A program made the position numbers and the translations under genes. From the IMG/VR virus record IMGVR_UViG_3300029319_009044, positions 1-64,000 of that record: DNA of 64,000 nt; one strand, written 5' to 3'. Below the pieces are notes generated by a model. It was not told where the DNA came from. It saw only the letters and a program-made list of their open reading frames with translations, and ran no database searches. Of the stretch, positions 1 through 64,000 are shown in pieces; position 1 is the first letter of the stretch, and every line of letters begins with the position of its first letter. Source of the stretch: a virus.

Positions 1-49
1 CATGCTGCTTAGCATATTCTTTATCGCTATCAGTAAGTTCTATCGTCAT
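1..49 (-). CDS. Hypothetical protein, N-terminal fragment cut by the window edge
   Basis: Only the first 16 codons are visible (MTIELTDSDKEYAKQH); the rest lies beyond base 1. The ATG at 47-49 is supported by an upstream GGAACTA-N3-TATAAT element that ends six bases before it, an arrangement shared with three other minus-strand genes in this window. No function can be read from the fragment. Confidence 0.6.
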   Translation of the reverse strand, partial: MTIELTDSDKEYAKQH

Positions 50-55
50 ACTATT

Positions 56-71
56 ATTATAGTATAGTTCC
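56..71 (-). promoter_or_regulatory. GGAACTA-N3-TATAAT promoter of the left-edge gene
   Basis: Read on the minus strand: GGAACTA, three bases, TATAAT (56-61 on the plus strand), then six bases to the ATG. TATAAT matches the sigma70 -10 box. GGAACTA occupies the extended -10 region. The predicted transcript would begin at or next to the start codon. Confidence 0.55.
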
Positions 72-80
72 TTTTATTTT

Positions 81-257
81 CTACGAATTGAACTTTGCGT
101 ACCAATCCATAATTTCGTAATGAAAATCTTTTTCTGAGATATTATCCGATACTTCAATAAACCATTCAGGTTCACCAGAAGCTGGCTTCTCAAAAACATT
201 AATTTTATTCACTATAGGATCGTGACGAAAGATGTATTTTCCAATTTGTCCTTCCAT
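81..257 (-). CDS. Small hypothetical protein (58 aa)
   Basis: A 58-codon frame beginning MEGQIGKYIFRHDP and ending with WYAKFNS. Its ATG overlaps the stop codon of the upstream 75-residue gene (TAATG), which suggests translational coupling. A GGAACTA box also lies just upstream (269-275), inside the end of that gene, but with a poor -10 sequence. The protein is acidic and rich in aromatic residues, with no signal peptide or membrane segment. The family is not recognised. Support comes from gene packing rather than from homology. Confidence 0.55.
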   Translation of the reverse strand: MEGQIGKYIFRHDPIVNKINVFEKPASGEPEWFIEVSDNISEKDFHYEIMDWYAKFNS

Positions 258-484
258 TATATTAGACTTAGTTCCTCTGTTACTAGTTTAGTTAAATATA
301 GATGGCAAAATATATCTAATTCTTCTGATATATTCTCCCCAACCATTTTTTTATCTACATAATATACTTCCATCTTCGTTATGAGAGGAATAGATTTTTT
401 AATTTCATAATACGTATGAACTAATATCCCGGGTCCAAGTTCGGACTCCGGGATATAAGTTCTATGAATATTTATCCTGCCCAC
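257..484 (-). CDS. Small hypothetical protein (75 aa), GTG start
   Basis: The frame starts at a GTG at 482-484, inside the last codons of the DUF932 gene (13-base overlap), and its stop overlaps the ATG of the next gene. The only in-frame ATG lies about halfway in, so the GTG is favoured, though the start is uncertain. The product is soluble, with an acidic second half (VGENISEELDIF). No family is recognised. It forms one tightly packed minus-strand unit with its neighbours. Confidence 0.5.
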   Translation of the reverse strand: MGRINIHRTYIPESELGPGILVHTYYEIKKSIPLITKMEVYYVDKKMVGENISEELDIFCHLYLTKLVTEELSLI

Positions 485-1311
485 TTGATTGCTGGCTCTT
501 TAAGTATCCTGAGGGCTTTAGTCGAGAGAGTATTACCCATCAATGATCTTACAAGCTTCTCAGGTGATTGCTTTCTACTATGCGTTTCAAACTCAGTAAA
601 AGCATTTAGAGCATCCCAGCGTGACTCTCCGACGTTGCCTTGACCACTCTCGTATAGTTCAACGATCTTCTCTCGCTGATTAATCCTACGAGTAGACTCT
701 TCTTTCTCGACTGGAATAAGCTTTTGAGTAAGCTTAGCCATTTGATCTCGAGAAAACTTATTACTCTTTAGAAACTCAACAGTATCATTGAATCCAGTAA
801 AGTCTTCGATATTACGAACAATACGTCTTACCATACCTTCTACATTAGCATCAAAAGTATCAGAGTGACGAAGATTATCTCCACGACGCTTTTCAATAAG
901 ATGAAGAGCATTATCACATGCAATCCTATTAGTAGAAGGAGCGCACTTATTTGAGCTCATTCCAGTATTATCAATAACAGTATAGAAGTAACCATCAACT
1001 TTATCACCATCAACATCGATAGGCTCACCGAGCTTAGATCTAACTACTACTCGCTTACCATCACCAGCCATAGTATAACCATCATGCTGAATATTTCCTA
1101 CCCTATCACTAGCAGTATTAAGAATATCAAACATCTCTTCCATTTGAATTGGTCGATACTTCTTACCGCAACTACCAAGGTGTGCGCCATTATCGGAGCG
1201 TTCGAGAGCAAATACTCCGTTATGTTCACCGCGATCATTTTCAAGCGGTACTTTATTTACCTCAAAACGAGGTACATCTTCTAGCGTTTCTATTTCTTTT
1301 AAGAATCCCAT
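472..1311 (-). CDS. DUF932 family protein
   Basis: This 279-residue protein matches the DUF932 (phage/plasmid-like TIGR03299) family in length and layout. It has an N-terminal region with ALERSDNGAHLGSCGKKYRPIQ, a central RIACDNALHL stretch and a C-terminal ESRWDALNAFTEF block, which is the part of the family I know best. The family's biochemical role is not established; members are common on plasmids and large phages. It is read with the small genes downstream. Upstream lies GGAACTA-N3-TAAAAT (1341-1356), but unlike the other copies this one would give a leader of about 20 bases. Confidence 0.8.
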   Translation of the reverse strand: MGFLKEIETLEDVPRFEVNKVPLENDRGEHNGVFALERSDNGAHLGSCGKKYRPIQMEEMFDILNTASDRVGNIQHDGYTMAGDGKRVVVRSKLGEPIDVDGDKVDGYFYTVIDNTGMSSNKCAPSTNRIACDNALHLIEKRRGDNLRHSDTFDANVEGMVRRIVRNIEDFTGFNDTVEFLKSNKFSRDQMAKLTQKLIPVEKEESTRRINQREKIVELYESGQGNVGESRWDALNAFTEFETHSRKQSPEKLVRSLMGNTLSTKALRILKEPAIKWAG

Positions 1312-1340
1312 TTTTTTATTTTATTTTGTTCTACCTTTTT

Positions 1341-1356
1341 ATTTTAACCTAGTTCC
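1341..1356 (-). promoter_or_regulatory. GGAACTA-N3-TAAAAT element upstream of the DUF932 gene
   Basis: Minus strand: GGAACTA, GGT, TAAAAT, then 29 bases to the ATG. It shares the 3-base spacing of the other GGAACTA elements, but the -10 is imperfect and it overlaps the last codons (KELG) of the upstream gene, so chance is possible. Confidence 0.35.
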
Positions 1357-1796
1357 TTTAGATTAAATCTTTCAAATTTTTCTTCAGCTTTCTTAAAAGT
1401 ATCATAAATCTTTATCACTTCAGTAGTCAACTTTTCTTGTTTTCTAGCATCTCTTTCTTCTGTAGAATTATAATAAGCGTTATAAGAAGTAAATCTAGCT
1501 ACAGTAGTAAAGTTAAATACGTATTCTTGAAATGCATGCCTTAGTTCATGAAGTATACTACCTATAATATATCTTTTGTTTCCGTTAGTATCTAACTCCA
1601 TGGTATATAAGCGTTTACTCTTAGAAGTACGCTCCATAGTAGATTGTTCCTTTATCTTACTCTTCCATACTTTACATTCAATATTAATTTTTTTATCAAA
1701 ACCATTTTCAAATATATTAGTACAAATTTTTCCTAATAGTTCAAAATCTAATTTAGTTTCTTTTAGTATACGTTTCGTTGGATAGAAGTTTATCAT
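1344..1796 (-). CDS. Putative HEXXH zinc metallopeptidase
   Basis: The 150-residue product carries ILHELRHAFQ at about residues 81-90. HELRH (83-87) is a zinc-binding HEXXH motif on a predicted helix. About 26 residues later comes STEERDAR (111-118), whose Glu could be the third zinc ligand, as in glutamate-zincin folds such as IrrE/ImmA-like or SprT-like proteins. There is no signal peptide, so it would act inside the host cell. Its ATG overlaps the stop of the preceding 62-residue gene (ATGA). The substrate is unknown; a role in host takeover or protein processing is only a guess. The exact peptidase family cannot be fixed by eye. Confidence 0.55.
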   Translation of the reverse strand: MINFYPTKRILKETKLDFELLGKICTNIFENGFDKKINIECKVWKSKIKEQSTMERTSKSKRLYTMELDTNGNKRYIIGSILHELRHAFQEYVFNFTTVARFTSYNAYYNSTEERDARKQEKLTTEVIKIYDTFKKAEEKFERFNLKELG

Positions 1797-1981
1797 CCTA
1801 TTCTTTTTATAACTGGTTTATCAACTCCTTCTGAAAGAAGTTTATCTCTTACCTTTTTAGCATCTTCATAATTATCGATGCGTTCCTTATGAAAACGCAG
1901 AAGACCAGATACATTATCGCGATATTCGATAATGTATTTTCCGTATTCAAAGGGTTTTATTGGCGGTCTGCGCCTTTTCAT
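1793..1981 (-). CDS. Small basic hypothetical protein (62 aa)
   Basis: Starts MKRRRPPIKPF and is strongly basic (many Lys and Arg), which would suit nucleic-acid binding, but no domain is recognised. It has its own GGAACTA-N3-TATAAT promoter six bases before the ATG, and its stop overlaps the start of the HEXXH protein gene by four bases, so the two should be made together. The promoter type suggests early or middle expression. Confidence 0.6.
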   Translation of the reverse strand: MKRRRPPIKPFEYGKYIIEYRDNVSGLLRFHKERIDNYEDAKKVRDKLLSEGVDKPVIKRIG

Positions 1982-1987
1982 ACAATA

Positions 1988-2003
1988 ATTATATAGTAGT
2001 TCC
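1988..2003 (-). promoter_or_regulatory. GGAACTA-N3-TATAAT promoter of the 62-aa gene
   Basis: Minus strand: GGAACTA (1997-2003), CTA, TATAAT (1988-1993), six bases, ATG. It lies back-to-back with the late promoter of the plus-strand gene at 2028 inside a 46-base gap. Confidence 0.6.
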
Positions 2004-2016
2004 TTCCGAGTTCCAC

Positions 2017-2022
2017 TAAATA
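2017..2022 (+). promoter_or_regulatory. Late promoter TAAATA, gene at 2028
   Basis: TAAATA followed by five bases and then GTG. The spacing selects the GTG at 2028; the ATG two bases earlier runs at once into a stop. Confidence 0.65.
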
Positions 2023-2027
2023 ATAAT

Positions 2028-2501
2028 GTGTTAGAACTAAAAATATTAGAATATAGTAAGGAAAAACAAGCTAAACTTCTCGAACCAGCGAAAAGAGCTC
2101 ATAAGAAACCGGATATTGGAGTAGAGATTAACAATAAGTCTGCTTATTATGTCATTAGAGACTGTGCGATGATTACTCAGAAGTATCTTGTTTTACATAT
2201 ATGGGGAACGTATAATGATCCCTTTAAAGATCTTAAAGGTAAATTTACTACAGATGATGTCACGGACTTTTTAAAAAGAGCAAAATCAGATGCTACCACA
2301 AATCAAATTAAGGATGTAATTATTTCCGCAATGCGAGATAAATTTGATACAACTGTTACTACATCTTCTTCATTTGACTACAGTGTTGAAGAAGATGATA
2401 TTTATGGTTACTACGGAGAAGCGGAGCAAACTGATGATGATTTCGTAGAGCAAGAGATGACTGAAGAGGAAATGTTTTTGAAATTCTTTTCTGTATCTTA
2501 A
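2028..2501 (+). CDS. Late protein of unknown function (157 aa)
   Basis: The GTG start is chosen by the TAAATA spacing, since the overlapping ATG reads ATG-TGT-stop. The first 100 residues are mixed helix/strand with no recognised domain. The C-terminal 45 are very acidic (EEDDIYGYYGEAEQTDDD) and end EEEMFLKFFSVS. An acidic-hydrophobic C-terminus loosely resembles the sliding-clamp-binding tails of T4 gp33 and gp55, but I do not claim either identity. It abuts the tail-fibre gene end to end on the opposite strand. The late promoter suggests a virion, assembly or late-transcription role. Confidence 0.7.
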   Translation: MLELKILEYSKEKQAKLLEPAKRAHKKPDIGVEINNKSAYYVIRDCAMITQKYLVLHIWGTYNDPFKDLKGKFTTDDVTDFLKRAKSDATTNQIKDVIISAMRDKFDTTVTTSSSFDYSVEEDDIYGYYGEAEQTDDDFVEQEMTEEEMFLKFFSVS

Positions 2502-5500
2502 TTACCCAACTGATATTTTTAAATCAGTACCATCACGCCAAAGGTCTCCTGCTACTCCAGGATCAGACGTTGGTAAGTTTGGCATATTAACTTTAGTTGT
2601 TAGCAAATTAGTTGATATATTATCTCCATCTAACTGAATATAATTGCAAACTCCCCCAGAACCATTATCTGTTCTTAAGAAAACATCCTGATTATCAACT
2701 GAGTTTGTTATGTATAGATCACCGGTTTTATTGTTAATGTATGAATTATCGGCCGTATGAACCAGTTCTAAATCTCCACTTGATCCAGCTTGTAAGAAAA
2801 CATCATCTTGCGCTCTAATATTTTTGTAAGCTCTCGTTAAAGTACCACCACCATCTATTTGTAGATAATTAGTTACTCCTCCGGAACCATCATCAGACTG
2901 GAAGAGGATATCTCCATCGTCTTGATAGTTAGCAATGTATAAGTCATTAGTTGTATTTCTTATATTAGAATTAGTACCATCATGCCATATTGATAAATCA
3001 TAACCGGATCCGTAATATGACTGAATGTTATCTGCATTCAGTGTGCCTTTGTGATGGTTAAGTATTTCACTGTTTCCGTCTATTGTAAAATAATCAGTTG
3101 TTCCGCCACTACCATCATCAGTCTTAAAGACAATACAACCATTATCCTGAGAATTTCTAATTTCTAAATTGCAGTTTGTGGTATTAAAAAGAGTTTTAGT
3201 GCCATCATGATACATAGCAAAATCTTTGCCTGAACCTAAAGATATTAACGAGTTGTCTGGCCAATTTGTGTAAAGTGCTGTTGAAGAACTGCCATCATGT
3301 GTTGCTGAAGACCCATCTAAAAAGAAATAGGTTGCTACACCACCAGCCCCATCATCATCCTTGAAAATGATATCTTTATCGTCAGCGTATTGTGTAATTG
3401 TTAAATTACCTTCTAAATTTTCAATAGTTGTATCTGTTCCATCGTGCCTAAAACGCAAATCAGCATTATTTCCCAAACCTAAATATGAAAAATCAGGAAA
3501 TATTGTAAAAGGATGACCAGTAGAAAGGGAGCTATCTAAATAGAAGTAGGTTTCATAGCCTCCACTACCATCATCAGCTCTAAATATAATATCTTTATCA
3601 TTTGCAAAATTTGAAATGTAAAAATCACCAAGATAATTAGTTATACCAGAGTTAGTACCGTCATGACTGATCTTAAGATCACCACCATTACCAAACATCG
3701 CTTCAACACCATCTAAAACCTGTATATCTTTGGTAAACTTAACTACTGAGTTTTGTCCATCTACTCTAAAATATTCTGTAACATCACCAGAACCATCATC
3801 ACTTCTAAATATTATAGATTTATCATCCTTTTCATTTTGTATGTATAAATCTCCTTCAGTATTTGCTATTGAAGAGTCTGTACCATTATGTCTTATCTTT
3901 AAATCAGCACCAGATCCAAAGCATGCATAGTAATTATCAGCTAACGATAAACCAGTTAAAGATGCAGAACATCCAAATATCTGACCATCTCTTTCAATAC
4001 AAAATCTTGTATTGCCGTTATCTTGAACCCGAAGTAAATCATCACTATCACCATCAAGACCAGTAACATTTACTCTAATACCACTTGCGTTATTAGTAGA
4101 GCATGCTGTAATTATTGGTCCAGCTGCTTCCATGTTTATACTACTAACTCCTTTGAGCCCTTGACTACTAATAGTTCCTGCTACTGTAAGAGAGCAAGCC
4201 GGGGCGGTAGTACCTATTCCTACCTTACCATCAGAAAGAATACGCATTGCTTCTTCATCGGCTACATCAAAGGCTAGACTGTCGCCATTGTGTCTGTACC
4301 GAATCATTCCCCTATTAGAATCATCGTCATCACCAAATACAATTTGATTTTGACCTGCCGAGCCTCCTGACCTCATGAAAAATTGAGTAGTTGCATCTGT
4401 GGCAGTGTTCCGCAAACGAATATCCGCACCCGATCCTTCAACATCGAGTAAGAAATTCGGGGTACTAGTTCCTATACCAACATTACCTCCATTTAAAAAA
4501 CTATCACCACTAGAGTTTAAACAAAGTTTATTTACTCCACTACTGTTATTAAGAATAAATTCTCCATGCTGATATCCCTCACTACTCCTTTGCATAGTAG
4601 CTACCTGAATACCAGCATTATTCAAAGTAGTTATTTCACCCTTAACGGAAAGTTCTTGAGGAGGTGTATTAGTGCCTATACCGACACTACCTCCGAAGTA
4701 ATTAGGTGATGTTCCTACAGCACTAAGTTGATTTCCGGTTATATCCCCATTTGCGCTTATGTCTCCTGTAACACTAAAGCCAGATAATTCAAATTCGTAA
4801 TTAATTTCTCCAGCCGAAAGTAAAGTAGATGCATATATCCTTTCAGCATTTATTTCCCCGTTAACGGTTAAATTACCATCCATTGTACCACCATCAGCAA
4901 ATTGCTTAGCTACAGATCCTCCACCCCCGCCATATGTATCAACAGCTCTCCGTAGAGTCATTAACTGTTGCTGAAAAGTATTAGTTAAATTTGTTTGAAT
5001 ATCATCTTGTATTTTTTTAGGATCAATTATTACATTTTTATCCCCGTACTGCTCAATTACAGTAGCTGCTTCATTTTGATAATTTGCAAATTTTGATAGT
5101 AAATCTTCTTTATTTTCTTCAATTAAATCAAAAATATATGCTTTAACTTTAGATTCTTCACCTGAAAAAGATTCTTCTATAACTTGTAATTTAGTATCAA
5201 AATAAGATCTAGCTGATTGCTCCGCTTTTGTAAACTTAGACTCTAAGGCTTCTTCTATATATTTCATAGAAGAGTCTAAAGTATCCTCTAACCCTTTCTT
5301 TACATTGCCTACACGACTTAGGGTTTTATTAAAGCTCTTATTTAATTCATTATGAATATCAACTTTTGCCTTTGATATAGATACAACTTCAGCATCTAAT
5401 TGCTTAAATTTTAAATTTATATCTTCATTAAGATCATCAATTTTTAAATCTAAGTTTTCTTGTAATAAATTAAAAGATTCTTTATTTTTCTTATCTTTAT

Positions 5501-6209
5501 CTTCAACTAATTTTATTAGTGTTGAAGTATAAATTTCATCAGTTAGATCCTTTAAGTTTTCTTTTAGTAAATCAACTGACTTATTATGTTCTTGTTTTAC
5601 TGCTGTAGTTAATTCATCACTATGATCATTTAATGACTCTCTAATATAAATTTTTAGCTTATCTTTTAAATTATCCTCTAACTGTATATTAGTTTCATAC
5701 AATTCTAATTTAGTATTTTCAGTTAAATTTAAAAACTCTTCTACAAATGAATTACGAGCATTAGAAATTATATCGTTTATTTTACTCTCTTTTAAATCTA
5801 ATGACTCTACTAGTTTTTTAATTTTTGCTTCATGTTGTTGTTTCTCTAGTTTAGTACTTGAAATTCTAGCTTGATCTATTTCATGAATAATACTTTCCTT
5901 AAAAAGACCAGAACTTTTTGGTGTATTACTATTAATAGTTTTTTTGTTGACAGTATTACTATTAAATAAGATCTCTTGAGGTCCTTTATTTAAAATAAAT
6001 TGGGCTTTATACTTCTTATTACCTACTTCTACTGGTACAGATACAACAGGTTGACCTTTATAGGTAGTTTCTTTCTCTGCTATATATGTTGAACCATTTA
6101 TCTCAAATTCAAAGACATCGAAAAAAACTTCTTCTAAGCTTTCAACAGTTAAGATGTTATGATTTGAGCTAGTATAGGTAGGTTTTACCTTTTCGCTAAA
6201 CAGTTTCAT
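2502..6209 (-). CDS. Long tail fibre protein with six beta repeats
   Basis: A 1235-residue fibre. The first ~100 residues are a compact beta domain, probably for attachment. About 100-430 is a long acidic/basic heptad-rich region, probably a trimeric coiled coil. Next come GTSTP-rich shaft segments with repeated VGIGT-T-P motifs. From about residue 760, six ~65-residue repeats follow, each with an FGSG-DL-I-HDGT-S-I core and then DLYI and a DDGSGG turn. The protein ends LPTSDPGVAGDLWRDG and a short LKIS tail, a tip shared with the adhesin at 11752-14139. The start at 6209 (MKLF) is preferred because a TAAATA ends five bases before it; the ATG six bases upstream overlaps the promoter. It probably binds the host surface. 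Confidence 0.85.
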   Translation of the reverse strand: MKLFSEKVKPTYTSSNHNILTVESLEEVFFDVFEFEINGSTYIAEKETTYKGQPVVSVPVEVGNKKYKAQFILNKGPQEILFNSNTVNKKTINSNTPKSSGLFKESIIHEIDQARISSTKLEKQQHEAKIKKLVESLDLKESKINDIISNARNSFVEEFLNLTENTKLELYETNIQLEDNLKDKLKIYIRESLNDHSDELTTAVKQEHNKSVDLLKENLKDLTDEIYTSTLIKLVEDKDKKNKESFNLLQENLDLKIDDLNEDINLKFKQLDAEVVSISKAKVDIHNELNKSFNKTLSRVGNVKKGLEDTLDSSMKYIEEALESKFTKAEQSARSYFDTKLQVIEESFSGEESKVKAYIFDLIEENKEDLLSKFANYQNEAATVIEQYGDKNVIIDPKKIQDDIQTNLTNTFQQQLMTLRRAVDTYGGGGGSVAKQFADGGTMDGNLTVNGEINAERIYASTLLSAGEINYEFELSGFSVTGDISANGDITGNQLSAVGTSPNYFGGSVGIGTNTPPQELSVKGEITTLNNAGIQVATMQRSSEGYQHGEFILNNSSGVNKLCLNSSGDSFLNGGNVGIGTSTPNFLLDVEGSGADIRLRNTATDATTQFFMRSGGSAGQNQIVFGDDDDSNRGMIRYRHNGDSLAFDVADEEAMRILSDGKVGIGTTAPACSLTVAGTISSQGLKGVSSINMEAAGPIITACSTNNASGIRVNVTGLDGDSDDLLRVQDNGNTRFCIERDGQIFGCSASLTGLSLADNYYACFGSGADLKIRHNGTDSSIANTEGDLYIQNEKDDKSIIFRSDDGSGDVTEYFRVDGQNSVVKFTKDIQVLDGVEAMFGNGGDLKISHDGTNSGITNYLGDFYISNFANDKDIIFRADDGSGGYETYFYLDSSLSTGHPFTIFPDFSYLGLGNNADLRFRHDGTDTTIENLEGNLTITQYADDKDIIFKDDDGAGGVATYFFLDGSSATHDGSSSTALYTNWPDNSLISLGSGKDFAMYHDGTKTLFNTTNCNLEIRNSQDNGCIVFKTDDGSGGTTDYFTIDGNSEILNHHKGTLNADNIQSYYGSGYDLSIWHDGTNSNIRNTTNDLYIANYQDDGDILFQSDDGSGGVTNYLQIDGGGTLTRAYKNIRAQDDVFLQAGSSGDLELVHTADNSYINNKTGDLYITNSVDNQDVFLRTDNGSGGVCNYIQLDGDNISTNLLTTKVNMPNLPTSDPGVAGDLWRDGTDLKISVG
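2640..3935 (-). repeat. Six ~65-residue beta repeats in the tail fibre
   Basis: Each unit carries G-(S/N)-G-x-DL-x-(I/F)-x-H-x-G-T, then a DLYI-type strand and a DDGSGG turn before a YF-x-(L/I/V)-DG end. The last unit is the most diverged (LVHTADNSY). Confidence 0.8.
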
Positions 6210-6214
6210 ATACA

Positions 6215-6220
6215 TATTTA
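6215..6220 (-). promoter_or_regulatory. Late promoter TAAATA of the tail fibre gene
   Basis: TAAATA on the minus strand with five bases to the ATG at 6207-6209. It gives the fibre its own late promoter, separate from the sugar operon upstream. Confidence 0.65.
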
Positions 6221-7201
6221 TTACTTAGCTCTATATTTCTCTACGTAATATTTAACTGTTGATGATAAATTAAATTTATTTTGCTTCTTTACTGATTTAA
6301 GATTATGTTTTGAAGAAAGCTGGTATTTAAAGTCGTGTCCTTTTCTATCTTGAACGAATTCTAAGTAGTCACTTCTCTTTCTTTTATAATTAGGAAATTG
6401 ATGTTCGATCTCTTTAATGACTTTTTTAATTAATTCAAGATTATTACAAACTAAATTACCTACAATATTATATATTTTAGCAGGTACATCATCAAACAAT
6501 ACCTCTATAATTGCTTTTGCATGATCTTGAGCATGTATCCATTCTCTTATATTTTTTCCATTACCATACACAGGTACTTTTTTACCAAGTATTACTGATC
6601 TTATTATAGTAGGAATTAATTTTTCATCGTGTTGTCTAGCTCCATAATTATTACAACATCTAGTAATAGAAGCATCTATTCCAAAAGTAGTAACATAAGA
6701 TTGTACTAATAAGTCTGATCCAGCTTTAGTAGCTGAGTAAGGTGACCTAGGGGCTAAAGGACTATCTTCAGAAAAAGGAGGATCATCTTTGTCTAAATGA
6801 CCATACACTTCATCTGTAGATACATGTATCATTCTAGCTTTATGCTTCCTAACTAATTCTAAAATTTTAGAAGTGCCTACCAAATTAGAGTCAACAAAAG
6901 ATAATGGATTATCTATAGATCTATCTACATGAGATTCTGCTGCTAAGTGTAGAACATAGTCTATTTTTTTATCGATAAATTCTAAAGGATTAGCCATGTT
7001 AAGTCTCCAATGTTCATCATTAGATATATCTATAAAATGATTTTGTACTCTTTCGTCTTTTACTATATTTTCTGCAGAAGAACCTACTCCCATTTTATCA
7101 ATATTGTATATAAAAAGCTCTTTATCTTTTAGTTTTAAAAGCTCTTTAATAACATATGACCCAATAAAGCCACATCCCCCGGTTACTAGATATGTACTCA
7201 T
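6221..7201 (-). CDS. rmlB: dTDP-glucose 4,6-dehydratase (RmlB-like)
   Basis: A 326-residue extended short-chain dehydrogenase. The NAD-binding glycine motif GGCGFIGSY is at 8-16. HLAAESHVDRSI at about 85-96 is characteristic of this dehydratase. The catalytic TDE triad (129-131, in STDEVYG) and the Y155-x3-K159 pair are intact. The length is close to bacterial RmlB (about 330-360). It should convert an NDP-glucose, usually dTDP-glucose, to the 4-keto-6-deoxy sugar. It is the last gene of a tightly overlapping operon with a cytidylyltransferase and an RmlD-like reductase, which suggests deoxysugar synthesis for virion or host surface glycans. The nucleotide specificity is inferred. Confidence 0.85.
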   Translation of the reverse strand: MSTYLVTGGCGFIGSYVIKELLKLKDKELFIYNIDKMGVGSSAENIVKDERVQNHFIDISNDEHWRLNMANPLEFIDKKIDYVLHLAAESHVDRSIDNPLSFVDSNLVGTSKILELVRKHKARMIHVSTDEVYGHLDKDDPPFSEDSPLAPRSPYSATKAGSDLLVQSYVTTFGIDASITRCCNNYGARQHDEKLIPTIIRSVILGKKVPVYGNGKNIREWIHAQDHAKAIIEVLFDDVPAKIYNIVGNLVCNNLELIKKVIKEIEHQFPNYKRKRSDYLEFVQDRKGHDFKYQLSSKHNLKSVKKQNKFNLSSTVKYYVEKYRAK

Positions 7202-7638
7202 TTCTTTTTAACTATATCTGGATTTTGTTTTATAGTTTGCAATGTAATCAAATCTTTTATTCTAGTAGTTGACCACTCATGAGATCTTGTGGTATAAATT
7301 ACTCTAGGTGGTAAGTCATCTCCTGTAAATGGTTTAGCTATATAATCTTCTCCTAAGATACGAATGTCAGGTTTAAAGAATTTTATTAAATCATATAACT
7401 CTTCTTCGGTTTGATACATATAGACTTCGTCTATATACTGAATTGCCATTAAAGTCTTATATCTCTCATAATACGGTATTACAGGCTTGTATTTAGTATA
7501 TCTAGTTGAAGAAGGGTCTTTTTGCAAAAAGACTAAAAATCTATTACAATGTCTTTTAGCTTCTTCAAAAGTATAAATATAACCCGGGTGAAGTAAGTCG
7601 AAACTTCCAGCAGTAAACCCTACAATTTCTTTATTCAT
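7198..7638 (-). CDS. Cytidylyltransferase-like nucleotidyltransferase
   Basis: A 146-residue protein of the TagD/RfaE-type nucleotidyltransferase fold. FTAGSFDLLHPGY (8-20) is the N-terminal signature; the usual HxGH is HPGY here, so the second His is a Tyr. ILGEDY (94-99) and STTRIKDLI (123-131, the ISSTxIK-type motif) are present. The family activates small phosphorylated alcohols or sugars with CTP or ATP. It overlaps RmlB by four bases and the RmlD-like gene by eight, so it should serve the same glycan pathway. The substrate cannot be told from sequence, and the Tyr substitution makes catalysis somewhat less certain. Confidence 0.7.
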   Translation of the reverse strand: MNKEIVGFTAGSFDLLHPGYIYTFEEAKRHCNRFLVFLQKDPSSTRYTKYKPVIPYYERYKTLMAIQYIDEVYMYQTEEELYDLIKFFKPDIRILGEDYIAKPFTGDDLPPRVIYTTRSHEWSTTRIKDLITLQTIKQNPDIVKKK

Positions 7639-8491
7639 CCAATATTATTTTATTCAGAGCGGAATGAATAGCAAGTTCTTCATCCATAGGGTCAAAACCA
7701 TATTTAGTTTTTAATTTATCTACTGAAAGAACACAATTAGACCTATTAGCTAAACAATTTAGTTCATCAAATTGAACCCATTTCCATTTATCATTACCTA
7801 ATCCATATTCATCCATAAGCTCTATTATATTATCAGTAGCTAGAGGATTAGGCTGTACAAAATTTAATATATCTTTTTCTTTTGTTTCAACTTTATTCTT
7901 AATTACTTTCTCAATAAAATCTAACAATTGTGGAATGTAAGTTTTAGAATTTTTTAAATTTATAAGATTATTGTATTTTTTAATTTTAGTTAAGTAAGAT
8001 CGTTCATGTAACCTATCACAGAAAGGCATTCTTACTCTTAAAATTAATCCATGATCACATCCTAATTCAAATGCATGTTTACTTTTTGAATATGTAGAAG
8101 ATTCTCTATCAAAGAATCCAAAGTTAGGATAATCTTCTTCATTGAATTCTTTAGTATAATTAGTATATATGCAGCCTGAAGATATATGAATATAATTAAT
8201 ATCATAAGCTTTACATAAATTACTAAGCTTTAAAGGTGCAAAGGTATTTAATTCATAGCATAGCTCAGGTTTTCTTTCTCCTTCATCTACATTTGGTCTA
8301 CCAGTAAAACCAAAACAATTAATTACATAATCAAATTTTTCTCTTTTAAACCATTTTATAAGTTCTGATGAATTAGTATAATCAAGAAACTCTTTTCGTA
8401 CTATAGTAACATCGCTCTTTTCAATTTTTTTAAGACGTCCATAAAGGTAAGAGCCTACATATCCATGTCCAAGTATAAGTATTTTTTGCAT
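7631..8491 (-). CDS. NAD(P)-dependent sugar epimerase/reductase (RmlD-like)
   Basis: A 286-residue Rossmann-fold protein of the RmlD/epimerase superfamily. GHGYVGSYL (8-16) binds the dinucleotide, VINCFGFTGRPNVDEGE matches the region after strand 4, and SSGCIYT with a downstream YSKSKHAFE supplies the Ser and Tyr-x3-Lys catalytic residues. RmlD reduces dTDP-4-keto-rhamnose. The length and the NVDEGE segment fit that group, but a different nucleotide sugar is possible because no RmlC or RmlA homologue is visible here. It starts one base after the GMP reductase gene ends. Confidence 0.7.
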   Translation of the reverse strand: MQKILILGHGYVGSYLYGRLKKIEKSDVTIVRKEFLDYTNSSELIKWFKREKFDYVINCFGFTGRPNVDEGERKPELCYELNTFAPLKLSNLCKAYDINYIHISSGCIYTNYTKEFNEEDYPNFGFFDRESSTYSKSKHAFELGCDHGLILRVRMPFCDRLHERSYLTKIKKYNNLINLKNSKTYIPQLLDFIEKVIKNKVETKEKDILNFVQPNPLATDNIIELMDEYGLGNDKWKWVQFDELNCLANRSNCVLSVDKLKTKYGFDPMDEELAIHSALNKIILDE

Positions 8492-8492
8492 A

Positions 8493-9533
8493 TTAAATCT
8501 CTAATGTATTAGGTTCGTATATTTTACTATGTGTCTTTGTACATCTTACAAATGTAGCACACTTGCATAAATGTTTAAGCTTAGCAGCTCCAACATATGT
8601 ACATGTACTTCTAATACCTCCTAAAATATCTTGAACAATATAACGAATGGGTCCTTTATAAGGTATAACTACTCTTCTTCCTTCCGATGTTCTATAATCT
8701 TTGAGACCTCCATTATGCTTATCGTTAGCAATTTTGCTACTCATTCCATAAAACTCAACATATTCTTTTCCATCTATTATAATTTTCTCACCTCCACCTT
8801 CAGGAGAACCAGCTAACATAGATCCGAGCATTACAAAGTCTGCGCCAGCTCCAAACGCTTTAGCTACATCACCCGGCGTCGTACATCCACCATCAGCAAT
8901 TATATGACCATCTAAACCATGAGCAGCATCAGCACATTCAGCAATACAACTAAACTGAGGATAACCAACTCCTGTCTTAAGTCGAGTTGTACAGACACTT
9001 CCTGATCCAATACCTACTTTAATAATATCTGCTCCAGCTAAAAGTAGCTCTTCAACCATTTCACCCGTAACAACATTACCTGCTATGATATTACTTTTAG
9101 GAAAAGTTTTTCTTACTTCCTTTACAAAGTCGACAAGTGCTTGAGTATAACCATTCGCTACATCAATACATATATTACGTACTGAAGCTTTTTTATAAAT
9201 ACGAGATAATTTCTTGTAATCATATTCATTTCTTCCTACAGTTACAGCTACATGCTTACCTTTATTATCTTTAAGCTCTTCAATAAGCTCCTTTTCATCA
9301 ATGTCCTTCTTGTAACAAGTAAAGAGATCTAGATCACTTAAGGTTCTTCCTACGTCTAACGTACCAACACCATCCATGTTAGCAGCCATTATCGGTATAC
9401 CGCGGTATGAACCACCGTATTTGAATCTAAAAGTTCTTGTTAAATCCACCTCTTTACGAGATGTTAACGTAGACCTTTTAGGTCTAATCAACACATCATC
9501 GAAATCGTACTTTAATTCAGTTTCTATACGCAT
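8493..9533 (-). CDS. guaC: GMP reductase
   Basis: A 346-residue, CBS-free member of the IMPDH/GMPR family, the length expected for GMP reductase. [15 protein letters not shown] (9-23) opens the barrel. The active-site loop [16 protein letters not shown] places the catalytic Cys at 181 and the assisting Thr at 183. [20 protein letters not shown] is the phosphate-binding part and EFYGMSSK the flap. The enzyme reductively deaminates GMP to IMP using NADPH, feeding guanine into the adenine branch. In an AT-rich phage this could shift the purine pool toward dATP. It is the first gene of an operon with three nucleotide-sugar genes. A TATAAT lies nine bases before the ATG. Confidence 0.9.
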
Positions 9534-9565
9534 GCCTTCTTAATTATAAGGCTATATTGTATATT

Positions 9566-9769
9566 TCAACTTGATATCTTGTCTCTTATCAACTGTAAGT
9601 TAATTTCTCCTTCTTCTAAACTATCGGAGATTTGTTGAGTTAATTCATTTCCTAGTTCGCTAAGTTCATAATCTTCTGTACTATGCAAAACTTCAGTTAA
9701 TTTATCTAACGCATCATATAATTCTTCTACACCCACTTCAAATTTTTTAAGAATTGAACTTTGTTTCAT
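9566..9769 (-). CDS. Small coiled-coil late protein (67 aa)
   Basis: A 67-residue, mostly helical, acidic protein (VEELYDALDKLTEVLHS and QQISDSLEEGEINLQL) that could form a short coiled coil. No family is recognised. A TAAATA six bases before the ATG marks it as late. It is transcribed divergently from the superoxide dismutase gene with only 30 bases between the two start codons. A structural or assembly role is possible, but nothing in the sequence shows it. Confidence 0.6.
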   Translation of the reverse strand: MKQSSILKKFEVGVEELYDALDKLTEVLHSTEDYELSELGNELTQQISDSLEEGEINLQLIRDKISS

Positions 9770-9775
9770 ATATTC

Positions 9776-9781
9776 TATTTA
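9776..9781 (-). promoter_or_regulatory. Late promoter TAAATA of the 67-aa gene
   Basis: Minus-strand TAAATA, six bases before the ATG. It is back-to-back with the dismutase promoter; the two motifs are seven bases apart. Confidence 0.6.
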
Positions 9782-9787
9782 TTTTAT

Positions 9788-9793
9788 TAAATA
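9788..9793 (+). promoter_or_regulatory. Late promoter TAAATA of the superoxide dismutase gene
   Basis: TAAATA with six bases to the ATG at 9800. It places an oxidative-stress enzyme under late control together with virion genes. Confidence 0.65.
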
Positions 9794-9799
9794 TAATTA

Positions 9800-10426
9800 A
9801 TGACGTTCTTAGAAGAAGTAAACTTAATTTTAGAAAAAGTTGGTCAGTATAAGCCTATCAACTTACCTTACAAATTAAATGCATTAGAGCCAGTAGTTAA
9901 CAAGCAAACTACTGACTTTCATTTTAACAAGCATTATAAGGGGTATGTTAAAAAATTAAATGCAGCTATGGGTGCTAGAAAAAAAATACCTTTGGTAGAG
10001 TTAGTTAAAAATATAAAAGGTTACAATGATAAAGTAAGAGATAATGCTGGAGGAGCTTATAATCATCAATTATTTTTTAACATGATGAAGCCAGGGGGTA
10101 GTGACTTTAACGGAGAGATTGCTGATAGAATTAAAAAACGTTTTGGTACATATGCTAAATTCAAAAAAGAGTTTATTGATAATGCAGCAAGTCAGTTTGG
10201 TTCAGGGTGGGGTTGGTTAGTTGAAAAAGATGGTAAATTAGATTTAGCAAAGACACCTAATCAAGATAATCCACTAATGCATAATATGGGTAAGCCTATA
10301 TTAGGTGTTGATGTATGGGAGCATAGCTACTACTTAATGTATGGACCAGATAGAAAAGAATGGCTAAGTAAGTTTTTCGAGATTGTTAACTGGGATTACT
10401 GCTCCGCTCTTTTGCATACTAGCTAG
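9800..10426 (+). CDS. sodA: Superoxide dismutase, manganese-type
   Basis: A 208-residue Fe/Mn superoxide dismutase with all four metal ligands: H41 (DFHFNKHYKGYV), H89 (AGGAYNHQLFF), D171 and H175 (GVDVWEHSYY). GSGWGWL and the C-terminal VNWD are conserved. The GG before YNH, the Phe after it and the Gln in NQDNPLM are the residue choices typical of manganese enzymes rather than iron ones. It dismutates superoxide to oxygen and peroxide in the cytoplasm, or in the virion if packaged. There is no signal peptide. A late promoter drives it, so it acts near assembly or lysis. The last 63 bases overlap the convergent nuclease gene. Confidence 0.92.
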   Translation: MTFLEEVNLILEKVGQYKPINLPYKLNALEPVVNKQTTDFHFNKHYKGYVKKLNAAMGARKKIPLVELVKNIKGYNDKVRDNAGGAYNHQLFFNMMKPGGSDFNGEIADRIKKRFGTYAKFKKEFIDNAASQFGSGWGWLVEKDGKLDLAKTPNQDNPLMHNMGKPILGVDVWEHSYYLMYGPDRKEWLSKFFEIVNWDYCSALLHTS

Positions 10427-11089
10427 GATAGCTTCTATTTCTGCTTTCATATAGTTTACATGATAAGTCAAAAATCTATCATCTTTAAGATAAAAAATAA
10501 CACATTTTCTACATCTCTTACTTGTCATTCTTTCATACAAGTAAGCATATAAAGATAGTTGTAGACCATATAAATTAAATTCACAGTTATGAAGATGACT
10601 CACTGGGTCTTTAAGTCTTTCACAATAAGAAGAGCTAAATCTAAAACGCTTATTAGTTTTAAAGTCGCCAATAGTAAACTCATTTTTATGTTCGTAAATT
10701 AAATCTGCAGTACCAGCGATCTTAAACTCTTCATCATATAATAAATTCTCACACAAAACATTCTTAAAAGAATCTATAGAACGTTCAGCTGCTTTATCGT
10801 ATGATTTACATAACCAACCATAATTATCTTGTACATCGCCATAACTAATATAATCTTCTAAAATTTTATGAATATTAGTACCTCTCGTACAAGCTCTTAC
10901 CTTTTCTTTCTCCCACATTTCAAGAACTAACTCTTGTGATATACCTTCTCTATCTGCTACTCGTTTGGAATGTCCATCTCTATCAAAAGGTTGTTTGTAT
11001 TTACCGAGTAGAGTAGTTACGGAAATAAACTTTTCATTTGTATCAGTATGAGTATACGTATGAGAAGCTTCGTCAAATTTAATTTTCAC
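10364..11089 (-). CDS. PD-(D/E)XK nuclease, Cas4/RecB-like
   Basis: A 241-residue nuclease with the Cas4/RecB-type order of motifs: RGTNIHKILEDYI (69-81, His motif), DEEFKIAGTADLI (119-131, with Asp129), IGDFKTNK (140-147, the D-x-K core at 142 and 144) and YGLQLSLYAYL (174-184, the Gln-Tyr motif). Such enzymes are metal-dependent DNA exonucleases used in recombination, end processing or host DNA degradation. No four-Cys iron-sulfur cluster arrangement is obvious, unlike in true Cas4. The start is GTG at 11087-11089 with a TATAAT ten bases upstream. Its 3' end overlaps the dismutase gene. Confidence 0.8.
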   Translation of the reverse strand: MKIKFDEASHTYTHTDTNEKFISVTTLLGKYKQPFDRDGHSKRVADREGISQELVLEMWEKEKVRACTRGTNIHKILEDYISYGDVQDNYGWLCKSYDKAAERSIDSFKNVLCENLLYDEEFKIAGTADLIYEHKNEFTIGDFKTNKRFRFSSSYCERLKDPVSHLHNCEFNLYGLQLSLYAYLYERMTSKRCRKCVIFYLKDDRFLTYHVNYMKAEIEAILASMQKSGAVIPVNNLEKLT

Positions 11090-11132
11090 TATTCTATATT
11101 ATACTTATAGAATTATAAAATCAATAAAAATT

Positions 11133-11160
11133 AACGTATCTCTAGAACTACGTTGTTTTT
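11133..11160 (+). terminator. Possible weak hairpin terminator
   Basis: A 6-bp perfect stem AACGTA/TACGTT (11133-11138 and 11149-11154) is followed by GTTTTT. It could stop read-through of the dismutase transcript before the holin promoter. The stem has only two G-C pairs, so support is weak. Confidence 0.3.
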
Positions 11161-11162
11161 AC

Positions 11163-11170
11163 TATAAATA
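11163..11170 (+). promoter_or_regulatory. Late promoter TATAAATA of the holin-like gene
   Basis: A full eight-base T4 late consensus TATAAATA, six bases before the ATG at 11177. Confidence 0.75.
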
Positions 11171-11176
11171 TATAAA

Positions 11177-11494
11177 ATGGAACCTGAAAAATCCCTACTC
11201 AAAGAGTTTCTAAGCGGTGGTTGGGTCGTACCTTTGATAGGGGCCGGCGCTATGCTAGCGCGTTTATTATCTGGGGAAAACAATTACACTTGGGGTCAAC
11301 AACTTAAAAAGATACTAACTGCTGGTATATCAGCTGGAATAGCATGGTTTATACTTGAACAAACTGAGATTTCTTCTCTTTATAAAGCAGTTACATATGG
11401 AATTATTGGTGTTATATCACCTGAGGTTATAGAAGGTATAGTAAAACTTGGTAAAAAATTTGCAGATAATCCTGAAAAGGTTATCAAAAAGTAA
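11177..11494 (+). CDS. Putative holin (three membrane segments)
   Basis: A 105-residue membrane protein with hydrophobic stretches at about 15-31 (WVVPLIGAGAMLARLL), 48-62 (ILTAGISAGIAWFIL) and 71-90 (AVTYGIIGVISPEVIEGIV), and a lysine-rich C-terminus. Size, three segments and charged tail fit class I / LydA-like holins, which make the membrane holes that start lysis. The late promoter agrees. No endolysin is adjacent or recognisable in the window, so the lysis role is inferred from topology only. Its stop overlaps the next start (TAATG). Confidence 0.55.
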   Translation: MEPEKSLLKEFLSGGWVVPLIGAGAMLARLLSGENNYTWGQQLKKILTAGISAGIAWFILEQTEISSLYKAVTYGIIGVISPEVIEGIVKLGKKFADNPEKVIKK

Positions 11495-11739
11495 TGAAAC
11501 CAAAATATTTAGTATATATTTTAGCAGCTATTATTTTAGCGTTTGTTATTAGAGGGTATTTTTGCGTAGATATGGTTCATGTTTATTTAGATGCTTTAAA
11601 TAAAGGAGCTCTAACTACAGATGGAGATTTGTATTGTAGTGTAAGTGAAAATATAGAAGGATTTAAGAAGCATTTACTATTCTCAGGGGTGTTAGCAGTA
11701 GTTATTGCTGTTTGTTGCAGGTTAAAAGCACCGAAGTAA
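11494..11739 (+). CDS. Small two-segment membrane protein
   Basis: An 81-residue protein with a hydrophobic segment at about 5-21 (YLVYILAAIILAFVIR) and a second near the C-terminus at about 60-75 (LLFSGVLAVVIAVCC). Between them lies a loop with two cysteines. It is translationally coupled to the holin-like gene (TAATG), so an antiholin or other lysis-accessory role is the natural guess. It has no lipobox and does not look like a spanin. The family is not recognised. Confidence 0.55.
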   Translation: MKPKYLVYILAAIILAFVIRGYFCVDMVHVYLDALNKGALTTDGDLYCSVSENIEGFKKHLLFSGVLAVVIAVCCRLKAPK

Positions 11740-11740
11740 A

Positions 11741-11746
11741 TAAATA
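11741..11746 (+). promoter_or_regulatory. Late promoter TAAATA of the cysteine-rich adhesin
   Basis: TAAATA with five bases to the ATG at 11752; it starts just after the stop codon of the preceding gene. Confidence 0.65.
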
Positions 11747-11751
11747 TAATT

Positions 11752-14139
11752 ATGGGAAAGAAGATATCCGAACTTACTATCGCTAGTACTCCGTATGAAG
11801 GAGAAGAGCTGTTCGCTATGGTTGAAGATAGTGCTACTGTAGCTGCTCCAATTAGCTCATTTCAATCCTTTTTATCAGGTCAGGATCATTTAGCATCGCC
11901 TCATAAAAATAATCATTTCGTTTGTGATCAAACTGTAGCTGGAAAATTAAGTGGAGAGCAATTGAACATAGGTACTCAGAATAACGCTACATTAGGTTCA
12001 CAAGCTTCCATAGCTGGTGGATGTAAACAGGCTGCTACAGGAGCTCAAACATTTATAGGAGGAGGAGACTGTAACGTAACTACAGGAGTTAACTCTGCTA
12101 TTCTAGGAGGTGAAGAAAACTGCTCTCAAGGTGCATGTGGAATAATTGTAGGAGGTAAGTGCCATGAAACAGAAACTACTGCTACATATGGTTTTATTGG
12201 CGGTGGGTTTAAAAACTGTGTGACTGCTAATTACGGTACAATTGGTGGAGGTCAATGTAATACAGGTACAACTAATGGTGGTTATGGTTTTATAGGTGCG
12301 GGTAGACGCAATGAAGTATGCGCATCAAAAGGAGGTATCATTGCTGGAGAAGATAATACTATTACAGGGTGCGATTCATTTATAGGAGCTGGAAAAGCAA
12401 ATAATGCCAGGGGTCAAAATTCAACTGTGGTAGGTGGAATTAGTTCGTGTGCTATTGGTAAAGGTTCTTTTGTTGGAGGTGGTATTGTTAACTGCGCAAC
12501 AGGGGGATGTGCTATAGCTGGAGGGGGCAGCTTAAACAAGCCCACTGGATGTGTTAGTGCAATAGTTGGTGGTATTACAAATACAGCTTCTGGAAGTGCT
12601 TCATTTATTGGAGGTGGATCAACCAATACTGCTTCAGCTAAAGCGTCTGTAGTTGGTGGTGGTTTTAACAACACTGCTGAAGGTCCTAGTGCTACTAAAG
12701 GATGCACAACTGTAGCAGGTGGTGAAACTAATATAGTTTCTCAATGCTGGGGATTTATCGGAGGAGGGTGCAACAATACTGTAAATGGTGTTGCTGGAGT
12801 AGTAGCTGGAGGCGTTGCAAATACAGCAGATGCTGATTATACTTTTATCGGAGGAGGTGAGTCAAACTTACCAGTTAATTCTAGTCACGGTGTAGTTGCA
12901 GGTGGTTGTGGAAATGTTCTAGCAGCTCCTTGCACAGTAATAGCAGGAGGTAAATCAAACTCAACTGCAGCGGGTACAGATTTTGGTATTATCGGAGGTG
13001 GAGAATCTAATGCTATTACTGCTAATGCATGCCATGGATCTATTATAGGTGGTTGTGGAAACAAAGTATGTAATGACTTTGGTACAGTTGGTGGTGGAAA
13101 AGCAAACTGCTCTGGCGCTGCATGTTCTTATGTAGGAGGTGGAGAATCTAATGATATAGCTGCTGGTAATTACTCAGTAATAGTTGGAGGTAAGGGCAGC
13201 TATACCTGTAATACAGGTGTATTTATTGGTGGAGGTTATCTTCATTGTGCATCAGGAGCAGAATGCAGTACTATAGTCGGAGGTTATGGTAATACATTAA
13301 TAACCGGAGCTAGTGGTGCATTTATAGGCGGGGGTGTTCATAATAAAGGATTAGGTCAAGGAACATTTATTGGAGGAGGAGCACTTAACTGCACTAACTC
13401 ATGCGCTGGAGGATGTTTTGCTACTATAGCAGGAGGTAGAAAGAATACAGTTGATGGAGCATTTTCAACTTTAGTAGGTGGATGTAGTAACTGTGTATCT
13501 GCTGCTTGTGGTACAGTGGTTGGAGGATATGAAAACTGTGTAGAAAGTAGTGGTGCAAGTAGCTTTATTGGAGGAGGTTATTGCAATACTGCTAATGTAA
13601 CGCAAGGTACTATTGGAGGAGGCAGAGAAAATAATGTTGATTCTGGTGAAGGAGGCTTTATTGGAGGAGGTTGTGGTAATACTACTTCTAATGCATATGC
13701 AACATTAGGTGGAGGTAAAGGTAATATTGCTTCAGGTACATGTTCTTTTGTAGGTGGAGGACAACTCAACTGTGCAACAAAACCGTGGTCATTAGTAGTG
13801 GGAGGATGTCAAAATAGAGAATCAGGTACATGTTTAAATGTTATTGTAGGAGGTATGACTAATCTTATATGCGAATCAGCTACAGCAAGTAGTATATTAG
13901 GAGGGTTTAATAATGTGTTATCTGCAAATTATGCTTTCATAGGTGGCGGATGTGGTAATAAGACACATTGTACAGCTCATCATCATTCAGCTATTGTAAC
14001 TTCAGATATAACAACAGTTTCAGCTTGCATGTTACATGCTAATTCATTATATCTCAAAAATTTACCAACAGCTGAACCACATACTGCAGGAGTAATATGG
14101 AGAGATGGTACAACACTTAAAATATCTTGCGCAAGTTAA
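11752..14139 (+). CDS. Cysteine-rich YadA-like adhesin/fibre
   Basis: A 795-residue fibre. The first ~45 residues (MGKKISELTIAS and ELFAMVEDSATVAAPISSF) are an attachment module seen on many marine phage fibres. Residues about 75-740 are a long run of short repeats of the form F-I-G-G-G-x-x-N alternating with V-x-G-G-x-x-N, resembling YadA/hep_Hag head repeats that fold as a trimeric left-handed beta-roll. By hand count about 45 cysteines occur, mostly just after GGG or before N, which is exceptional for a phage protein. The end, LPTAEPHTAGVIWRDG plus an LKIS tail, matches the tip of the 2502-6209 fibre. It probably binds host receptors. Confidence 0.8.
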   Translation: MGKKISELTIASTPYEGEELFAMVEDSATVAAPISSFQSFLSGQDHLASPHKNNHFVCDQTVAGKLSGEQLNIGTQNNATLGSQASIAGGCKQAATGAQTFIGGGDCNVTTGVNSAILGGEENCSQGACGIIVGGKCHETETTATYGFIGGGFKNCVTANYGTIGGGQCNTGTTNGGYGFIGAGRRNEVCASKGGIIAGEDNTITGCDSFIGAGKANNARGQNSTVVGGISSCAIGKGSFVGGGIVNCATGGCAIAGGGSLNKPTGCVSAIVGGITNTASGSASFIGGGSTNTASAKASVVGGGFNNTAEGPSATKGCTTVAGGETNIVSQCWGFIGGGCNNTVNGVAGVVAGGVANTADADYTFIGGGESNLPVNSSHGVVAGGCGNVLAAPCTVIAGGKSNSTAAGTDFGIIGGGESNAITANACHGSIIGGCGNKVCNDFGTVGGGKANCSGAACSYVGGGESNDIAAGNYSVIVGGKGSYTCNTGVFIGGGYLHCASGAECSTIVGGYGNTLITGASGAFIGGGVHNKGLGQGTFIGGGALNCTNSCAGGCFATIAGGRKNTVDGAFSTLVGGCSNCVSAACGTVVGGYENCVESSGASSFIGGGYCNTANVTQGTIGGGRENNVDSGEGGFIGGGCGNTTSNAYATLGGGKGNIASGTCSFVGGGQLNCATKPWSLVVGGCQNRESGTCLNVIVGGMTNLICESATASSILGGFNNVLSANYAFIGGGCGNKTHCTAHHHSAIVTSDITTVSACMLHANSLYLKNLPTAEPHTAGVIWRDGTTLKISCAS
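11990..13970 (+). repeat. YadA-like GGG-x-x-N repeat tract
   Basis: Dozens of short repeats encode F-I-G-G-G-x-x-N and V-x-G-G-x-x-N alternately. At DNA level the recurring GGAGG/GGTGG codons make this the most G-rich stretch on the plus strand apart from the adhesin at about 49,000. Confidence 0.75.
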
Positions 14140-14162
14140 CTTGATTTATAATAAAAGCATAC

Positions 14163-14168
14163 TAAATT
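14163..14168 (+). promoter_or_regulatory. Variant late promoter TAAATT of the glycosyltransferase gene
   Basis: TAAATT with seven bases to the ATG at 14176; one mismatch to TAAATA and a longer gap, so it is weaker than the others. Confidence 0.4.
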
Positions 14169-14175
14169 TATTAGT

Positions 14176-15174
14176 ATGGCCACAACAGTTTTTCACATTG
14201 AAGGAGGTATAGGTAAAAATATTGCAGCTACAGCAGTTATTGCTGCGTATAAAAAAGCTAAACCTGAACGTAAAATTATAGTTGTATCAGCTTGGGCTGA
14301 AGTTTGGATGAATAATCCAAATGTTGCAAGGTTTTATGTAATAGGTAATACGCCTTACTTTTATAAAGATATTATCCAAGGTAAAGATGTTGAAATTTAC
14401 TCAGGTGATCCTTACAGAACTACAGATCATATTACTAAAAAGACCCATTTAATTAAAACGTGGTGTAAGATGGCTGGAGTAGAACATAACCATGAGGGTC
14501 CTAATCTTCATTTTAATTTTAGAGAGTTAGAAGAAGGGGCTGCTTATGTTAATCAGTTTAGAAGAGACGGTCGACCTGTTCTTCTTTTTCAACCTTTTGG
14601 AGGCCCAGGTAAAGAGCATCAACAGCATCCATATTCTTGGACAAGAGACATGCATCCAAGTCAAGCTCAAGCTGTAGTAAATAAATTAGCTCAAAAATAT
14701 AATATTGTTCATGTATGCTATGAATTTCATCCAAAATTACAAAACTGTCATCGCTTTGATAAAATTATTGGAAAGAAAGCTCTGTTTGCAATGACAGGTA
14801 ATGCAAATAAACGTTTATTTGTAGACTCTTCACTTCAGCATGCTGCAGCTGCACTTGGTCAAAAATCTGTAGTATTGTGGGTAGCAACACAGCCAAAGAT
14901 ATTTGGATATGGTATTCATAACAATATAGGACCTAAGAAAGAATATCTAGAAGGCCATATCGATTCATATTTGTTTGACTATAATTTTACAGGAACCATT
15001 TATGAATGCCCGTATAAAGATCCAGCTGATATTCATGATGTAGATGAAATAGTAGCTGCTGTTGAGCAGGAGGATAAACCTAAAGAGGAGCCTAAACAAG
15101 AACCTAAAGTGAAGCCTAAAGAAGAACCTAAAGAAGAACCTAAAGAGGAGCCTAAGAAAGATAAAAAATCTTAG
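14176..15174 (+). CDS. Glycosyltransferase, heptosyltransferase (GT9)-like
   Basis: A 332-residue protein. The N-terminal half has a Rossmann-like start (FHIEGGIGKNIAATAVIAAYKK) and VVSAWAEVW. The C-terminal half has VLLFQPFGG and the late LFVDSSLQHAAAALGQKSVVLW segment, which matches the nucleotide-sugar-binding part of ADP-heptose:LPS heptosyltransferase-like GT9 enzymes. After about residue 298 the protein is an almost pure K-P-E repeat tail (PKEEPK units). It lies directly downstream of the cysteine-rich adhesin, so it may glycosylate fibres, or modify host surface sugar using the product of the 6221-8491 cassette. The acceptor is unknown. Confidence 0.65.
   Translation: MATTVFHIEGGIGKNIAATAVIAAYKKAKPERKIIVVSAWAEVWMNNPNVARFYVIGNTPYFYKDIIQGKDVEIYSGDPYRTTDHITKKTHLIKTWCKMAGVEHNHEGPNLHFNFRELEEGAAYVNQFRRDGRPVLLFQPFGGPGKEHQQHPYSWTRDMHPSQAQAVVNKLAQKYNIVHVCYEFHPKLQNCHRFDKIIGKKALFAMTGNANKRLFVDSSLQHAAAALGQKSVVLWVATQPKIFGYGIHNNIGPKKEYLEGHIDSYLFDYNFTGTIYECPYKDPADIHDVDEIVAAVEQEDKPKEEPKQEPKVKPKEEPKEEPKEEPKKDKKS
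15073..15165 (+). repeat. Lys-Pro-Glu repeat tail of the glycosyltransferase
   Basis: About seven units of P-K-(E/Q/V)-(E/K/P) type encoded by near-identical CCTAAAGAAGAA blocks. Probably disordered. Confidence 0.75.
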
Positions 15175-15968
15175 TAATACGATCCGTAAATATCGGTATC
15201 ATTTACATCCATATCCATTACATCAGTTTTAGATAAGTTATCAATATTATATGGATCTTCTTCAGTAGGATATGTCTTACCGCTTGAAGTCAATTGATCA
15301 GTAAGCGTAGTAGATAATATACCACTAAACGAATTATCATAAACTTGCTCGTTAGCTTTTTCAGCAGATAAACCATTCTGGAAGGTAAAGTCTAATCTCT
15401 TACCTCTTAATCTATAAATGTAATGACCTAATAATGGATTAAGAGAAGATATATCTTGATCCATTCGTTCAGTTATTTCATATTTAACTGAACCTCTTCC
15501 ATTAGGTCTATCACAACCTAGTACAGTTAAATCAATTACATCTCCTGATTTAGGTTCTATAGACTGACCAACAGATGAATAATCGAAGAATGCTGAAGCT
15601 GCAGTATGAAAAGTACTAATGTGTACATAAGCAGTAAATTCATCTCCTGGATCAAAACCAAATTTAGTTAAATTAACAGCATCGTCATTTAATTCAATAT
15701 ACATTTGTACCCCGGAAAGAGGCCCCTGATATTGTTTAACTGAATCTTCTCCATATAAAAGATCTGCAGCAGATAAGTTAAATGTATTAATATAATAATC
15801 TACAGGTATACCAAAATTATTAATGAGATCGTTAAAGGCTTGATCAAAAACTAATTGTTCTGCTTGTAAATTAGATGGATTAACTAACTCACCGCAAGAA
15901 GGTATAGCAGTAGCAGCTAAAACTTCTTCTGGTGTACAGTTTAATCTATTTTCATTACATACTGACAT
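15171..15968 (-). CDS. 14: Neck protein, gp14-like
   Basis: A 265-residue protein matching the layout of T4 gp14. It has LVFDQAFNDLINNFGIPVDYY near residue 40-60, then LLYGEDSVKQYQG (T4: LIFGED), a MYIELNDD segment, KFGFDPGDEFTAYV (T4: NFGMQVQDE) and PKSGDVIDL (T4: PKEGDLIYF). gp14 joins the head portal to the tail during neck assembly. The acidic C-terminus ends DIYGSYY. It begins one base after the nucleotidyltransferase gene and overlaps the convergent glycosyltransferase by four bases. The gp13 partner was not recognised. Confidence 0.65.
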   Translation of the reverse strand: MSVCNENRLNCTPEEVLAATAIPSCGELVNPSNLQAEQLVFDQAFNDLINNFGIPVDYYINTFNLSAADLLYGEDSVKQYQGPLSGVQMYIELNDDAVNLTKFGFDPGDEFTAYVHISTFHTAASAFFDYSSVGQSIEPKSGDVIDLTVLGCDRPNGRGSVKYEITERMDQDISSLNPLLGHYIYRLRGKRLDFTFQNGLSAEKANEQVYDNSFSGILSTTLTDQLTSSGKTYPTEEDPYNIDNLSKTDVMDMDVNDTDIYGSYY

Positions 15969-15969
15969 A

Positions 15970-17001
15970 TCATCTCTTGGCTAGCATTCCACATTGATTA
16001 CCTTCTTCATCTTCAAACATTTTTACCTCTACCCCAGAGTTACCTAATACCTTAGTTTGACCAGGTAGATATTGAACTCCATAAGTATTTAACGTATCAA
16101 ATAGAGGCATGCCCATTAATTTTATCTGACTAGCTGCTCCATTAAGAAGATTATTAACATGTGGACATTTATGATTATATCTTTTAGGTAAAGTATTAAG
16201 ATGTTTTTTAGATAGACCTACTCTGTTAATATTTTTTCCTACTCTCATATGAGGGTTAAGAAGTTCTTCTCCTTGATAGTATTCAAAAAAAGTTTTAAAG
16301 TTTTCCATATATATCTTATCATATGATCTAGCAATTAAATCTATAAGCTTTTCTATAATCTTAGTATTACGTAAGACTTTAAATGCTAAATTTTCTATAC
16401 TAAACTCTCCTTCTCTTTCAAGGCCTCTCTTTCTCATCTTTGAGATCTTTTGCTTTAATTTTTTAGCAACATCATTTAATTCTCTAGCTTCTTTACCTTT
16501 AACCTCGCTAAGCTTTTCTTCTAATATTTGTGTATCCTTTACAAATGCATTAGCTTTTTTATAAACATCTTTTAGATCAACTGAAGGCGGGTCATATGTC
16601 GGTTTGGTTAACCAACTATCGTCTTGAATAGAATACAAACCAGAAGCTGTATGAGGCTCGTCTTTATCTTGCACATACATTTCAACATCATGACCTCTAA
16701 AATTTATATTATGTCTTTGATTCCATATAAATCTTTTACCATCTAATGCATCTTTAACTAGATCTTCATCATCGTTTATATCCTTATAATCTATAAGAAC
16801 ATGCACATCTAAGTCTGAGAAATCGTTGTAATTGTAATTACTATTACTTCCTGTTAGAGTAATATCATGTATCTTTACATTATCTAGTTCTAGTTCATTG
16901 ATAAAATCTGAAGTAATAGCTAATAATTTTTGTCTAATCTTTGGATCAAAGCTATCATCAGACCAAAACTTTTTATTTAGAGTTTTGTTATAGATCTTCA
17001 C
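15970..17001 (-). CDS. Predicted nucleotidyltransferase (pol beta/MNT fold), late
   Basis: A 343-residue protein. DITLTGSNSNYNYNDFSDLDVHVLIDY (about 46-72) has the GS-x(10)-D-x-D signature of the polymerase-beta-type nucleotidyltransferase superfamily (G51, S52, D63, D65), and HDVEMYV at 104-110 supplies the third acidic residue. Residues about 140-240 are a helical domain and the last 100 are basic with Cys/His. Enzymes of this fold transfer NMP to RNA, protein or small molecules; the target here is unknown. The GTG start is fixed by a TAAATA five bases upstream. It is co-transcribed with the gp14-like gene, so a virion or assembly function is plausible. Confidence 0.7.
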   Translation of the reverse strand: MKIYNKTLNKKFWSDDSFDPKIRQKLLAITSDFINELELDNVKIHDITLTGSNSNYNYNDFSDLDVHVLIDYKDINDDEDLVKDALDGKRFIWNQRHNINFRGHDVEMYVQDKDEPHTASGLYSIQDDSWLTKPTYDPPSVDLKDVYKKANAFVKDTQILEEKLSEVKGKEARELNDVAKKLKQKISKMRKRGLEREGEFSIENLAFKVLRNTKIIEKLIDLIARSYDKIYMENFKTFFEYYQGEELLNPHMRVGKNINRVGLSKKHLNTLPKRYNHKCPHVNNLLNGAASQIKLMGMPLFDTLNTYGVQYLPGQTKVLGNSGVEVKMFEDEEGNQCGMLAKR

Positions 17002-17006
17002 ACTTA

Positions 17007-17012
17007 TATTTA
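17007..17012 (-). promoter_or_regulatory. Late promoter TAAATA of the nucleotidyltransferase gene
   Basis: Minus-strand TAAATA with five bases to GTG. It lies directly against the T-run of the upstream terminator. Confidence 0.65.
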
Positions 17013-17014
17013 TT

Positions 17015-17051
17015 AAAAAAGCCCGAAGAGGTCTACTCTACGGGCTCTTTT
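17015..17051 (-). terminator. Strong intrinsic terminator
   Basis: AGCCCG (17020-17025) pairs with CGGGCT (17041-17046), and inside it AGAG pairs with CTCT around a GTCTA loop with one A-A mismatch. On the minus strand it is followed by six T's, so it ends the 17073-18086 transcript. On the plus strand it is followed by CTTTT, so it may work in both directions. Confidence 0.85.
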
Positions 17052-17072
17052 AATTTAATTATTGAGCTTTTT

Positions 17073-18086
17073 TTATTCGTATGCACTTTGGCCGGCCTTA
17101 AGATCACCAACCTTATTACTTCCACCTGTTCCCATGTTAACTGTGTGATGAAGTTCTGAACCAGGATCAACTGTTCCTGAAGCAGCTTTTTCTTTAGCAG
17201 CTCCTTTAGGCTTCAAATTACCAACTTTGTTCTTTCCTCCAGTGCCCATGTCAACTGTGTGATGAAGCTCAGAACCAGGGTCAATTGCTTCTTCATCTTC
17301 TTCATATGCTACTTCAGCTTCAAAGTCTTCATCAGGCTCATCATCTCCTCCCATAGCTGCCATTAATACTTCATGAAGCTTTTCAGCTACATCTTTTGGA
17401 ATAGTAACAGTAAGATCGCCTTCATCACCACCATCATCATCGGTCTCGATTCCAAGGGCTTCAATTTCAGACATATCCTCGGCATCTTCAAATTCACCGA
17501 AGTTTTCATTAACCATTACTTTATTATAAAGTTTATCAAATACGGAAGGTTTGCTCATAAAATTATTTAGGCCATCTCGTGCAATTTTCTCGTGTTCTCC
17601 TAAAATTTCTTCATCTTCTTCTTTTTTATCATCGTCTTCTTCATCAGAATGCTTCTTACCCATAGCTTTTTTAATAGCTTTATCTTTAGATCCCATATAT
17701 TCATCTGTTTTAGATTCTACTTTACCATCACCATCATAATCTTTATCAGCTTTTTCCTCAGAATCTTCTTCAGGACCTACATTACCTGTGTAAGCTACTT
17801 GACCGTAAGTTGGACCTGTCGGCTTAGGCTCTTGACATTCTACAGGATCGTTACCATCTCCATAAGAATAACCCTTAATATTGTAAATATTATCCTTTTT
17901 ATCTTTGTCAGACATGTTATCTAAGTCAACAAGAGGTTTTCTAAACCCCCCTTCTTCCTCAGGTCCTCCTTTTACAAGAGGAGCTTCTCCTGATGTTCCA
18001 GGTGGAACCTCTTCGTTTATAACTACTTTTTTGAACACATCTTTATATGCTTCTCCTAGTGACATGAAGTCTTTACTTTTTGACAT
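17073..18086 (-). CDS. Acidic late protein with EF-hand-like motif and C-terminal duplication
   Basis: A 337-residue, very acidic protein. It starts MSKSKDFMSLGEAYKDVFKKV, a short helical N-terminus like those of some T4-like prohead-core or internal proteins. At about 114-124, DKDYDGDGKVE is an EF-hand-type calcium loop (D-x-D-x-D-G). Poly-Glu/Asp/Lys follows. The C-terminus carries two copies of an ELHHTV-(D/N)-MGTGG-x-NKVG-(N/D)-LK unit, each preceded by a DPGS. The family is known to me only as hypothetical marine-phage proteins. An internal, scaffold or virion protein is the likely class. It has a late promoter and a dedicated terminator, so it is a single-gene unit. Confidence 0.7.
   Translation of the reverse strand: MSKSKDFMSLGEAYKDVFKKVVINEEVPPGTSGEAPLVKGGPEEEGGFRKPLVDLDNMSDKDKKDNIYNIKGYSYGDGNDPVECQEPKPTGPTYGQVAYTGNVGPEEDSEEKADKDYDGDGKVESKTDEYMGSKDKAIKKAMGKKHSDEEDDDKKEEDEEILGEHEKIARDGLNNFMSKPSVFDKLYNKVMVNENFGEFEDAEDMSEIEALGIETDDDGGDEGDLTVTIPKDVAEKLHEVLMAAMGGDDEPDEDFEAEVAYEEDEEAIDPGSELHHTVDMGTGGKNKVGNLKPKGAAKEKAASGTVDPGSELHHTVNMGTGGSNKVGDLKAGQSAYE
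17090..17290 (-). repeat. Direct repeat in the 3' end of the acidic late gene
   Basis: Two diverged copies of about 65 bases encode the DPGSELHHTV...NKVG units, separated by a short Ala/Lys-rich linker. Confidence 0.75.
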
Positions 18087-18091
18087 GTAAT

Positions 18092-18097
18092 TATTTA
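18092..18097 (-). promoter_or_regulatory. Late promoter TAAATA of the acidic late gene
   Basis: GCATAAATAATTAC precedes the ATG. The identical GCATAAATAATTAC also precedes the gene starting at 60364, and a close variant precedes the one starting at 34580. Confidence 0.7.
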
Positions 18098-18107
18098 TGC
18101 TCTTTAT

Positions 18108-18113
18108 TAAATA
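18108..18113 (+). promoter_or_regulatory. Late promoter TAAATA of the terminase gene
   Basis: TAAATA with five bases to a GTG at 18119. It is divergent from the promoter at 18092-18097. Confidence 0.65.
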
Positions 18114-18118
18114 TTTCT

Positions 18119-19855
18119 GTGCCTGCTAAAGATAATATGTTCTATATGGGTAATAAAAACTTACCCAATGTAAATTGGAAGGGTGAATATACTAAAGAAC
18201 AAGTAAAAGACCTTAAAAAAGCTAGTAGTAATATACTTTATTTTGCTGAAAACTTTTTTCATATTATTAACCTCGATAGAGGTAAAGAAAAAATATCTCT
18301 ATATAAAGCTCAAAAACGTGCATTACGAAAGATGAGAGACAATCGATTCTTTTGCTTATTAGCTTCAAGACAGATCGGTAAGTCGACTATGATGACGATC
18401 TATATTCTATGGCAAGCATGCTTTAATAATGATCAACGTATACTTTTAGTAGCAAACAAAGAAGCTACAGCTATTGAGATATTTCAAAGGGTAAGAATGG
18501 CATATGAAGAGTTACCAAACTGGTTAAAGCCTCCTGTTAAAGAATATGCTAAGACGTCTATGACATTAGAAAATGGAAGTAGAATAGGTATTACAACTAC
18601 TACTGGTACTGCTGCACGTGGCCAGTCTGTTAACTGCTTAGTTATTGATGAGATGGCGTTTATTGAACCTCACTTAGTAGAAGAGTTTTGGAAATCAGTC
18701 TTTCCTATTATTACTTCTTCTAAAAAATCTAAAGTGTTTGTATGCTCGACGTCTAATGGTACAGATAATCTTTTCTATAAATTGTATAGCGGAGCTATAG
18801 AAGGGGATAATGGTTGGGCGCACGATAAAATAAAATGGGATGAAATTCCAGGTAGAGATGAATCTTGGGCTCAAGCTACTAAAACAGCTATTGGTTCAGC
18901 TGATGCATGGTTACAAGAGTTTGAATGTGAGTTTATACACTCAGGTGAATCAACATTAGATGATGAATTATTTGAAGAGATGATGTCTAAAGTATCAGAT
19001 CCAAAAATAATATTAGATGATGGTCATTACAAATTATGGGAAGAGCCTGATGAAAGTAGGTTATATGTAGCGGGTGTAGATATATCTGAAGGCGTAGGGG
19101 TTGATTCATCTGTTATTCAGATATTAGATATTACAGATATTAAAGATATTAAACAGGTAGCAATCTATAGAAACAATAAGATCCCACCTTTAGAGTTTAC
19201 TAATAAATTACATAAGATACTTCGTAACTGGGGGTCTCCCTTAGCTCTCATAGAGAGAAACAATTGTGGCGCACAGGTAGTGGATAGGTTATCAGAAGAT
19301 TTAAGTTACGATAAAATAGTTTCATATGGTAATAAAAATGCTCATAGAAGAAATGTAATGAGAGGTATGATAGCTCATACAAATACAAAGTATAAAGGTG
19401 TTCTCAATATGAGATACTTTATGAATGAAGTTCGAGTTGTTACGATTAGAGAGGCAGATACAGTAACTGAGTTAAGAAACTTTGTAAGGTATCCTAATGG
19501 TACTTGGAAGGCTAGAGGAGGCTTTCATGATGATAGAGTTATGGCGATGTTATATGCGTTGTTTATTCTAGAGAAAGAGATAACAGAAAGATTCTTTGAG
19601 ATAGTAGAAGTAGATGATATGGGTAAGCCATCTGTTATTGAACCTATGGATTTTGGAGTTCAATACTTTGAAGACCCTACTTCAATTTATTTAGATGAAG
19701 AGATAGTAGGAGGGGGAAATAACAATGTTTCAGCAATAGTGTTTGGTATGGGTGAAGAAGGTGAGGATGAATTAGATGAACTTAAGTCTATGGGCTTTTC
19801 TGTGCTTGGAGAGGCGCCTCCTAATAACTGGCAAGCTGGTATAATGAAAGAATAA
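18119..19855 (+). CDS. 17: Terminase large subunit (gp17)
   Basis: The motor that pumps and cuts phage DNA into proheads. In 578 residues it has the N-terminal ATPase (SRQIGKST Walker A at 83-90; LVIDE Walker B at 174-178; FVCSTSNG coupling motif at about 207-214) and the C-terminal nuclease (GVDISEGVGVDSSV from 319, catalytic Asp321; ERNNCGAQVV and a late HDDRVMAML Asp cluster). The GTG at 18119 is chosen because a TAAATA ends five bases before it; longer upstream starts overlap the divergent gene, and an ATG at 18137 is possible. The small subunit is probably encoded 14 kb away at 33571. Confidence 0.95.
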   Translation: MPAKDNMFYMGNKNLPNVNWKGEYTKEQVKDLKKASSNILYFAENFFHIINLDRGKEKISLYKAQKRALRKMRDNRFFCLLASRQIGKSTMMTIYILWQACFNNDQRILLVANKEATAIEIFQRVRMAYEELPNWLKPPVKEYAKTSMTLENGSRIGITTTTGTAARGQSVNCLVIDEMAFIEPHLVEEFWKSVFPIITSSKKSKVFVCSTSNGTDNLFYKLYSGAIEGDNGWAHDKIKWDEIPGRDESWAQATKTAIGSADAWLQEFECEFIHSGESTLDDELFEEMMSKVSDPKIILDDGHYKLWEEPDESRLYVAGVDISEGVGVDSSVIQILDITDIKDIKQVAIYRNNKIPPLEFTNKLHKILRNWGSPLALIERNNCGAQVVDRLSEDLSYDKIVSYGNKNAHRRNVMRGMIAHTNTKYKGVLNMRYFMNEVRVVTIREADTVTELRNFVRYPNGTWKARGGFHDDRVMAMLYALFILEKEITERFFEIVEVDDMGKPSVIEPMDFGVQYFEDPTSIYLDEEIVGGGNNNVSAIVFGMGEEGEDELDELKSMGFSVLGEAPPNNWQAGIMKE

Positions 19856-19858
19856 ATA
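19853..19858 (+). promoter_or_regulatory. Late promoter TAAATA, tube-like gene at 19864
   Basis: TAAATA begins inside the terminase stop codon and leaves five bases to the ATG. Confidence 0.65.
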
Positions 19859-19863
19859 TATTC

Positions 19864-20445
19864 ATGGCTAGAAACACTATGCAGCAGTCAATGCTGAACA
19901 AATCAAGAGCTGATAAGTTTTTATTAGTTTTTGATGTACCGCCTATATTAAAGGAATTTAGTAAAAAATTTAATCAAACTAATGATACTATAATACCTGA
20001 TTCTGTTCAGTTTTCTATATTTGGAGCTGCTGTACCAGAAATTACAGTACCTGCAGTAGATAATAGATATGCTGGTAATACTTTATATGTATCTTCCCAT
20101 TCTAAAAATCCTTACCCTCCTGTATCTATAGGATTTAAAATAGATAATGAATATAAAAACTACTGGGCAATGTACTCTTGGCTTAATTTATTACATGATC
20201 AAAGAGAAGGACGTTATAATGTAAGAGAGATTAACGAAAATCAACCAGATTTTCAAGATTATCAAACAGATCTTACTATATTTGGAAAGGACGAATTCAA
20301 TAATAATCGTATAAAATTTACATATACAAAAGCATTTCCTACTACTGTCGAAGCAATTAACTATAGTTATACAGATCCTGATGAAATTACTTCAGGATTT
20401 ACATTTGTTTACTCACAATTACATACAGAAGTCATCAATTTTTGA
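19864..20445 (+). CDS. Tail-tube-fold protein (gp19-like paralogue)
   Basis: A 193-residue protein with the beta pattern of T4-family tail-tube proteins: SIFGAAVPEITVPAVDNRYAG, then PPVSIGFKIDNEYKNYWAMYSWLNLLHD, and a final strand pair around TTVEAINYSY and GFTFVYSQ. In T4 the tube (gp19) and the tube-initiating baseplate proteins gp48 and gp54 share this fold. Its place between terminase and sheath is unusual. It could be a tube-end, neck or initiator protein. The length is close to gp19 (163) but its sequence differs clearly from the gene at 22854. Confidence 0.6.
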   Translation: MARNTMQQSMLNKSRADKFLLVFDVPPILKEFSKKFNQTNDTIIPDSVQFSIFGAAVPEITVPAVDNRYAGNTLYVSSHSKNPYPPVSIGFKIDNEYKNYWAMYSWLNLLHDQREGRYNVREINENQPDFQDYQTDLTIFGKDEFNNNRIKFTYTKAFPTTVEAINYSYTDPDEITSGFTFVYSQLHTEVINF

Positions 20446-20466
20446 AATTATTAACCTAAATTAGGA

Positions 20467-20472
20467 TAAATA
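20467..20472 (+). promoter_or_regulatory. Late promoter TAAATA of the sheath gene
   Basis: TAAATA with five bases to the ATG at 20478. Confidence 0.7.
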
Positions 20473-20477
20473 ATTTT

Positions 20478-22829
20478 ATGGCACAGCGTACAATAAACTC
20501 CCCGGGAGTAGAAATAAGAGAATCAGATCTTTCCTTTACAGCACCTGCAGCCGCCGGAACAAACGTATACGTTACCGGCTTTGCACAGCAGGGTCCTATT
20601 GATGAAGTCTTGTTAGTAAGTACTACACAAGAATTAACACAAATATATGGCCCTCCCACAAATGCTGCAGAAAAATACTTTCATTATACTATAAGTGAGC
20701 TTTTAAATTCACCTGCTACAGTTTACGCTGGTAGATTGCCATATGGTAGAGGTAATGGAGATGGATTTGGATCTAAGTATTCTGCTTTAGCTTATCCAGT
20801 TTCAGCATTTACTACCGAGTCTGGAGGCGGAGGAGGCTCTTTTGTTTCTTCAACTTTATCTCATTCAGGTTCAGGTCTATATCTCATCGATGCGCCAGTA
20901 CATTTTGAGCTTACAGAAGCTCAATATTTAGCTATTCTAGATGGCTCAGGATATACCTGGGCAGATGCTCCTTCTAATGCTAAGACTATAGAAGATGTAG
21001 CAAACATCGGTAAAGCGGGGATTATTGTTTTAAATAAAACTCAACTAGCTAATAACGATGGTTTAGAAGGCACGTATGTTGGCCTACTTGATAATACTCA
21101 AAACCCTGCTACTAATTTCTTAGCTATATCGGGTGCTAAAGCTGTACTAAGTACCGCTACTAGAACAGAATCGTTTACAGATATTCCTAATAATACTTTA
21201 ACGTTTGATTTAACATCTTCTGCTACAGATGGTTCCGGACAGAGTATATCTCGTGTAATGGAAAATCTTACTAATTACGATTTAGATAATCAAAGCTTTG
21301 ATGATTATCTGCAGTTTGGAGTATTTAAATTACGTAAGTCAATTTACGCTAATGAAGCTACTAAACTTGATTATGTATTAACTGATGTTATTGCTGGTTC
21401 TATCAACTCTTATAGAACAGAACTTAATCCTAATGGAGGAGCTGATAGATCAGTATTTTTAGAGAATGTTTCTGATGGTGCACAAAATGTTAAAGTCCTA
21501 GTTAATGATAATATATCACAAAGATTAGCAGGGCATACAGGACTTAACACAAACGGTAGTGCAAAATTAAAAGTCAAAACTACTGGTGGTTTAAGAAATG
21601 CTACTTCGTCTAATACAGGATTTAGTGCATATCCAATAACTAACAATGCTAATGTGCAAACTGCAATAGATCTAGCAGCTAAAAATACAGCTGATTTATT
21701 CCCTCTTGGTCAATTTACTAATCAAAAAGTAACTACCAAACTTCTTGGTGATATTCCAACTAAGCTTGAAAGAGCTCTTGACAATGTTAAGAATGATGAA
21801 GTTTATAACATCGATGTAGTTGTTGAAGCTGGGTTAGGTACTATTCACGCTGTAGCAAGTGCACAAACAACTAATCCATATTACTATGATGATGAAGATT
21901 ATAGCTCAAATGTTTCAACAGCAGTTGATGGATTAAGAACTTCTGGTGACTTATCAGTAGCATCAGCAATTACATTAAGAAATAATTATTCTACAATCTT
22001 TAATAAGTTTGAAAAATTTGTTAAGCCTCCATATGAAGGTGGTGATAGAGGAGATTGTATTTTTGTAGCAGATCCTATTAGACAGATTGTCATTAAAGGA
22101 GCTAATACAAAGATCTTATCTGATAAGACAAAGAATTTTCAAACTGATATTTACTGGCCTATTAGACATCAGTTTGAGAATGAAAATACTTCTTATGCAG
22201 CTGTTTACGGTAACTGGATGGCTATTAATGATAGTTATGCAGGTAAGCAATGCTGGGTTCCATCTTCAGGCTTTGCAGCAGCTGCAATGGCTAGGAATGA
22301 TGCAGTTGCGTTCCCATGGTTTGCTCCAGCAGGATTTACTAGAGGTTTAATTTCATTCGCTAATGATGCAGCAATTAATCCTAATCAGAAGCAAAGAGAT
22401 GAACTTTACAAAGCAAACATTAACCCAATAGCTCAATTCCCTGGATCAGGAATAGTAATATTTGGTCAAAAGACTTTACAGAAGAAGCCAAGTGCATTCG
22501 ATAGAATTAACGTTAGAAGGCTTTTCTTAGCACTTGAAAGACCTACTAAGCAGTTAGCTCGACAGTTTGTATTTGAGCAGAACTCAGAGTTTACTAGAAC
22601 AAGGTTAGTTAATGCATTAACACCTATATTTGAGAGAGCTAGAAACAACGAAGGATTATATGATTACTTGATTGTATGTGACGAGAGAAACAATACACCT
22701 GCGGTAATCGATGCAAATGAGTTAGTAGTAGATATCTACATTAAACCTACTAGAACAGCAGAGTTTATATTAGTTAACTTCTACGCAACAAGAACGGATG
22801 CCAATTTCCAAGAGTTAATTGGCGGTTAA
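20478..22829 (+). CDS. 18: Contractile tail sheath protein (gp18)
   Basis: A 783-residue sheath protein. The N-terminus (INSPGVEIRESDLSFTAPA, then GTNVYVTGFAQQGP and a GPP-rich turn) is the classic gp18/Myoviridae sheath start. The C-terminal domain has the conserved FGQKTLQ, RINVRRLFLALERP, FEQNSEFTR and final IKPTRTAEFILVNFYATR strand used in sheath-sheath contacts. The variable middle (about 120-480) forms the outer protruding domains. It polymerises around the tube and contracts on infection. It is somewhat longer than T4 gp18 (659), mostly through the middle. It has its own late promoter. Confidence 0.95.
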   Translation: MAQRTINSPGVEIRESDLSFTAPAAAGTNVYVTGFAQQGPIDEVLLVSTTQELTQIYGPPTNAAEKYFHYTISELLNSPATVYAGRLPYGRGNGDGFGSKYSALAYPVSAFTTESGGGGGSFVSSTLSHSGSGLYLIDAPVHFELTEAQYLAILDGSGYTWADAPSNAKTIEDVANIGKAGIIVLNKTQLANNDGLEGTYVGLLDNTQNPATNFLAISGAKAVLSTATRTESFTDIPNNTLTFDLTSSATDGSGQSISRVMENLTNYDLDNQSFDDYLQFGVFKLRKSIYANEATKLDYVLTDVIAGSINSYRTELNPNGGADRSVFLENVSDGAQNVKVLVNDNISQRLAGHTGLNTNGSAKLKVKTTGGLRNATSSNTGFSAYPITNNANVQTAIDLAAKNTADLFPLGQFTNQKVTTKLLGDIPTKLERALDNVKNDEVYNIDVVVEAGLGTIHAVASAQTTNPYYYDDEDYSSNVSTAVDGLRTSGDLSVASAITLRNNYSTIFNKFEKFVKPPYEGGDRGDCIFVADPIRQIVIKGANTKILSDKTKNFQTDIYWPIRHQFENENTSYAAVYGNWMAINDSYAGKQCWVPSSGFAAAAMARNDAVAFPWFAPAGFTRGLISFANDAAINPNQKQRDELYKANINPIAQFPGSGIVIFGQKTLQKKPSAFDRINVRRLFLALERPTKQLARQFVFEQNSEFTRTRLVNALTPIFERARNNEGLYDYLIVCDERNNTPAVIDANELVVDIYIKPTRTAEFILVNFYATRTDANFQELIGG

Positions 22830-22842
22830 TAGAAAAACTTAC

Positions 22843-22848
22843 TAAATA
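22843..22848 (+). promoter_or_regulatory. Late promoter TAAATA of the tube gene
   Basis: TAAATA with five bases to the ATG at 22854. Confidence 0.7.
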
Positions 22849-22853
22849 TTATT

Positions 22854-23396
22854 ATGGCGACAACAATTCAAAACTTCTTTACTAAAGCAGCAGAAAATCA
22901 ATTTTCAAGAGATTTTCTTTTCCGAGTTAGAAATATAACATTAACTGGAGGACTTGAATTTGTTGGTGATAACGATCTTGTTTATGCTAAAACAGCGGCG
23001 TTACCTGGAAGAAATATTGATGATAAAGTAGTAAATTACTTTGGTCAAGAGTTTCACTTACCGGGAAGAGCAACTTACCCAACAGGGGGAGGATACACTA
23101 TTTCATTTTATCATGATGAAAATTGTGCTCTTAGAACTAAGTTTGAAGCAGCTTCAAGAATTGTTTTTAACAACGAAACTTCAGTAGGTGAATATGGTAT
23201 GCCTGGAACTGAATCAGTTATTAATTTAGTTCAAGTTGATAAACAGCTAAACGACGTAAGAAACATAGAGCTTGTAGGAGCTTCAATTAGAAATATTGGT
23301 GATGTTAGTTATGATATTGCTGATGGTACTGGAGACGTTCTAAGCTTTGACGTTACTTTTGCTTACCACTTCTATAGAGACTTTGCTACATCATAA
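22854..23396 (+). CDS. 19: Tail tube protein (gp19)
   Basis: A 180-residue tube subunit placed directly after the sheath, as in T4. ARG-type N-terminal helix (SRDFLFRVRNITL), AKTAALPGRNIDDKVVNYFGQEFHLPG (the family's PGR loop and following strand), and a C-terminal DVSYDIADG and SFDVTFAYHFYRDF typical of gp19. Many copies stack as hexameric rings to form the DNA-conducting inner tube. It should be one of the most abundant late proteins. Confidence 0.9.
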   Translation: MATTIQNFFTKAAENQFSRDFLFRVRNITLTGGLEFVGDNDLVYAKTAALPGRNIDDKVVNYFGQEFHLPGRATYPTGGGYTISFYHDENCALRTKFEAASRIVFNNETSVGEYGMPGTESVINLVQVDKQLNDVRNIELVGASIRNIGDVSYDIADGTGDVLSFDVTFAYHFYRDFATS

Positions 23397-23409
23397 TTAC
23401 TCTCGCGAT

Positions 23410-23415
23410 TAAATA
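23410..23415 (+). promoter_or_regulatory. Late promoter TAAATA, gene at 23422
   Basis: TAAATA with six bases to the ATG. Confidence 0.65.
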
Positions 23416-23421
23416 TTATTA

Positions 23422-24063
23422 ATGGCGTACGAGCAATATGACTTTCTAGATGGGTATAGTTATAGTGAAAGGTTCTTTCTTTCACATCCATTTCTTTGGA
23501 AGGTAGAGTTTAATTATGATAGCTCTCTTATTCCTCAGATAAATGTAGCTGCTGCTAAAAGTTATCCGGATAGTAATCAGTGGAGAGCTATTTCTGAGCC
23601 TAGGTTATTTGAACGCAATGGTAATATATTAGTAGCGAGAGAAGTAACTGTACCTAATGAAAATTCACAATTTGATATAGCTGGTGCACAAAATTTAGGA
23701 GGGTTCTTACCTGGTTATGCTCTTAACAAACGTGTTGATTTCTTATCTAAAAATCTTGCTATAAACTTTTTTGATACTCAAGATGATATAGAGCATACAT
23801 TCTTTAGACCATGGATGATAGCTATAGGTAATGATGGTCTTTTGAACAGAAAACTTTTATGTACAAACGTAATACTACGTCAATACAATAATAGAATGGA
23901 ATTAAGAAAAGGTTATATCTTTGATGATGTCTTTCCTACTAATGTTGAAGGGTATAACTTAACTTATAATGATGAAGAGTTTAAAGAAAAGTCAGTTACC
24001 TTTGCATTTAAAAACTACAGACCTCTACCTACTTTAGGACCTGGTTTACCTTTTTTCAGTTAA
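23422..24063 (+). CDS. Tail-tube-fold protein, gp54/gp19-like
   Basis: A 213-residue protein: FFLSHPFLWKVEFNYD, then LVAREVTVPNENSQFDIAGAQNLGGFLPGY (the PG-loop region), DIEHTFFRPWMIAIG and a final NVEGYNLTYNDEEFKEKSVTFAFKNY. The overall pattern is that of the gp19/gp54 tube fold with an extended N-terminus. As it sits between the tube and the chaperone genes, it may be the baseplate tube initiator (gp54 role) or another tube-end cap. The exact role is inferred from fold and position only. Confidence 0.55.
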   Translation: MAYEQYDFLDGYSYSERFFLSHPFLWKVEFNYDSSLIPQINVAAAKSYPDSNQWRAISEPRLFERNGNILVAREVTVPNENSQFDIAGAQNLGGFLPGYALNKRVDFLSKNLAINFFDTQDDIEHTFFRPWMIAIGNDGLLNRKLLCTNVILRQYNNRMELRKGYIFDDVFPTNVEGYNLTYNDEEFKEKSVTFAFKNYRPLPTLGPGLPFFS

Positions 24064-24078
24064 GCTATAATTATTAAT

Positions 24079-24846
24079 ATGCAATGCGTATTCAAGCTTC
24101 CTAATAACAAGGAGGTAATTACTAAAGAGTTTCTTTTTAAAGATGTTAGAAACTTTTTTTATAAAATGTCATTGCAGCGTAGAGCTAAAATACTAGAAGA
24201 GTTTATAATTACTAAAAATTTAAATGTAGTAGAGAAGTTAATAACTCTCATTAAGCTTCGTCAAAGATGTGTAAAGCAGTCAGTAAGTTTAAATTTAAAC
24301 AAAATTGAGAAAGAGGTTAGTGTAGATTATATTCTTAAAAGCTTTGATGAGATAATAGACATAAGAGAAGAAAGAAGTATTAATAACATTAGCTTAGTTT
24401 TAGATTATCCTTCAAAATTTATAGTTAACTCTGATAATATTTTTAGCGTTATTCAAAAAATAAAAATTGATGAACAGGAAATAGATTTAAATGAAGTTAC
24501 ACAAAAAGAGTTTATTGAAATAACTAACTCTTTACCTGCTGAAGTTCTTAAGTTATTAACAGATTATATAGAAAGTAAAAAGCATGCTCTTTATGTAAAC
24601 TTATTTGAAGGTAGTGATAGTATAGAGTTAAATTTTTTAAATGAATCTCCGTTTATATTATTAGAGAGTTTATACAATTTTATTGATCCTTATACATTCA
24701 GAGAGTATCTATTTGTTTTAAGTAGAAGAATGAAAGATGTTACATTTTTACTCAATAGTACTTTTATTGATATACTTGATTACATGGAACTTTATAAACG
24801 AGAAAATGAAGACGATGGAGAGAAAGTTGCAAAAATAGATAACTAG
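24079..24846 (+). CDS. Baseplate hub assembly protein, gp26/gp51-like
   Basis: A 255-residue helical protein: LPNNKEVITKEFLFKDVRNFF, then RRAKILEEFIITKNLNVVEKLITLIKLRQ and a PAEVLKLLTDYIE segment. Its layout resembles the gp26-type baseplate hub/chaperone proteins that precede the tape measure in T4-like phages. With the next gene it forms a pair like the tail assembly chaperones of many tailed phages, probably coating the tape measure before tube growth. No TAAATA precedes it; instead a TATAAT lies seven bases before the ATG. Identity is moderate. Confidence 0.5.
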   Translation: MQCVFKLPNNKEVITKEFLFKDVRNFFYKMSLQRRAKILEEFIITKNLNVVEKLITLIKLRQRCVKQSVSLNLNKIEKEVSVDYILKSFDEIIDIREERSINNISLVLDYPSKFIVNSDNIFSVIQKIKIDEQEIDLNEVTQKEFIEITNSLPAEVLKLLTDYIESKKHALYVNLFEGSDSIELNFLNESPFILLESLYNFIDPYTFREYLFVLSRRMKDVTFLLNSTFIDILDYMELYKRENEDDGEKVAKIDN

Positions 24847-24847
24847 G

Positions 24848-24853
24848 TAAATA
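24848..24853 (+). promoter_or_regulatory. Late promoter TAAATA, gene at 24859
   Basis: TAAATA with five bases to the ATG. Confidence 0.65.
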
Positions 24854-24858
24854 TTAAC

Positions 24859-25599
24859 ATGGCTACTTCTACTAGCGACTTTATTAATAAGCTTACTGAA
24901 CTTAAAAAAGATTTCAAAGTCTTTATACCATCTTTAAAAAAAGAAGCAAGTGCTAAACAAATAACTCTTAAGCAGCAAAAAGATATTATATCTACTGCTA
25001 TTAACGGAGTGTTAGGTGCGCTTCAATTTACTAAATCAGTAAATGATGTTATAAATGAGAATATAGAAGGTAAAGAATTTTATACTTTTGATAGAGTACC
25101 TATTTTATTAGCTTTAAGAGCTCATTCATTAGGTGATAAAATCAAAGCTGATAATGATGAGTTGGTTTCATTAAAGCCTGTGTTGTTAAAAGCTAAAAAA
25201 GTACCGGCTTTTAAGCTAAGTAAAGCTGTTAGTATTGATTCAATAAAAGTAGATCTTCGTATACCAACTTTAAAAGAAGAGAATGTGATAGTAAAGAGAT
25301 GTATTCAAGAAATAGATAATTTGAAATCTGAGAATCTTTCTGAAGCTATGGGACTAATTTATATCTTTGAGTTGTTAAAAACTATTAAATCTATAACTGT
25401 TGATGAAGAAACAGTCGACTTTAATGACCTTAAAGTAACTGATAGGGTTAAGATTATTGAACAATTACCTTTAGATCTTTATGATGATATAACATCATTT
25501 TTAGAACAGGTTACAAGATATGAAGCAGATCTGTTAACTATTGATGATACTTCGATTACTATCGACGCTTCACTGTTTGATGCCACTACTGCTACATAA
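24859..25599 (+). CDS. 26: Baseplate hub assembly protein (gp26-like)
   Basis: A 246-residue protein opening with FKVFIPSLKKEASAKQITLKQQKDIIS and PILLALRAHSL, the pattern of T4-like gp26 hub subunits, in which a beta N-terminus defines a short conserved domain followed by helices. It ends with an acidic stretch (IDDTSITIDASLFDATTAT). Coupled by position to the neighbouring gene at 24079 and to the tape measure that follows eight bases downstream, it probably acts as an assembly chaperone or hub component. Confidence 0.55.
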   Translation: MATSTSDFINKLTELKKDFKVFIPSLKKEASAKQITLKQQKDIISTAINGVLGALQFTKSVNDVINENIEGKEFYTFDRVPILLALRAHSLGDKIKADNDELVSLKPVLLKAKKVPAFKLSKAVSIDSIKVDLRIPTLKEENVIVKRCIQEIDNLKSENLSEAMGLIYIFELLKTIKSITVDEETVDFNDLKVTDRVKIIEQLPLDLYDDITSFLEQVTRYEADLLTIDDTSITIDASLFDATTAT

Positions 25600-25602
25600 A
25601 TA
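25597..25602 (+). promoter_or_regulatory. Late promoter TAAATA of the tape-measure gene
   Basis: TAAATA with five bases to GTG at 25608. An out-of-frame ATG two bases earlier is not used. Confidence 0.65.
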
Positions 25603-25607
25603 TATAT

Positions 25608-27059
25608 GTGGCAGAAGAAGATCAAATAGGCATACTTAGAAAATTAATGTCCGGTTTTAGTGGTAAAACCGTAAAGGATGGTATTGAAAGAGATATAGTT
25701 AAAAAAATTAATCCTACTTTAACCTCAGCTGAAAAGACGAGAATTAAAAACGAAGCTACTATATTTGCTGAGGCTCAACTAGCCGTTCAAAGAAAAAACG
25801 AAAAAGACGAGAAAGGAGAAACATCTCGTGTTACTCCTGCAGCTGCTGCTAAGACTGCTATAGAAAAAGCTAAAGAAGAAAAGCCTCCTAAATTAAAATT
25901 TCCTTTACTATTAGCCTTAGGTGCTGGTATTACAGCTTTTGCAGCTTGGATAGCAGATTTTATTGGACCTGTAGCTGAGTTTGTAGCTAAAACATTACCT
26001 AAGCTACTAAAGCCAATGGGTAAACTAGCTGGAGGTTTCTTTAAAGCCATGAAAGGTGGTAAGTTAGGTCAAGTACTAGCAGGATTAGCTAAAGGCATAG
26101 GTGGTCGTTTACTTAAATTTGGTAGATTTATTCCGGTTATAGGTTCTCTGTTTAGTTTTGGTTTTGGTATATCTCGATTTAAGAAAGGAGAGTATATACC
26201 AGCTGTTTTTGAATTTTTATCAGGTATATTAAATCTTCTTCCTACTGGTTTAGGCAATGTAGCATCAATGATAATTGACGGGGGCTTGCTATTATATGAT
26301 TTAAATAGAGCTAAAAGAGAAAAAGAAGGGGTTAAACCTGCTGGAGGTTTTGATATGTGGGGTAAGATAAAAAACTTTGCTTTAAACTTACCCGGGGTAA
26401 AAAATATTATAAGTATGGGTAAAGGCATAGGGGCTATATTTGCTGGTGATTTTGCTAAAGCAGGAGAACATTTTAACGAAGCACTTCCGTTTGTTGGTGG
26501 TTTGGTCAGTTGGTTAGCTAAAGCTGGGGCGAGTGTAAAAGCAGGAGCTGGATTTGTTTTCGGTAAAGCAGGAGACTTTTTTGGATCTATAAAAGATAAA
26601 TTTGTAAATATATTTAAATCAATTGTCAATTCAGTAGTAAATGCTATTAAGAGATTTGCTAGTATGTTTATGAGAGTAGGTAAAGGTGTAGGAGCTGCTT
26701 TTAAAGCTTTAGTACCAGGAGGGGAATCTCCTTTAGAGGCTTTTCAAAGAGTTGTATTTGCTGACGCGCCAGGTGATAGTAAAACTGTAACTGCTTCTTT
26801 AAAAAGTATAGCTACTGATAATGGTATTAAAGATGTAAAAGACCAGGCTGTAGCTAGTGAGGTTAGCAAGTCTAATGTATATCTTGAACAGTTAGTAAAA
26901 ATAATGGCTGTTATGGCTAATAACCAAGGCAATACTGCTGCACCTGTTGTAGTGCAGACCCCTCCTAATAACGATATGTCAGGTTCAATGCAAGGGCCTA
27001 GTTATTCTGATGCAAGAACTAATTTTTTTAACTCTACCTATAGTATGAACCCAACGTAA
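25608..27059 (+). CDS. Tail tape-measure protein (gp29-like)
   Basis: A 483-residue protein with a charged helical N-terminus, then a long Ala/Gly/Lys-rich hydrophobic region (about 97-385) made of amphipathic and membrane-like helices (LLLALGAGITAFAAWIADFIG; PVIGSLFSFGFGI; FLSGILNLLPTGLG), and a disordered Asn/Ser/Pro tail. This composition, the position after two chaperone-like genes and before the tube cap fit a tape measure, which sets tail length and may enter the membrane. It is shorter than T4 gp29 (590), so if its helices span the tube similarly, the tail should be shorter. The start is GTG by the promoter spacing. Confidence 0.65.
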   Translation: MAEEDQIGILRKLMSGFSGKTVKDGIERDIVKKINPTLTSAEKTRIKNEATIFAEAQLAVQRKNEKDEKGETSRVTPAAAAKTAIEKAKEEKPPKLKFPLLLALGAGITAFAAWIADFIGPVAEFVAKTLPKLLKPMGKLAGGFFKAMKGGKLGQVLAGLAKGIGGRLLKFGRFIPVIGSLFSFGFGISRFKKGEYIPAVFEFLSGILNLLPTGLGNVASMIIDGGLLLYDLNRAKREKEGVKPAGGFDMWGKIKNFALNLPGVKNIISMGKGIGAIFAGDFAKAGEHFNEALPFVGGLVSWLAKAGASVKAGAGFVFGKAGDFFGSIKDKFVNIFKSIVNSVVNAIKRFASMFMRVGKGVGAAFKALVPGGESPLEAFQRVVFADAPGDSKTVTASLKSIATDNGIKDVKDQAVASEVSKSNVYLEQLVKIMAVMANNQGNTAAPVVVQTPPNNDMSGSMQGPSYSDARTNFFNSTYSMNPT

Positions 27060-27068
27060 TCTAAGAGA

Positions 27069-27074
27069 TAAATA
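27069..27074 (+). promoter_or_regulatory. Late promoter TAAATA of the tube-cap gene
   Basis: TAAATA with six bases to the ATG at 27081. Confidence 0.65.
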
Positions 27075-27080
27075 ATTAAA

Positions 27081-28574
27081 ATGGCAGAGCAAGATCCATA
27101 TGAAGGAATAAGAAGCGGAAATACTCCGGGTTCATATGATATTGTTAGGTCATATGACTGGACATCTATTCCAAAAAACTCTCAGTTAAGAAACGAAGCA
27201 CCTTCAGCTTATATTACTGCTTATGAATTAGAGTATTCTCAACTGCGTTCATTTATTGATGGTTATATGAATATTTTATCTCCGCAAAATAGTACTGGAG
27301 CTTATTCTGGTAAAGGTGCTGGTTTAGATTTTTATAAAGGATTATATAGTGTAGATTCTACACCTATTGCAAGATTTAATTTTCCATTTTTTGGAGATAG
27401 TTTTCGTTCATTTAGTTCTGAATTTGCTGATACCTTTTCACCTATAAGTCAGAGAGGAGCTCAAATGTTTGGTGGTAAAGAAATACAAGGTTTATTTGCT
27501 GGTGCTGAGAGTCTAGTAGGAGGTGGAATAGCAGCTGTTAATGCTTTAGCTTCATTTGGTGATAACACTGGTGGTAACATCGGAGGTGGTTCTTTAGCAG
27601 ATAAAGTAGCTAAAAATGTTTCTGGAGCTGCTACTACAGTTACTAATAAATTAGGTTTAAATCCAGGTATGCAAACAATAGGTGCTCCTGGTACATATAT
27701 AGAGACTCCTAAATTTTATCAATATAGTAACACAGATAATGGAATACAAATAGCATTTACTTTATCTAATACTTTAGATGATGATTCAATAGAGAAAAAT
27801 TTTAAATTTATTTGTGATTTCACAAAGATAAATAGACCTTATCGTTATGGACCTATAGGTATGACTTTTCCTGCTATATATAATTTAGTAGTACCAGGAT
27901 TAAGATATATACAATGGGCATCATTAGAAGGATTTGATGTAAGTTTGTTAGGTAACAGAAGAAAAATAGGTGATCATATTATACCAGAAGCTTATGTATG
28001 TCAATTTAATTTTAGATCTCTAACTGTAGAGCCATCAAACTTTATTGATGAAATTTGTGAAGGAAGTACCATGGGAGGAGGTAAGTTTAGTACTTTTAGT
28101 GAATATAATAAAGATAGATTAGAAGAAGAAGTTGAAATACAGAAAGGTAAAGATGTTAGAAGGCGTAAGCTTCAAAGTAGAAGAGAGCTTTTTGAAGCTC
28201 AAAATCAAGGCGAGCAACAAACACAACAACCATTTATACCAGGACAGGTATCTCAACAGGTTAATAGAGAAGGTAGTATAGGGAACCAACGTAGAGTATT
28301 TTTAGGAAGAGACGAAAACGGTAATCCTATTTATGGAGGATCTACTACTACTAGCGCTTCACCAAGTGAGTTGGAAAATAGAAGATTTCAAAGAGAGGTA
28401 ATAGAACAACAAGAAAGACTAAGAGCTATAGAAAGAGGTGAAGGTCCATTAAATCAGTATTTCAATAATCTTAAAAACAATAATGCTACACAGGGGTTAA
28501 CCCCGAGGTTAAGTAGTGAGGAGAAAAAAAGTTTGGAAAATTATTTAAAAGATTTGAGAGAAAAGCAACAATAA
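27081..28574 (+). CDS. 48: Baseplate tail-tube cap, gp48-like
   Basis: A 497-residue protein. An N-terminal IARFNFPFFGDSFRSFSSEFADTF is a pattern I associate with T4-like gp48. A Gly/Ala-rich membrane-like helix follows (about 145-200). The core tube fold is at about 210-340 (IETPKFYQYS, IQIAFTLSNTL, DFTKINRPYRYGPIGMTFPAIY, FDVSLLGNRR, YVCQFNFRSLTVEP). After it comes a long charged, Gln-rich coiled C-terminus (about 345-497) not present in T4 gp48. It would cap the baseplate hub and start tube growth with a gp54-like partner. Confidence 0.65.
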   Translation: MAEQDPYEGIRSGNTPGSYDIVRSYDWTSIPKNSQLRNEAPSAYITAYELEYSQLRSFIDGYMNILSPQNSTGAYSGKGAGLDFYKGLYSVDSTPIARFNFPFFGDSFRSFSSEFADTFSPISQRGAQMFGGKEIQGLFAGAESLVGGGIAAVNALASFGDNTGGNIGGGSLADKVAKNVSGAATTVTNKLGLNPGMQTIGAPGTYIETPKFYQYSNTDNGIQIAFTLSNTLDDDSIEKNFKFICDFTKINRPYRYGPIGMTFPAIYNLVVPGLRYIQWASLEGFDVSLLGNRRKIGDHIIPEAYVCQFNFRSLTVEPSNFIDEICEGSTMGGGKFSTFSEYNKDRLEEEVEIQKGKDVRRRKLQSRRELFEAQNQGEQQTQQPFIPGQVSQQVNREGSIGNQRRVFLGRDENGNPIYGGSTTTSASPSELENRRFQREVIEQQERLRAIERGEGPLNQYFNNLKNNNATQGLTPRLSSEEKKSLENYLKDLREKQQ

Positions 28575-28589
28575 GGTTTAAAATAAATT

Positions 28590-28985
28590 ATGAGTTTAAC
28601 AGGAAAAACAGGAAAATATCAAGACGAGGTACCAGCATTACCTGGATTACCGTTAAATCGTTATGAGCGTATATTTAAATTATTTACTGAACCTAATAAT
28701 GGTAAAGAATTTTATTTTTATAATATTCTTAATAAAATAGAGTTTCCATCTAACATTGATAATAGTTTGTTAGATACATATATAGTAAAATCAAAACAAG
28801 CTTTAACTACAACCTCGTATGAGATATACGGTGATATTCATAGTTGGTGGATTATATATTTGTTAAACAAAGAAATTATAGGTAATAGTTTTTTTGCAGA
28901 AGGAGGTCAAGAGTTAACTTTTATTAAAAAAAATAAAAGAGGCTTAATTTACCAACAAATGACTGATGTTACACTCAATAGCTAA
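28590..28985 (+). CDS. 53: Baseplate wedge protein gp53
   Basis: A 131-residue protein. The segment FYNILNKIEFPSNIDNSLLDTYIV, followed by ALTTTSYEIYGDIHSWWIIYLLNKEI, is the conserved core of gp53, which clamps wedges to the hub. The short length fits marine T4-like versions (T4: 196). No exact TAAATA precedes it, only TAAAAT five bases before the ATG, so it may be read through from gp48. Its stop abuts the next ATG with no gap. Confidence 0.75.
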   Translation: MSLTGKTGKYQDEVPALPGLPLNRYERIFKLFTEPNNGKEFYFYNILNKIEFPSNIDNSLLDTYIVKSKQALTTTSYEIYGDIHSWWIIYLLNKEIIGNSFFAEGGQELTFIKKNKRGLIYQQMTDVTLNS

Positions 28986-30581
28986 ATGTCAAAATCATAC
29001 AAAAGTTCAGTTGATGATGACTCATTTAAATTTAAATTAAATGGGGGTGAGTATTATTGCTATTTTCTTATAAGTAATAATCCTGAACCACCTAAAGAGT
29101 TTACCGGGAAAGATCTTGCTGAAGGTGTGCTTTTGACTAAATCAGCTATAGTAAGTTTAGATATTCATGAGAATTTTTTTGCTCCGGAGATAGTAGGTAC
29201 TATTACTATCAATAACCCATTTAACTATATGGAAGATGAACATCTTACTAGTGGAGATGGAGAGGATTATTTACATATTAACTTTGTAGATTATGAAACA
29301 TATAAAACAGGTGATTATACTTCAGAAGCATTAAGATATAGTTTCGTAATTACTGATGAACAAAATAGTATATCAAAAACTGATAGAAGTAACAATCTAA
29401 AAACTTATACTTTAGTTGATAAAAATTTTTATAGATTCAATAAAACTTTTCCTAAGGATACTAAATTTCCTCTCACTAATGATGCAACACCTATTGGTAA
29501 GGTAATATATAATGAAGTATTAGGACCATTATTTGAATTAAGTAGTATAGTAGCATCAAACGAAAAAGGTCAAGATTTAAATTGGGATGAAGGTAATCAT
29601 ATTCTCAATAGCAATAATGGGGATTTTCCTTTCACTTTTCAATCATTGCATCCAGGTAAGCATTGGAGATATTCTGATGTATTAAAATATTTACTTAGAT
29701 ATAATTATAGTTTTACGGATAGTGGGTTACCGGCGCAAACGTTTATGCAGTTTAACAGAGATAATGAAACATATAGCTTATTACCGTTAGATTCATACTT
29801 TAAAGAAAATGATAAATTTACTATAGAAGCTTTAGGAGTTGGTGATTTATTATCTGAAGGAAAAAATCAAAAATTTGAATCGATTAATAAGAATAACCCA
29901 GTAAGCAATACTAATATTAAATTTAATCGATATACAGGCTTATTACATAATACTGATTTAACTACCCCATATACTACCTACACTAATGAGTACTTTATGG
30001 ATTATAAAGTTACTAATAACTATTTAGAATTAGGAGATAGTAAAGAAACAACTATAAGGATAAATGAAGTTATTGGTCAATGGGAAAATGATTTTGTAAG
30101 AAATTTTAAATTAGCTGGGGGAATGGCAAAACCTTTTATACCTTTTAATAAAAGCTCAGATAGGCCCGTAAAACCTTTTGGTTTACCTAATTTTCCAGAA
30201 GAAGATTGTATTAACTTGGTTAAAGCTCAAATGGTATCAAACTTAACTTTTTTCAATTTACAACTTACTCTGGATATAGCAGGCGATACAGCTAGAAGAC
30301 CAGGAAGATTTATAGATATATTTAAACTTTCTGAACAAGAAGGTACATCAGATGCTAAGTTACTTGGAAAATGGTTTATTACTAATGTGCATCATAGATT
30401 TATAAAAGATAAATATCAAACTGTAATAATATGTATCAAGCCTTATGTAGGACCTGATCATAATTATGTTCCGAGAACTGTTGAAGAAGCAGCAGTTTTA
30501 CCTTTACCTTGGACGGGAGAAGCTGACCCAAGTTTTATGAACCCCGATATTTCAGCAGCCGGCTCAAGCCCTAGTTACTAA
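28986..30581 (+). CDS. Baseplate hub protein (gp27-like)
   Basis: A 531-residue beta-rich protein. The N-terminus (VSLDIHENFFAPEIVGTITINNPF, then KTYTLVDKNFYR) and a C-terminal LQLTLDIAGDTARRPGRFIDI with KWFITNVHHRFIKDKYQTVIICIK match the hub fold shared by T4 gp27, lambda-like gpL and Mu gpP/gp44 proteins, which form the trimeric ring joining tube to spike. The central part has a RYNYSFTDSG helix-strand unit. A separate gp5-type spike with lysozyme was not found in the window. It starts at once after gp53 and has no promoter of its own. Confidence 0.65.
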   Translation: MSKSYKSSVDDDSFKFKLNGGEYYCYFLISNNPEPPKEFTGKDLAEGVLLTKSAIVSLDIHENFFAPEIVGTITINNPFNYMEDEHLTSGDGEDYLHINFVDYETYKTGDYTSEALRYSFVITDEQNSISKTDRSNNLKTYTLVDKNFYRFNKTFPKDTKFPLTNDATPIGKVIYNEVLGPLFELSSIVASNEKGQDLNWDEGNHILNSNNGDFPFTFQSLHPGKHWRYSDVLKYLLRYNYSFTDSGLPAQTFMQFNRDNETYSLLPLDSYFKENDKFTIEALGVGDLLSEGKNQKFESINKNNPVSNTNIKFNRYTGLLHNTDLTTPYTTYTNEYFMDYKVTNNYLELGDSKETTIRINEVIGQWENDFVRNFKLAGGMAKPFIPFNKSSDRPVKPFGLPNFPEEDCINLVKAQMVSNLTFFNLQLTLDIAGDTARRPGRFIDIFKLSEQEGTSDAKLLGKWFITNVHHRFIKDKYQTVIICIKPYVGPDHNYVPRTVEEAAVLPLPWTGEADPSFMNPDISAAGSSPSY

Positions 30582-30587
30582 TAAATA
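30582..30587 (+). promoter_or_regulatory. Late promoter TAAATA, gene at 30594
   Basis: TAAATA overlaps the stop region of the hub gene and leaves six bases to the ATG. Confidence 0.65.
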
Positions 30588-30593
30588 TTTTAA

Positions 30594-31919
30594 ATGCCAT
30601 CACATAATACAGATAATGAACCACTAGTGGTAGAAGAGATGCTTGTAGAAGCAACTATACCAGATGAAGGTAATATTGGTGAAATAACTCCTACAATAAT
30701 TACTGGTGCTGCTGAACCTACACCTGAACCTACAACTCAAACAACTACCGGTAGATCAGCTTGTATAGATAAATTAGTAAATGAACTAGTTGATGATGTA
30801 AATGGTTTTTTTAATGTAAAAGCTCAGGTATTACGTTCTCTTTTTATTAATAAAAAACAGTTTGAAAATTTAATAGTAAGAGATTGTGATGGTAAATTAC
30901 AAGGTGATTTTATGCATAATTTTTCAGAGTCTGAACTAGACTTTATGGAAAATTACTTAAAAGTTTTTGAGTTAGGTTTAAATCAATTAGAACGATTTAT
31001 GCGTATGTTAGCTTCTGCTGAAGGCCTATTAAGATTAGATGAATGTACCATACTTTACTATTTACGTCAACTACTTAATGGACCATATTCATGCGCTGCA
31101 TATGATCTATCTCGTTTAATTTCTGGGCAAGATATAAATTTATTAGCTTCAGTAAATGATGGGATAGGTACATTAGGTAACGCAGTTAGGAGTAACGCAG
31201 CAACTACTGTTTATGGTTTAGAACCATTTAATGCAGCTTTAGATCTTTATAATAAATTACCTCCATTTATGCAAAAAAATATAAACGACGGTACTAAAAC
31301 TACTACTAATGTTTTTAACTATAACTTTGAGCAAAATATTTACAATGATAATACTTTACCATTTATAGATAAGTTTCCTGAATTGAGAGTTAATAATGAG
31401 TACTCTACAGGTTTTAATAACTTTGCTGCTGGTAATCTTATGTTAAAGGATATACCGTTCTTTAATACTCTTCGTGATATATCAAATAATATTTTTGAAA
31501 GCATAAGAGCAGCTTTAGGACCTGCTGCGTATAGACTTTTCGAATTTAGAAAGTTTGTAAATATATTTTATATTGAAGGTAGTAAAGCATTCAGTGTCTT
31601 AAATGGGGTTAATCGATTACTAATTTCTTTAGATAGAACAGAATATACTGTTAAGAATAGAATTATAAAACAAAAATGTCAAAATGCTTTAACTAATATT
31701 TTAGGATTTCCTATAGAAAATGATAGGACTTATGAACTTCAGATGCAATTAGGAAGCGGTGTTTATGATATATACACTCTTAATGGACTATTTGGAGGTT
31801 CAGTTGGTAGAACTTCTAAGCAAGAAGTAACTGATGAGGAGTTAGAGCAAGCTGATGTTAGTGTTGTTACTAAAGATATTTGTGAAGATGAAGATGACTG
31901 CAAAGAATTTAATTTTTAA
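30594..31919 (+). CDS. Late protein with acidic Cys C-terminal tag (441 aa)
   Basis: A 441-residue protein of unknown family. The first ~55 residues are acidic and Thr/Pro-rich (probably disordered). The rest is largely helical with conserved-looking aromatic segments (FMENYLKVFELGLNQLERFM; YRLFEFRKFVNIFYIEG). It ends CEDEDDCKEFNF. This 12-residue tail has the same length and layout as the end of the giant beta-helix protein at 55322-59317 (CDDEEDCDTLGF), though the rest of the two proteins is unrelated. Its place right after the hub suggests a baseplate or spike-associated role. Confidence 0.65.
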   Translation: MPSHNTDNEPLVVEEMLVEATIPDEGNIGEITPTIITGAAEPTPEPTTQTTTGRSACIDKLVNELVDDVNGFFNVKAQVLRSLFINKKQFENLIVRDCDGKLQGDFMHNFSESELDFMENYLKVFELGLNQLERFMRMLASAEGLLRLDECTILYYLRQLLNGPYSCAAYDLSRLISGQDINLLASVNDGIGTLGNAVRSNAATTVYGLEPFNAALDLYNKLPPFMQKNINDGTKTTTNVFNYNFEQNIYNDNTLPFIDKFPELRVNNEYSTGFNNFAAGNLMLKDIPFFNTLRDISNNIFESIRAALGPAAYRLFEFRKFVNIFYIEGSKAFSVLNGVNRLLISLDRTEYTVKNRIIKQKCQNALTNILGFPIENDRTYELQMQLGSGVYDIYTLNGLFGGSVGRTSKQEVTDEELEQADVSVVTKDICEDEDDCKEFNF

Positions 31920-32176
31920 ACATCACCATTTTCATCTATTTTCATATCTTCATAAGGTCCAACTATGGCTCTATAATATTCTTGCTTACAGCATTCTAAT
32001 GCTCCAATCATCTCATTTAAATTAGAATAATTTTTACCGTAAGCTCTTATAAAGTTATCAATAAAAACTGTAACTACATAGTTTAACTCTCCAGCATTTT
32101 GAGGTACATAATTTAACCCCGCAGCGTTAAGTTTATCTTCTACGTCTTCTCTTTGTGATGGTTTAATGTAAGGCAT
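31916..32176 (-). CDS. Small conserved phage protein (DUF6899-like)
   Basis: An 86-residue protein: MPYIKPSQREDVEDKL, then NAGELNYVVTVFIDNFI, and IGALECCKQEYYRAIVGPYEDMKIDENGDV. This pattern (PYI start, GELNY, ALECC..E.YR, PYED.KI..NGDV) is a small protein common in many phages, known to me as DUF6899, with no assigned function. It occupies the place where T4 has clamp-loader subunit gp62, but the sequence does not look like gp62. It overlaps the gp44 gene by 14 bases and the convergent 30594 gene by four. Confidence 0.6.
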   Translation of the reverse strand: MPYIKPSQREDVEDKLNAAGLNYVPQNAGELNYVVTVFIDNFIRAYGKNYSNLNEMIGALECCKQEYYRAIVGPYEDMKIDENGDV

Positions 32177-33089
32177 TTTCTAAATTTACTAAACAGGCAA
32201 AAGCGTTAATTTCTTTATCTACTACAAACGCACTTTTATATAAATGATCAGCAATAGTAGCTATACAAGTCTTCTTTTTGTTATCTTCTAAATTAGAGCT
32301 GTATGTAAAATTTAAAAAGTTAGCTAACAAAGTATCATAATCTCCTTGAAATCTATCTTCATTTTCAATAAGATATTTTCTAGCTTCTAAACATTTATTA
32401 CTAGCTAATTTTTTGTAAATTGTTTCGAGAAGCTCGTTATCGCTATTAATGTTAGCAATACACAGCTCTGAATCAATAACGTTCTTTTGAAGCTCATTGA
32501 TCGCCTTCCGAAGATCGGGGAAGTGACGCTTAACGAGTTGGATGAATTTAATTTTTTGTTCATCTGATACTTTAATATTTTCTTTTTTAAGGATATAATA
32601 GCATCGCTTAACAGCAAGTTCTACTACAGGTTTAATATCTAAAGCTTGACAGCGAGATTGCAAGGCAGGAATAATTTTATGCTTATAATTAGCAGTAAGT
32701 ATAAACCTACAATACTTAGCAAACGTTTCCATAGTATTTCGCAAAGCAGCTTGCGCTTGAGGGGTAAGTCCATCTGCTTCATCTAGAATTACTACCTTTA
32801 CCCCACCGTCAAAAGATTTAGTTTGAGCGAAATTAGTAATATTATGTCTGATAGTATCGATCCCAGACTCATCAGAAGCATTAATATAAAGATAATTACA
32901 TCCGAGTATATCGTTAACAATAACTCTTGCAAGCGTGGTCTTACCAGTACCGGGATTACCAACAAAAAGAAGATTAGGAATTTCATTTTTAAACTCTTTA
33001 ACTATATTACGGGTACGTTCATCTAAGATAATATCATCTAGCTTAGCAGGACGATACTTCTCTACCCAAATTTTATCAAAGTCAATCAT
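32163..33089 (-). CDS. 44: Clamp loader large subunit (gp44)
   Basis: A 308-residue AAA+ ATPase. WVEKYRPAKLDDI (8-20) is the clamp-loader opening, GNPGTGKTT (44-52) Walker A, VVILDEADGL (99-108) Walker B, TANYKHKIIPALQSRC (132-147) sensor 1 and the SRC arginine finger. It opens sliding clamp gp45 and loads it on primed DNA. In T4-like phages it works with gp62, not recognised here. The gene is on the minus strand, wedged into the plus-strand tail genes, and the TAAATA three bases before its ATG is probably just the end of the dUTPase gene (GGT-AAA-TAA). Confidence 0.93.
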   Translation of the reverse strand: MIDFDKIWVEKYRPAKLDDIILDERTRNIVKEFKNEIPNLLFVGNPGTGKTTLARVIVNDILGCNYLYINASDESGIDTIRHNITNFAQTKSFDGGVKVVILDEADGLTPQAQAALRNTMETFAKYCRFILTANYKHKIIPALQSRCQALDIKPVVELAVKRCYYILKKENIKVSDEQKIKFIQLVKRHFPDLRKAINELQKNVIDSELCIANINSDNELLETIYKKLASNKCLEARKYLIENEDRFQGDYDTLLANFLNFTYSSNLEDNKKKTCIATIADHLYKSAFVVDKEINAFACLVNLENALH

Positions 33090-33091
33090 AA

Positions 33092-33514
33092 TTATTTACC
33101 AGAAGAACCAAAGCCTTTTTCACCACGAAGCGACTCTTCAATCTCACCTTCACTAACTTCAACATCATGATTATTATAAACTACAAACTGAGCAATTCTA
33201 TCACCTGCTTTGACTTCGTAATCTTTATCAGTTAAGTTATATAGCTTGATTCCAGCACTACCTCTATATCCGGAATCAATAATTCCCGGATGAGGCAGAA
33301 TACCATGTTTAAAGCCTAGGCCAGATCTACCTTCAATTCTAACCCAATAACCAGGCTCAATATATGCAAACTTTAACCCTACCTCAATAACAGCAGATCC
33401 CTTAGCAGGAATTACTTTATCTTCAACACAAGTAACATCTAATCCAGTATCGTCCTTATGATTCTTCGAAGGAAGGACAGCACTCTCGTCAGTCTTCTTA
33501 AATTTTAATATCAT
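33092..33514 (-). CDS. dut: dUTPase
   Basis: A 140-residue trimeric dUTP diphosphatase with all five motifs: DTGLDV (22-27), GRSGLG (62-67), GIIDSGYRG (77-85, catalytic Asp80), GDRIAQ (104-109) and the C-terminal RGEKGFGSSG (130-139). It hydrolyses dUTP to dUMP, keeping uracil out of DNA and supplying dTMP synthesis, which matters in an AT-rich genome. It is transcribed just ahead of gp44 (three-base gap). A TATTAT-like -10 lies within ten bases of the ATG. Confidence 0.95.
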   Translation of the reverse strand: MILKFKKTDESAVLPSKNHKDDTGLDVTCVEDKVIPAKGSAVIEVGLKFAYIEPGYWVRIEGRSGLGFKHGILPHPGIIDSGYRGSAGIKLYNLTDKDYEVKAGDRIAQFVVYNNHDVEVSEGEIEESLRGEKGFGSSGK

Positions 33515-33557
33515 ATATACTATAATAAGATACTTTGCAAAATATTCAAGGGTAGAT

Positions 33558-33563
33558 TAAATA
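33558..33563 (+). promoter_or_regulatory. Late promoter TAAATA of the gp16-like gene
   Basis: TAAATA with seven bases to the ATG at 33571. The ATG three bases upstream reads ATG-TAA and cannot be used. Confidence 0.6.
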
Positions 33564-33570
33564 TATGTAA

Positions 33571-34011
33571 ATGGCTGAAGAATTAGATGAAGCTGTAAAT
33601 GATATTATTGCTCAATTGAAGCAAAATAATAAAGTTGTTAAGGCTCCCGTAGAAGAAAGTTTTCTTAATAAAGAAGACTTGGAAGATTTTCTTATTCAAA
33701 ATTCAGGTAAGCTTATTAAAAAATCTCTCAGTATAGTAGATAATGTAAATGATTATATTTCATCTGCACCTGAAAATAGAGATGTAGCAGCATTAGCTGA
33801 GCTTATAAAAGCTTCTTCATCTGCTATTGAGACTCTTAATAAATTACATGTAGCTAAAGAAAGAAATGAGACACAGATAGAGGTTAAAAAGATAGACGTA
33901 GAGAGTAAAGAGAGATTGAATATTGCTGATAATCAAACTAAAGTACTTTTATCAAGAGATGATATTATGAAAGCTCTTATTGAAGACGAAAAAGAAGTTA
34001 TAGACGTCTAA
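33571..34011 (+). CDS. 16: Probable terminase small subunit (gp16-like)
   Basis: A 146-residue helical protein. NSGKLIKKSLSIVDNVNDYI, then DVAALAELIKASSSAIETLNKLHVAKER, follows the helix-turn-helix/coiled pattern of T4-like gp16, in which a conserved region (EV...LIK...A..L..LH...K) links the coiled-coil core to the C-terminus. gp16 recognises DNA and stimulates gp17 packaging. The long charged C-terminal helix (KIDVESKERLNIADNQ) fits. It is separated from gp17 by about 14 kb here, unlike T4 where 16 and 17 adjoin. The identity is a pattern match, not certain. Confidence 0.5.
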   Translation: MAEELDEAVNDIIAQLKQNNKVVKAPVEESFLNKEDLEDFLIQNSGKLIKKSLSIVDNVNDYISSAPENRDVAALAELIKASSSAIETLNKLHVAKERNETQIEVKKIDVESKERLNIADNQTKVLLSRDDIMKALIEDEKEVIDV

Positions 34012-34580
34012 TAAGCACTAGGACCGGGTACAAGATCACCTAAGTATTGCTGAGTATAAGAATCAGCTGCTGTAGATGGTGTAGCAGGATCAGAAGGAAT
34101 ATCAGTGTTACTATCTGGTAGAGATCTTTCGGGGTTTTCTCGAGCTTGTGGAGCTTCTGTTTTTTCTGCTTCTTCAGGCTTGATATTAACGTTGCTATCT
34201 CTTTTTACTGCATCTGGAATAGGGGGTAAGTTAGGGTAATATTCAACCGATTGGCCAAGATTACTTGGAATAGAAACATGATGGGTATAACGCCCTCCTC
34301 CGGAATCTAAAGCTAAGTCCAATACAACGTCAAGAGTAGTAGTATCAGCATTTGCTGGGTATCGAGCTGAAGTTGTATCTTTAATACCTACAACTCGGAC
34401 ATTTAATCCAGAGTCGATCATTTGTTGTAGTAATTCTTGAGTATTAGATCCAAGTTTTTTAAACTCATCAGTACTCTTAAAGTTATCGTTAAACTTAAAA
34501 CAATCACCTACTAGGAATCCTCCACGCTCGTATCTTCTCATATATGATTCATGCAGATTAATAAACTTTTTGTCAGCCAT
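34008..34580 (-). CDS. Late protein of unknown function (190 aa)
   Basis: A 190-residue protein. The start MADKKFINLHESYMRRYERGGFLVGDCFKF is a pattern seen in marine T4-like phage proteins with no known role. A central beta-like part (VRVVGIKDTTSARY, TLDVVLDLAL) is followed by a disordered Pro/Glu/Ser-rich tail ending PGPSAY. The start at 34580 is chosen because TAAATA lies five bases upstream; the longer frame from 34604 would contain the promoter. It overlaps the gp16-like gene convergently by four bases. Confidence 0.6.
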   Translation of the reverse strand: MADKKFINLHESYMRRYERGGFLVGDCFKFNDNFKSTDEFKKLGSNTQELLQQMIDSGLNVRVVGIKDTTSARYPANADTTTLDVVLDLALDSGGGRYTHHVSIPSNLGQSVEYYPNLPPIPDAVKRDSNVNIKPEEAEKTEAPQARENPERSLPDSNTDIPSDPATPSTAADSYTQQYLGDLVPGPSAY

Positions 34581-34585
34581 AATAT

Positions 34586-34591
34586 TATTTA
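34586..34591 (-). promoter_or_regulatory. Late promoter TAAATA, gene starting at 34580
   Basis: GCATAAATAATATT before ATG on the minus strand; five-base spacing. Near-identical to the promoters at 18092 and 60370. Confidence 0.7.
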
Positions 34592-34625
34592 TGCTACCTT
34601 GCATTGAATCATACAGTTCGGGCTG

Positions 34626-34892
34626 CTAATCTTTAAGAAACTCTGCTAAAGTATGGTAAGCAGTAAAGACTTCAATTTGATCTTCAGTAGCAGCTCCTAA
34701 ATCTTCCTCTATTTCGAAAGAATGAGATGTATGAGCTACTTTCTTAATAACCCATCTATTATCTTTTAAATACACTTCTCCAAATAACATAGAGGGAAGA
34801 TCTAATTTTTCATAAACAACATCCTTTACTGCATGTGCTAAATCAGAATTGGAGACATCTACACTTATACTAGCTTTACCATTAACGACCAT
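34626..34892 (-). CDS. Small hypothetical protein (88 aa), early-type promoter
   Basis: An 88-residue acidic protein (GKASISVDVSNSDLAHAVKDVVYEKLDLPS; EIEEDLGAATEDQIEVFTAYHTL) with no recognised domain. It has the best GGAACTA-N3-TATAAT promoter in the window, six bases before the ATG, and it is divergent from the late gp25 gene. Early or middle expression is inferred from the promoter. It is a lone early-type gene inside the tail region, like the gp44 island. Confidence 0.6.
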   Translation of the reverse strand: MVVNGKASISVDVSNSDLAHAVKDVVYEKLDLPSMLFGEVYLKDNRWVIKKVAHTSHSFEIEEDLGAATEDQIEVFTAYHTLAEFLKD

Positions 34893-34898
34893 AATCTA

Positions 34899-34914
34899 AT
34901 TATATTATAGTTCC
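34899..34914 (-). promoter_or_regulatory. GGAACTA-N3-TATAAT promoter of the 88-aa gene
   Basis: Minus strand: AAGGAACTATAATATAAT, then six bases and ATG. TATAAT occurs twice in overlapping form; the ATG-proximal copy (34899-34904) keeps the N3 and N6 spacings of the other elements. Confidence 0.65.
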
Positions 34915-34934
34915 TTAATTCTGATATGCTACAT

Positions 34935-34940
34935 TAAATA
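34935..34940 (+). promoter_or_regulatory. Late promoter TAAATA of the gp25 operon
   Basis: TAAATA with six bases to the ATG at 34947. It probably serves gp25, gp6 and the PKD protein, which follow with almost no gaps. Confidence 0.65.
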
Positions 34941-34946
34941 TAATAA

Positions 34947-35435
34947 ATGGCGCTCATTAAATTAACAGATATAGCAGCTAGCGAGTTAGATAATTCTTCT
35001 CTCGAAAATGGTTATCTTTATAAAGATTTGTTTTTAGATTTAGATACTGCTGTTTATTATAACAGAGAACTTAACAAGAGTTCAGTTCTTAAAGATGTAC
35101 AAGGTTTATTTGATGAGAATGCTATCCGAAATAGTATTACAAACATTTTTTTAACTGCTCCAGGTGAAAAAATATTAAGTCCTGAGTTTGGATTAGATCT
35201 TAGACGCTACTTATTTGAACCTATTTCTGAGTTTAATGCTTTTGCTATTAAGGATGATATTAGAAATCGATTACCTATAATGGAACCAAGAATAGAGATA
35301 GATAGAGTAGGTGTTATACCTAATGCGGATTTAAATGAGTATCAAATAACTTTGCAAATTAATATTCCTTCTTTAAATGTGTATGGTATATCACTAAGAT
35401 CAACATTAAATAACAACGGATATTTTATATTTTAA
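34947..35435 (+). CDS. 25: Baseplate wedge protein gp25
   Basis: A 162-residue member of the gp25/lysozyme-like wedge family. AIRNSITNIFLTAPGEKILSPEFGLDLRRYLFEP is the family signature (N-I-F-T-PGE-LP-FG---YLFEP), followed by EPRIEIDRVGVI and a closing strand. gp25 sits next to the sheath and triggers contraction. T4 gp25 is 132 residues; this one has about 30 extra at the N-terminus. The next gene begins two bases after its stop. Confidence 0.93.
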   Translation: MALIKLTDIAASELDNSSLENGYLYKDLFLDLDTAVYYNRELNKSSVLKDVQGLFDENAIRNSITNIFLTAPGEKILSPEFGLDLRRYLFEPISEFNAFAIKDDIRNRLPIMEPRIEIDRVGVIPNADLNEYQITLQINIPSLNVYGISLRSTLNNNGYFIF

Positions 35436-35437
35436 TT

Positions 35438-37273
35438 ATGGCTAAATCAAATAAAGATAACGAATTTCTAGAGTTTAACTTACCTCAAAACGCATATGTT
35501 GCTTTTGATGCTGTAAGTCTAAAAGATTATATAGTTAATAGACTTAATACAAATGAAAAGTTTACTGATCAAAATTATGATGGTAGTAATTTAGCTGCTG
35601 TAATAGATATTATTGCATATTCATATCATGTTTTGTTATTTTATTTAAACCAGACAGCCTCTGAAGTTAATTTTAATCAAGCTTCTATTTATGAAAATAT
35701 GAACAAGATAGTTAAGCTGATTGGTTATAAACCTTCTGGTAAACAAACATCTATAGTTCCTATTAATGCAGTTGGTTCAGCTGACATGGCTATAGGTAGT
35801 TATACCATAAGAAAAAATTCTTACTTTTTAGCTGATGGAATTCAATACAATTTTATAGATGATTATTCTTTTAATAAAACAACTACTGGATCAGAAACTA
35901 TAAAAACATTAAACGATACAGTAGTTTTATATCAGGGTACTGTAAAAGAATATCCTGATTATATAGCTCAAGGAGAAGAGTTTGAGCTTTTACCTATAGT
36001 TGTAAAAAATGTAGTAGATACCAATACTGATAAGTTTATAGCAGATAATACTATAGATGTATATGTAAAAGAAGCAGGTAACAGTACATACTATCTTTAT
36101 AAAGAAGTTGATAGTTTATATCTTTCTAATTCTACAGAAAGGGTATATGAAAAGAGGCTAAATGAAAATGGATTTTATGAAATTAAATTTGGAAGCGGTG
36201 TTTTTGGTAAAAAGCTAGCTGCAGGTGATATAGTTTCAGTAAATTATCTTCAATCAGATAATGCTCAAGGAATAATTAGTAAAAATGTAATAAATGGAAA
36301 TAAAATATTCATTTATGATTCACTAAGACAAAGAAGTATTTTTCAAGATACATTTGCTAATAAAGATGAAACAACATTTATCGATAATACTAATAGTTCA
36401 CTCTTAACTATAAATAACCCTCAAGCTTCTACTTCTCTTTCAGATGAAGAGACAGTAGATGAAATACGTAAAAATGCTCCTAAAGCATTTGCTTCTCAAT
36501 TAAGATTAGTAACTGAGTCTGATTATGAGTCTTTTATAGAGAAAAATTTAGCTAATGTTACTAATAGTGTAAAAGTTGTAAATAACGATTCATACATAAA
36601 TGAATATATAAAATATTTTTATGATATATGTATTGATCCAAATAAAGTAAATAGAGTTTTAATAAATCAAATTAATTTTGCTGATTCATGTGATTTTAAT
36701 AATATTAATGTTTTTTGTGCTCCATCATTTACTATTACAGAGGATAAAGCATTTCCCCCATATCTCTCTGAATCATTTAAAAATTTATTAGTCGAAACTT
36801 GTAAGGATAGAAAGATGGTCTCAAATACGGTAGTTCCTCGTGATCCGATTTACATGGCTTACGGGTTAGGTTTTACTAATTCAGCTGATTTAACTCTAGA
36901 TATTTTAGATCAAACTTTTCTTTATATAGTACGAGAAGTTAATAATAAAATTAACAAAGATACACTAAAAGCCAGAGCTGGTAATTTGATAAAAGCATTC
37001 TTTAATCCAAGTAATAATAATCTTGGTCAAAATTTAAAACTAAGTGAATTAGCTAATGATATATTATCTTTAGAAGGAGTTAGAAGAATTTATACTAAAA
37101 ATGATTCTAATGATAGTAGTATAGATACTGTTTCTTTTTTATCCTTTAATCCGGTTTACGAAACAAGCGATATAGCTTTAGTTAATCAAGATATAACTTT
37201 ACCATATTTCAAGTTCCCATATATGTATTCGCCGTTATCGATAACTAATCGTATTAAAGTAATAGATGAGTAA
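35438..37273 (+). CDS. 6: Baseplate wedge protein gp6
   Basis: A 611-residue protein of the gp6/gpJ wedge family. The N-terminal DYIVNRLNTNEKFTDQNYDGSNLAAVIDIIAYSYHVLLFYLNQ, then NMNKIVKLIGYKPSG, is highly characteristic. A beta sandwich follows (about 100-330) and the C-terminal half contains LRLVTESDYESFI and VPRDPIYMAYGLGF, the family's dimerisation and gp7-contact regions. It forms the ring that holds the six wedges. T4 gp6 is 660 residues. Its end overlaps the next gene by eight bases. Confidence 0.93.
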   Translation: MAKSNKDNEFLEFNLPQNAYVAFDAVSLKDYIVNRLNTNEKFTDQNYDGSNLAAVIDIIAYSYHVLLFYLNQTASEVNFNQASIYENMNKIVKLIGYKPSGKQTSIVPINAVGSADMAIGSYTIRKNSYFLADGIQYNFIDDYSFNKTTTGSETIKTLNDTVVLYQGTVKEYPDYIAQGEEFELLPIVVKNVVDTNTDKFIADNTIDVYVKEAGNSTYYLYKEVDSLYLSNSTERVYEKRLNENGFYEIKFGSGVFGKKLAAGDIVSVNYLQSDNAQGIISKNVINGNKIFIYDSLRQRSIFQDTFANKDETTFIDNTNSSLLTINNPQASTSLSDEETVDEIRKNAPKAFASQLRLVTESDYESFIEKNLANVTNSVKVVNNDSYINEYIKYFYDICIDPNKVNRVLINQINFADSCDFNNINVFCAPSFTITEDKAFPPYLSESFKNLLVETCKDRKMVSNTVVPRDPIYMAYGLGFTNSADLTLDILDQTFLYIVREVNNKINKDTLKARAGNLIKAFFNPSNNNLGQNLKLSELANDILSLEGVRRIYTKNDSNDSSIDTVSFLSFNPVYETSDIALVNQDITLPYFKFPYMYSPLSITNRIKVIDE

Positions 37274-39473
37274 TATAAAGACAGATTACGCTCTTTTTGA
37301 TGTAATAGATTATAAGGGAGAAAATAAGCTTTCTTCATATAATTTAGATCTTACACCTTTAACATTTAAAGCTAGAATACCAGAGGATGATGGGAGAGAT
37401 ATACCACTAAACGATCAAAAGGTAACTTTTGAGTTTGGTGATGGTACTTTTGGTAGTAATCTTTCTTCTAGCCATGTTTACCAATATCCCGGTGAATATA
37501 CTGTTAAAATGATTATAAGGGATTGTAAAAATAACTCAGTTTTAGCATACTACAGTACACCCGTAACTATTCATGACTTTGTAAAAAACACCTTTTCAGT
37601 AGAATTATCTCCAACTAATGCTACTACTATAGGTCTTTCAGCAGGTCAAATAACTGGACCTTTTACAGTAAAATCTCAAACTCCTTTTTATCAAGATTTT
37701 CAAGATATATACTATAGTATTTCAGGGTGTGACTTTGATAACTATTTTAATCTACCTACTAATAGATTTAATAGTTTAAAAAAATATTTTTCTATTTACG
37801 AGAGAGTATATTTACCTACTTTATCTAGCTTTGAATATGTTGAATTAGAAAAAATTAGCCTCACTGGGGCAAATATATATGCTAGAGTAGCTTCTAATGA
37901 ATTATTAGTACAGGGTTTGAGTTCAAGTTTATCAAGTGTTTATGCAGGTATTTCAGGTTCAAAAGAAATTTATATCAAAACTGATGATCAATCAGATAAT
38001 TTAAACATATCGTTTTTTAAAGATAGGTCTAATATTTTTGCTGATAGCTTTACAGGATATAAGAATAATGATTATACTAATAACCTTAACATTACTCTAT
38101 CATCTAATGTATTACCTACTTCTGCTCAAACACTTAGTGCTATAAAATTTTCTTCTAATGGAATATTTGGTGAAGGTATAGAGCAAGAACCGTTTCCAGT
38201 AAATAAAGTTCAATATAAAGGTTTAGGTATACCGTTTATTATTGCACCAGTCAATAACGATAACTATACTATGAAAGCTTTATCAGCAGGTACCCCATTT
38301 TTTGCTTTATTGTCAGGTGATGTTGAAAGTAGGCCTGCACACTATAGAGCAGCATTAACTGTGCCAACTAGTTATTATACTATATCTAGTTTAGCTAACA
38401 CCTTATCATCTATAGATACTAATTTTTGGTATAGAGGCGTACTTACTTTTGATGACTCCTTTAATAGTGAAATATCTGGTAGCCCTATAAGGTTATTCTT
38501 AAGTGCCGGTAATCAATATTCATTTAATACTAATTCGCAACTTTTGTCTACAGTAACTGGAACAACAGTTATATCAGCTTATCCTAAAAATTATTACGAG
38601 TTTTATAAGCATAATGAAAACTTTGACTTTGAAAGAAATATTAAAGATATGCGCTTTCAGGATATATTATTAGATAAAAATATATTCTTTGATGATTTTA
38701 TAGGTACTATATTTGGTAATGTAAGTAGTAGATATGATATACTAGGTAAAAAGCTTTATGAAAAGGTCTTTAACTTTGTTTCAAATAATGCTGATATCGA
38801 TATGTGTGATATTAATGCATTGGTAAGTATGTCAGATATGACTGATGACTATGGAATTATATTTGATAAAGCTTTAGCTCAAGAACCAGCAGAAGTAAAA
38901 AGATTTTTAGATACCTTAAGTGTAAATTATAATAAATTTAGAGGAGGTCAAAATAAATTTGATGAAAACTTCGATCCACAAGGAACTACTACTAAAGCAG
39001 TATATGGTAAAAATTTAGGAGATAAGATTGATTCCTTAACTTATGAAGTTACTGCAGGTAATGATTTAGTAGCATATGAAAAATTTAGTAACACGTATTT
39101 ACGTTTAAATACGTTTCAACCATTAAGTTCTCTTAGTGCTGTAAATACTGGAGCTGTAGCGAAAAATACTAATACTTATATGCTCAGTGATTATAGTAAT
39201 GAATCCTATAATGCGACGCTTAGTGGTGGTGATACATGGGGTTGGGGGTTAATTTTACCAGATACTTATAATATTGAAACTGTAAATAAATTTTATGAAT
39301 TTTATTCTTTATCAGCAACGTATGATAATACTGTTCTTAATGGTTTAATTGATTATAATAATGGTTTAACTACAGTTAATTTTACTGAACCTTTAGATGG
39401 ACTAGAAGGAGACAATAATATCTTTGATATTGTTATACGAAATTCGTTATTTAGTAGTCTATCTCTGTTTTAA
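37266..39473 (+). CDS. PKD-domain baseplate/tail protein (735 aa)
   Basis: A 735-residue beta-rich protein starting inside the end of gp6. Residues about 40-100 are a PKD-like domain (VTFEFGDGTFGSN, then HVYQYPGEYTVKMIIRD and a closing strand), with the WDFGDG-type motif. The middle is Ser/Thr/Asn-rich beta structure with repeated L-S-S motifs. About 455-560 has a more helical part (YEFYKHNENFDFERNIKDMRF and MCDINALVSMSDMTDDYG). Position equals T4 gp7, so a wedge or peripheral baseplate role is likely. No T4 protein is recognised in sequence. Confidence 0.6.
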   Translation: MSNIKTDYALFDVIDYKGENKLSSYNLDLTPLTFKARIPEDDGRDIPLNDQKVTFEFGDGTFGSNLSSSHVYQYPGEYTVKMIIRDCKNNSVLAYYSTPVTIHDFVKNTFSVELSPTNATTIGLSAGQITGPFTVKSQTPFYQDFQDIYYSISGCDFDNYFNLPTNRFNSLKKYFSIYERVYLPTLSSFEYVELEKISLTGANIYARVASNELLVQGLSSSLSSVYAGISGSKEIYIKTDDQSDNLNISFFKDRSNIFADSFTGYKNNDYTNNLNITLSSNVLPTSAQTLSAIKFSSNGIFGEGIEQEPFPVNKVQYKGLGIPFIIAPVNNDNYTMKALSAGTPFFALLSGDVESRPAHYRAALTVPTSYYTISSLANTLSSIDTNFWYRGVLTFDDSFNSEISGSPIRLFLSAGNQYSFNTNSQLLSTVTGTTVISAYPKNYYEFYKHNENFDFERNIKDMRFQDILLDKNIFFDDFIGTIFGNVSSRYDILGKKLYEKVFNFVSNNADIDMCDINALVSMSDMTDDYGIIFDKALAQEPAEVKRFLDTLSVNYNKFRGGQNKFDENFDPQGTTTKAVYGKNLGDKIDSLTYEVTAGNDLVAYEKFSNTYLRLNTFQPLSSLSAVNTGAVAKNTNTYMLSDYSNESYNATLSGGDTWGWGLILPDTYNIETVNKFYEFYSLSATYDNTVLNGLIDYNNGLTTVNFTEPLDGLEGDNNIFDIVIRNSLFSSLSLF

Positions 39474-39476
39474 GGA

Positions 39477-39482
39477 TAAATA
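39477..39482 (+). promoter_or_regulatory. Late promoter TAAATA, gene at 39489
   Basis: TAAATA with six bases to the ATG. Confidence 0.65.
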
Positions 39483-39488
39483 TGTTTA

Positions 39489-42359
39489 ATGGATAACATT
39501 ACTACAGGGTTTCCAAATGTTAATCAATCTATTACTAATCCTAATGTAAATAGTGATGAAGCATTAGATAAATTTGCACCTTATACTTTTTTACAGTTTA
39601 TCGAAACTGTAAGTGAAAGCTATAAGCCTGAGACACTTACTGCTTTCTACAACAACTACTTAAATAAGTGGAATACTAGAAATAAAGGTCTTAGTACTTC
39701 GAATGCTGATACTATAGTAGATAGATACAGAGACTTCTTAAAAGATATTACTTTAAATTTTTCCTCTAATGCAGAGAGAAAATTCTTAACTCAATTAGAT
39801 TTTACTGACAAATATGATTTGCAAATAGCAATGTCATTTTATAGTAAGAAGATAAGAAATATAGTTACTTACTATAAAAAGAAGCGTAACACTCTACATT
39901 ACACATTAACTAAAAGTAAAGTTAAAGGAAGTAGTATAGGGGTAGAGCAGGCAACTAAAGATTTAGTTATTGATTTTTTAGAAAATAGAAGTACAGGTGA
40001 AATCGATTATAATATTTCAGACTTAAAGAACAATCTATCTGTTTCAATAACAGAATATTATGATAATTATTCTCAATATTTTAATAAGCCTCCAAATGTA
40101 GAGGAGTACGGAGCTAATTATAAAGAGTATGAACCAGGTGGTTTACCAGAGGGTGACAATTTGTTTTTATCTTTAGAAACTGAAATTATAGATAAAATAT
40201 TTTCTTCGGTATCACAAAATATAAGAAATTTAAAAGAAGCAAATAATGTTCTAGATTCTAAAAAGAAACAAACTGAAAAGTATATAGGTACTGATTTTTA
40301 TTACCTTTCTACTGATAGAAATGGTAAGCCTGATATTGGTTTATTATTTGAAGCTGAAAAACCTTATGCAAACTTTTTAAACCAAGATTATCCAAGTACT
40401 GCCTCAATTTTTTCTGATGATATTATAAGTGAAAGAGACTTAGGATTTTTTAGATCTCACAATTCTGCAATAGCTACTATCCAAGGAAAAAGAATAGATT
40501 TTTATGAGAAGACTTCATATAAACCTAACCAACTTTACATATTTCCTGATCCTAATTTATTTACTAATAATAAAGGTATTTTAACTTTTATAGTAGATAC
40601 TACAGGTTCAATAAACAATAGAAGTAAAGGTGTTGCTATTAATCAACCTAACCCAGACAAAGAAAGTACCACATTCATAGGCTATTCTTCTGAAATAGGT
40701 AAAGAGAGAAATTTAGATACTGATCTTTCTTATCTTTATGATCAAGGTTATATCGATCAAAACAAAAAAGATATTTTTGGTAATATTTTTGGTTTAGTAA
40801 AAGATAATAATTATTATAGAGAAAATTTAACTACTGAAACTCCTAAAAATATTAAAAATTTAGTTATTAACGGTTATCAGTTTTTTGATGATTTATATGG
40901 TGAAGGTTTTAGTTTTAATTACGGTACAGAAGATTCTACCACTTATTCAGAAACTTTACGTTCTGGTATATCGTCATTTACTGGTGGGTTAACTGCAGGT
41001 GGTGATCTTAAGCCTGATACGCCCTTATCAGCTTATCATATTTTTAGTAGATTTTTTACTCCTTATCAAGAATTAAAACTTCCTACAAACTATCTTGAAG
41101 TAGATTATACAAGACCAGAATCTATTACATTTAATGCTAATGTATTAGAAGGAGCTTACTTTAGATTCTCAGATAATGAAACATTAGCAGATCCTGTTAG
41201 ATCTGGATTAAGTGCATTTACCGATTCTGCAGATCAATTTTATTTTTCCGATTTAGTAGAAGCAGGAATAGGTTATTATGATGGTAATTCTACTGTAGTT
41301 AGAGCTTTATGTGATAATACTGGCCCGGGTACAGCGTACACTGCAGGTGTTTCACTATATCAAGGGTTTTCAGGTAACTTTACTTATAATGTTAGGTTAT
41401 CTGGTAGTAATGGAGTTGAGAATTACGATGGTAGTAGATTTACTGATAATATCATATTTGATTATAAGCAAGCTGAACGAAGTTTTGATTATAAGGATGA
41501 TGTTTTTGATGTAACTGCCTTTTCTACTGTTGATAGTTCCAAAGAAAGCTTATTTGATCGTAAAAAACATTTAGGTAAAATTTACATAAAAAATGTAAAT
41601 AAAAATTCACAATTCCCAGCTGTAAAAGAATTAACTGATACTCTTACTTATTTATCTAGTAAATATAACTCTTCAGTATGTAACGAGCTTTCAACTAAGG
41701 TAGTTGATTTTGATATTATATATCAAACTCTCTTCATTGAAACAAGTTCATTTTTAGTTACTGAAAGAACTGTATATGAAAATAATGAATTTATTTCTCC
41801 TAATACATTTACCAATTCTTTGAATATAAATACTAACTTTTTTGATAAAGTGAGTAATAGACTTAGAGTAGATAGTAATGTATTTTTTGTAAAAATGGAG
41901 AGAGAGCAGAATGATTTTAAGGATATTAGACTATATCCTAAAATTTATAAGTATAGCTATAAAGATGATAAAACTGAGCAAATATTTCCAACTACAGGTA
42001 ATACTGCTGCTGCAGCTTCTTGTTATTTTGATTTATCTACATTTAATTCTGTTTATGTTGAATGTGGTAAGCCTAATTTAACTTATAGTAGTGATAACGA
42101 ACAATTTAATTTAGCAGTATTATTAAAAGATCAGAATAAAGCTCCATTATTAGTTAATTACTTATTTGAATATAAAGATAGTGTTAAATTTTTAGATTCT
42201 GCTTCTTTCGAGAGTAATAATAGTAGATTTACAGATAATTTCTTTAATTCTAATACAGGTTTAATAGATTTAAGTAATGTTAATTTTGCATTAACATCAC
42301 AAACTCCGCAAGTTTCAGCCTTTTTTACATCAGCATCATCAGCAGCTTTAATATTATGA
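39489..42359 (+). CDS. Large baseplate wedge-like protein (956 aa)
   Basis: A 956-residue virion-type protein. The first ~260 residues are helical and charged (FIETVSESYKPETLTAFYNNYLNKW; a VTYYKKKRNTLHY and KNLKEANNVLDSKKK stretch). The rest is Tyr/Ser/Asn-rich beta structure with no recognised domain. A proximal helical, distal beta layout suits a wedge arm such as T4 gp7 (1032 residues), which fits the gene position after gp6, but no motif proves it. The next gene overlaps by four bases (ATGA). Confidence 0.55.
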   Translation: MDNITTGFPNVNQSITNPNVNSDEALDKFAPYTFLQFIETVSESYKPETLTAFYNNYLNKWNTRNKGLSTSNADTIVDRYRDFLKDITLNFSSNAERKFLTQLDFTDKYDLQIAMSFYSKKIRNIVTYYKKKRNTLHYTLTKSKVKGSSIGVEQATKDLVIDFLENRSTGEIDYNISDLKNNLSVSITEYYDNYSQYFNKPPNVEEYGANYKEYEPGGLPEGDNLFLSLETEIIDKIFSSVSQNIRNLKEANNVLDSKKKQTEKYIGTDFYYLSTDRNGKPDIGLLFEAEKPYANFLNQDYPSTASIFSDDIISERDLGFFRSHNSAIATIQGKRIDFYEKTSYKPNQLYIFPDPNLFTNNKGILTFIVDTTGSINNRSKGVAINQPNPDKESTTFIGYSSEIGKERNLDTDLSYLYDQGYIDQNKKDIFGNIFGLVKDNNYYRENLTTETPKNIKNLVINGYQFFDDLYGEGFSFNYGTEDSTTYSETLRSGISSFTGGLTAGGDLKPDTPLSAYHIFSRFFTPYQELKLPTNYLEVDYTRPESITFNANVLEGAYFRFSDNETLADPVRSGLSAFTDSADQFYFSDLVEAGIGYYDGNSTVVRALCDNTGPGTAYTAGVSLYQGFSGNFTYNVRLSGSNGVENYDGSRFTDNIIFDYKQAERSFDYKDDVFDVTAFSTVDSSKESLFDRKKHLGKIYIKNVNKNSQFPAVKELTDTLTYLSSKYNSSVCNELSTKVVDFDIIYQTLFIETSSFLVTERTVYENNEFISPNTFTNSLNINTNFFDKVSNRLRVDSNVFFVKMEREQNDFKDIRLYPKIYKYSYKDDKTEQIFPTTGNTAAAASCYFDLSTFNSVYVECGKPNLTYSSDNEQFNLAVLLKDQNKAPLLVNYLFEYKDSVKFLDSASFESNNSRFTDNFFNSNTGLIDLSNVNFALTSQTPQVSAFFTSASSAALIL

Positions 42360-42892
42360 ATACTTATAACTTATCTATTTCTTCAACTAAAGACGATATC
42401 AATCAAAAGATAATTTTGAATGATATAGATTTATTTGATCTAACTGAAGTTACATTAGATATTTCTAACATATATACAGAAATATTTCCTAATTATTTAA
42501 GTATTGATTGGGGTGACGGTTCTCCTACTATTCAGCCTGATATAAAAATATATCGAGATTACAAAACAGAGTCAATATTTCCTGAACTTGATAAGGGAGT
42601 AACTCCAGTTACTTTTAGTAATAGTTATACCCATAGATATTTTCCTTCTTCTTATGCATTAAAAAAAGCGGTAACCTTCAAGATGAACGTGGGATATATA
42701 ACTGGTGAAACTTTGCAACTAAGCGCGCCTCTTGTAGTTAATTCACAAAGTTATTATGAAAATGTAGATGATATAGATATAATTGGATTAGATCTTATAA
42801 ATGATGTTAATAATAGTTCTAGAGTTTCATTTATAACTAAAAAGAACAATTATATAGTACAGCTAGATAACAAAACTTATAAAGAGAACTAG
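42356..42892 (+). CDS. Small PKD-like tail protein (178 aa)
   Basis: A 178-residue beta protein with a PKD-like signature: YLSIDWGDGSPTIQPD, later NSYTHRYFPSSYALKKAVTFKMNV, the WGDGS and HxY/F strands of the fold. A second small PKD protein next to the 735-residue one suggests a shared adaptor fold in this tail network. It is coupled to the 956-residue gene through ATGA. Partner unknown. Confidence 0.55.
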   Translation: MNTYNLSISSTKDDINQKIILNDIDLFDLTEVTLDISNIYTEIFPNYLSIDWGDGSPTIQPDIKIYRDYKTESIFPELDKGVTPVTFSNSYTHRYFPSSYALKKAVTFKMNVGYITGETLQLSAPLVVNSQSYYENVDDIDIIGLDLINDVNNSSRVSFITKKNNYIVQLDNKTYKEN

Positions 42893-42895
42893 GAA

Positions 42896-42901
42896 TAAAT
42901 A
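42896..42901 (+). promoter_or_regulatory. Late promoter TAAATA, gene at 42908
   Basis: TAAATA with six bases to the ATG at 42908. Confidence 0.65.
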
Positions 42902-42907
42902 TATAAA

Positions 42908-45256
42908 ATGGGATGTTTAGTAAAATCAAGTTTAAGTGCTTTAAGCTCAGTACAAGGTACTGTATGCCCTACTGATTTAACTTTAGATCAATATACACAG
43001 ACTTTTAATGGTGATTTTAAATTTAATTTTATTTCAGCACTTTCGGGTATTCAAGACTTTAAAAAATTAAATTTTACTAATTTTTACCTAACTACAGATT
43101 TTTTACTTGACGAGGTTACTTCGTTTAAAGAAATAAAAATAAAGCCAGAATCATTTTTTACTACTTTAAATTTTTCTACTTCAAGTGATAATTATTTAAT
43201 TTTTGAAGCTGCATCTTTAAGCTCATTTAAAACAGAAGATAACATTATACAAGCTGAATTTTACGGTACTACTTCTTTCACTAAAATTTTATCTGATGCA
43301 GATAATTACGAAATAAAATTTATTGATGATTTTACTTGCAGTGTTAGTACTATTTACAATAATATTAGATATTTTCTTGTAGTAAGTGATGATGAGCAAG
43401 ATAGCAATAATAGAAGAAGAGTCTTATTTGTAGCTGAAAATAAATTATCTTTAACTGGTAGTTATTTAGAGTATAATTTATTAAAATATAAAAGAGATAG
43501 CTTTATAAATTTATTTTCAAATAAAGGAGGGAAATATGCTATAGTAAATGACGGTGGAAAGTTATACGCTCAAAAATTAGATACTACTGCTAAGTTAAAT
43601 CAATTTTATGTAGCTAATAATTCTATAAAGCTCGATCAAGAAATAAACCTTACTGTACCATCTCCATATAATACCTCTTTTATTACATATGATAATGCTG
43701 GTAATGTAGACAATACAAAAAGTGATTTTAATTTACCTTCAAATTATCTATTTTATAGTAATAGTAATAAAGTAGAGCTAGACTTCAATTTTTATAATTT
43801 AAAAAACATAGTTAATACTCAAGATCAATTTACTTCATCAAATACATTGCTTTCTACTTCTGAAACTACTATTTACAGTCAAGACTTACGAAAATATACA
43901 TCTATATTTTCAGATATTGATAGCGAATATAATGAAGTGTTAGCTTTAAATTTCGTATATAATAACTTTGATTTAGTAATAAAACCCGGTACTACCTATT
44001 TTAAAGCTCCATCGTCAATGCAACCTTTTACAAAGCTCAATATTAATGATACTAAGTTTGTAAAGTGTGGTTCATTTGCTTTTAAGAGACCAGATTTATC
44101 TGATAGAGTATATAGATTAGATGACAACTCCATAAAAGATAAAAATATAACTTATCTTTGTACTTGGTTATCAGGAGCAATAGGTAAAGAAGGTATATGG
44201 GTTGATAGATATTATTACCCTGATTTAGTATCAAAAGAAACTGCTTTAGCTGCATCTCCTGTTTATAATGTTACCTATCAAGATTCAGTAGAAAATTTAA
44301 TAATGAGTAACTCTACTTTAAAGAGTTCAGTTGAAAAGAAATTATATTTAGATAAAAAGAGTGATTTAACTTTTGAGCCTGGTAAGAGATATAAGTATGT
44401 AAGAATATCAAAAGATGATTTTATAAGAGAGTCTCCTACTAATTTTTGTAAAACAGCTAGAATTAATAATAAAGTTAATAACTATTATACAACTATAAAT
44501 GACAACGGTGGCTTTACGTTAGGATTTACTATACAAAATGATACTGGTGATTTTTCAATAATTTCCGAAAGTAACGATATAAATGGAGGTATAGATTTTG
44601 ATAAAACAGGAAATAGCATAACCTTTACATTTAGTTTATTTGACAATAGTACGGTGGGTAATACTTTAGAAAGTAGAATTTTACAAAATACTTTTACTCA
44701 TACATTTACTATTGACCCTTACGAAAAGAATAATATATTTTTATCGTTTAATGCAATTAGGGGAATTTGTAATTTATATTTAAATTCAAATATTATTTAT
44801 AATTTTGAGATAAATGCATACCAACTTTATACCAAGAGAATATTGTTTGGAGATATATTTTTAAACTGGAGCGAAGGCAGTGAAAATAAAAAACGAGAAA
44901 TTTTATTTAATGAAGCTACTTCAAAGCAATTTATATCTGATTTATTTTTAACTCTTGAACCTTTAGAAGAATACAAAGAATTAGCTTATGTATTTGGAAC
45001 TAATATAGATAATATTCAAGACTTAACTATTTCGTTACCTTGCGGAATGAGAAATCTTACCGATACTATAAAAGCAGTAAATTCTATTAATACTAATCTC
45101 AAAAATAAGAGTAATGTTATAGATATTAATATAAAGAATATAGAAATAAGTACAGATATAGAAAATGAAGTTAGAGATGTAGTATTATCAAATATAGTGA
45201 AATCTCTGCCTAAAACTACAGTAATAAATAACGTTAAATTTAATAATTACAAATGA
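42908..45256 (+). CDS. Large beta-rich tail protein with LamG-like part (782 aa)
   Basis: A 782-residue protein. The N-terminal two thirds are Asn/Ser/Thr/Phe-rich beta structure. Residues about 520-640 (GGFTLGFTIQND, ITFTFSLFDNS, NNIFLSFNAIRGICNLYLNSNIIYNFEI) have the strand order of a concanavalin/LamG-like sandwich, often used for glycan binding. The C-terminus is helical (DTIKAVNSINTNLKNKSN). No T4 homologue is recognised; by position it corresponds to the gp8-gp10 part of the baseplate. It overlaps the next start by four bases. Confidence 0.5.
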   Translation: MGCLVKSSLSALSSVQGTVCPTDLTLDQYTQTFNGDFKFNFISALSGIQDFKKLNFTNFYLTTDFLLDEVTSFKEIKIKPESFFTTLNFSTSSDNYLIFEAASLSSFKTEDNIIQAEFYGTTSFTKILSDADNYEIKFIDDFTCSVSTIYNNIRYFLVVSDDEQDSNNRRRVLFVAENKLSLTGSYLEYNLLKYKRDSFINLFSNKGGKYAIVNDGGKLYAQKLDTTAKLNQFYVANNSIKLDQEINLTVPSPYNTSFITYDNAGNVDNTKSDFNLPSNYLFYSNSNKVELDFNFYNLKNIVNTQDQFTSSNTLLSTSETTIYSQDLRKYTSIFSDIDSEYNEVLALNFVYNNFDLVIKPGTTYFKAPSSMQPFTKLNINDTKFVKCGSFAFKRPDLSDRVYRLDDNSIKDKNITYLCTWLSGAIGKEGIWVDRYYYPDLVSKETALAASPVYNVTYQDSVENLIMSNSTLKSSVEKKLYLDKKSDLTFEPGKRYKYVRISKDDFIRESPTNFCKTARINNKVNNYYTTINDNGGFTLGFTIQNDTGDFSIISESNDINGGIDFDKTGNSITFTFSLFDNSTVGNTLESRILQNTFTHTFTIDPYEKNNIFLSFNAIRGICNLYLNSNIIYNFEINAYQLYTKRILFGDIFLNWSEGSENKKREILFNEATSKQFISDLFLTLEPLEEYKELAYVFGTNIDNIQDLTISLPCGMRNLTDTIKAVNSINTNLKNKSNVIDINIKNIEISTDIENEVRDVVLSNIVKSLPKTTVINNVKFNNYK

Positions 45257-47376
45257 TAGACTATTTTAAATATACTACTGGTAATTTATTTACTCTAAGC
45301 GGAGCAGAATATGATGGACTGTTTAATATAACAGATGGAAAAGCATTCACCGGTAAGTCTTATTCTACATCATCTAAACTTTTAAGCGCAAGTCAGACTT
45401 TTTTAACTAATTGCTTTTTGAATTCGTTTGAATTCGATAGAACTACATCGCCAGTAGATAGTAATTTGATAGAACCTCCAATTATATCTCCTAGAAATAT
45501 AATAGATCAAAATTTTATAGATAGAAATTTACAAATTTTAAATATAAATAATTTGAAGATTTTTGCTCAAAATATTACTGCTAATCCTGATCTCTTTGAT
45601 TTTATAAATTCTGTAGAAAGTAAGGATAGTTACTTTTTAGGGCTGTCTAGTAGTTCTAAAGATATTCGCAATGATGATACTAAAGTATCTAAAACAAATA
45701 GCTTTCCTATTCAAATAGATCCTTTTTCATATATTGATAAAGTACCAGGTTTAGATGTCTTAGATGATACTAAGGATAGTATAATATTTGTATATGACGA
45801 TGAATCATACTACTATTTTACTACTACTTCTACTAATTCTTATACATTTTCTGGCTCCTTTGTAAACGGGGGCAGTTTACTTAGAATAGAAGAAGATGTA
45901 TTTCAAGGTGCAGAAAGATTTTCATATGATAATAATACTGACACGCTCTATGCAGTTACAAATAATGAAAATAACTTTACTTTAAATTTATATGATAATA
46001 GTTTTGTAGCTCCTTGCAGAGTGTTAAAATTAGTTGATCAAATTACTATTGATGATGAAATTGTTGATGGTAGAGTTAGTATAGGTAAAGACATAGTAGG
46101 GTATAGACACGTTGAAGATAATATTATAAAAATAAAACTATTAGTAAAATATACTTTTGAGGATATTATTAATATATTATCATCTAATCCTGCAGAAGAA
46201 ATAATAGATTTTGATATTAGAGATTCAGATGATTCAATATTAGTATTAACTTCTCTGAATGGCTTTGATGCAGAAGAATACTACCTCTATCATTTAGATA
46301 TTGATATAGTGAGTAAAGGATCAGGTAATTATATTTTACCGTTTACACCTAAAGTACTTAAAAGATATAAGCCAGATGTAAATTATGATAAAAAACCAGG
46401 TGAAGTTGATATTTATTTTTCTGGTAATGATTCTAATATTTTAACTATATACGACGAAGGGGCTGTATCTACTAGATTTATAACCAATCCAGAAAATGTT
46501 GCTGGGTTTCCATATAGTAAAAATTTATTATATCTTGAAGACATGTATTTTGATGGAACTCTTGAAAAGTTTAATACTATAGAGAAAAAATTTAATTCAA
46601 ATTTACTACCATCCAATAATTATAACAATTTAAACTTTTTAGTAGCTAAAAATAGTTCAGATTTATTTTATGTACTTCATAATATAGGAAGAATATATCT
46701 TATAAAAGAGAGTAAAATACCCTATAAAAGTTTTATTCCTAATGATCTTAAAACTTTATTTGAAAAAATAATTAGCTGTGAATCTAGTATAGGTATTTCT
46801 CTAAATAGTGAATTACAAAATATTATTAAAGATTCAGTAAATGTATTTTTAAATGCAAGTGTAATACCTTATGAAGAAATGCGAGAAGGTATACCAGTTC
46901 TAGGAAAATACGTATCATATGAAGGTATAGATATTAATTTTCGTAATCTAGAGTTTCATGAAAATGAAGAAATAAATTTTAATAATGTGTCGAGAGTTTT
47001 TAATGAAATTTATAACTTACAAAAAACTATTTTTAATATTATAACTACAGGTGAGGATATTGAAGTAAGTGATTTACCTCCAGTTTTAATTGAAGAAGAT
47101 ACATTAACTGAAGTGCTGAATAATCAATATACTAGTGGAGGTGAGTATATAGTTAGAGAGACTGGAGAGGAATACATAGGTTTTTATCATATACACCCTG
47201 AAAAAGGAGCTATGGTAGGACCTCTACATGTTGCAACACCTCATAATTACTTAGACCCATTTATTGAGCAAGATAATGAAACCTCTTCTATTATTAATCA
47301 AACTACTATTCAAAGCACTTCTAGAAGCTCAACATCTAGTGGTACGTCTAGTGGTACATCAGGATCTTCATATTAA
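45253..47376 (+). CDS. Large tail protein with His-rich C-terminal motif (707 aa)
   Basis: A 707-residue protein. The middle (about 150-420) has repeated short strands with D-N-N-T-D-T-L-Y and F-D-I-R-D-S-D-D-S-I-L-V-L turns that could be a beta-propeller. Near the C-terminus at about 632-671 is a compact block: GEEYIGFYHIHPEKGAMVGP followed by LHVATPH. This carries a H-I-H pair and two more His within 20 residues and recurs in marine phage tail proteins as I know them. It ends in a Ser/Thr/Gly tail (SSTSSGTSSGTSGSSY). Metal binding by the His cluster is possible. Confidence 0.5.
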   Translation: MIDYFKYTTGNLFTLSGAEYDGLFNITDGKAFTGKSYSTSSKLLSASQTFLTNCFLNSFEFDRTTSPVDSNLIEPPIISPRNIIDQNFIDRNLQILNINNLKIFAQNITANPDLFDFINSVESKDSYFLGLSSSSKDIRNDDTKVSKTNSFPIQIDPFSYIDKVPGLDVLDDTKDSIIFVYDDESYYYFTTTSTNSYTFSGSFVNGGSLLRIEEDVFQGAERFSYDNNTDTLYAVTNNENNFTLNLYDNSFVAPCRVLKLVDQITIDDEIVDGRVSIGKDIVGYRHVEDNIIKIKLLVKYTFEDIINILSSNPAEEIIDFDIRDSDDSILVLTSLNGFDAEEYYLYHLDIDIVSKGSGNYILPFTPKVLKRYKPDVNYDKKPGEVDIYFSGNDSNILTIYDEGAVSTRFITNPENVAGFPYSKNLLYLEDMYFDGTLEKFNTIEKKFNSNLLPSNNYNNLNFLVAKNSSDLFYVLHNIGRIYLIKESKIPYKSFIPNDLKTLFEKIISCESSIGISLNSELQNIIKDSVNVFLNASVIPYEEMREGIPVLGKYVSYEGIDINFRNLEFHENEEINFNNVSRVFNEIYNLQKTIFNIITTGEDIEVSDLPPVLIEEDTLTEVLNNQYTSGGEYIVRETGEEYIGFYHIHPEKGAMVGPLHVATPHNYLDPFIEQDNETSSIINQTTIQSTSRSSTSSGTSSGTSGSSY

Positions 47377-47379
47377 ATA
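47374..47379 (+). promoter_or_regulatory. Late promoter TAAATA of the Gly-rich adhesin
   Basis: TAAATA overlapping the upstream stop codon, five bases to the ATG at 47385. Confidence 0.65.
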
Positions 47380-47384
47380 AAGTT

Positions 47385-49616
47385 ATGGCAGGCATAGGTG
47401 AAAGTTTAAAAGGATTAAGAATAGCTGACTATTATTCTTCATTGTTGCATGTTAGTGGAGCTAATATATCTCTATTAGGTGATAACAAAATATATGATGG
47501 TGTTGGTAATACTACAGGTCTTTCTTTGAGTAGTATAGATGATAGAGTTAGTTTTAACCATTACATATATCCTGAAGGTTTTGATAGTGTTAATGAGTGG
47601 ATTGATGCATTTTATCCAATTAATAGTATAATCTTAACTGCAACTAATAATAATCCTACTAATAGAATAGCTGGTACTAAATGGGTCTTAGATAGTGGTG
47701 GCAGATTTTTTGTAGGTGTAGGTGGCTCTGATAAAGAATTTTCTCCAGGTGGTGATGGAGTTAATTCTGGTGACTTAGCTGGCGAATATACAGTAAAACT
47801 TAATGGAAGTAATTTACCAGCTCATACACATGATATTAATTTAGGAACTTCAACTTTAGGAGATACATCTTTAACTAATGTTTTTAGTTATTATTTTGGA
47901 CCTACTATTAATCCACGGGGGTTAACTGAAGAAAAAGCATATACTACTACTAATGACCTACTTCCTAATGTGTCAGATAACCCTTTTTCATATTTCTTAA
48001 ATCAAGATGAAATTGAAGCATTTCAAAATAATACTTACTTTGACGGTCATGATAATTATAGAGATTTTTTAATTAAAAAAAGACATGATGAAGGATTTAA
48101 ATATAGTGATGCTGATTTTGATCCTAAACTAGCTAGTTATTCATTAGCAGGGTGGGGAGGCTCTGTTGTAGGAGGACCAGGGTGGGGTGGTTTTATTAAC
48201 ACTAATATACCTAATACAAAAACTTTTATACCTAATAGCCCTAGACCAGTTGGTGTTGAATGGAGTTCTCAAAATGTAGTATTAGAAACTGCAGACTTCG
48301 ATCCTAGAGATGCAGATAGGGTACACCCAGGAAGATTAGGTTCTGAAGATTTATTAAAAGCTAGAAATATAATTATTGATGTGTTAGGTAAAGAGGAAGC
48401 AGCTATAGCATTAGCTAATGTAGATCGTTTAAAAGAATTAAATGAAATAGTGGAAATCGCTCAAACTGACAATGTATATTTAAACGGGCAAGTTAGAGGA
48501 TCAACTACAGTACCTTCTTCTAATACTGGTAGTACTGTAGCTCATAATAATATAAACCCTAGTTATGGTTTTTATGTTTGGAGAAGAGTACCATTAGATT
48601 TCGTAGAAGAGGAAATAGATAAAGGAGGTGGAGCTACAGTTATTCCAACTTCAACTCTATTTAAAGGAACTATCACTACTAATAAAGAAAATTTACAACT
48701 AGATGAATGGGCTAAAGATAGAGGGTGGGATGGTTTAGGTCCAGCAGAAATAACTATAAGTGAAAATGTATACATTTATTCAGATGATACTGAGTTACCT
48801 GCATTAACTACAGGAAATTGGCCTGGGGGATTAACTTTAATTAATAATGGCTTTATTATGGGCAGAGGTGGAGATGGTGGCTCATTGAGATCGGTTTTAA
48901 CTTTAGACAAACCTATAGCGGAAGGTAAAAATATATGGGATGGAAATGATGGAGGAGATGCTATATTTATAAACACTACTGATAGTATAACTATTACCAA
49001 TAATGGTGGAATAGCTGGTGGCGGAGGTGGTGGAGCTGGTAGTGGTACCGGTAACTTTGGTGGAGGAGGAGGCGGTGCAGGTGGCGGTAACGGTGGTTTA
49101 GGAGCTGGACCTTCTAGGGATCAATATGAATTAGGAGGCCCTGGTGGTGGACCAGGTTTACCTGGAGAAGATGGCAATAACTGGAAAAATTTAGATACTG
49201 ATGCTATAGCTGGAAGAACACGTGCATTTTTACAAGGAAGGGGTGGTGAAGCTGGTGGAGGAGGATCAGGAGGTTTTAAAAGAAAAGGTAACGATCCTCA
49301 TGGAGGCGGTGGAGGTGGTGGAAGAGTATTATCTCTTACTGCATCAGGAGGATCCGGAGGTGCCTACGGTGGAGGTGATGGCGGATCTACTAACGAAGCT
49401 GGAGAATCAGTAAGTTCAAGAGAAAACTTTCCATGGGGTAATGCTGCTGGTGGAGGAGGATGGGGAGCTGATGGAGGAGATTGTTTTAACTCTAGAAGAG
49501 TATCTGGTGTTGCAAGAATAGCGCCTAAAGGTGGTAAAGGAGGAAAAGCAATATTTTCTATTTTAAATGCAAGCTTTACAATTAATGGTGGAATAGTTTA
49601 TGGTACTATAGACTAG
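47385..49616 (+). CDS. Tail-collar protein fused to a polyglycine adhesin domain
   Basis: A 743-residue protein. Residues 1-400 are a tail-collar-type module: FYPINSIILTATNNNPTNRIAGTKW, then GRFFVGVGG, AGEYTVKLNGSNLPAHTHDI and finally AHNNINPSYGFYVWRRV. The AHTHD His pair may bind metal as in short tail fibres. Residues about 490-720 are extremely Gly-rich (runs of GGGGGGAG and GGGGSGG), resembling the polyglycine II sandwich of the gp38 adhesins of Salmonella phage S16 and relatives, which recognise outer-membrane proteins. Probably a host-receptor protein. The gene at 49646 is a paralogue without the Gly-rich half. Confidence 0.7.
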   Translation: MAGIGESLKGLRIADYYSSLLHVSGANISLLGDNKIYDGVGNTTGLSLSSIDDRVSFNHYIYPEGFDSVNEWIDAFYPINSIILTATNNNPTNRIAGTKWVLDSGGRFFVGVGGSDKEFSPGGDGVNSGDLAGEYTVKLNGSNLPAHTHDINLGTSTLGDTSLTNVFSYYFGPTINPRGLTEEKAYTTTNDLLPNVSDNPFSYFLNQDEIEAFQNNTYFDGHDNYRDFLIKKRHDEGFKYSDADFDPKLASYSLAGWGGSVVGGPGWGGFINTNIPNTKTFIPNSPRPVGVEWSSQNVVLETADFDPRDADRVHPGRLGSEDLLKARNIIIDVLGKEEAAIALANVDRLKELNEIVEIAQTDNVYLNGQVRGSTTVPSSNTGSTVAHNNINPSYGFYVWRRVPLDFVEEEIDKGGGATVIPTSTLFKGTITTNKENLQLDEWAKDRGWDGLGPAEITISENVYIYSDDTELPALTTGNWPGGLTLINNGFIMGRGGDGGSLRSVLTLDKPIAEGKNIWDGNDGGDAIFINTTDSITITNNGGIAGGGGGGAGSGTGNFGGGGGGAGGGNGGLGAGPSRDQYELGGPGGGPGLPGEDGNNWKNLDTDAIAGRTRAFLQGRGGEAGGGGSGGFKRKGNDPHGGGGGGGRVLSLTASGGSGGAYGGGDGGSTNEAGESVSSRENFPWGNAAGGGGWGADGGDCFNSRRVSGVARIAPKGGKGGKAIFSILNASFTINGGIVYGTID
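48990..49530 (+). repeat. Gly-rich (GGN/GGA) tract encoding the polyglycine domain
   Basis: More than half of the codons are Gly, in blocks such as GGTGGAGGAGGCGGTGCAGG separated by short polar loops. The result is strongly G-rich on the coding strand compared with the AT-rich surroundings. Confidence 0.75.
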
Positions 49617-49634
49617 TATTTAAAGGTTCTGACA

Positions 49635-49640
49635 TAAATA
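49635..49640 (+). promoter_or_regulatory. Late promoter TAAATA, gene at 49646
   Basis: ATAAATA with five bases to the ATG. Confidence 0.65.
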
Positions 49641-49645
49641 ATAGT

Positions 49646-50815
49646 ATGCCTGAAAGTTTAGAGAATCAATTTATATCTGATTTATATACTTCTCTTTTAC
49701 ATTTAAGTGGTGCAGAGTTAGGTGAGAAAGGTCCTTTAAATAAAGTTTTTGACGGCGCAGGTAATTCTACCGGGTTAGCGTTAAGTGGTGATAGGGTAAT
49801 TGTAAATAACTATATTTACCCCAAAGGTTTTACTACTAGAGACCCTCTAGAATGGTTAGATAGTTTTTATCCTATAGGTAGTATTCAATTAACACTAGAT
49901 GATAATAATCCAACTGACAGAATTGCTGGTACAGTATGGACGAGGGTAGCAGAAGGAAGATTTTTAGTAGGAACTGGTACTTTAACTGATAAAAATGGAG
50001 TTACAAGAGAATTTTGTCCTGGTGGAGCTGAAGAAGAAGCTAATGATCAACGAAATGGAAATGGTGATTTAGCTGGTGAGTATACAACTACTTTAACAGA
50101 AGAAAATTTACCAGCACATACCCATGATGTTAATATAGGAGCTACAGATGTACAAATATCTAATCCTGCAGGAAATAGTACTTCAACACAATCACCTAAT
50201 GTTGGTACAGTTAATTCAACTCAAGATTTTCAAGAGCAACAAAGAGCTAGACAATCTCTAGGTAGAAAAGTATATGCATATCCTGGTGAGTATGATTCTT
50301 CTCTTTTAATAGATTTTAGAAGTGCAGCATTTAGAGATGACTGGAGAGATTATCCATGGTTGTATGCTTTAGACTTTGGTTTTGATAGAGGAACTGCTGC
50401 TAATTATTCAGCTGCAACAAGAGCACTTTATACTACTAGTTGGGCAACTAAATATCAATTTAAAGAAATGATAGGAATATGGAACGGTGAAACTAGGTTT
50501 GTATCTGATTCAAAGGTTCAGGTAGGAGTTACAACTGGTGGTAGAGGCGGTCGTGTAGTAACCGGTGAAATAAGATTATCTAAATCTCCTTATCAGTATG
50601 CCTTAGAATTAGGTGCTGTTGATATAGGAAATGCAACAGCTGGGGATTTTGTTAAACAAAATAATACAGTACCTACAGTTACAGCACCATCTGATATAAT
50701 AAATAGAGATGAGAGTGTTAACAATACTAGAGTATCAGCTTCAGTAGGTGAAAGTTTAGCACATAATAATATACCTCCATCATATGGTGTTTATGTATGG
50801 AAAAGAATAATGTAA
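49646..50815 (+). CDS. Tail-collar protein, paralogue of the 47385 product (389 aa)
   Basis: A 389-residue protein aligned over its full length with residues 1-400 of the preceding product: SLLHLSGAELGEKGPLNKVFDGAGNSTGL, WLDSFYPIGSIQLTLDDNNPTDRIAGTVW, GRFLVGTG, CPGGAEEE, LAGEYTTTLTEENLPAHTHDVNIG and a closing AHNNIPPSYGVYVWKRI. Tandem duplication is the simplest explanation, with the Gly-rich half lost or gained in one copy. The middle (about 210-350) is diverged. It is probably a short-fibre or collar tip protein at the gp11-gp12 position. Confidence 0.65.
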   Translation: MPESLENQFISDLYTSLLHLSGAELGEKGPLNKVFDGAGNSTGLALSGDRVIVNNYIYPKGFTTRDPLEWLDSFYPIGSIQLTLDDNNPTDRIAGTVWTRVAEGRFLVGTGTLTDKNGVTREFCPGGAEEEANDQRNGNGDLAGEYTTTLTEENLPAHTHDVNIGATDVQISNPAGNSTSTQSPNVGTVNSTQDFQEQQRARQSLGRKVYAYPGEYDSSLLIDFRSAAFRDDWRDYPWLYALDFGFDRGTAANYSAATRALYTTSWATKYQFKEMIGIWNGETRFVSDSKVQVGVTTGGRGGRVVTGEIRLSKSPYQYALELGAVDIGNATAGDFVKQNNTVPTVTAPSDIINRDESVNNTRVSASVGESLAHNNIPPSYGVYVWKRIM

Positions 50816-50819
50816 GTTT

Positions 50820-52307
50820 ATGGCAAATATAACTATAGTAAAATTAAAAGTTAGACGCGGATCAGATGCGCAACGAAAAACTATTGTTTTAGATCAAGGA
50901 GAAATAGGTTATACTCTTGATACTAGGCGTTTATTTGTTGGTGATGGTTCAACTTTTGGAGGACAATCAGTAGGTACTAAAAATATAGGACCTTTCGCAA
51001 ATGTAGCAAGTTTAGGACCTGATAGCTCTCCAGGTATGCAAGTAGGAGATATAGGATATGCAGATAGTAAGTTATATATGCTTACATCTACTAATTATAA
51101 CGATTCGTTATCTGGTTATGCATATATAGGTAATTTACCCGATGATACATTTTTAGAATTTGATTCAAATAATAAACTTACTATTAGAAAAGAAGCCTTT
51201 AATGCAGAATTTTTTACTCCTACATTTTTTGGGGAAGGTTTATTATCTGCTGCAGGTGGTGTAGCTTCAGTTAACACTAATAGTGATTATTTTGAGATAT
51301 CAGCAAGCTCAATTACACCTGTAGCTAATTCGATTACCGAAAGAGAAATTAAAACTACAGCTTTATCTTCAGGATTAGTAGGCGGTAATAGTACTCCTTT
51401 AAAAGTTAATATTGACCCTGAACAATTTGAATTTGATGTAAATAGTAAAATTAAATTAAAATCTTTAGGAGCTACAACTATACCGGTATCGAGTTGGGCC
51501 GGTCAAGATGGTAATAACTTAGTAGGAAGTGGTTTATCTATTGATGCTATTACTAATAAACTTAAAACAGATTTAAGAACAGTTAATATCGATACATTTT
51601 CAGTATCTGATGGTAAATTATCTCTATTTGGAGCTACTTCTTCTGCTCAAGAATTTCCATTCTTAACTACAAAAGACGGGTTAATTAAAAAAATTCAAAC
51701 TTCTATTTATGATGTAGTAACTGGTACAGGAAGCAATACTAAGAGTGCTATACCTGTAGGAACTCTCTTACCTCATGCTAGAGCTTTTACTAATTCAGTA
51801 CCTGAAGGATTCTTACTTGCTAATGGTCGAAATTTAAGTCAAACTGAATATTCAGAACTTTATGATGTTATAGGTACTAGTTACGGTGCTGGGGATGGTT
51901 CTGGTAATACTTTTAGTCTACCTAACTTAACAGGCGGGGGCATGCCAGCCGTATTATATGGTGCAGGTGCTATAGCTCCTATAGCAGGAGATTTTACAGG
52001 TTCTCAAAAATTCTTAGATGGAGATACTAGTTCATCAGGTGCTATATTAAGCGGATTTGGTGTAAACTTTATAATAAAATATACTGAAGACCCTATTACA
52101 AATATCTTTAATGGAGCTCCTAATGCTGTATCTATTGAAGGAATAGGTAGAAATGATAACCAAGTATTTAAAGGTAAAGATCATACCGGTGCTACTGTTA
52201 GTTTAAGTTCTGCCGGTTTTATAACTTTTGCATTATCTGGAAATGTAAGGAATCCTGATAGTGATGGTGCATTTGATAAATTTGCAATTCCAATTTTTAA
52301 CTATTAA
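50820..52307 (+). CDS. Tail fibre with phage tail-collar domain (495 aa)
   Basis: A 495-residue fibre. It opens KLKVRRGSDAQRKTIVLDQGEIGYTLDTRRLFVGDG, the common N-terminal attachment module of phage fibres (RRG...GE.GY..DT..L.IGDG). The C-terminal half has a tail-collar domain: IPVGTLLPHARAFTNSVPEGFLLANGRNLSQTEYSELYDVIG, then GDGSGNTFSLPNLTGGG. It has no TAAATA; the ATG is four bases after the previous stop and probably depends on read-through translation. Confidence 0.75.
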   Translation: MANITIVKLKVRRGSDAQRKTIVLDQGEIGYTLDTRRLFVGDGSTFGGQSVGTKNIGPFANVASLGPDSSPGMQVGDIGYADSKLYMLTSTNYNDSLSGYAYIGNLPDDTFLEFDSNNKLTIRKEAFNAEFFTPTFFGEGLLSAAGGVASVNTNSDYFEISASSITPVANSITEREIKTTALSSGLVGGNSTPLKVNIDPEQFEFDVNSKIKLKSLGATTIPVSSWAGQDGNNLVGSGLSIDAITNKLKTDLRTVNIDTFSVSDGKLSLFGATSSAQEFPFLTTKDGLIKKIQTSIYDVVTGTGSNTKSAIPVGTLLPHARAFTNSVPEGFLLANGRNLSQTEYSELYDVIGTSYGAGDGSGNTFSLPNLTGGGMPAVLYGAGAIAPIAGDFTGSQKFLDGDTSSSGAILSGFGVNFIIKYTEDPITNIFNGAPNAVSIEGIGRNDNQVFKGKDHTGATVSLSSAGFITFALSGNVRNPDSDGAFDKFAIPIFNY

Positions 52308-52310
52308 ATA
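52305..52310 (+). promoter_or_regulatory. Late promoter TAAATA, gene at 52317
   Basis: TAAATA overlapping the previous stop codon; six bases to the ATG. Confidence 0.65.
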
Positions 52311-52316
52311 TTAACA

Positions 52317-54020
52317 ATGTCGATAGAAATTTTAGAAAATACTTTAATTAAACTTCTAGTAAGAAGAGGTACTGATAATGATAGAGGTAATATCATTTTA
52401 GAAAGTGGTGAACTTGGATTTACTACTGATACCCAAGATTTATATATAGGTGATGGAGCTACTAAGGGAGGGTTAATCGTTGGTAACAAATATAAAGGAA
52501 AGGCAGGTAATGTTACATCTCTAGCTCCTTGTGTTACTGGAGATTATGCTTTTGAAACTGATACTAATACTCTTAAAATATTACAGGGGGGAACAGGATC
52601 TAATGCTACTGACTGGTTAAAAGTTGCTAACTTACTAAGTGCTGGTGATGGAACAATATCAATAGTAGATGATAAATCTATAAAAGTTGGAATTTTATCT
52701 TCTGGCAATTTTTCACCTGATTGTTTAGGAGATTCTCTACAAATACTATCTGATAAAATATCTTTAAGTTCTACAATAACTATAGATAGAATAAACCGGA
52801 AAACAACAACTGCTACTAGCTACTTAACTCTACCTTCAAAATTAAAGATAAACAGTATAGATTACGATTTCCCGAGTGTAGCACCTACTGATAATGCATT
52901 TTTAGGATCTAATTCGTCTGGTGTGTTAAATTGGTCTATTCCAGGTTTAGTTGAATCAGTAGTAGCACCTTCTACTGCTAGTGTTTTACCTGTAGGTACT
53001 ATTGTACCTTTTGCATCAGGTAGTGTTGCTGTGCCTTATGGCTGGTTAGAATGCGATGGAGCTGAATATGCAAGTAATTCTATATATTCAGATCTTTCAG
53101 CTGTTATACATACTGCTTATAATACTCCTGCTGCGACTGCAGATCATTTTAGAGTGCCTAATCTAAATGGTAAGGTGTTATATGGAACGTCTTTAGAAGA
53201 TCCAGCTACTAGTACATTAATGCCTGTAACTACAGCATCAAATACTAATACTTTTAGAAACCTTTCTGCTACAGGAATGAATTATATTATAAAAGCTATA
53301 GGTGGGGTTACTATTCCTACTTTTACTATAGGAAAGAACCTTTCAGCTTTTGTTACTACTCCTTCTGGATCTAAAAAGTATGATAAAACTGATACTGCTT
53401 TTAATCCGTTAAGCGGTTCAATTGAAATTGAAAGACCAGCTCCCGGACAAGTTGTATTTAATAACGCAGGTATTCAAACTGGAACTGATGGATTTACGTT
53501 TCCTGATGGTATACACCATGTAAAATATACTGTTACTGGTTCAGGTACAAAAGGAGGTGCTGCGCCTGGAGGTGCAGGAGCAACTGCTATTGGTTATCTT
53601 TCAGCTACTCCAGGAACAAACTTTACTATAGAAGTAGGTTCAGGATTCAATTCTGCTGACGCTCCTGTTAATGGTAATCAATCTGCTATTAGACTTACAG
53701 ACGGTACTGCTATAGTAACTGCTGAAGGAGGAATATATGAAGGTGATAAAGCACAAAATGCTGCAGAAAATCAATTACAAATTCCAACAGCTATTGCAAG
53801 TGGGGTTATTGATACTTCAAACGCTCATGTACTTAACGGTTATGTTATACAAGGAGGATCAGGATTAAATGATACTAGCAGCGGTGGTGATGAAGAATCA
53901 ATTGGTGCAGCTTCATATTTTGGAACTGCTCCTGCTCCAGGTGGAGGTCAAGCTAGTCATGATGGCAATCCTATAGGTCCTCCGCCAGGAAATGGTGTTG
54001 TAATTATAGAATGGTCGTAG
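52317..54020 (+). CDS. Tail fibre with tail-collar and Gly-rich tip (567 aa)
   Basis: A 567-residue paralogue of the 50820 product. The N-terminal module is KLLVRRGTDNDRGNIILESGELGFTTDTQDLYIGDG. The collar domain is LPVGTIVPFASGSVAVPYGWLECDGAEY with FRVPNLNGKVLYG. After about residue 395 it continues into a Gly-rich tip (HHVKYTVTGSGTKGGAAPGGAGA; GGQASHDGNPIGPPPGNGVVIIEW) of a kind found on many phage fibre ends. With its neighbours it makes a set of four collar-domain proteins that probably give alternate or combined receptor contacts. Confidence 0.72.
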   Translation: MSIEILENTLIKLLVRRGTDNDRGNIILESGELGFTTDTQDLYIGDGATKGGLIVGNKYKGKAGNVTSLAPCVTGDYAFETDTNTLKILQGGTGSNATDWLKVANLLSAGDGTISIVDDKSIKVGILSSGNFSPDCLGDSLQILSDKISLSSTITIDRINRKTTTATSYLTLPSKLKINSIDYDFPSVAPTDNAFLGSNSSGVLNWSIPGLVESVVAPSTASVLPVGTIVPFASGSVAVPYGWLECDGAEYASNSIYSDLSAVIHTAYNTPAATADHFRVPNLNGKVLYGTSLEDPATSTLMPVTTASNTNTFRNLSATGMNYIIKAIGGVTIPTFTIGKNLSAFVTTPSGSKKYDKTDTAFNPLSGSIEIERPAPGQVVFNNAGIQTGTDGFTFPDGIHHVKYTVTGSGTKGGAAPGGAGATAIGYLSATPGTNFTIEVGSGFNSADAPVNGNQSAIRLTDGTAIVTAEGGIYEGDKAQNAAENQLQIPTAIASGVIDTSNAHVLNGYVIQGGSGLNDTSSGGDEESIGAASYFGTAPAPGGGQASHDGNPIGPPPGNGVVIIEWS

Positions 54021-54052
54021 TTGCTTTTAATTTACTTTAATATAACTAAAGT

Positions 54053-54217
54053 ATGGAAGAAGTTATAGTAGAAGGTTTAGATTACGAAGATTTTGTTACA
54101 ATTAAAAATATACTAATAAACAATACCTCTTTTAAGTGTAATGAAAAAGATTTATTATCTAACAATCTTATAATTTTAGAAAAAATAGAAAAAATTATTG
54201 AGGTATTCAATGAATAA
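54053..54217 (+). CDS. Very small hypothetical protein (54 aa)
   Basis: A 54-codon frame, MEEVIVEGLDYEDFVTIKNI onward, ending EKIIEVFNE, in the 205-base gap between the collar fibre and the next small gene. It is acidic and helical. It has no TAAATA at the usual spacing (ACTAAAGT before the ATG) and its stop overlaps the promoter of the next gene. Reading-frame quality and lack of any competing frame support it modestly. Confidence 0.4.
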   Translation: MEEVIVEGLDYEDFVTIKNILINNTSFKCNEKDLLSNNLIILEKIEKIIEVFNE

Positions 54218-54220
54218 ATA
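54215..54220 (+). promoter_or_regulatory. Late promoter TAAATA, gene at 54226
   Basis: GAATAAATACTTGT before the ATG; five-base spacing. Confidence 0.6.
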
Positions 54221-54225
54221 CTTGT

Positions 54226-54438
54226 ATGAATGCAAGTGTCTGGAAAGGTTGTTCTTTATGTGAAGAATTTTCAGACTATGTTTTGTATGATGATTTAAAT
54301 GATAGTATTCTCGTAAATATACATGAGGATTACTTAAAAATTATTAGGAAAGAATTAATGAAAATAGGATACTACTTAGTGTTTAAAACTAAGCTTGAGA
54401 TAACTAATTCCTATACCTGTACTTTTATAAAGGGTTGA
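54226..54438 (+). CDS. Small late hypothetical protein (70 aa)
   Basis: A 70-residue protein with an N-terminal CSLCEEF (a single CxxC) and a helical middle (HEDYLKIIRKELMKIGYYLVF). There is no second Cys pair, so a zinc site is unlikely unless it dimerises. A late promoter lies five bases before the ATG. The family is not recognised. It sits between the fibre set and the lectin-like protein. Confidence 0.55.
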   Translation: MNASVWKGCSLCEEFSDYVLYDDLNDSILVNIHEDYLKIIRKELMKIGYYLVFKTKLEITNSYTCTFIKG

Positions 54439-54443
54439 GTAAT

Positions 54444-54449
54444 TAAATA
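54444..54449 (+). promoter_or_regulatory. Late promoter TAAATA, gene at 54456
   Basis: TAAATA with six bases to the ATG; it probably also drives the coupled giant gene at 55322. Confidence 0.65.
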
Positions 54450-54455
54450 TAATTA

Positions 54456-55322
54456 ATGGGCTTTCCAGTTGACATAAAACTACCTGATCAAGCGAGATAT
54501 TATACTTTTATAGAAACTAGTAAAAGATTTAATTCTAACTATGATATTACATGGTCTTTTGAGTATAAGCTTCCTGAAACAAGTATACCTAATAATAATA
54601 ATTATGAACTAGGATTTAGTACTTTTATTACTAATTTATCTGCTCCTTTATCTTCATTACCGGGTCAATATATTGGTGATCAAGATCCTGGTGTGAGCTT
54701 GTCAGCAGTAGCTCTTCTTACAGAAGGAGCAGCACCTGAACTCTTAAGAACACAAAGTGATGATACTTTGGTTTATGATGGAGGTACACTTAGTGGCTCT
54801 ATTGTAAAAATAGCTTTTGATTCAACCGGAAGATATGCACTTTCAGCTAGAGATGATAGACCAGGGGTAACTGAAGCTGAAATAAATAGGCAGTCTTTAG
54901 TAGTAAGAGATTATCAATTGAATGTAAGAGCAAATTCACCTCTTTCTACTATATCTAATGTTTTTAGTACGTTATCAACTAATACATTTAGAACGTTAAG
55001 ATTTAGGTATGTAAATTTAGGTCAAAAAGTACATATTGATTTTAGAGAAAGCGATACTACTGAATTTACCTTACTAACTACTATAAACATCGAACCAAGA
55101 TTAACTGGTTTAGATAATTTAGAGAATTTTTATTGTGGTTTCTCGCTTTCAACTCCAATTTCAACAACTGATACGGGGCTATCTGCTAGAGATTTCTTTT
55201 TACGTAATTTTAATGTAGAAGGGTATGTAGGAACAGAAGTTCTCACTGAAACTGTCATGACCCCTCCGTTATCTGTTAATTCTAATATACAGTATACTAC
55301 TGTAACTAATATAACCGCATAA
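54456..55322 (+). CDS. Beta-sandwich (lectin-like) late protein (288 aa)
   Basis: A 288-residue beta protein: YDITWSFEYKLPE, YELGFSTFIT, SIVKIAFDSTGRYALSA, TFRTLRFRYVNLGQKVHIDFRE and NFYCGFSLSTPI follow the strand order of a jelly-roll/concanavalin-like sandwich, of the type used to hold or bind glycans. No catalytic residues are evident. Its stop overlaps the next ATG (TAATG), so it is made with the giant beta-helix protein and may be its base or partner. No T4 counterpart is recognised. Confidence 0.5.
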   Translation: MGFPVDIKLPDQARYYTFIETSKRFNSNYDITWSFEYKLPETSIPNNNNYELGFSTFITNLSAPLSSLPGQYIGDQDPGVSLSAVALLTEGAAPELLRTQSDDTLVYDGGTLSGSIVKIAFDSTGRYALSARDDRPGVTEAEINRQSLVVRDYQLNVRANSPLSTISNVFSTLSTNTFRTLRFRYVNLGQKVHIDFRESDTTEFTLLTTINIEPRLTGLDNLENFYCGFSLSTPISTTDTGLSARDFFLRNFNVEGYVGTEVLTETVMTPPLSVNSNIQYTTVTNITA

Positions 55323-58300
55323 TGAATATATCTAAACTAAATGTTCTAAATATAGAAACTAAAAATACACAACTACCTAAATTAGGAGGTGGTGGTGTTG
55401 AAGGATCATATTCTCAAGCAGAAGGTACAGTATTCGTTTCAAAGATAGAAGTAGATAAATTTTATTATCCAGAATTAAGTTATCAAATATTTGATAATAA
55501 TGGAGATACTGATGCTTTTGGAGATCCGTTAATAAGCTTTAGTGGTAATACTCACTTAACTGATATTGAAGGTAAATATTTTATAATTGTTGAACAAACT
55601 TTAGAAGGTATAGCTGATCCTAATAATGGTAGTATGAATTTTACTCTTCAGTTTACTAATGCAGAAGAGGATATAGGTATACCTTTAAACGTTTCTTTAA
55701 TAGTAACTAATGAAGAGGGTGATGTATCAGGTGTAAGTACAACTCCTCAAGTTGGTACATGTCCTTCAAGTACATGTCCTCCGAGTATATGTCCATCTAT
55801 ACAAAGACCAGAACTAAGTGTAAACGTAGAAGAGGTAGTACCTATACAAAGACCTGAATTAACTACTTATGTTGAAGAGGTAGTACCTATACAAAGATCA
55901 GAACAAAGTGTAAATGTAGAACAAGTAGTACCTATACAAAGACCAGAACTAAGTGTAAACGTAGAAGAAGTAGTACCTATACAAAGATCAGAACAAAGTG
56001 TAAATGTAGAGGGTGTTGTTCCTATACAAAGACCTGAACTAACTACATGTGTTTTAAGTGATTTAAGAGTAGTAAGTACTACAAAGGTTCCAGAACCTAC
56101 AGTAAATGTTAATAAAGATTGTGCTGGTGTCATTAGTTGTGTTGAGAAACCAGGAGCCGGCTGTAGACAAACTGTTGATGAAACTGCGGTGCCAAGGTTA
56201 GGTGATTGTGATTATCAAGAGCCAACTGCTATTACTGAAGAGGAGTATCTAGGCATAGTTGAAGATGAACCAACTATAGTTACAGAGACTGAAGAATCCA
56301 CTGCTACTACAGAAGAGGAGTATTTAGGTATAGAGACTGAAAGGGAAGAAATAGTTACTAATGTAAATAGAGTAATACCAATATCTACTACAGAAGAATC
56401 CACTGCTACTACAGAAGAGGAGTATTTAGGTATAGTAGAAGATGAACCTTCCTTTATTGAAGAAGAAATAGTTCCTGAGGAATCACAATCAATAATTATA
56501 GATCCTATTAATGTTGCTACAGGTCAAGAGTTAAAGGACGCACTAGGTAAGGCACCTATTATTAATATAGTAAGTGACATAACTCTTACTGAATTTTTAT
56601 ATATTCCTGGTAATACTACTATTAGAGGTATTAATAATCCTAGAGTACTATCAACAGCAGGTGCAGCTTTTAACATTAGAGAAGATAACATTACTTTAAC
56701 AGGATTTACTTTAGCTAATGCAGATGGTAATAACGGTTATGGAATAGAGATTGGTAGAAAAGGGGGAAGAGCTAGTTTAAATGCACCGAAAAATATTATT
56801 ATTGACTCTTTGACGTTCGATGGTATAGCTGGATCCACTGATAAAGCTACTGCTATAAATGTTTCAGGTTATCAATTCGTAAGTACATTAGTTGAACCAT
56901 TTAGAACAGTTCCTGGATTATTAGAAGGAGCTAGTTTAATAAAAAATGTAAAAATAACAAATAACATTTTTAAAAATATTCCTAATACTGCTTTAGAGAT
57001 ATGGAACGCAGAAGATGTAGTAGTTGATTCTAATATATTTGAAACTACTCGAGGTACCCATACAACAAGAGGTAATGCTGTAAGAGCTAATTCGTTAGTA
57101 AATGCAAGATTTACTAGTAATACGTTGAAAGATATAGGAAGATCTGGTATAGAAATTACCGGTAATGGTACTGTAGGTGTATTAGTACAAGATAATAAAA
57201 TTGAAAAGTTTGGTACACAAACCAATTTAGTTCGCACTTTTACTTCTGGTATTACTATAGTACAAGGTGCTAATGAAGTTACAATTAAAGATAATACTAT
57301 AGAAGGTAGTGGTAAAGGTGGTGGTATTGAAATGGCTCAAAACTCTTCTAACTTTCTAATAGAAAATAATACAATATCTAACGTAAACAAAGGTATATCT
57401 ATTTCAGCTCATGTTGATTCATTTAATGTTAAAAATAATATTATAAATTACTTACAATATGGTATTCAAACTTATCAAGCTTGGAATGGTAGAATAAATT
57501 CAAATATATTAACCCAGCCTGATTCACCCGAAGTAGCCAATCCTGCAATATCAATAGAACAGAGTAATGGCATAGTTGTAGTCTTGAATACGATCAATGG
57601 TGATTTTTATGAAAGTAATGATGAGAAGGCAATATTAGTTTATGCTAATTACCCAACTCAGGAATCAAAATTACTCTACGCTGGTGGTACAAGAGAAAAT
57701 AGATTAGCTATGTTAGATTATGCTAGAGGTATACCTAATATATATGATCAAGTTTATAAGCCAGCAGCTTCAAAAGTAGATGATGTTATAGCTAATACTT
57801 TAGAAAATAACATAGTAAACGGAGATCCAGATAGCAGGGTTTTTTTTTCTCAAAGTAGCAGAGTAGTTTTACCTAGTGGAGTAGCTGGTACTACTGGAAG
57901 GAAAGAATTTGAAGTTTTAGTTCTTGAGCAAAAAGAAATTATAGAAATAATAGATACTTCTTTTAATACTGCTGTAATAAATGATACCGGTACGTGTCAA
58001 ACAATACAAGAAGTAATAGTTGATAACCAAAATGTTACTCCACCTGAAGAAGATACATCAACAGTACTAATTGAGGAGGATAAAATTAATAATACTGTAA
58101 CGTTTACTACTGTTGAGACAGTTGAAACTGTAAATAAAGATGATCTCAATATAGTAACCGTAGATGTTGATCCAACATTAGGTTTTTGTTCAACTAATAC
58201 TGAAGAAACACCTGAATTACCAACAACAACTTGCACAAATTTACTCGTTAATTGTGTGAATATAAAAAATTGTGGTTCTTTATGTACAACTACAACACCA

Positions 58301-59317
58301 GTAAGAAATCCTGAAACTACATGCCAGGTAGATACTACAATTACATTTAATAATGATACAACATGCTCAACTGGTTCAACTTGTGAAGTAGATAGAACTA
58401 TTACAGTTGATACATGTGAAGTCAAAACTTGTGATACTATATGTATACCAGGTACTTGTGTTACCGGACCAACTTTATGTAATACTATAGATATTTGCGA
58501 AACACCAACAGTTGTTGTTGATACTATCGATAATCTCTTTGGAACAGATATAGAGACGGAGACTACTACTACTTGTAACCCCCCTATAATAGTTGATCAA
58601 GGTACATGTATTGATGTATGTGCTCCCGGGCCAACAACTTGTCTACCTCCTTTAACTACTGATATATGTGACACTGATAGACCTATAGTTTGTCTACCTG
58701 GTCCGTTTGATATAATTACAGATACTGAAATTAGCTTACCGGGACCAACAACTGATATACCAGATATTACTACTATACCTGAGCCTACAACTTGTATACC
58801 AACGCCAACTGGTGGTTGCTGTCCTCCTACAGAAACTGTAACATGTGTACCTAGGCGTATATGTATACCTGGACCAATTACTCCGCCTGTAGAAATTATT
58901 CCACCACCTGTTATAGTTGACCCACCGATTACCTTTCCACCGCCTATTATTTTTACACCACCACCAGAAATACCTCCATTTATTCCTGCAGACTGTGGTA
59001 AGCCTCCTATACCTAGAGTAGGTGTTCCAGTAGGTGAAGATCCTATCGTTCCTGTTGAAGATGCACCTGAGCCAGAAGTACAACCACCAGTTATTGAAGC
59101 TCCTGTATTACTTTATCCAGCTCCTGTTCTACCATTAACCCAACCGTTTCTAAGTAATATTAATTTTAATACTAATATAACTAAAAAAACTCCTACTCCA
59201 TACTCTTTTGAGGAAGAAGAAACTTCTACCACTATCGATAGACCAACGCCAGAGGATACAGCTTTAAAACAACAGTTATGTGATGACGAAGAAGATTGTG
59301 ATACTTTAGGATTTTAA
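55322..59317 (+). CDS. Giant beta-helix protein with Cys/Pro/Thr-rich arm (1331 aa)
   Basis: A 1331-residue protein in clear blocks. About 20-145 is a cadherin-like beta domain (FDNNGDTDAFGDPLISFSG). About 160-240 has six 15-residue IQRPELSVNVEEVVP-type tandem repeats. About 300-380 has three TATTEEEYLGI repeats. About 395-760 is a right-handed parallel beta-helix (NTTIRGINNPRV, then many N-I-F-x-N and N-T-I-x-N turns) as in pectate-lyase/tailspike folds that bind or cut polysaccharide. About 890-1330 is Thr/Pro/Cys-rich (roughly 25 Cys) with polyproline, ending CDDEEDCDTLGF. It is late-expressed and probably a surface appendage. Confidence 0.65.
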   Translation: MNISKLNVLNIETKNTQLPKLGGGGVEGSYSQAEGTVFVSKIEVDKFYYPELSYQIFDNNGDTDAFGDPLISFSGNTHLTDIEGKYFIIVEQTLEGIADPNNGSMNFTLQFTNAEEDIGIPLNVSLIVTNEEGDVSGVSTTPQVGTCPSSTCPPSICPSIQRPELSVNVEEVVPIQRPELTTYVEEVVPIQRSEQSVNVEQVVPIQRPELSVNVEEVVPIQRSEQSVNVEGVVPIQRPELTTCVLSDLRVVSTTKVPEPTVNVNKDCAGVISCVEKPGAGCRQTVDETAVPRLGDCDYQEPTAITEEEYLGIVEDEPTIVTETEESTATTEEEYLGIETEREEIVTNVNRVIPISTTEESTATTEEEYLGIVEDEPSFIEEEIVPEESQSIIIDPINVATGQELKDALGKAPIINIVSDITLTEFLYIPGNTTIRGINNPRVLSTAGAAFNIREDNITLTGFTLANADGNNGYGIEIGRKGGRASLNAPKNIIIDSLTFDGIAGSTDKATAINVSGYQFVSTLVEPFRTVPGLLEGASLIKNVKITNNIFKNIPNTALEIWNAEDVVVDSNIFETTRGTHTTRGNAVRANSLVNARFTSNTLKDIGRSGIEITGNGTVGVLVQDNKIEKFGTQTNLVRTFTSGITIVQGANEVTIKDNTIEGSGKGGGIEMAQNSSNFLIENNTISNVNKGISISAHVDSFNVKNNIINYLQYGIQTYQAWNGRINSNILTQPDSPEVANPAISIEQSNGIVVVLNTINGDFYESNDEKAILVYANYPTQESKLLYAGGTRENRLAMLDYARGIPNIYDQVYKPAASKVDDVIANTLENNIVNGDPDSRVFFSQSSRVVLPSGVAGTTGRKEFEVLVLEQKEIIEIIDTSFNTAVINDTGTCQTIQEVIVDNQNVTPPEEDTSTVLIEEDKINNTVTFTTVETVETVNKDDLNIVTVDVDPTLGFCSTNTEETPELPTTTCTNLLVNCVNIKNCGSLCTTTTPVRNPETTCQVDTTITFNNDTTCSTGSTCEVDRTITVDTCEVKTCDTICIPGTCVTGPTLCNTIDICETPTVVVDTIDNLFGTDIETETTTTCNPPIIVDQGTCIDVCAPGPTTCLPPLTTDICDTDRPIVCLPGPFDIITDTEISLPGPTTDIPDITTIPEPTTCIPTPTGGCCPPTETVTCVPRRICIPGPITPPVEIIPPPVIVDPPITFPPPIIFTPPPEIPPFIPADCGKPPIPRVGVPVGEDPIVPVEDAPEPEVQPPVIEAPVLLYPAPVLPLTQPFLSNINFNTNITKKTPTPYSFEEEETSTTIDRPTPEDTALKQQLCDDEEDCDTLGF
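55799..56052 (+). repeat. 45-bp tandem repeat inside the giant beta-helix gene
   Basis: Five full units and one partial unit of ATACAAAG-(A/T)CC/TCA-type sequence, each encoding IQR-(P/S)-E-(L/Q)-(S/T)-(V/T)-(N/Y/C)-V-E-x-V-V-P. Two subtypes (RPEL and RSEQ) are interspersed. Confidence 0.85.
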
Positions 59318-59550
59318 ATATTACCTAGAGAAGACTCTACTTTAAGATCATGCTTCATAGAGTGAAATCTTTCGTCAATATACTTTTGAAACGCAAGAGG
59401 TTTTATCCATTTATCATTAGTTGTATTAACATCCTCTTTACTATCAACTACTTGTAAAGCTTCAATTAAACAGCACCATCTAACTAATTCATCGAACTCC
59501 ATAGTCTTAGTAGTACCATCTTTTAAATTAAAAGTATATTTTTTATTCAT
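59314..59550 (-). CDS. Small hypothetical protein (78 aa), early-type promoter
   Basis: A 78-residue protein (KYTFNLKDGTTKTMEFDELVRWCCLIEALQVV; KWIKPLAFQKYIDERFHSM) with a short beta hairpin and then helices. No family is recognised. A GGAACTA-N3-TATAAT promoter lies five bases before the ATG and overlaps the end of the upstream gene. Its stop overlaps that of the giant gene convergently (TTAA). Confidence 0.6.
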   Translation of the reverse strand: MNKKYTFNLKDGTTKTMEFDELVRWCCLIEALQVVDSKEDVNTTNDKWIKPLAFQKYIDERFHSMKHDLKVESSLGNI

Positions 59551-59555
59551 ATATA

Positions 59556-59571
59556 ATTATATTATAGTTCC
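59556..59571 (-). promoter_or_regulatory. GGAACTA-N3-TATAAT promoter of the 78-aa gene
   Basis: Minus strand: GGAACTATAATATAAT, then five bases and ATG. The GGAACTA encodes the last codons (GTEL-stop) of the upstream gene. Confidence 0.6.
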
Positions 59572-60011
59572 GTTCCCGGCTTATATTCAGAAGTAATTTT
59601 TATATCTTCTTGTTTATCCTCTTTTTTAAGCTCAACATTTTGTTCAGTATATAAAGGCTGTGTGAGTAAAGTTGGTGTAACGGAAAATTCTATTCTAAAT
59701 TCATTATTGCATTGTTCACATATATATGTTTCTTCTAAGTTATAAAATAGGTTTGTAGTATGAATATAGTTACCACAGGGGCAGGGTATTTTTGCTTCGC
59801 TTAAACTTAAAAGCTGATCTAGTTCTTGCTCAAAATCATTAGTAAGGGTTTGTACTTGGTTAATTTTAGAAGATCTATAGACAAAAGCTACTACAAACTG
59901 AATAACAAATGTAAGTGCAAACGTTTCCCAAAAACCTATTAAATTTTTTAAACCAAAACTAAAACCTAGGGATACTAATAAAGTAATTATAATAGACCTC
60001 AAAAGAGTCAT
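59562..60011 (-). CDS. Membrane protein with zinc-ribbon-like domain (149 aa)
   Basis: A 149-residue protein. Two hydrophobic segments (about 6-22 IIITLLVSLGFSFGL and 29-46 TFALTFVIQFVVAFVY) form a hairpin in the membrane, followed by a coiled linker. KIPCPCGNYIHTT and then TYICEQCNNEF at about 75-103 give a CxC...CxxC zinc-ribbon-like knuckle, and an acidic-basic tail ends the protein. The topology puts the metal site on the cytoplasmic side if the N-terminus is inside. The function is unknown. It overlaps the late gene upstream by four bases (ATGA), so it is probably co-expressed late. Confidence 0.6.
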   Translation of the reverse strand: MTLLRSIIITLLVSLGFSFGLKNLIGFWETFALTFVIQFVVAFVYRSSKINQVQTLTNDFEQELDQLLSLSEAKIPCPCGNYIHTTNLFYNLEETYICEQCNNEFRIEFSVTPTLLTQPLYTEQNVELKKEDKQEDIKITSEYKPGTEL

Positions 60012-60364
60012 ATAGCTATTTTAGCTAGATCTTCTGGAATATCAAGTACTAATTCGTTTATCTTATCAATTTTATTGTTAATATTGTCTATTGCTCCTTT
60101 ATTTATACCTTTATGTGGTAACTCAGTTGGACCTTCTATAGGTTGATTTTTTATACGAGATAACATATTTCTTAATTCAGCTAAAGATACAAATACATTA
60201 CCAAGCATTTCATTCATTACATTAAAATCATAAGGTAGTATAGGTGGTGCTTTTTGATGTTTTTCATCTTCTTTATATTTCATTTCTTGTCCACTAGTCG
60301 ACATTTTATAATTAACAGGCGTGTCATCTTTATTAACACTATAAGGAAATTCCGCTCCATTCAT
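60008..60364 (-). CDS. Late hypothetical protein (118 aa)
   Basis: A 118-residue soluble protein: a polar N-terminus (YSVNKDDTPVNYKMSTSG), then two predicted helices (FNVMNEMLGNVFVSLAELRNMLSRI; AIDNINNKIDKINELVL). No domain is recognised. The promoter GCATAAATAATTAC matches that of the acidic late gene at 18086 exactly. It is divergent from the late gene at 60397, leaving 32 bases between the two start codons. Confidence 0.6.
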   Translation of the reverse strand: MNGAEFPYSVNKDDTPVNYKMSTSGQEMKYKEDEKHQKAPPILPYDFNVMNEMLGNVFVSLAELRNMLSRIKNQPIEGPTELPHKGINKGAIDNINNKIDKINELVLDIPEDLAKIAI

Positions 60365-60369
60365 GTAAT

Positions 60370-60375
60370 TATTTA
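60370..60375 (-). promoter_or_regulatory. Late promoter TAAATA, gene starting at 60364
   Basis: GCATAAATAATTAC before ATG on the minus strand; five-base spacing. Divergent from the next promoter. Confidence 0.7.
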
Positions 60376-60385
60376 TGCTAGAGAA

Positions 60386-60391
60386 TAAATA
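60386..60391 (+). promoter_or_regulatory. Late promoter TAAATA, gene at 60397
   Basis: GAATAAATATTTTT before the ATG; five-base spacing. Confidence 0.7.
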
Positions 60392-60396
60392 TTTTT

Positions 60397-60831
60397 ATGA
60401 CTAAATTTGAGAGACGTTTTTTTAGAAATCTACATGAGCAAAATGACGAAAGAGAAGCATTTGAAGCTGAATTAGATGATAATACCGATCCTGGTGATTT
60501 TGATGTAGATACACAGGTTGATGATACAGTAGTAGATGAAGATCCTAGTGTAAAAGCTGCTCAAGCAGTTAATGAACGTAATGAAGCTATGAAAGAAGAG
60601 CTTAGAGGTTGGATTGGTAAGATGGAAGAATTTTTAGACTATCTTAATGGAGAAGAAGCTGGTTCAATACAACAGCAATTAGCTAATGCAGAACCAGATA
60701 CTATTTTTGATAGAATGAAAGCTTCTGAGCAAAGAAAATTAGCTCGGGTAGCTACTGAACTTGCAGGCGTTACTGAATCATTTAAAGGATATTTAGCACA
60801 GACAGGTAATTCTCAGTTTAAGTATGTTTAA
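60397..60831 (+). CDS. Acidic late protein (144 aa)
   Basis: A 144-residue protein. A basic start (MTKFERRFFRNLHEQ) is followed by a very acidic stretch (DDNTDPGDFDVDTQVDDTVVDEDPS) and then two long helices (AVNERNEAMKEELRGWIGKMEEFLDYL; ASEQRKLARVATELAGV). A basic N-terminus, an acidic centre and a helical end resemble internal or prohead-core type proteins of T4-like phages, but no homologue is recognised. An intrinsic terminator for this transcript lies 40-70 bases downstream inside the primase gene. The last 14 bases overlap the primase gene. Confidence 0.6.
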   Translation: MTKFERRFFRNLHEQNDEREAFEAELDDNTDPGDFDVDTQVDDTVVDEDPSVKAAQAVNERNEAMKEELRGWIGKMEEFLDYLNGEEAGSIQQQLANAEPDTIFDRMKASEQRKLARVATELAGVTESFKGYLAQTGNSQFKYV

Positions 60832-61876
60832 TTAGATTTCTATACTTTTTAATTTCTGATAACTTAACAATACCTTCGAGTCCTTCGAAGGTATTTTTTT
60901 CTATAAACTGCCATCTTATTTCATCTATTTGAGTTGCCATAGCAATATCATTAAAGTCTTTAAATCTCTTTCCAAACTTTTCAGGCCATATAAATACTTT
61001 CTCTTTTTGTTTAAGTAAAGCCTCAGATTTTACTAATGAAGCTTGATCAACCCACTGAGAATCAAGTATCCACACCTTATCATACCATTTCAAAGAGTTT
61101 AGCTGCTGCTCTTGTCTTTGAGTAAAAGATCTACCGCGTTCAGTAATACCTGCTACTGCTATAGAATTTTTAGTAAAGAAAGCATTTAAAGGCCCTTCAA
61201 AAATATAAACTTTATCATGATCATTAGATACCTTATCAATATTAAACAAAGTTTTTTCTGCTTGTACTTTACCTAAATACTTAGGTTTAGTTTTATTATC
61301 TTTATTTAAAACTGTACGAGTTTGATAAAACTCTATTTCTCCAACTTCATTAATAAAGGGTATAACTAATCGATTTTTATGAACTTTATCAACTAATGAA
61401 ACATATAAATTAGTAGGTCGATTTACAGCAGTATCTAATCTACGTTCTTTAATAAGATATCTAACAGCTGTAACAACATTATTGCTATTATAATAGTCAA
61501 GTTGAAACTCATCAGACAAATTAATACTATCTTTAGGTAAGGTTTCGACCTGAATAGGCTTTTGTAATCCCTCTTTACTTTCAAGTATATCTTTTGTATC
61601 AGGAACATATTCTTTAAGTTCGTTAATTATATCAGTATCAGAGCTTTTAGATACTTCTTTTATCCATCGTAAAGGTTTACCTGACCAGCCACAGTTATGA
61701 CAAAATATATTTTCATTTTTAGGAATATAATAACATCTTCTTTTCTTTCCTAATGATTTTCCCTCTCTACATATAGGGCAACTACACTGATATACATTAT
61801 TAAATTTATTATACTTAGGGTAATATCCCAGTTCAAAGAATTTAAGTATAACAAAATCTTCAGGAAGTGATATCAT
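60818..61876 (-). CDS. 61: DNA primase (gp61)
   Basis: A 352-residue DnaG-type primase. An N-terminal zinc finger (C33, C36 in CPIC; C59, C62 in CHNCG) recognises template. RLVIPFINEVGEIEFYQTR starts the catalytic core, and the TOPRIM centre is VYIFEGPLNAFF (Glu227) with WILDSQWVDQ (Asp272, Asp277), the metal-binding acids. It makes RNA primers for lagging-strand synthesis with the gp41 helicase, which is not in this window. Its start overlaps the 5' nuclease gene by 17 bases. Its 3' end encodes the hairpin used as the plus-strand terminator. Confidence 0.92.
   Translation of the reverse strand: MISLPEDFVILKFFELGYYPKYNKFNNVYQCSCPICREGKSLGKKRRCYYIPKNENIFCHNCGWSGKPLRWIKEVSKSSDTDIINELKEYVPDTKDILESKEGLQKPIQVETLPKDSINLSDEFQLDYYNSNNVVTAVRYLIKERRLDTAVNRPTNLYVSLVDKVHKNRLVIPFINEVGEIEFYQTRTVLNKDNKTKPKYLGKVQAEKTLFNIDKVSNDHDKVYIFEGPLNAFFTKNSIAVAGITERGRSFTQRQEQQLNSLKWYDKVWILDSQWVDQASLVKSEALLKQKEKVFIWPEKFGKRFKDFNDIAMATQIDEIRWQFIEKNTFEGLEGIVKLSEIKKYRNLIKHT
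60870..60900 (+). terminator. Strong intrinsic terminator embedded in the primase gene
   Basis: A perfect 10-bp stem ATACCTTCGA/TCGAAGGTAT (60870-60879 and 60885-60894) with a 5-base loop GTCCT and seven T's at the end on the plus strand. It would end the 60397-60831 transcript while encoding NTFEGLEGI of the primase on the other strand. Confidence 0.85.
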
Positions 61877-62744
61877 TTAATTTATTATAAAGACTTTCCA
61901 TAAAAAATAAATTATACCAGTTTTCTTTTTTAGATAATATTCTTTCAAAAGAATGTTCTTTGCAAAACTTTAAAAAGGTCTTATAACAAGACTTTATTTT
62001 TACTTCAAGTTGCTCTCTATAGTACTCCTTTTCTTCCGGAATAGTTTCGTATTTATCTAAACAAAATATATCTGCGTTTCGTTTAAATATTTTTTGCTGA
62101 GATTCATTTAAAATAAATCCTGGATCGTTTAGGTATTTTTTTACTGAAGCTTGACCAAATCTTGGTATGCCTGGTACGTTATCAGATTTATCACCTGTTA
62201 AACACTTAGCTATATACCACTCATCAACATCCTTATAACCAGTTTCCTTTTCAAAACAATTTATGTCAAAATACTTTTTTCTTATAGGGTCATATAAAGT
62301 ACATTCTTCACTAACTAATTGTAAAAAGTCCCTATCTACTGATACTATAATCTTTTCACCTTGTTTTTCTCTACAAATATATGCTACTACATCATCTGCT
62401 TCAAGTTGACAAGGAAAAATAGAATTAATACCCATTGATCTAAGAATAGATTTAATAACTTCATTATTTTGATGAGGTGAGGTATCTTTAGACCTATTAC
62501 CTTTATAGCTTTCTAAAACATCCTTACGAATATTCTTTTTATAGATAGGCTTTTCATCCCATACAAAAATAGTATTATCCGGAACAAATAGCTTCACGTA
62601 GGAGCTTACCGCATTAAGCGTAAAGTAAATATGAAAGTTATTAACCTTTTCTTGAGAATGAGTTTCGGTTTTTTTAGACTGATTCTTTGCTGTATAATAT
62701 GTTCGGTGTATTAAATTGTTGCCGTCTATTATCAGAGTTTTCAT
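61860..62744 (-). CDS. rnh: 5'-3' exonuclease / RNase H (T4 Rnh-like flap nuclease)
   Basis: A 294-residue FEN/PIN-type nuclease. Metal-binding acids lie in LIIDGNN (Asp7), FVWDEK (Asp63), QLEADDVVAY (E115, D117, D118), SVDRDFLQLV (D137, D139) and LTGDKSDNVPGIPRFG (D185, D188), the last being the helix-hairpin-helix entry. The YKGNR at 80-84 is the clamp region. It removes RNA primers and flaps from lagging strands. It is the length of T4 Rnh (305). A TATAAT lies four bases before the ATG. The gene starts inside the end of the upstream frame. Confidence 0.92.
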   Translation of the reverse strand: MKTLIIDGNNLIHRTYYTAKNQSKKTETHSQEKVNNFHIYFTLNAVSSYVKLFVPDNTIFVWDEKPIYKKNIRKDVLESYKGNRSKDTSPHQNNEVIKSILRSMGINSIFPCQLEADDVVAYICREKQGEKIIVSVDRDFLQLVSEECTLYDPIRKKYFDINCFEKETGYKDVDEWYIAKCLTGDKSDNVPGIPRFGQASVKKYLNDPGFILNESQQKIFKRNADIFCLDKYETIPEEKEYYREQLEVKIKSCYKTFLKFCKEHSFERILSKKENWYNLFFMESLYNKLNDITS

Positions 62745-62979
62745 TTTTATTATATTGAGACTCTACTACCTCATATACATCATTAGGAAGTTCTTCTACT
62801 AATTTAATTATATCATTGTTCCTTCCGGAATCAAATGCTTCTAATGGTACTATTACATTATCCATTTTAGGTATAGAAAGACAACCTATAAAATCGTTTT
62901 GTATATCAACAACAGCAAACATTTGACCAACATAGTCACCAGTTTGTACAGCATATATTTGTTGCTTAGAGTATTTCAT
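62674..62979 (-). CDS. Hypothetical protein (101 aa)
   Basis: A 101-residue protein: a beta N-terminus (QQIYAVQTGDYVGQMFAVVDIQNDFIGCLSIP), then an acidic helical part and a polar tail. The unusually long 71-base overlap with the nuclease gene downstream leaves its end uncertain, but the N-terminal part is needed to fill the gap and the start overlaps the preceding gene by 14 bases. No family is recognised. It lies in the replication cluster, so a DNA-metabolism role is possible. Confidence 0.5.
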   Translation of the reverse strand: MKYSKQQIYAVQTGDYVGQMFAVVDIQNDFIGCLSIPKMDNVIVPLEAFDSGRNNDIIKLVEELPNDVYEVVESQYNKNENSDNRRQQFNTPNILYSKESV

Positions 62980-63286
62980 CTGGACCAGGAGGATTTAATC
63001 CTTTAATAGTTTGTATTTCAGAAGCGAAATATTTCATTAAAAAGGAATTTAGAGCTTCTTTTTGTTGCGGTGTAGCTGCAGCTTTAATATCTATATGTTT
63101 ACCGGTAAAATCATAACCTAATAAAATATAACTATCTAAATATTCACTTAATATACTTGCGAGTCTATTTGCTAAGTCTTGACGTTTTTTAAATTTTTTT
63201 TTCTCTTTAAGGTTATCTTTAAGAGCGCGTTCGACCATCTCTCTTAATTCTTCATCTTCATGAGAGCTATGATCTTGATCTTCCAT
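62966..63286 (-). CDS. Hypothetical protein (106 aa) with a late promoter
   Basis: A 106-residue protein starting with an acidic His-containing stretch (MEDQDHSSHEDEELREMVERALKDN), then a basic helix (KEKKKFKKRQDLANRLASILSEYL) and a compact end. The pattern of acid and basic blocks resembles small regulatory or scaffolding proteins, but no family is recognised. A TAAATA five bases before the ATG suggests late expression although it lies between the clamp and nuclease genes. Confidence 0.55.
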   Translation of the reverse strand: MEDQDHSSHEDEELREMVERALKDNLKEKKKFKKRQDLANRLASILSEYLDSYILLGYDFTGKHIDIKAAATPQQKEALNSFLMKYFASEIQTIKGLNPPGPDEIL

Positions 63287-63290
63287 ATGT

Positions 63291-63626
63291 TTATTTATTC
63301 AAAAAATTATTTTCATTCTTTTGTCTAACACCACTCTTAAGTAATTTTTGTACTACTACTTCAATAGAGTCAGTTTTTAAGCTAAAACTATTTTTGAACA
63401 TTTGATTACCGTCGTTAAATTGAAATAAATACTCACCTTTGAATGGGGTGTTTTCAAAACAAGTTACATATACAGATGCTCCAGAAGGGTCGATTAACAC
63501 TGTCCATTTACGAGGGTCGCTTTCACTATACTTATCAAAAATTCTTAAAGTAACAAAATCATTATCTTTAAGTCTTTTAATAAAATAACCGGGAGTTTTT
63601 AATTTATTCTTTTTTTGATTAATCAT
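63291..63626 (-). CDS. Hypothetical protein coupled to the sliding clamp (111 aa)
   Basis: A 111-residue protein: GYFIKRLKDNDFVTLRIFDKYSESDPRKWTVLIDPSGASVYVTCFEN, a mixed beta part, then helix (SIEVVVQKLLKSGV). Its ATG overlaps the stop of the sliding clamp gene (TAATG), so it is translated with gp45. In T4, gene 45 is followed by 44 and 62, which are elsewhere here. No match to RpbA or RegA is evident. It might be a clamp partner or regulator, but this is only context. Confidence 0.55.
   Translation of the reverse strand: MINQKKNKLKTPGYFIKRLKDNDFVTLRIFDKYSESDPRKWTVLIDPSGASVYVTCFENTPFKGEYLFQFNDGNQMFKNSFSLKTDSIEVVVQKLLKSGVRQKNENNFLNK
63292..63297 (-). promoter_or_regulatory. Late promoter TAAATA, gene starting at 63286
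   Basis: GAATAAATAAACAT before ATG on the minus strand; five-base spacing. It overlaps the stop end of the upstream gene. Confidence 0.6.
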
Positions 63627-64000
63627 TACTGTGTTAAAGCTGAAATTATGTATCTTAATTTAATATCGTTTTCTTCAATATCAAATACTACTACACCATA
63701 TTCAGTATTAATTTTTACTCTAATATTATCATTTAGCAAAGATAGTAATCTAATATTGTCTAAGTTAATTGCGATAGGTTCTAAGCTAAAATTTACTTTA
63801 CCAAGACTTAAGGTAAAATTATCAGTATTATGACGAGCTCTATCAGTAAGTTCCGCCATTAAACTACCTTCTTCAGTATAAAAATATATCTTATTAGTTT
63901 CACTAGCAAACGTACTACCTTTAAAGAGTCTTTGAATAGTAGCTTTATTTAAATTAAAATTAGTATCGAATTTGAAACTATTAATTTTATCTATATTAAT
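63626..64000 (-). CDS. 45: Sliding clamp (gp45), C-terminal part; runs off the window
   Basis: The visible 124 codons are open to base 64000. Their sequence (LNKATIQRLFKGSTFASETN, then IYFYTEEGSLMAELTDRARHN and SKD-type ISALTQ end) matches the C-terminal domain of T4-like gp45, including the conserved MAELTDRARHN. An internal Met at 63857-63859 is not the start. gp45 is the trimeric processivity ring for the polymerase and, in T4, the moving activator of late transcription with gp33 and gp55, which matters because this phage relies on TAAATA late promoters. Confidence 0.9.
   Translation of the reverse strand: MNIDKINSFKFDTNFNLNKATIQRLFKGSTFASETNKIYFYTEEGSLMAELTDRARHNTDNFTLSLGKVNFSLEPIAINLDNIRLLSLLNDNIRVKINTEYGVVVFDIEENDIKLRYIISALTQ

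Follow-up and report, generated by a model that had tools for sequence, protein, structure and literature searches.

The question raised by this locus is why a T4-like phage would make a superoxide dismutase (SOD) together with its virion proteins, and where such an enzyme would act. The window analyzed here is a stretch of 64,000 bases contained in an IMG/VR virus record of 170,908 bases (IMGVR_UViG_3300029319_009044, hereafter G000), which carries T4-type genes for sheath, tube, portal, terminase, major head protein, ssb, PhoH, and the late sigma factor gp55. No close cultured relative was found among the matches listed, in which identity to known phages peaked at about 38% for terminase and about 34% for the head protein. 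No near match was found for the first 25 kb of the window. The SOD gene is flanked by two genes on the opposite strand, as follows.

9800..10426, plus strand: SOD gene, 208-residue precursor (PF00081 and PF02777 over cut-off; ligands and second shell mapped; purifying selection)
9566..9769, minus strand: divergent neighbor, 67-residue protein with a late-class promoter (orthologs in the same place in the related genomes G004 and G005)
10364..11089, minus strand: convergent neighbor, PD-(D/E)XK exonuclease (phrog_298, 4.7e-37; PF12705), overlapping the 3' end of the SOD gene by 63 bases

The divergent 67-residue protein has no Pfam or PHROG match. The PD-(D/E)XK exonuclease family is likewise convergent with SOD in locus L068. 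A run of nucleotide-sugar genes with an IMP dehydrogenase/GMP reductase-like gene lies beside the SOD gene on the minus strand (window 6221-9533).

Judged from its sequence, the gene encodes an apparently intact and constrained Mn-type member of the Fe/Mn SOD family. Both Pfam domains matched the 208-residue open reading frame over cut-off (Sod_Fe_C [PF02777], 8.6e-34; Sod_Fe_N [PF00081], 4e-20), and the closest PDB entry by sequence was the MnSOD 1jr9 (1e-51), while a PHROGs search with this protein gave no match. Mapping on Salmonella SodA placed the metal ligands at H41, H89, D171, and H175 and found the Mn-type residues G84-G85 and the water-coordinating Q155 to be present; the claim of the initial annotation that the four ligands and Mn-type residues are intact is therefore confirmed by mapping, Pfam, and the PDB match. 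The second shell is unchanged at H45, Y49, N88, W137, W139, W173, E174, and Y178 and differs from the reference at two positions (W85 to F93 and H31 to Y46). An AlphaFold model based on 15 alignment rows was mediocre (pLDDT 71.5, with residues 1 to 41 unusable), and Foldseek searches with this moderate model returned MnSODs.

The bacterial Mn-type subfamily SodFM1 is defined by the C-terminal water-coordinating Gln (PMC10172142), and a Gly two residues before the Asp ligand goes with Mn preference (Sendra et al. 2023, PMC10172142). The phage enzyme shares with SodFM1 the fold, the metal ligands, Gln155, and this Gly (G169, present in 54 of 59 viral SODs and replaced by Cys in the other 5). Unlike SodFM1, it has an N-terminal extension with an [LI]xE triplet and has Tyr46 at the position of the final His in HxxxHH, and it groups with viral sequences, apart from sampled bacterial SODs. 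Tyr46 is a general difference between viral and sampled bacterial SODs, and its invariance is partly a search effect, because one search pattern contained HYKGYVK. The ligands, Q155, gate residues, and most of the second-shell residues checked are identical in 59/59 aligned viral sequences. In the close clade, dN/dS of the mature part is ~0.045 (37 pairs with usable synonymous divergence), indicating strong purifying selection.

SOD had been described as rare in phages, which holds for cultured phages but not for uncultured ones. Only 28 of 50,697 cultured-phage records match SOD, and most of these are bacterial contigs. Bacterial-looking contigs among the matches include OR845917, OR846594, OR850395, AGRM01000004, AFYI01000005, and MW462191, so phage SOD counts from such collections are inflated. 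Cultured phages carry only distant SOD forms, and no fused SOD was found in them. The SODs of the cultured jumbo phages (the PA5oct/MIJ3 group and Vibrio phage 2.275.O) also belong to the Fe/Mn family but are just 25 to 32% identical and may not belong to the clade described below; that of Vibrio phage 2.275.O has no leader. In uncultured viral contigs, by contrast, a scan of IMG/VR with two patterns derived from the phage SOD alignment found 403 loci, of which the best 80 were kept. The phage-alignment scan of bacterial species genomes returned just 10 loci, mostly archaeal. In a quick tree, with a pattern-chosen viral set and limited bacterial sampling (Bacteroidota genomes, plasmids, and bacterial contigs from the phage collection), 59 viral SODs form one clade (support of 99) apart from the sampled bacterial SODs. 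Twenty close relatives have a conserved promoter.

The region upstream of the SOD gene contains two divergent promoter elements.

9788..9793, plus strand: TAAATA late promoter element, -12 from the SOD ATG, with a predicted transcription start at 9799 (register, T4 geometry, relatives)
9776..9781, minus strand: second TAAATA, -12 from the start of the divergent 67-residue gene (CTATTTAT, conserved in relatives)

In T4 late promoters, TATAAATA occupies positions -13 to -6 relative to the transcription start (PMC1524935). TAAATA is found 11 to 12 bases before the start codon of 51 of the 189 genes in G000, SOD included, compared with an expected 0.4, and is rarely found elsewhere upstream. Genes with the element in register include those for sheath, tube, portal, adaptor, and prohead protease, whereas early-type genes (DNA polymerase, ssb, primase, and gp55) have TATAAT where late genes have TAAATA. 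The same register is used in the related genomes G004 and G005 and is kept before SOD in nearly all close relatives (-15 in L026). G000 also encodes a gp55-type late sigma factor (phrog_234, 1e-25). The late class proposed by the initial annotation is thus supported quantitatively and on broader grounds than those first given, and the sequence places SOD in that class with the virion genes. Given the position of TAAATA and T4 geometry, late mRNAs would be leaderless or nearly so, and that of SOD is predicted to start at the ATG or one base before it; no Shine-Dalgarno peak was seen among G000 genes. An early sigma-70 promoter for SOD was rejected: a TATAAT overlaps the late element at -8, out of register, and a TTGAAC at -46 lies too far upstream of this TATAAT.

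Internal head proteins with a tag are a classical feature of T4, and the N terminus of the phage SOD suggests a tag of this kind.

9800..9835, plus strand: codons 1 to 12, MTFLEEVNLILE, predicted capsid-targeting propeptide with a predicted cut after E12 (sole start; site shared with viral leaders; invariant residues)
9836..10423, plus strand: predicted mature SOD, residues 13 to 208 (from the predicted cut and the SOD fold)

Met57 is the first in-frame ATG, GTG, or TTG after codon 1, and the LPY motif of SOD begins only at residue 22. The extension MTFLEEVNLILE-KVGQYKPIN must therefore be made. In the bacterial SODs sampled, the N terminus usually lies a few residues ahead of LPY. The first 12 residues, preceding the predicted cut, end in I10-L11-E12, an L/I-x-E triplet. 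In T4, the prohead protease gp21 cuts after L/I-x-E, and N-terminal propeptides of 10 to 19 residues target internal proteins to the head (PMC9026906). A strict [LI]xE occurs 6 to 14 residues before LPY in 44 of 48 distinct viral leaders, with four lacking it, versus 3 of 38 bacterial sequences. Viral leaders span 12 to ~160 residues, and the position of the site before the SOD domain is nonetheless kept. Leaders in the close clade change faster than the mature part (dN/dS, ~0.24), with F3, V7, L11, and E12 invariant. N-terminal [LI]xE triplets are enriched over all G000 proteins (29 versus 17.8 expected; 1 of 500 shuffles). The SOD leader does not appear closely similar in sequence to that of T4 IPIII, in which residues 4 and 7 have no clear counterpart here; the likeness is one of pattern enrichment only. 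The site motif is short, and the mature SOD contains further L-x-E triplets, LVE67 and LVE142, that folding would need to protect. A signal peptide was rejected, as the leader is acidic.

Elsewhere in G000, a protein cluster at 84090-92047 (L003:90-8047) has look-alike leaders (MKKFKQFFAE, MKTFREYFEE, and MKFDDLVKRIIEE), and by this resemblance its members are candidate packaged proteins. The SOD homolog of the cultured phage PA5oct (EST35_0261) has ISIAE before its SOD domain, and its record bears the note ESI-MS/MS; the note is second-hand, and its presence on the neighboring FtsH makes carry-over from host cells possible.

A protease of the type that cuts such sites in T4 is encoded by G000 (gp21-type prohead protease; phrog_207, 3e-56; 118434-119099) and also by G004 to G007, four other genomes with this SOD, which is fused in two of them. 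The T4 scaffold is fragmented by cuts at L/I-x-E sites (PMC9026906). No gene of G000 is denser in [LI]xE than the putative scaffold gene (119202-120113), whose 15 sites are 2.3 times the number expected from composition; by the same measure, the gene at the scaffold position comes first or second in G004, G005, and G006. The density of such sites in the putative scaffold independently supports [LI]xE as a cleavage site in this phage.

In one large subgroup of the viral sequences, SOD is embedded in a longer protein, whose length ranges from about 360 to 960 residues.

L084:5935-7494 and L105:5569-8028: examples of fused SOD genes (within L076 to L119)

In many fused SODs, the residues E, G[IV]D, and QxK are conserved in a C-terminal domain, the model of which (pLDDT 85.8) gave weak but consistent matches to PD-(D/E)XK nucleases (best E value, 3e-3), and a nuclease of this type is predicted. 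Other fused SODs have an N-terminal part with an HEWxH motif that Pfam did not recognize. Most fused forms have [LI]xE both before and after the SOD domain, that is, with sites at the joints. In the three loci checked, a helicase gene precedes the fused gene and a head-tail adaptor gene comes next or one gene further on.

The best explanation, and probably the correct one, is that SOD is a capsid-targeted internal head protein that would be trimmed in the prohead, ejected with the DNA, and protective at the start of infection. From features visible in the sequence (an apparently intact and constrained enzyme, the promoter register, a late sigma factor, a prohead protease, and a forced extension with its motif), packaging, cleavage, ejection, catalytic activity, and benefit may be inferred as follows. 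The gp55-type sigma factor would transcribe SOD alongside virion genes into an almost leaderless mRNA, and translation would yield a precursor of the enzyme that has a 12-residue capsid-targeting propeptide at its N terminus. This propeptide would bring SOD into the prohead scaffold core, where the gp21-type protease would cut after I-L-E12 to leave mature SOD inside the head. On ejection with the DNA into a newly infected cell, SOD would remove superoxide and thereby shield both the incoming DNA and the onset of infection. It may have an additional action within the capsid.

The initial annotation offered protection of assembly, of the dying host, or of the virion, and took late timing to argue against early help. 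Among these three roles, the 12-residue leader ending in a protease site favors the virion, while the argument from timing does not follow. T4 internal proteins, which are mostly ejected and act at the start of infection (PMC9026906), provide the precedent, and an SOD made late would be active from the outset of the next infection if it were packaged and ejected, so late timing is no bar to early help. A benefit of injected SOD is plausible, as a sodB mutation in Campylobacter cut the plating of a T4-like phage to 0.30 (PMC6024767).

The T4 internal proteins IPI to IPIII and Alt (PMC9026906) resemble the phage SOD in having a short N-terminal leader ending in L/I-x-E, late expression, and a gp21-type protease in the genome. 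They differ in that the cargo here is an antioxidant enzyme, the leader sequence is different, and packaging and ejection are predicted for SOD. The vaccinia A45R protein of the lateral bodies (PMC9282662) is also a viral SOD homolog, is carried by the particle, and is delivered to the host cell, as would apply to the phage SOD if packaged; it has an unrelated Cu/Zn fold and belongs to a poxvirus, and the comparison is an analogy only. Phage SODs are already known in databases, and no description of a packaged one was found in the literature searched. With respect to that literature, what appears to be new is the combination: SODs of one lineage bear a prohead-protease leader, and in the fused forms the site falls at the borders between domains.

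The preferred reading can be extended to the lineage as a whole, although this wider proposal is tentative and slightly likelier to fail than to hold. T4-like phages would load a dedicated SOD lineage by means of a tag removed by the prohead protease, with one subgroup making a polyprotein with a nuclease and sometimes a protease-like domain, which the protease would separate. The product would be an antioxidant injected at the start of infection.

The main rival, which seems unlikely, is a late SOD acting in the cytoplasm of the dying host, where it would guard replication and assembly from superoxide, the extension serving for stability or partner contact. The late promoter alone fits this explanation, and SOD is normally a soluble cytoplasmic enzyme. 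It accounts for the promoter but not for the conserved site, as it leaves unexplained both the constant position of [LI]xE ahead of the SOD domain in leaders of varied length and similar sites at the joints of the fused forms. A packaged SOD could instead act only in the free particle, guarding packaged DNA from photochemical superoxide in water. The same packaging evidence (the leader sites and the density of sites in the scaffold) applies, but T4 internal proteins are mostly ejected (PMC9026906) and the lower plating on the sodB host suggests an intracellular role (PMC6024767), which makes this restricted role quite improbable. A purely structural use of the SOD fold as a core or partner protein, with catalysis dispensable, is more doubtful still: catalytically inert SOD-like proteins are known in leporipoxviruses, according to work cited in PMC9282662, but the ligands, Gln155, and gate residues are identical throughout the viral alignment. 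Finally, although several phage-database SOD matches are bacterial contigs, the idea that the gene is there by chance (as a contaminant, a decaying copy, or a recently acquired host gene) is hardly credible given the conservation across many phage contigs, with 20 close relatives keeping the promoter, orthologous neighbors in related genomes, the low dN/dS, and the single, well-supported viral clade.

If internal packaging and ejection of SOD are correct, an enzyme usually filed as an auxiliary metabolic gene would be an injected effector, and assigning roles to auxiliary metabolic genes would require attention to targeting tags in addition to the enzyme name. Superoxide would then matter in the first minutes of phage infection, in line with the drop in plating on the sodB mutant (PMC6024767). 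The cleavage-site rule can also be applied at little cost to test other uncultured T4-like phages for packaged cargo.

Several other features of G000 and its relatives were observed. Genes for CsgF, CsgG, and a repeat protein with late-type promoters are located at 140391-142570 (L005:16391-18570), and pelagimyophages have a curli cluster like the CsgF/CsgG genes of G000 (PMC7029224). A tmRNA gene is located at 164252-164661 (L007:252-661; Rfam RF00023, 133.7 bits), and G004 has a predicted tmRNA as well, close to its ortholog of the gene next to the G000 tmRNA. Adjacent DUF1549/DUF1553 and DUF1501 genes with a late-type promoter are found at 159564-162507 (L006:15564-18507). Genes of these families are typical of planctomycetes and relatives and are a possible clue to the host. 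A second clue may come from locus L030 (JAJTEO010000009.1), a contig binned with a Fluviicola genome that carries a viral-clade SOD with ILRE in its leader and is perhaps a phage contig.
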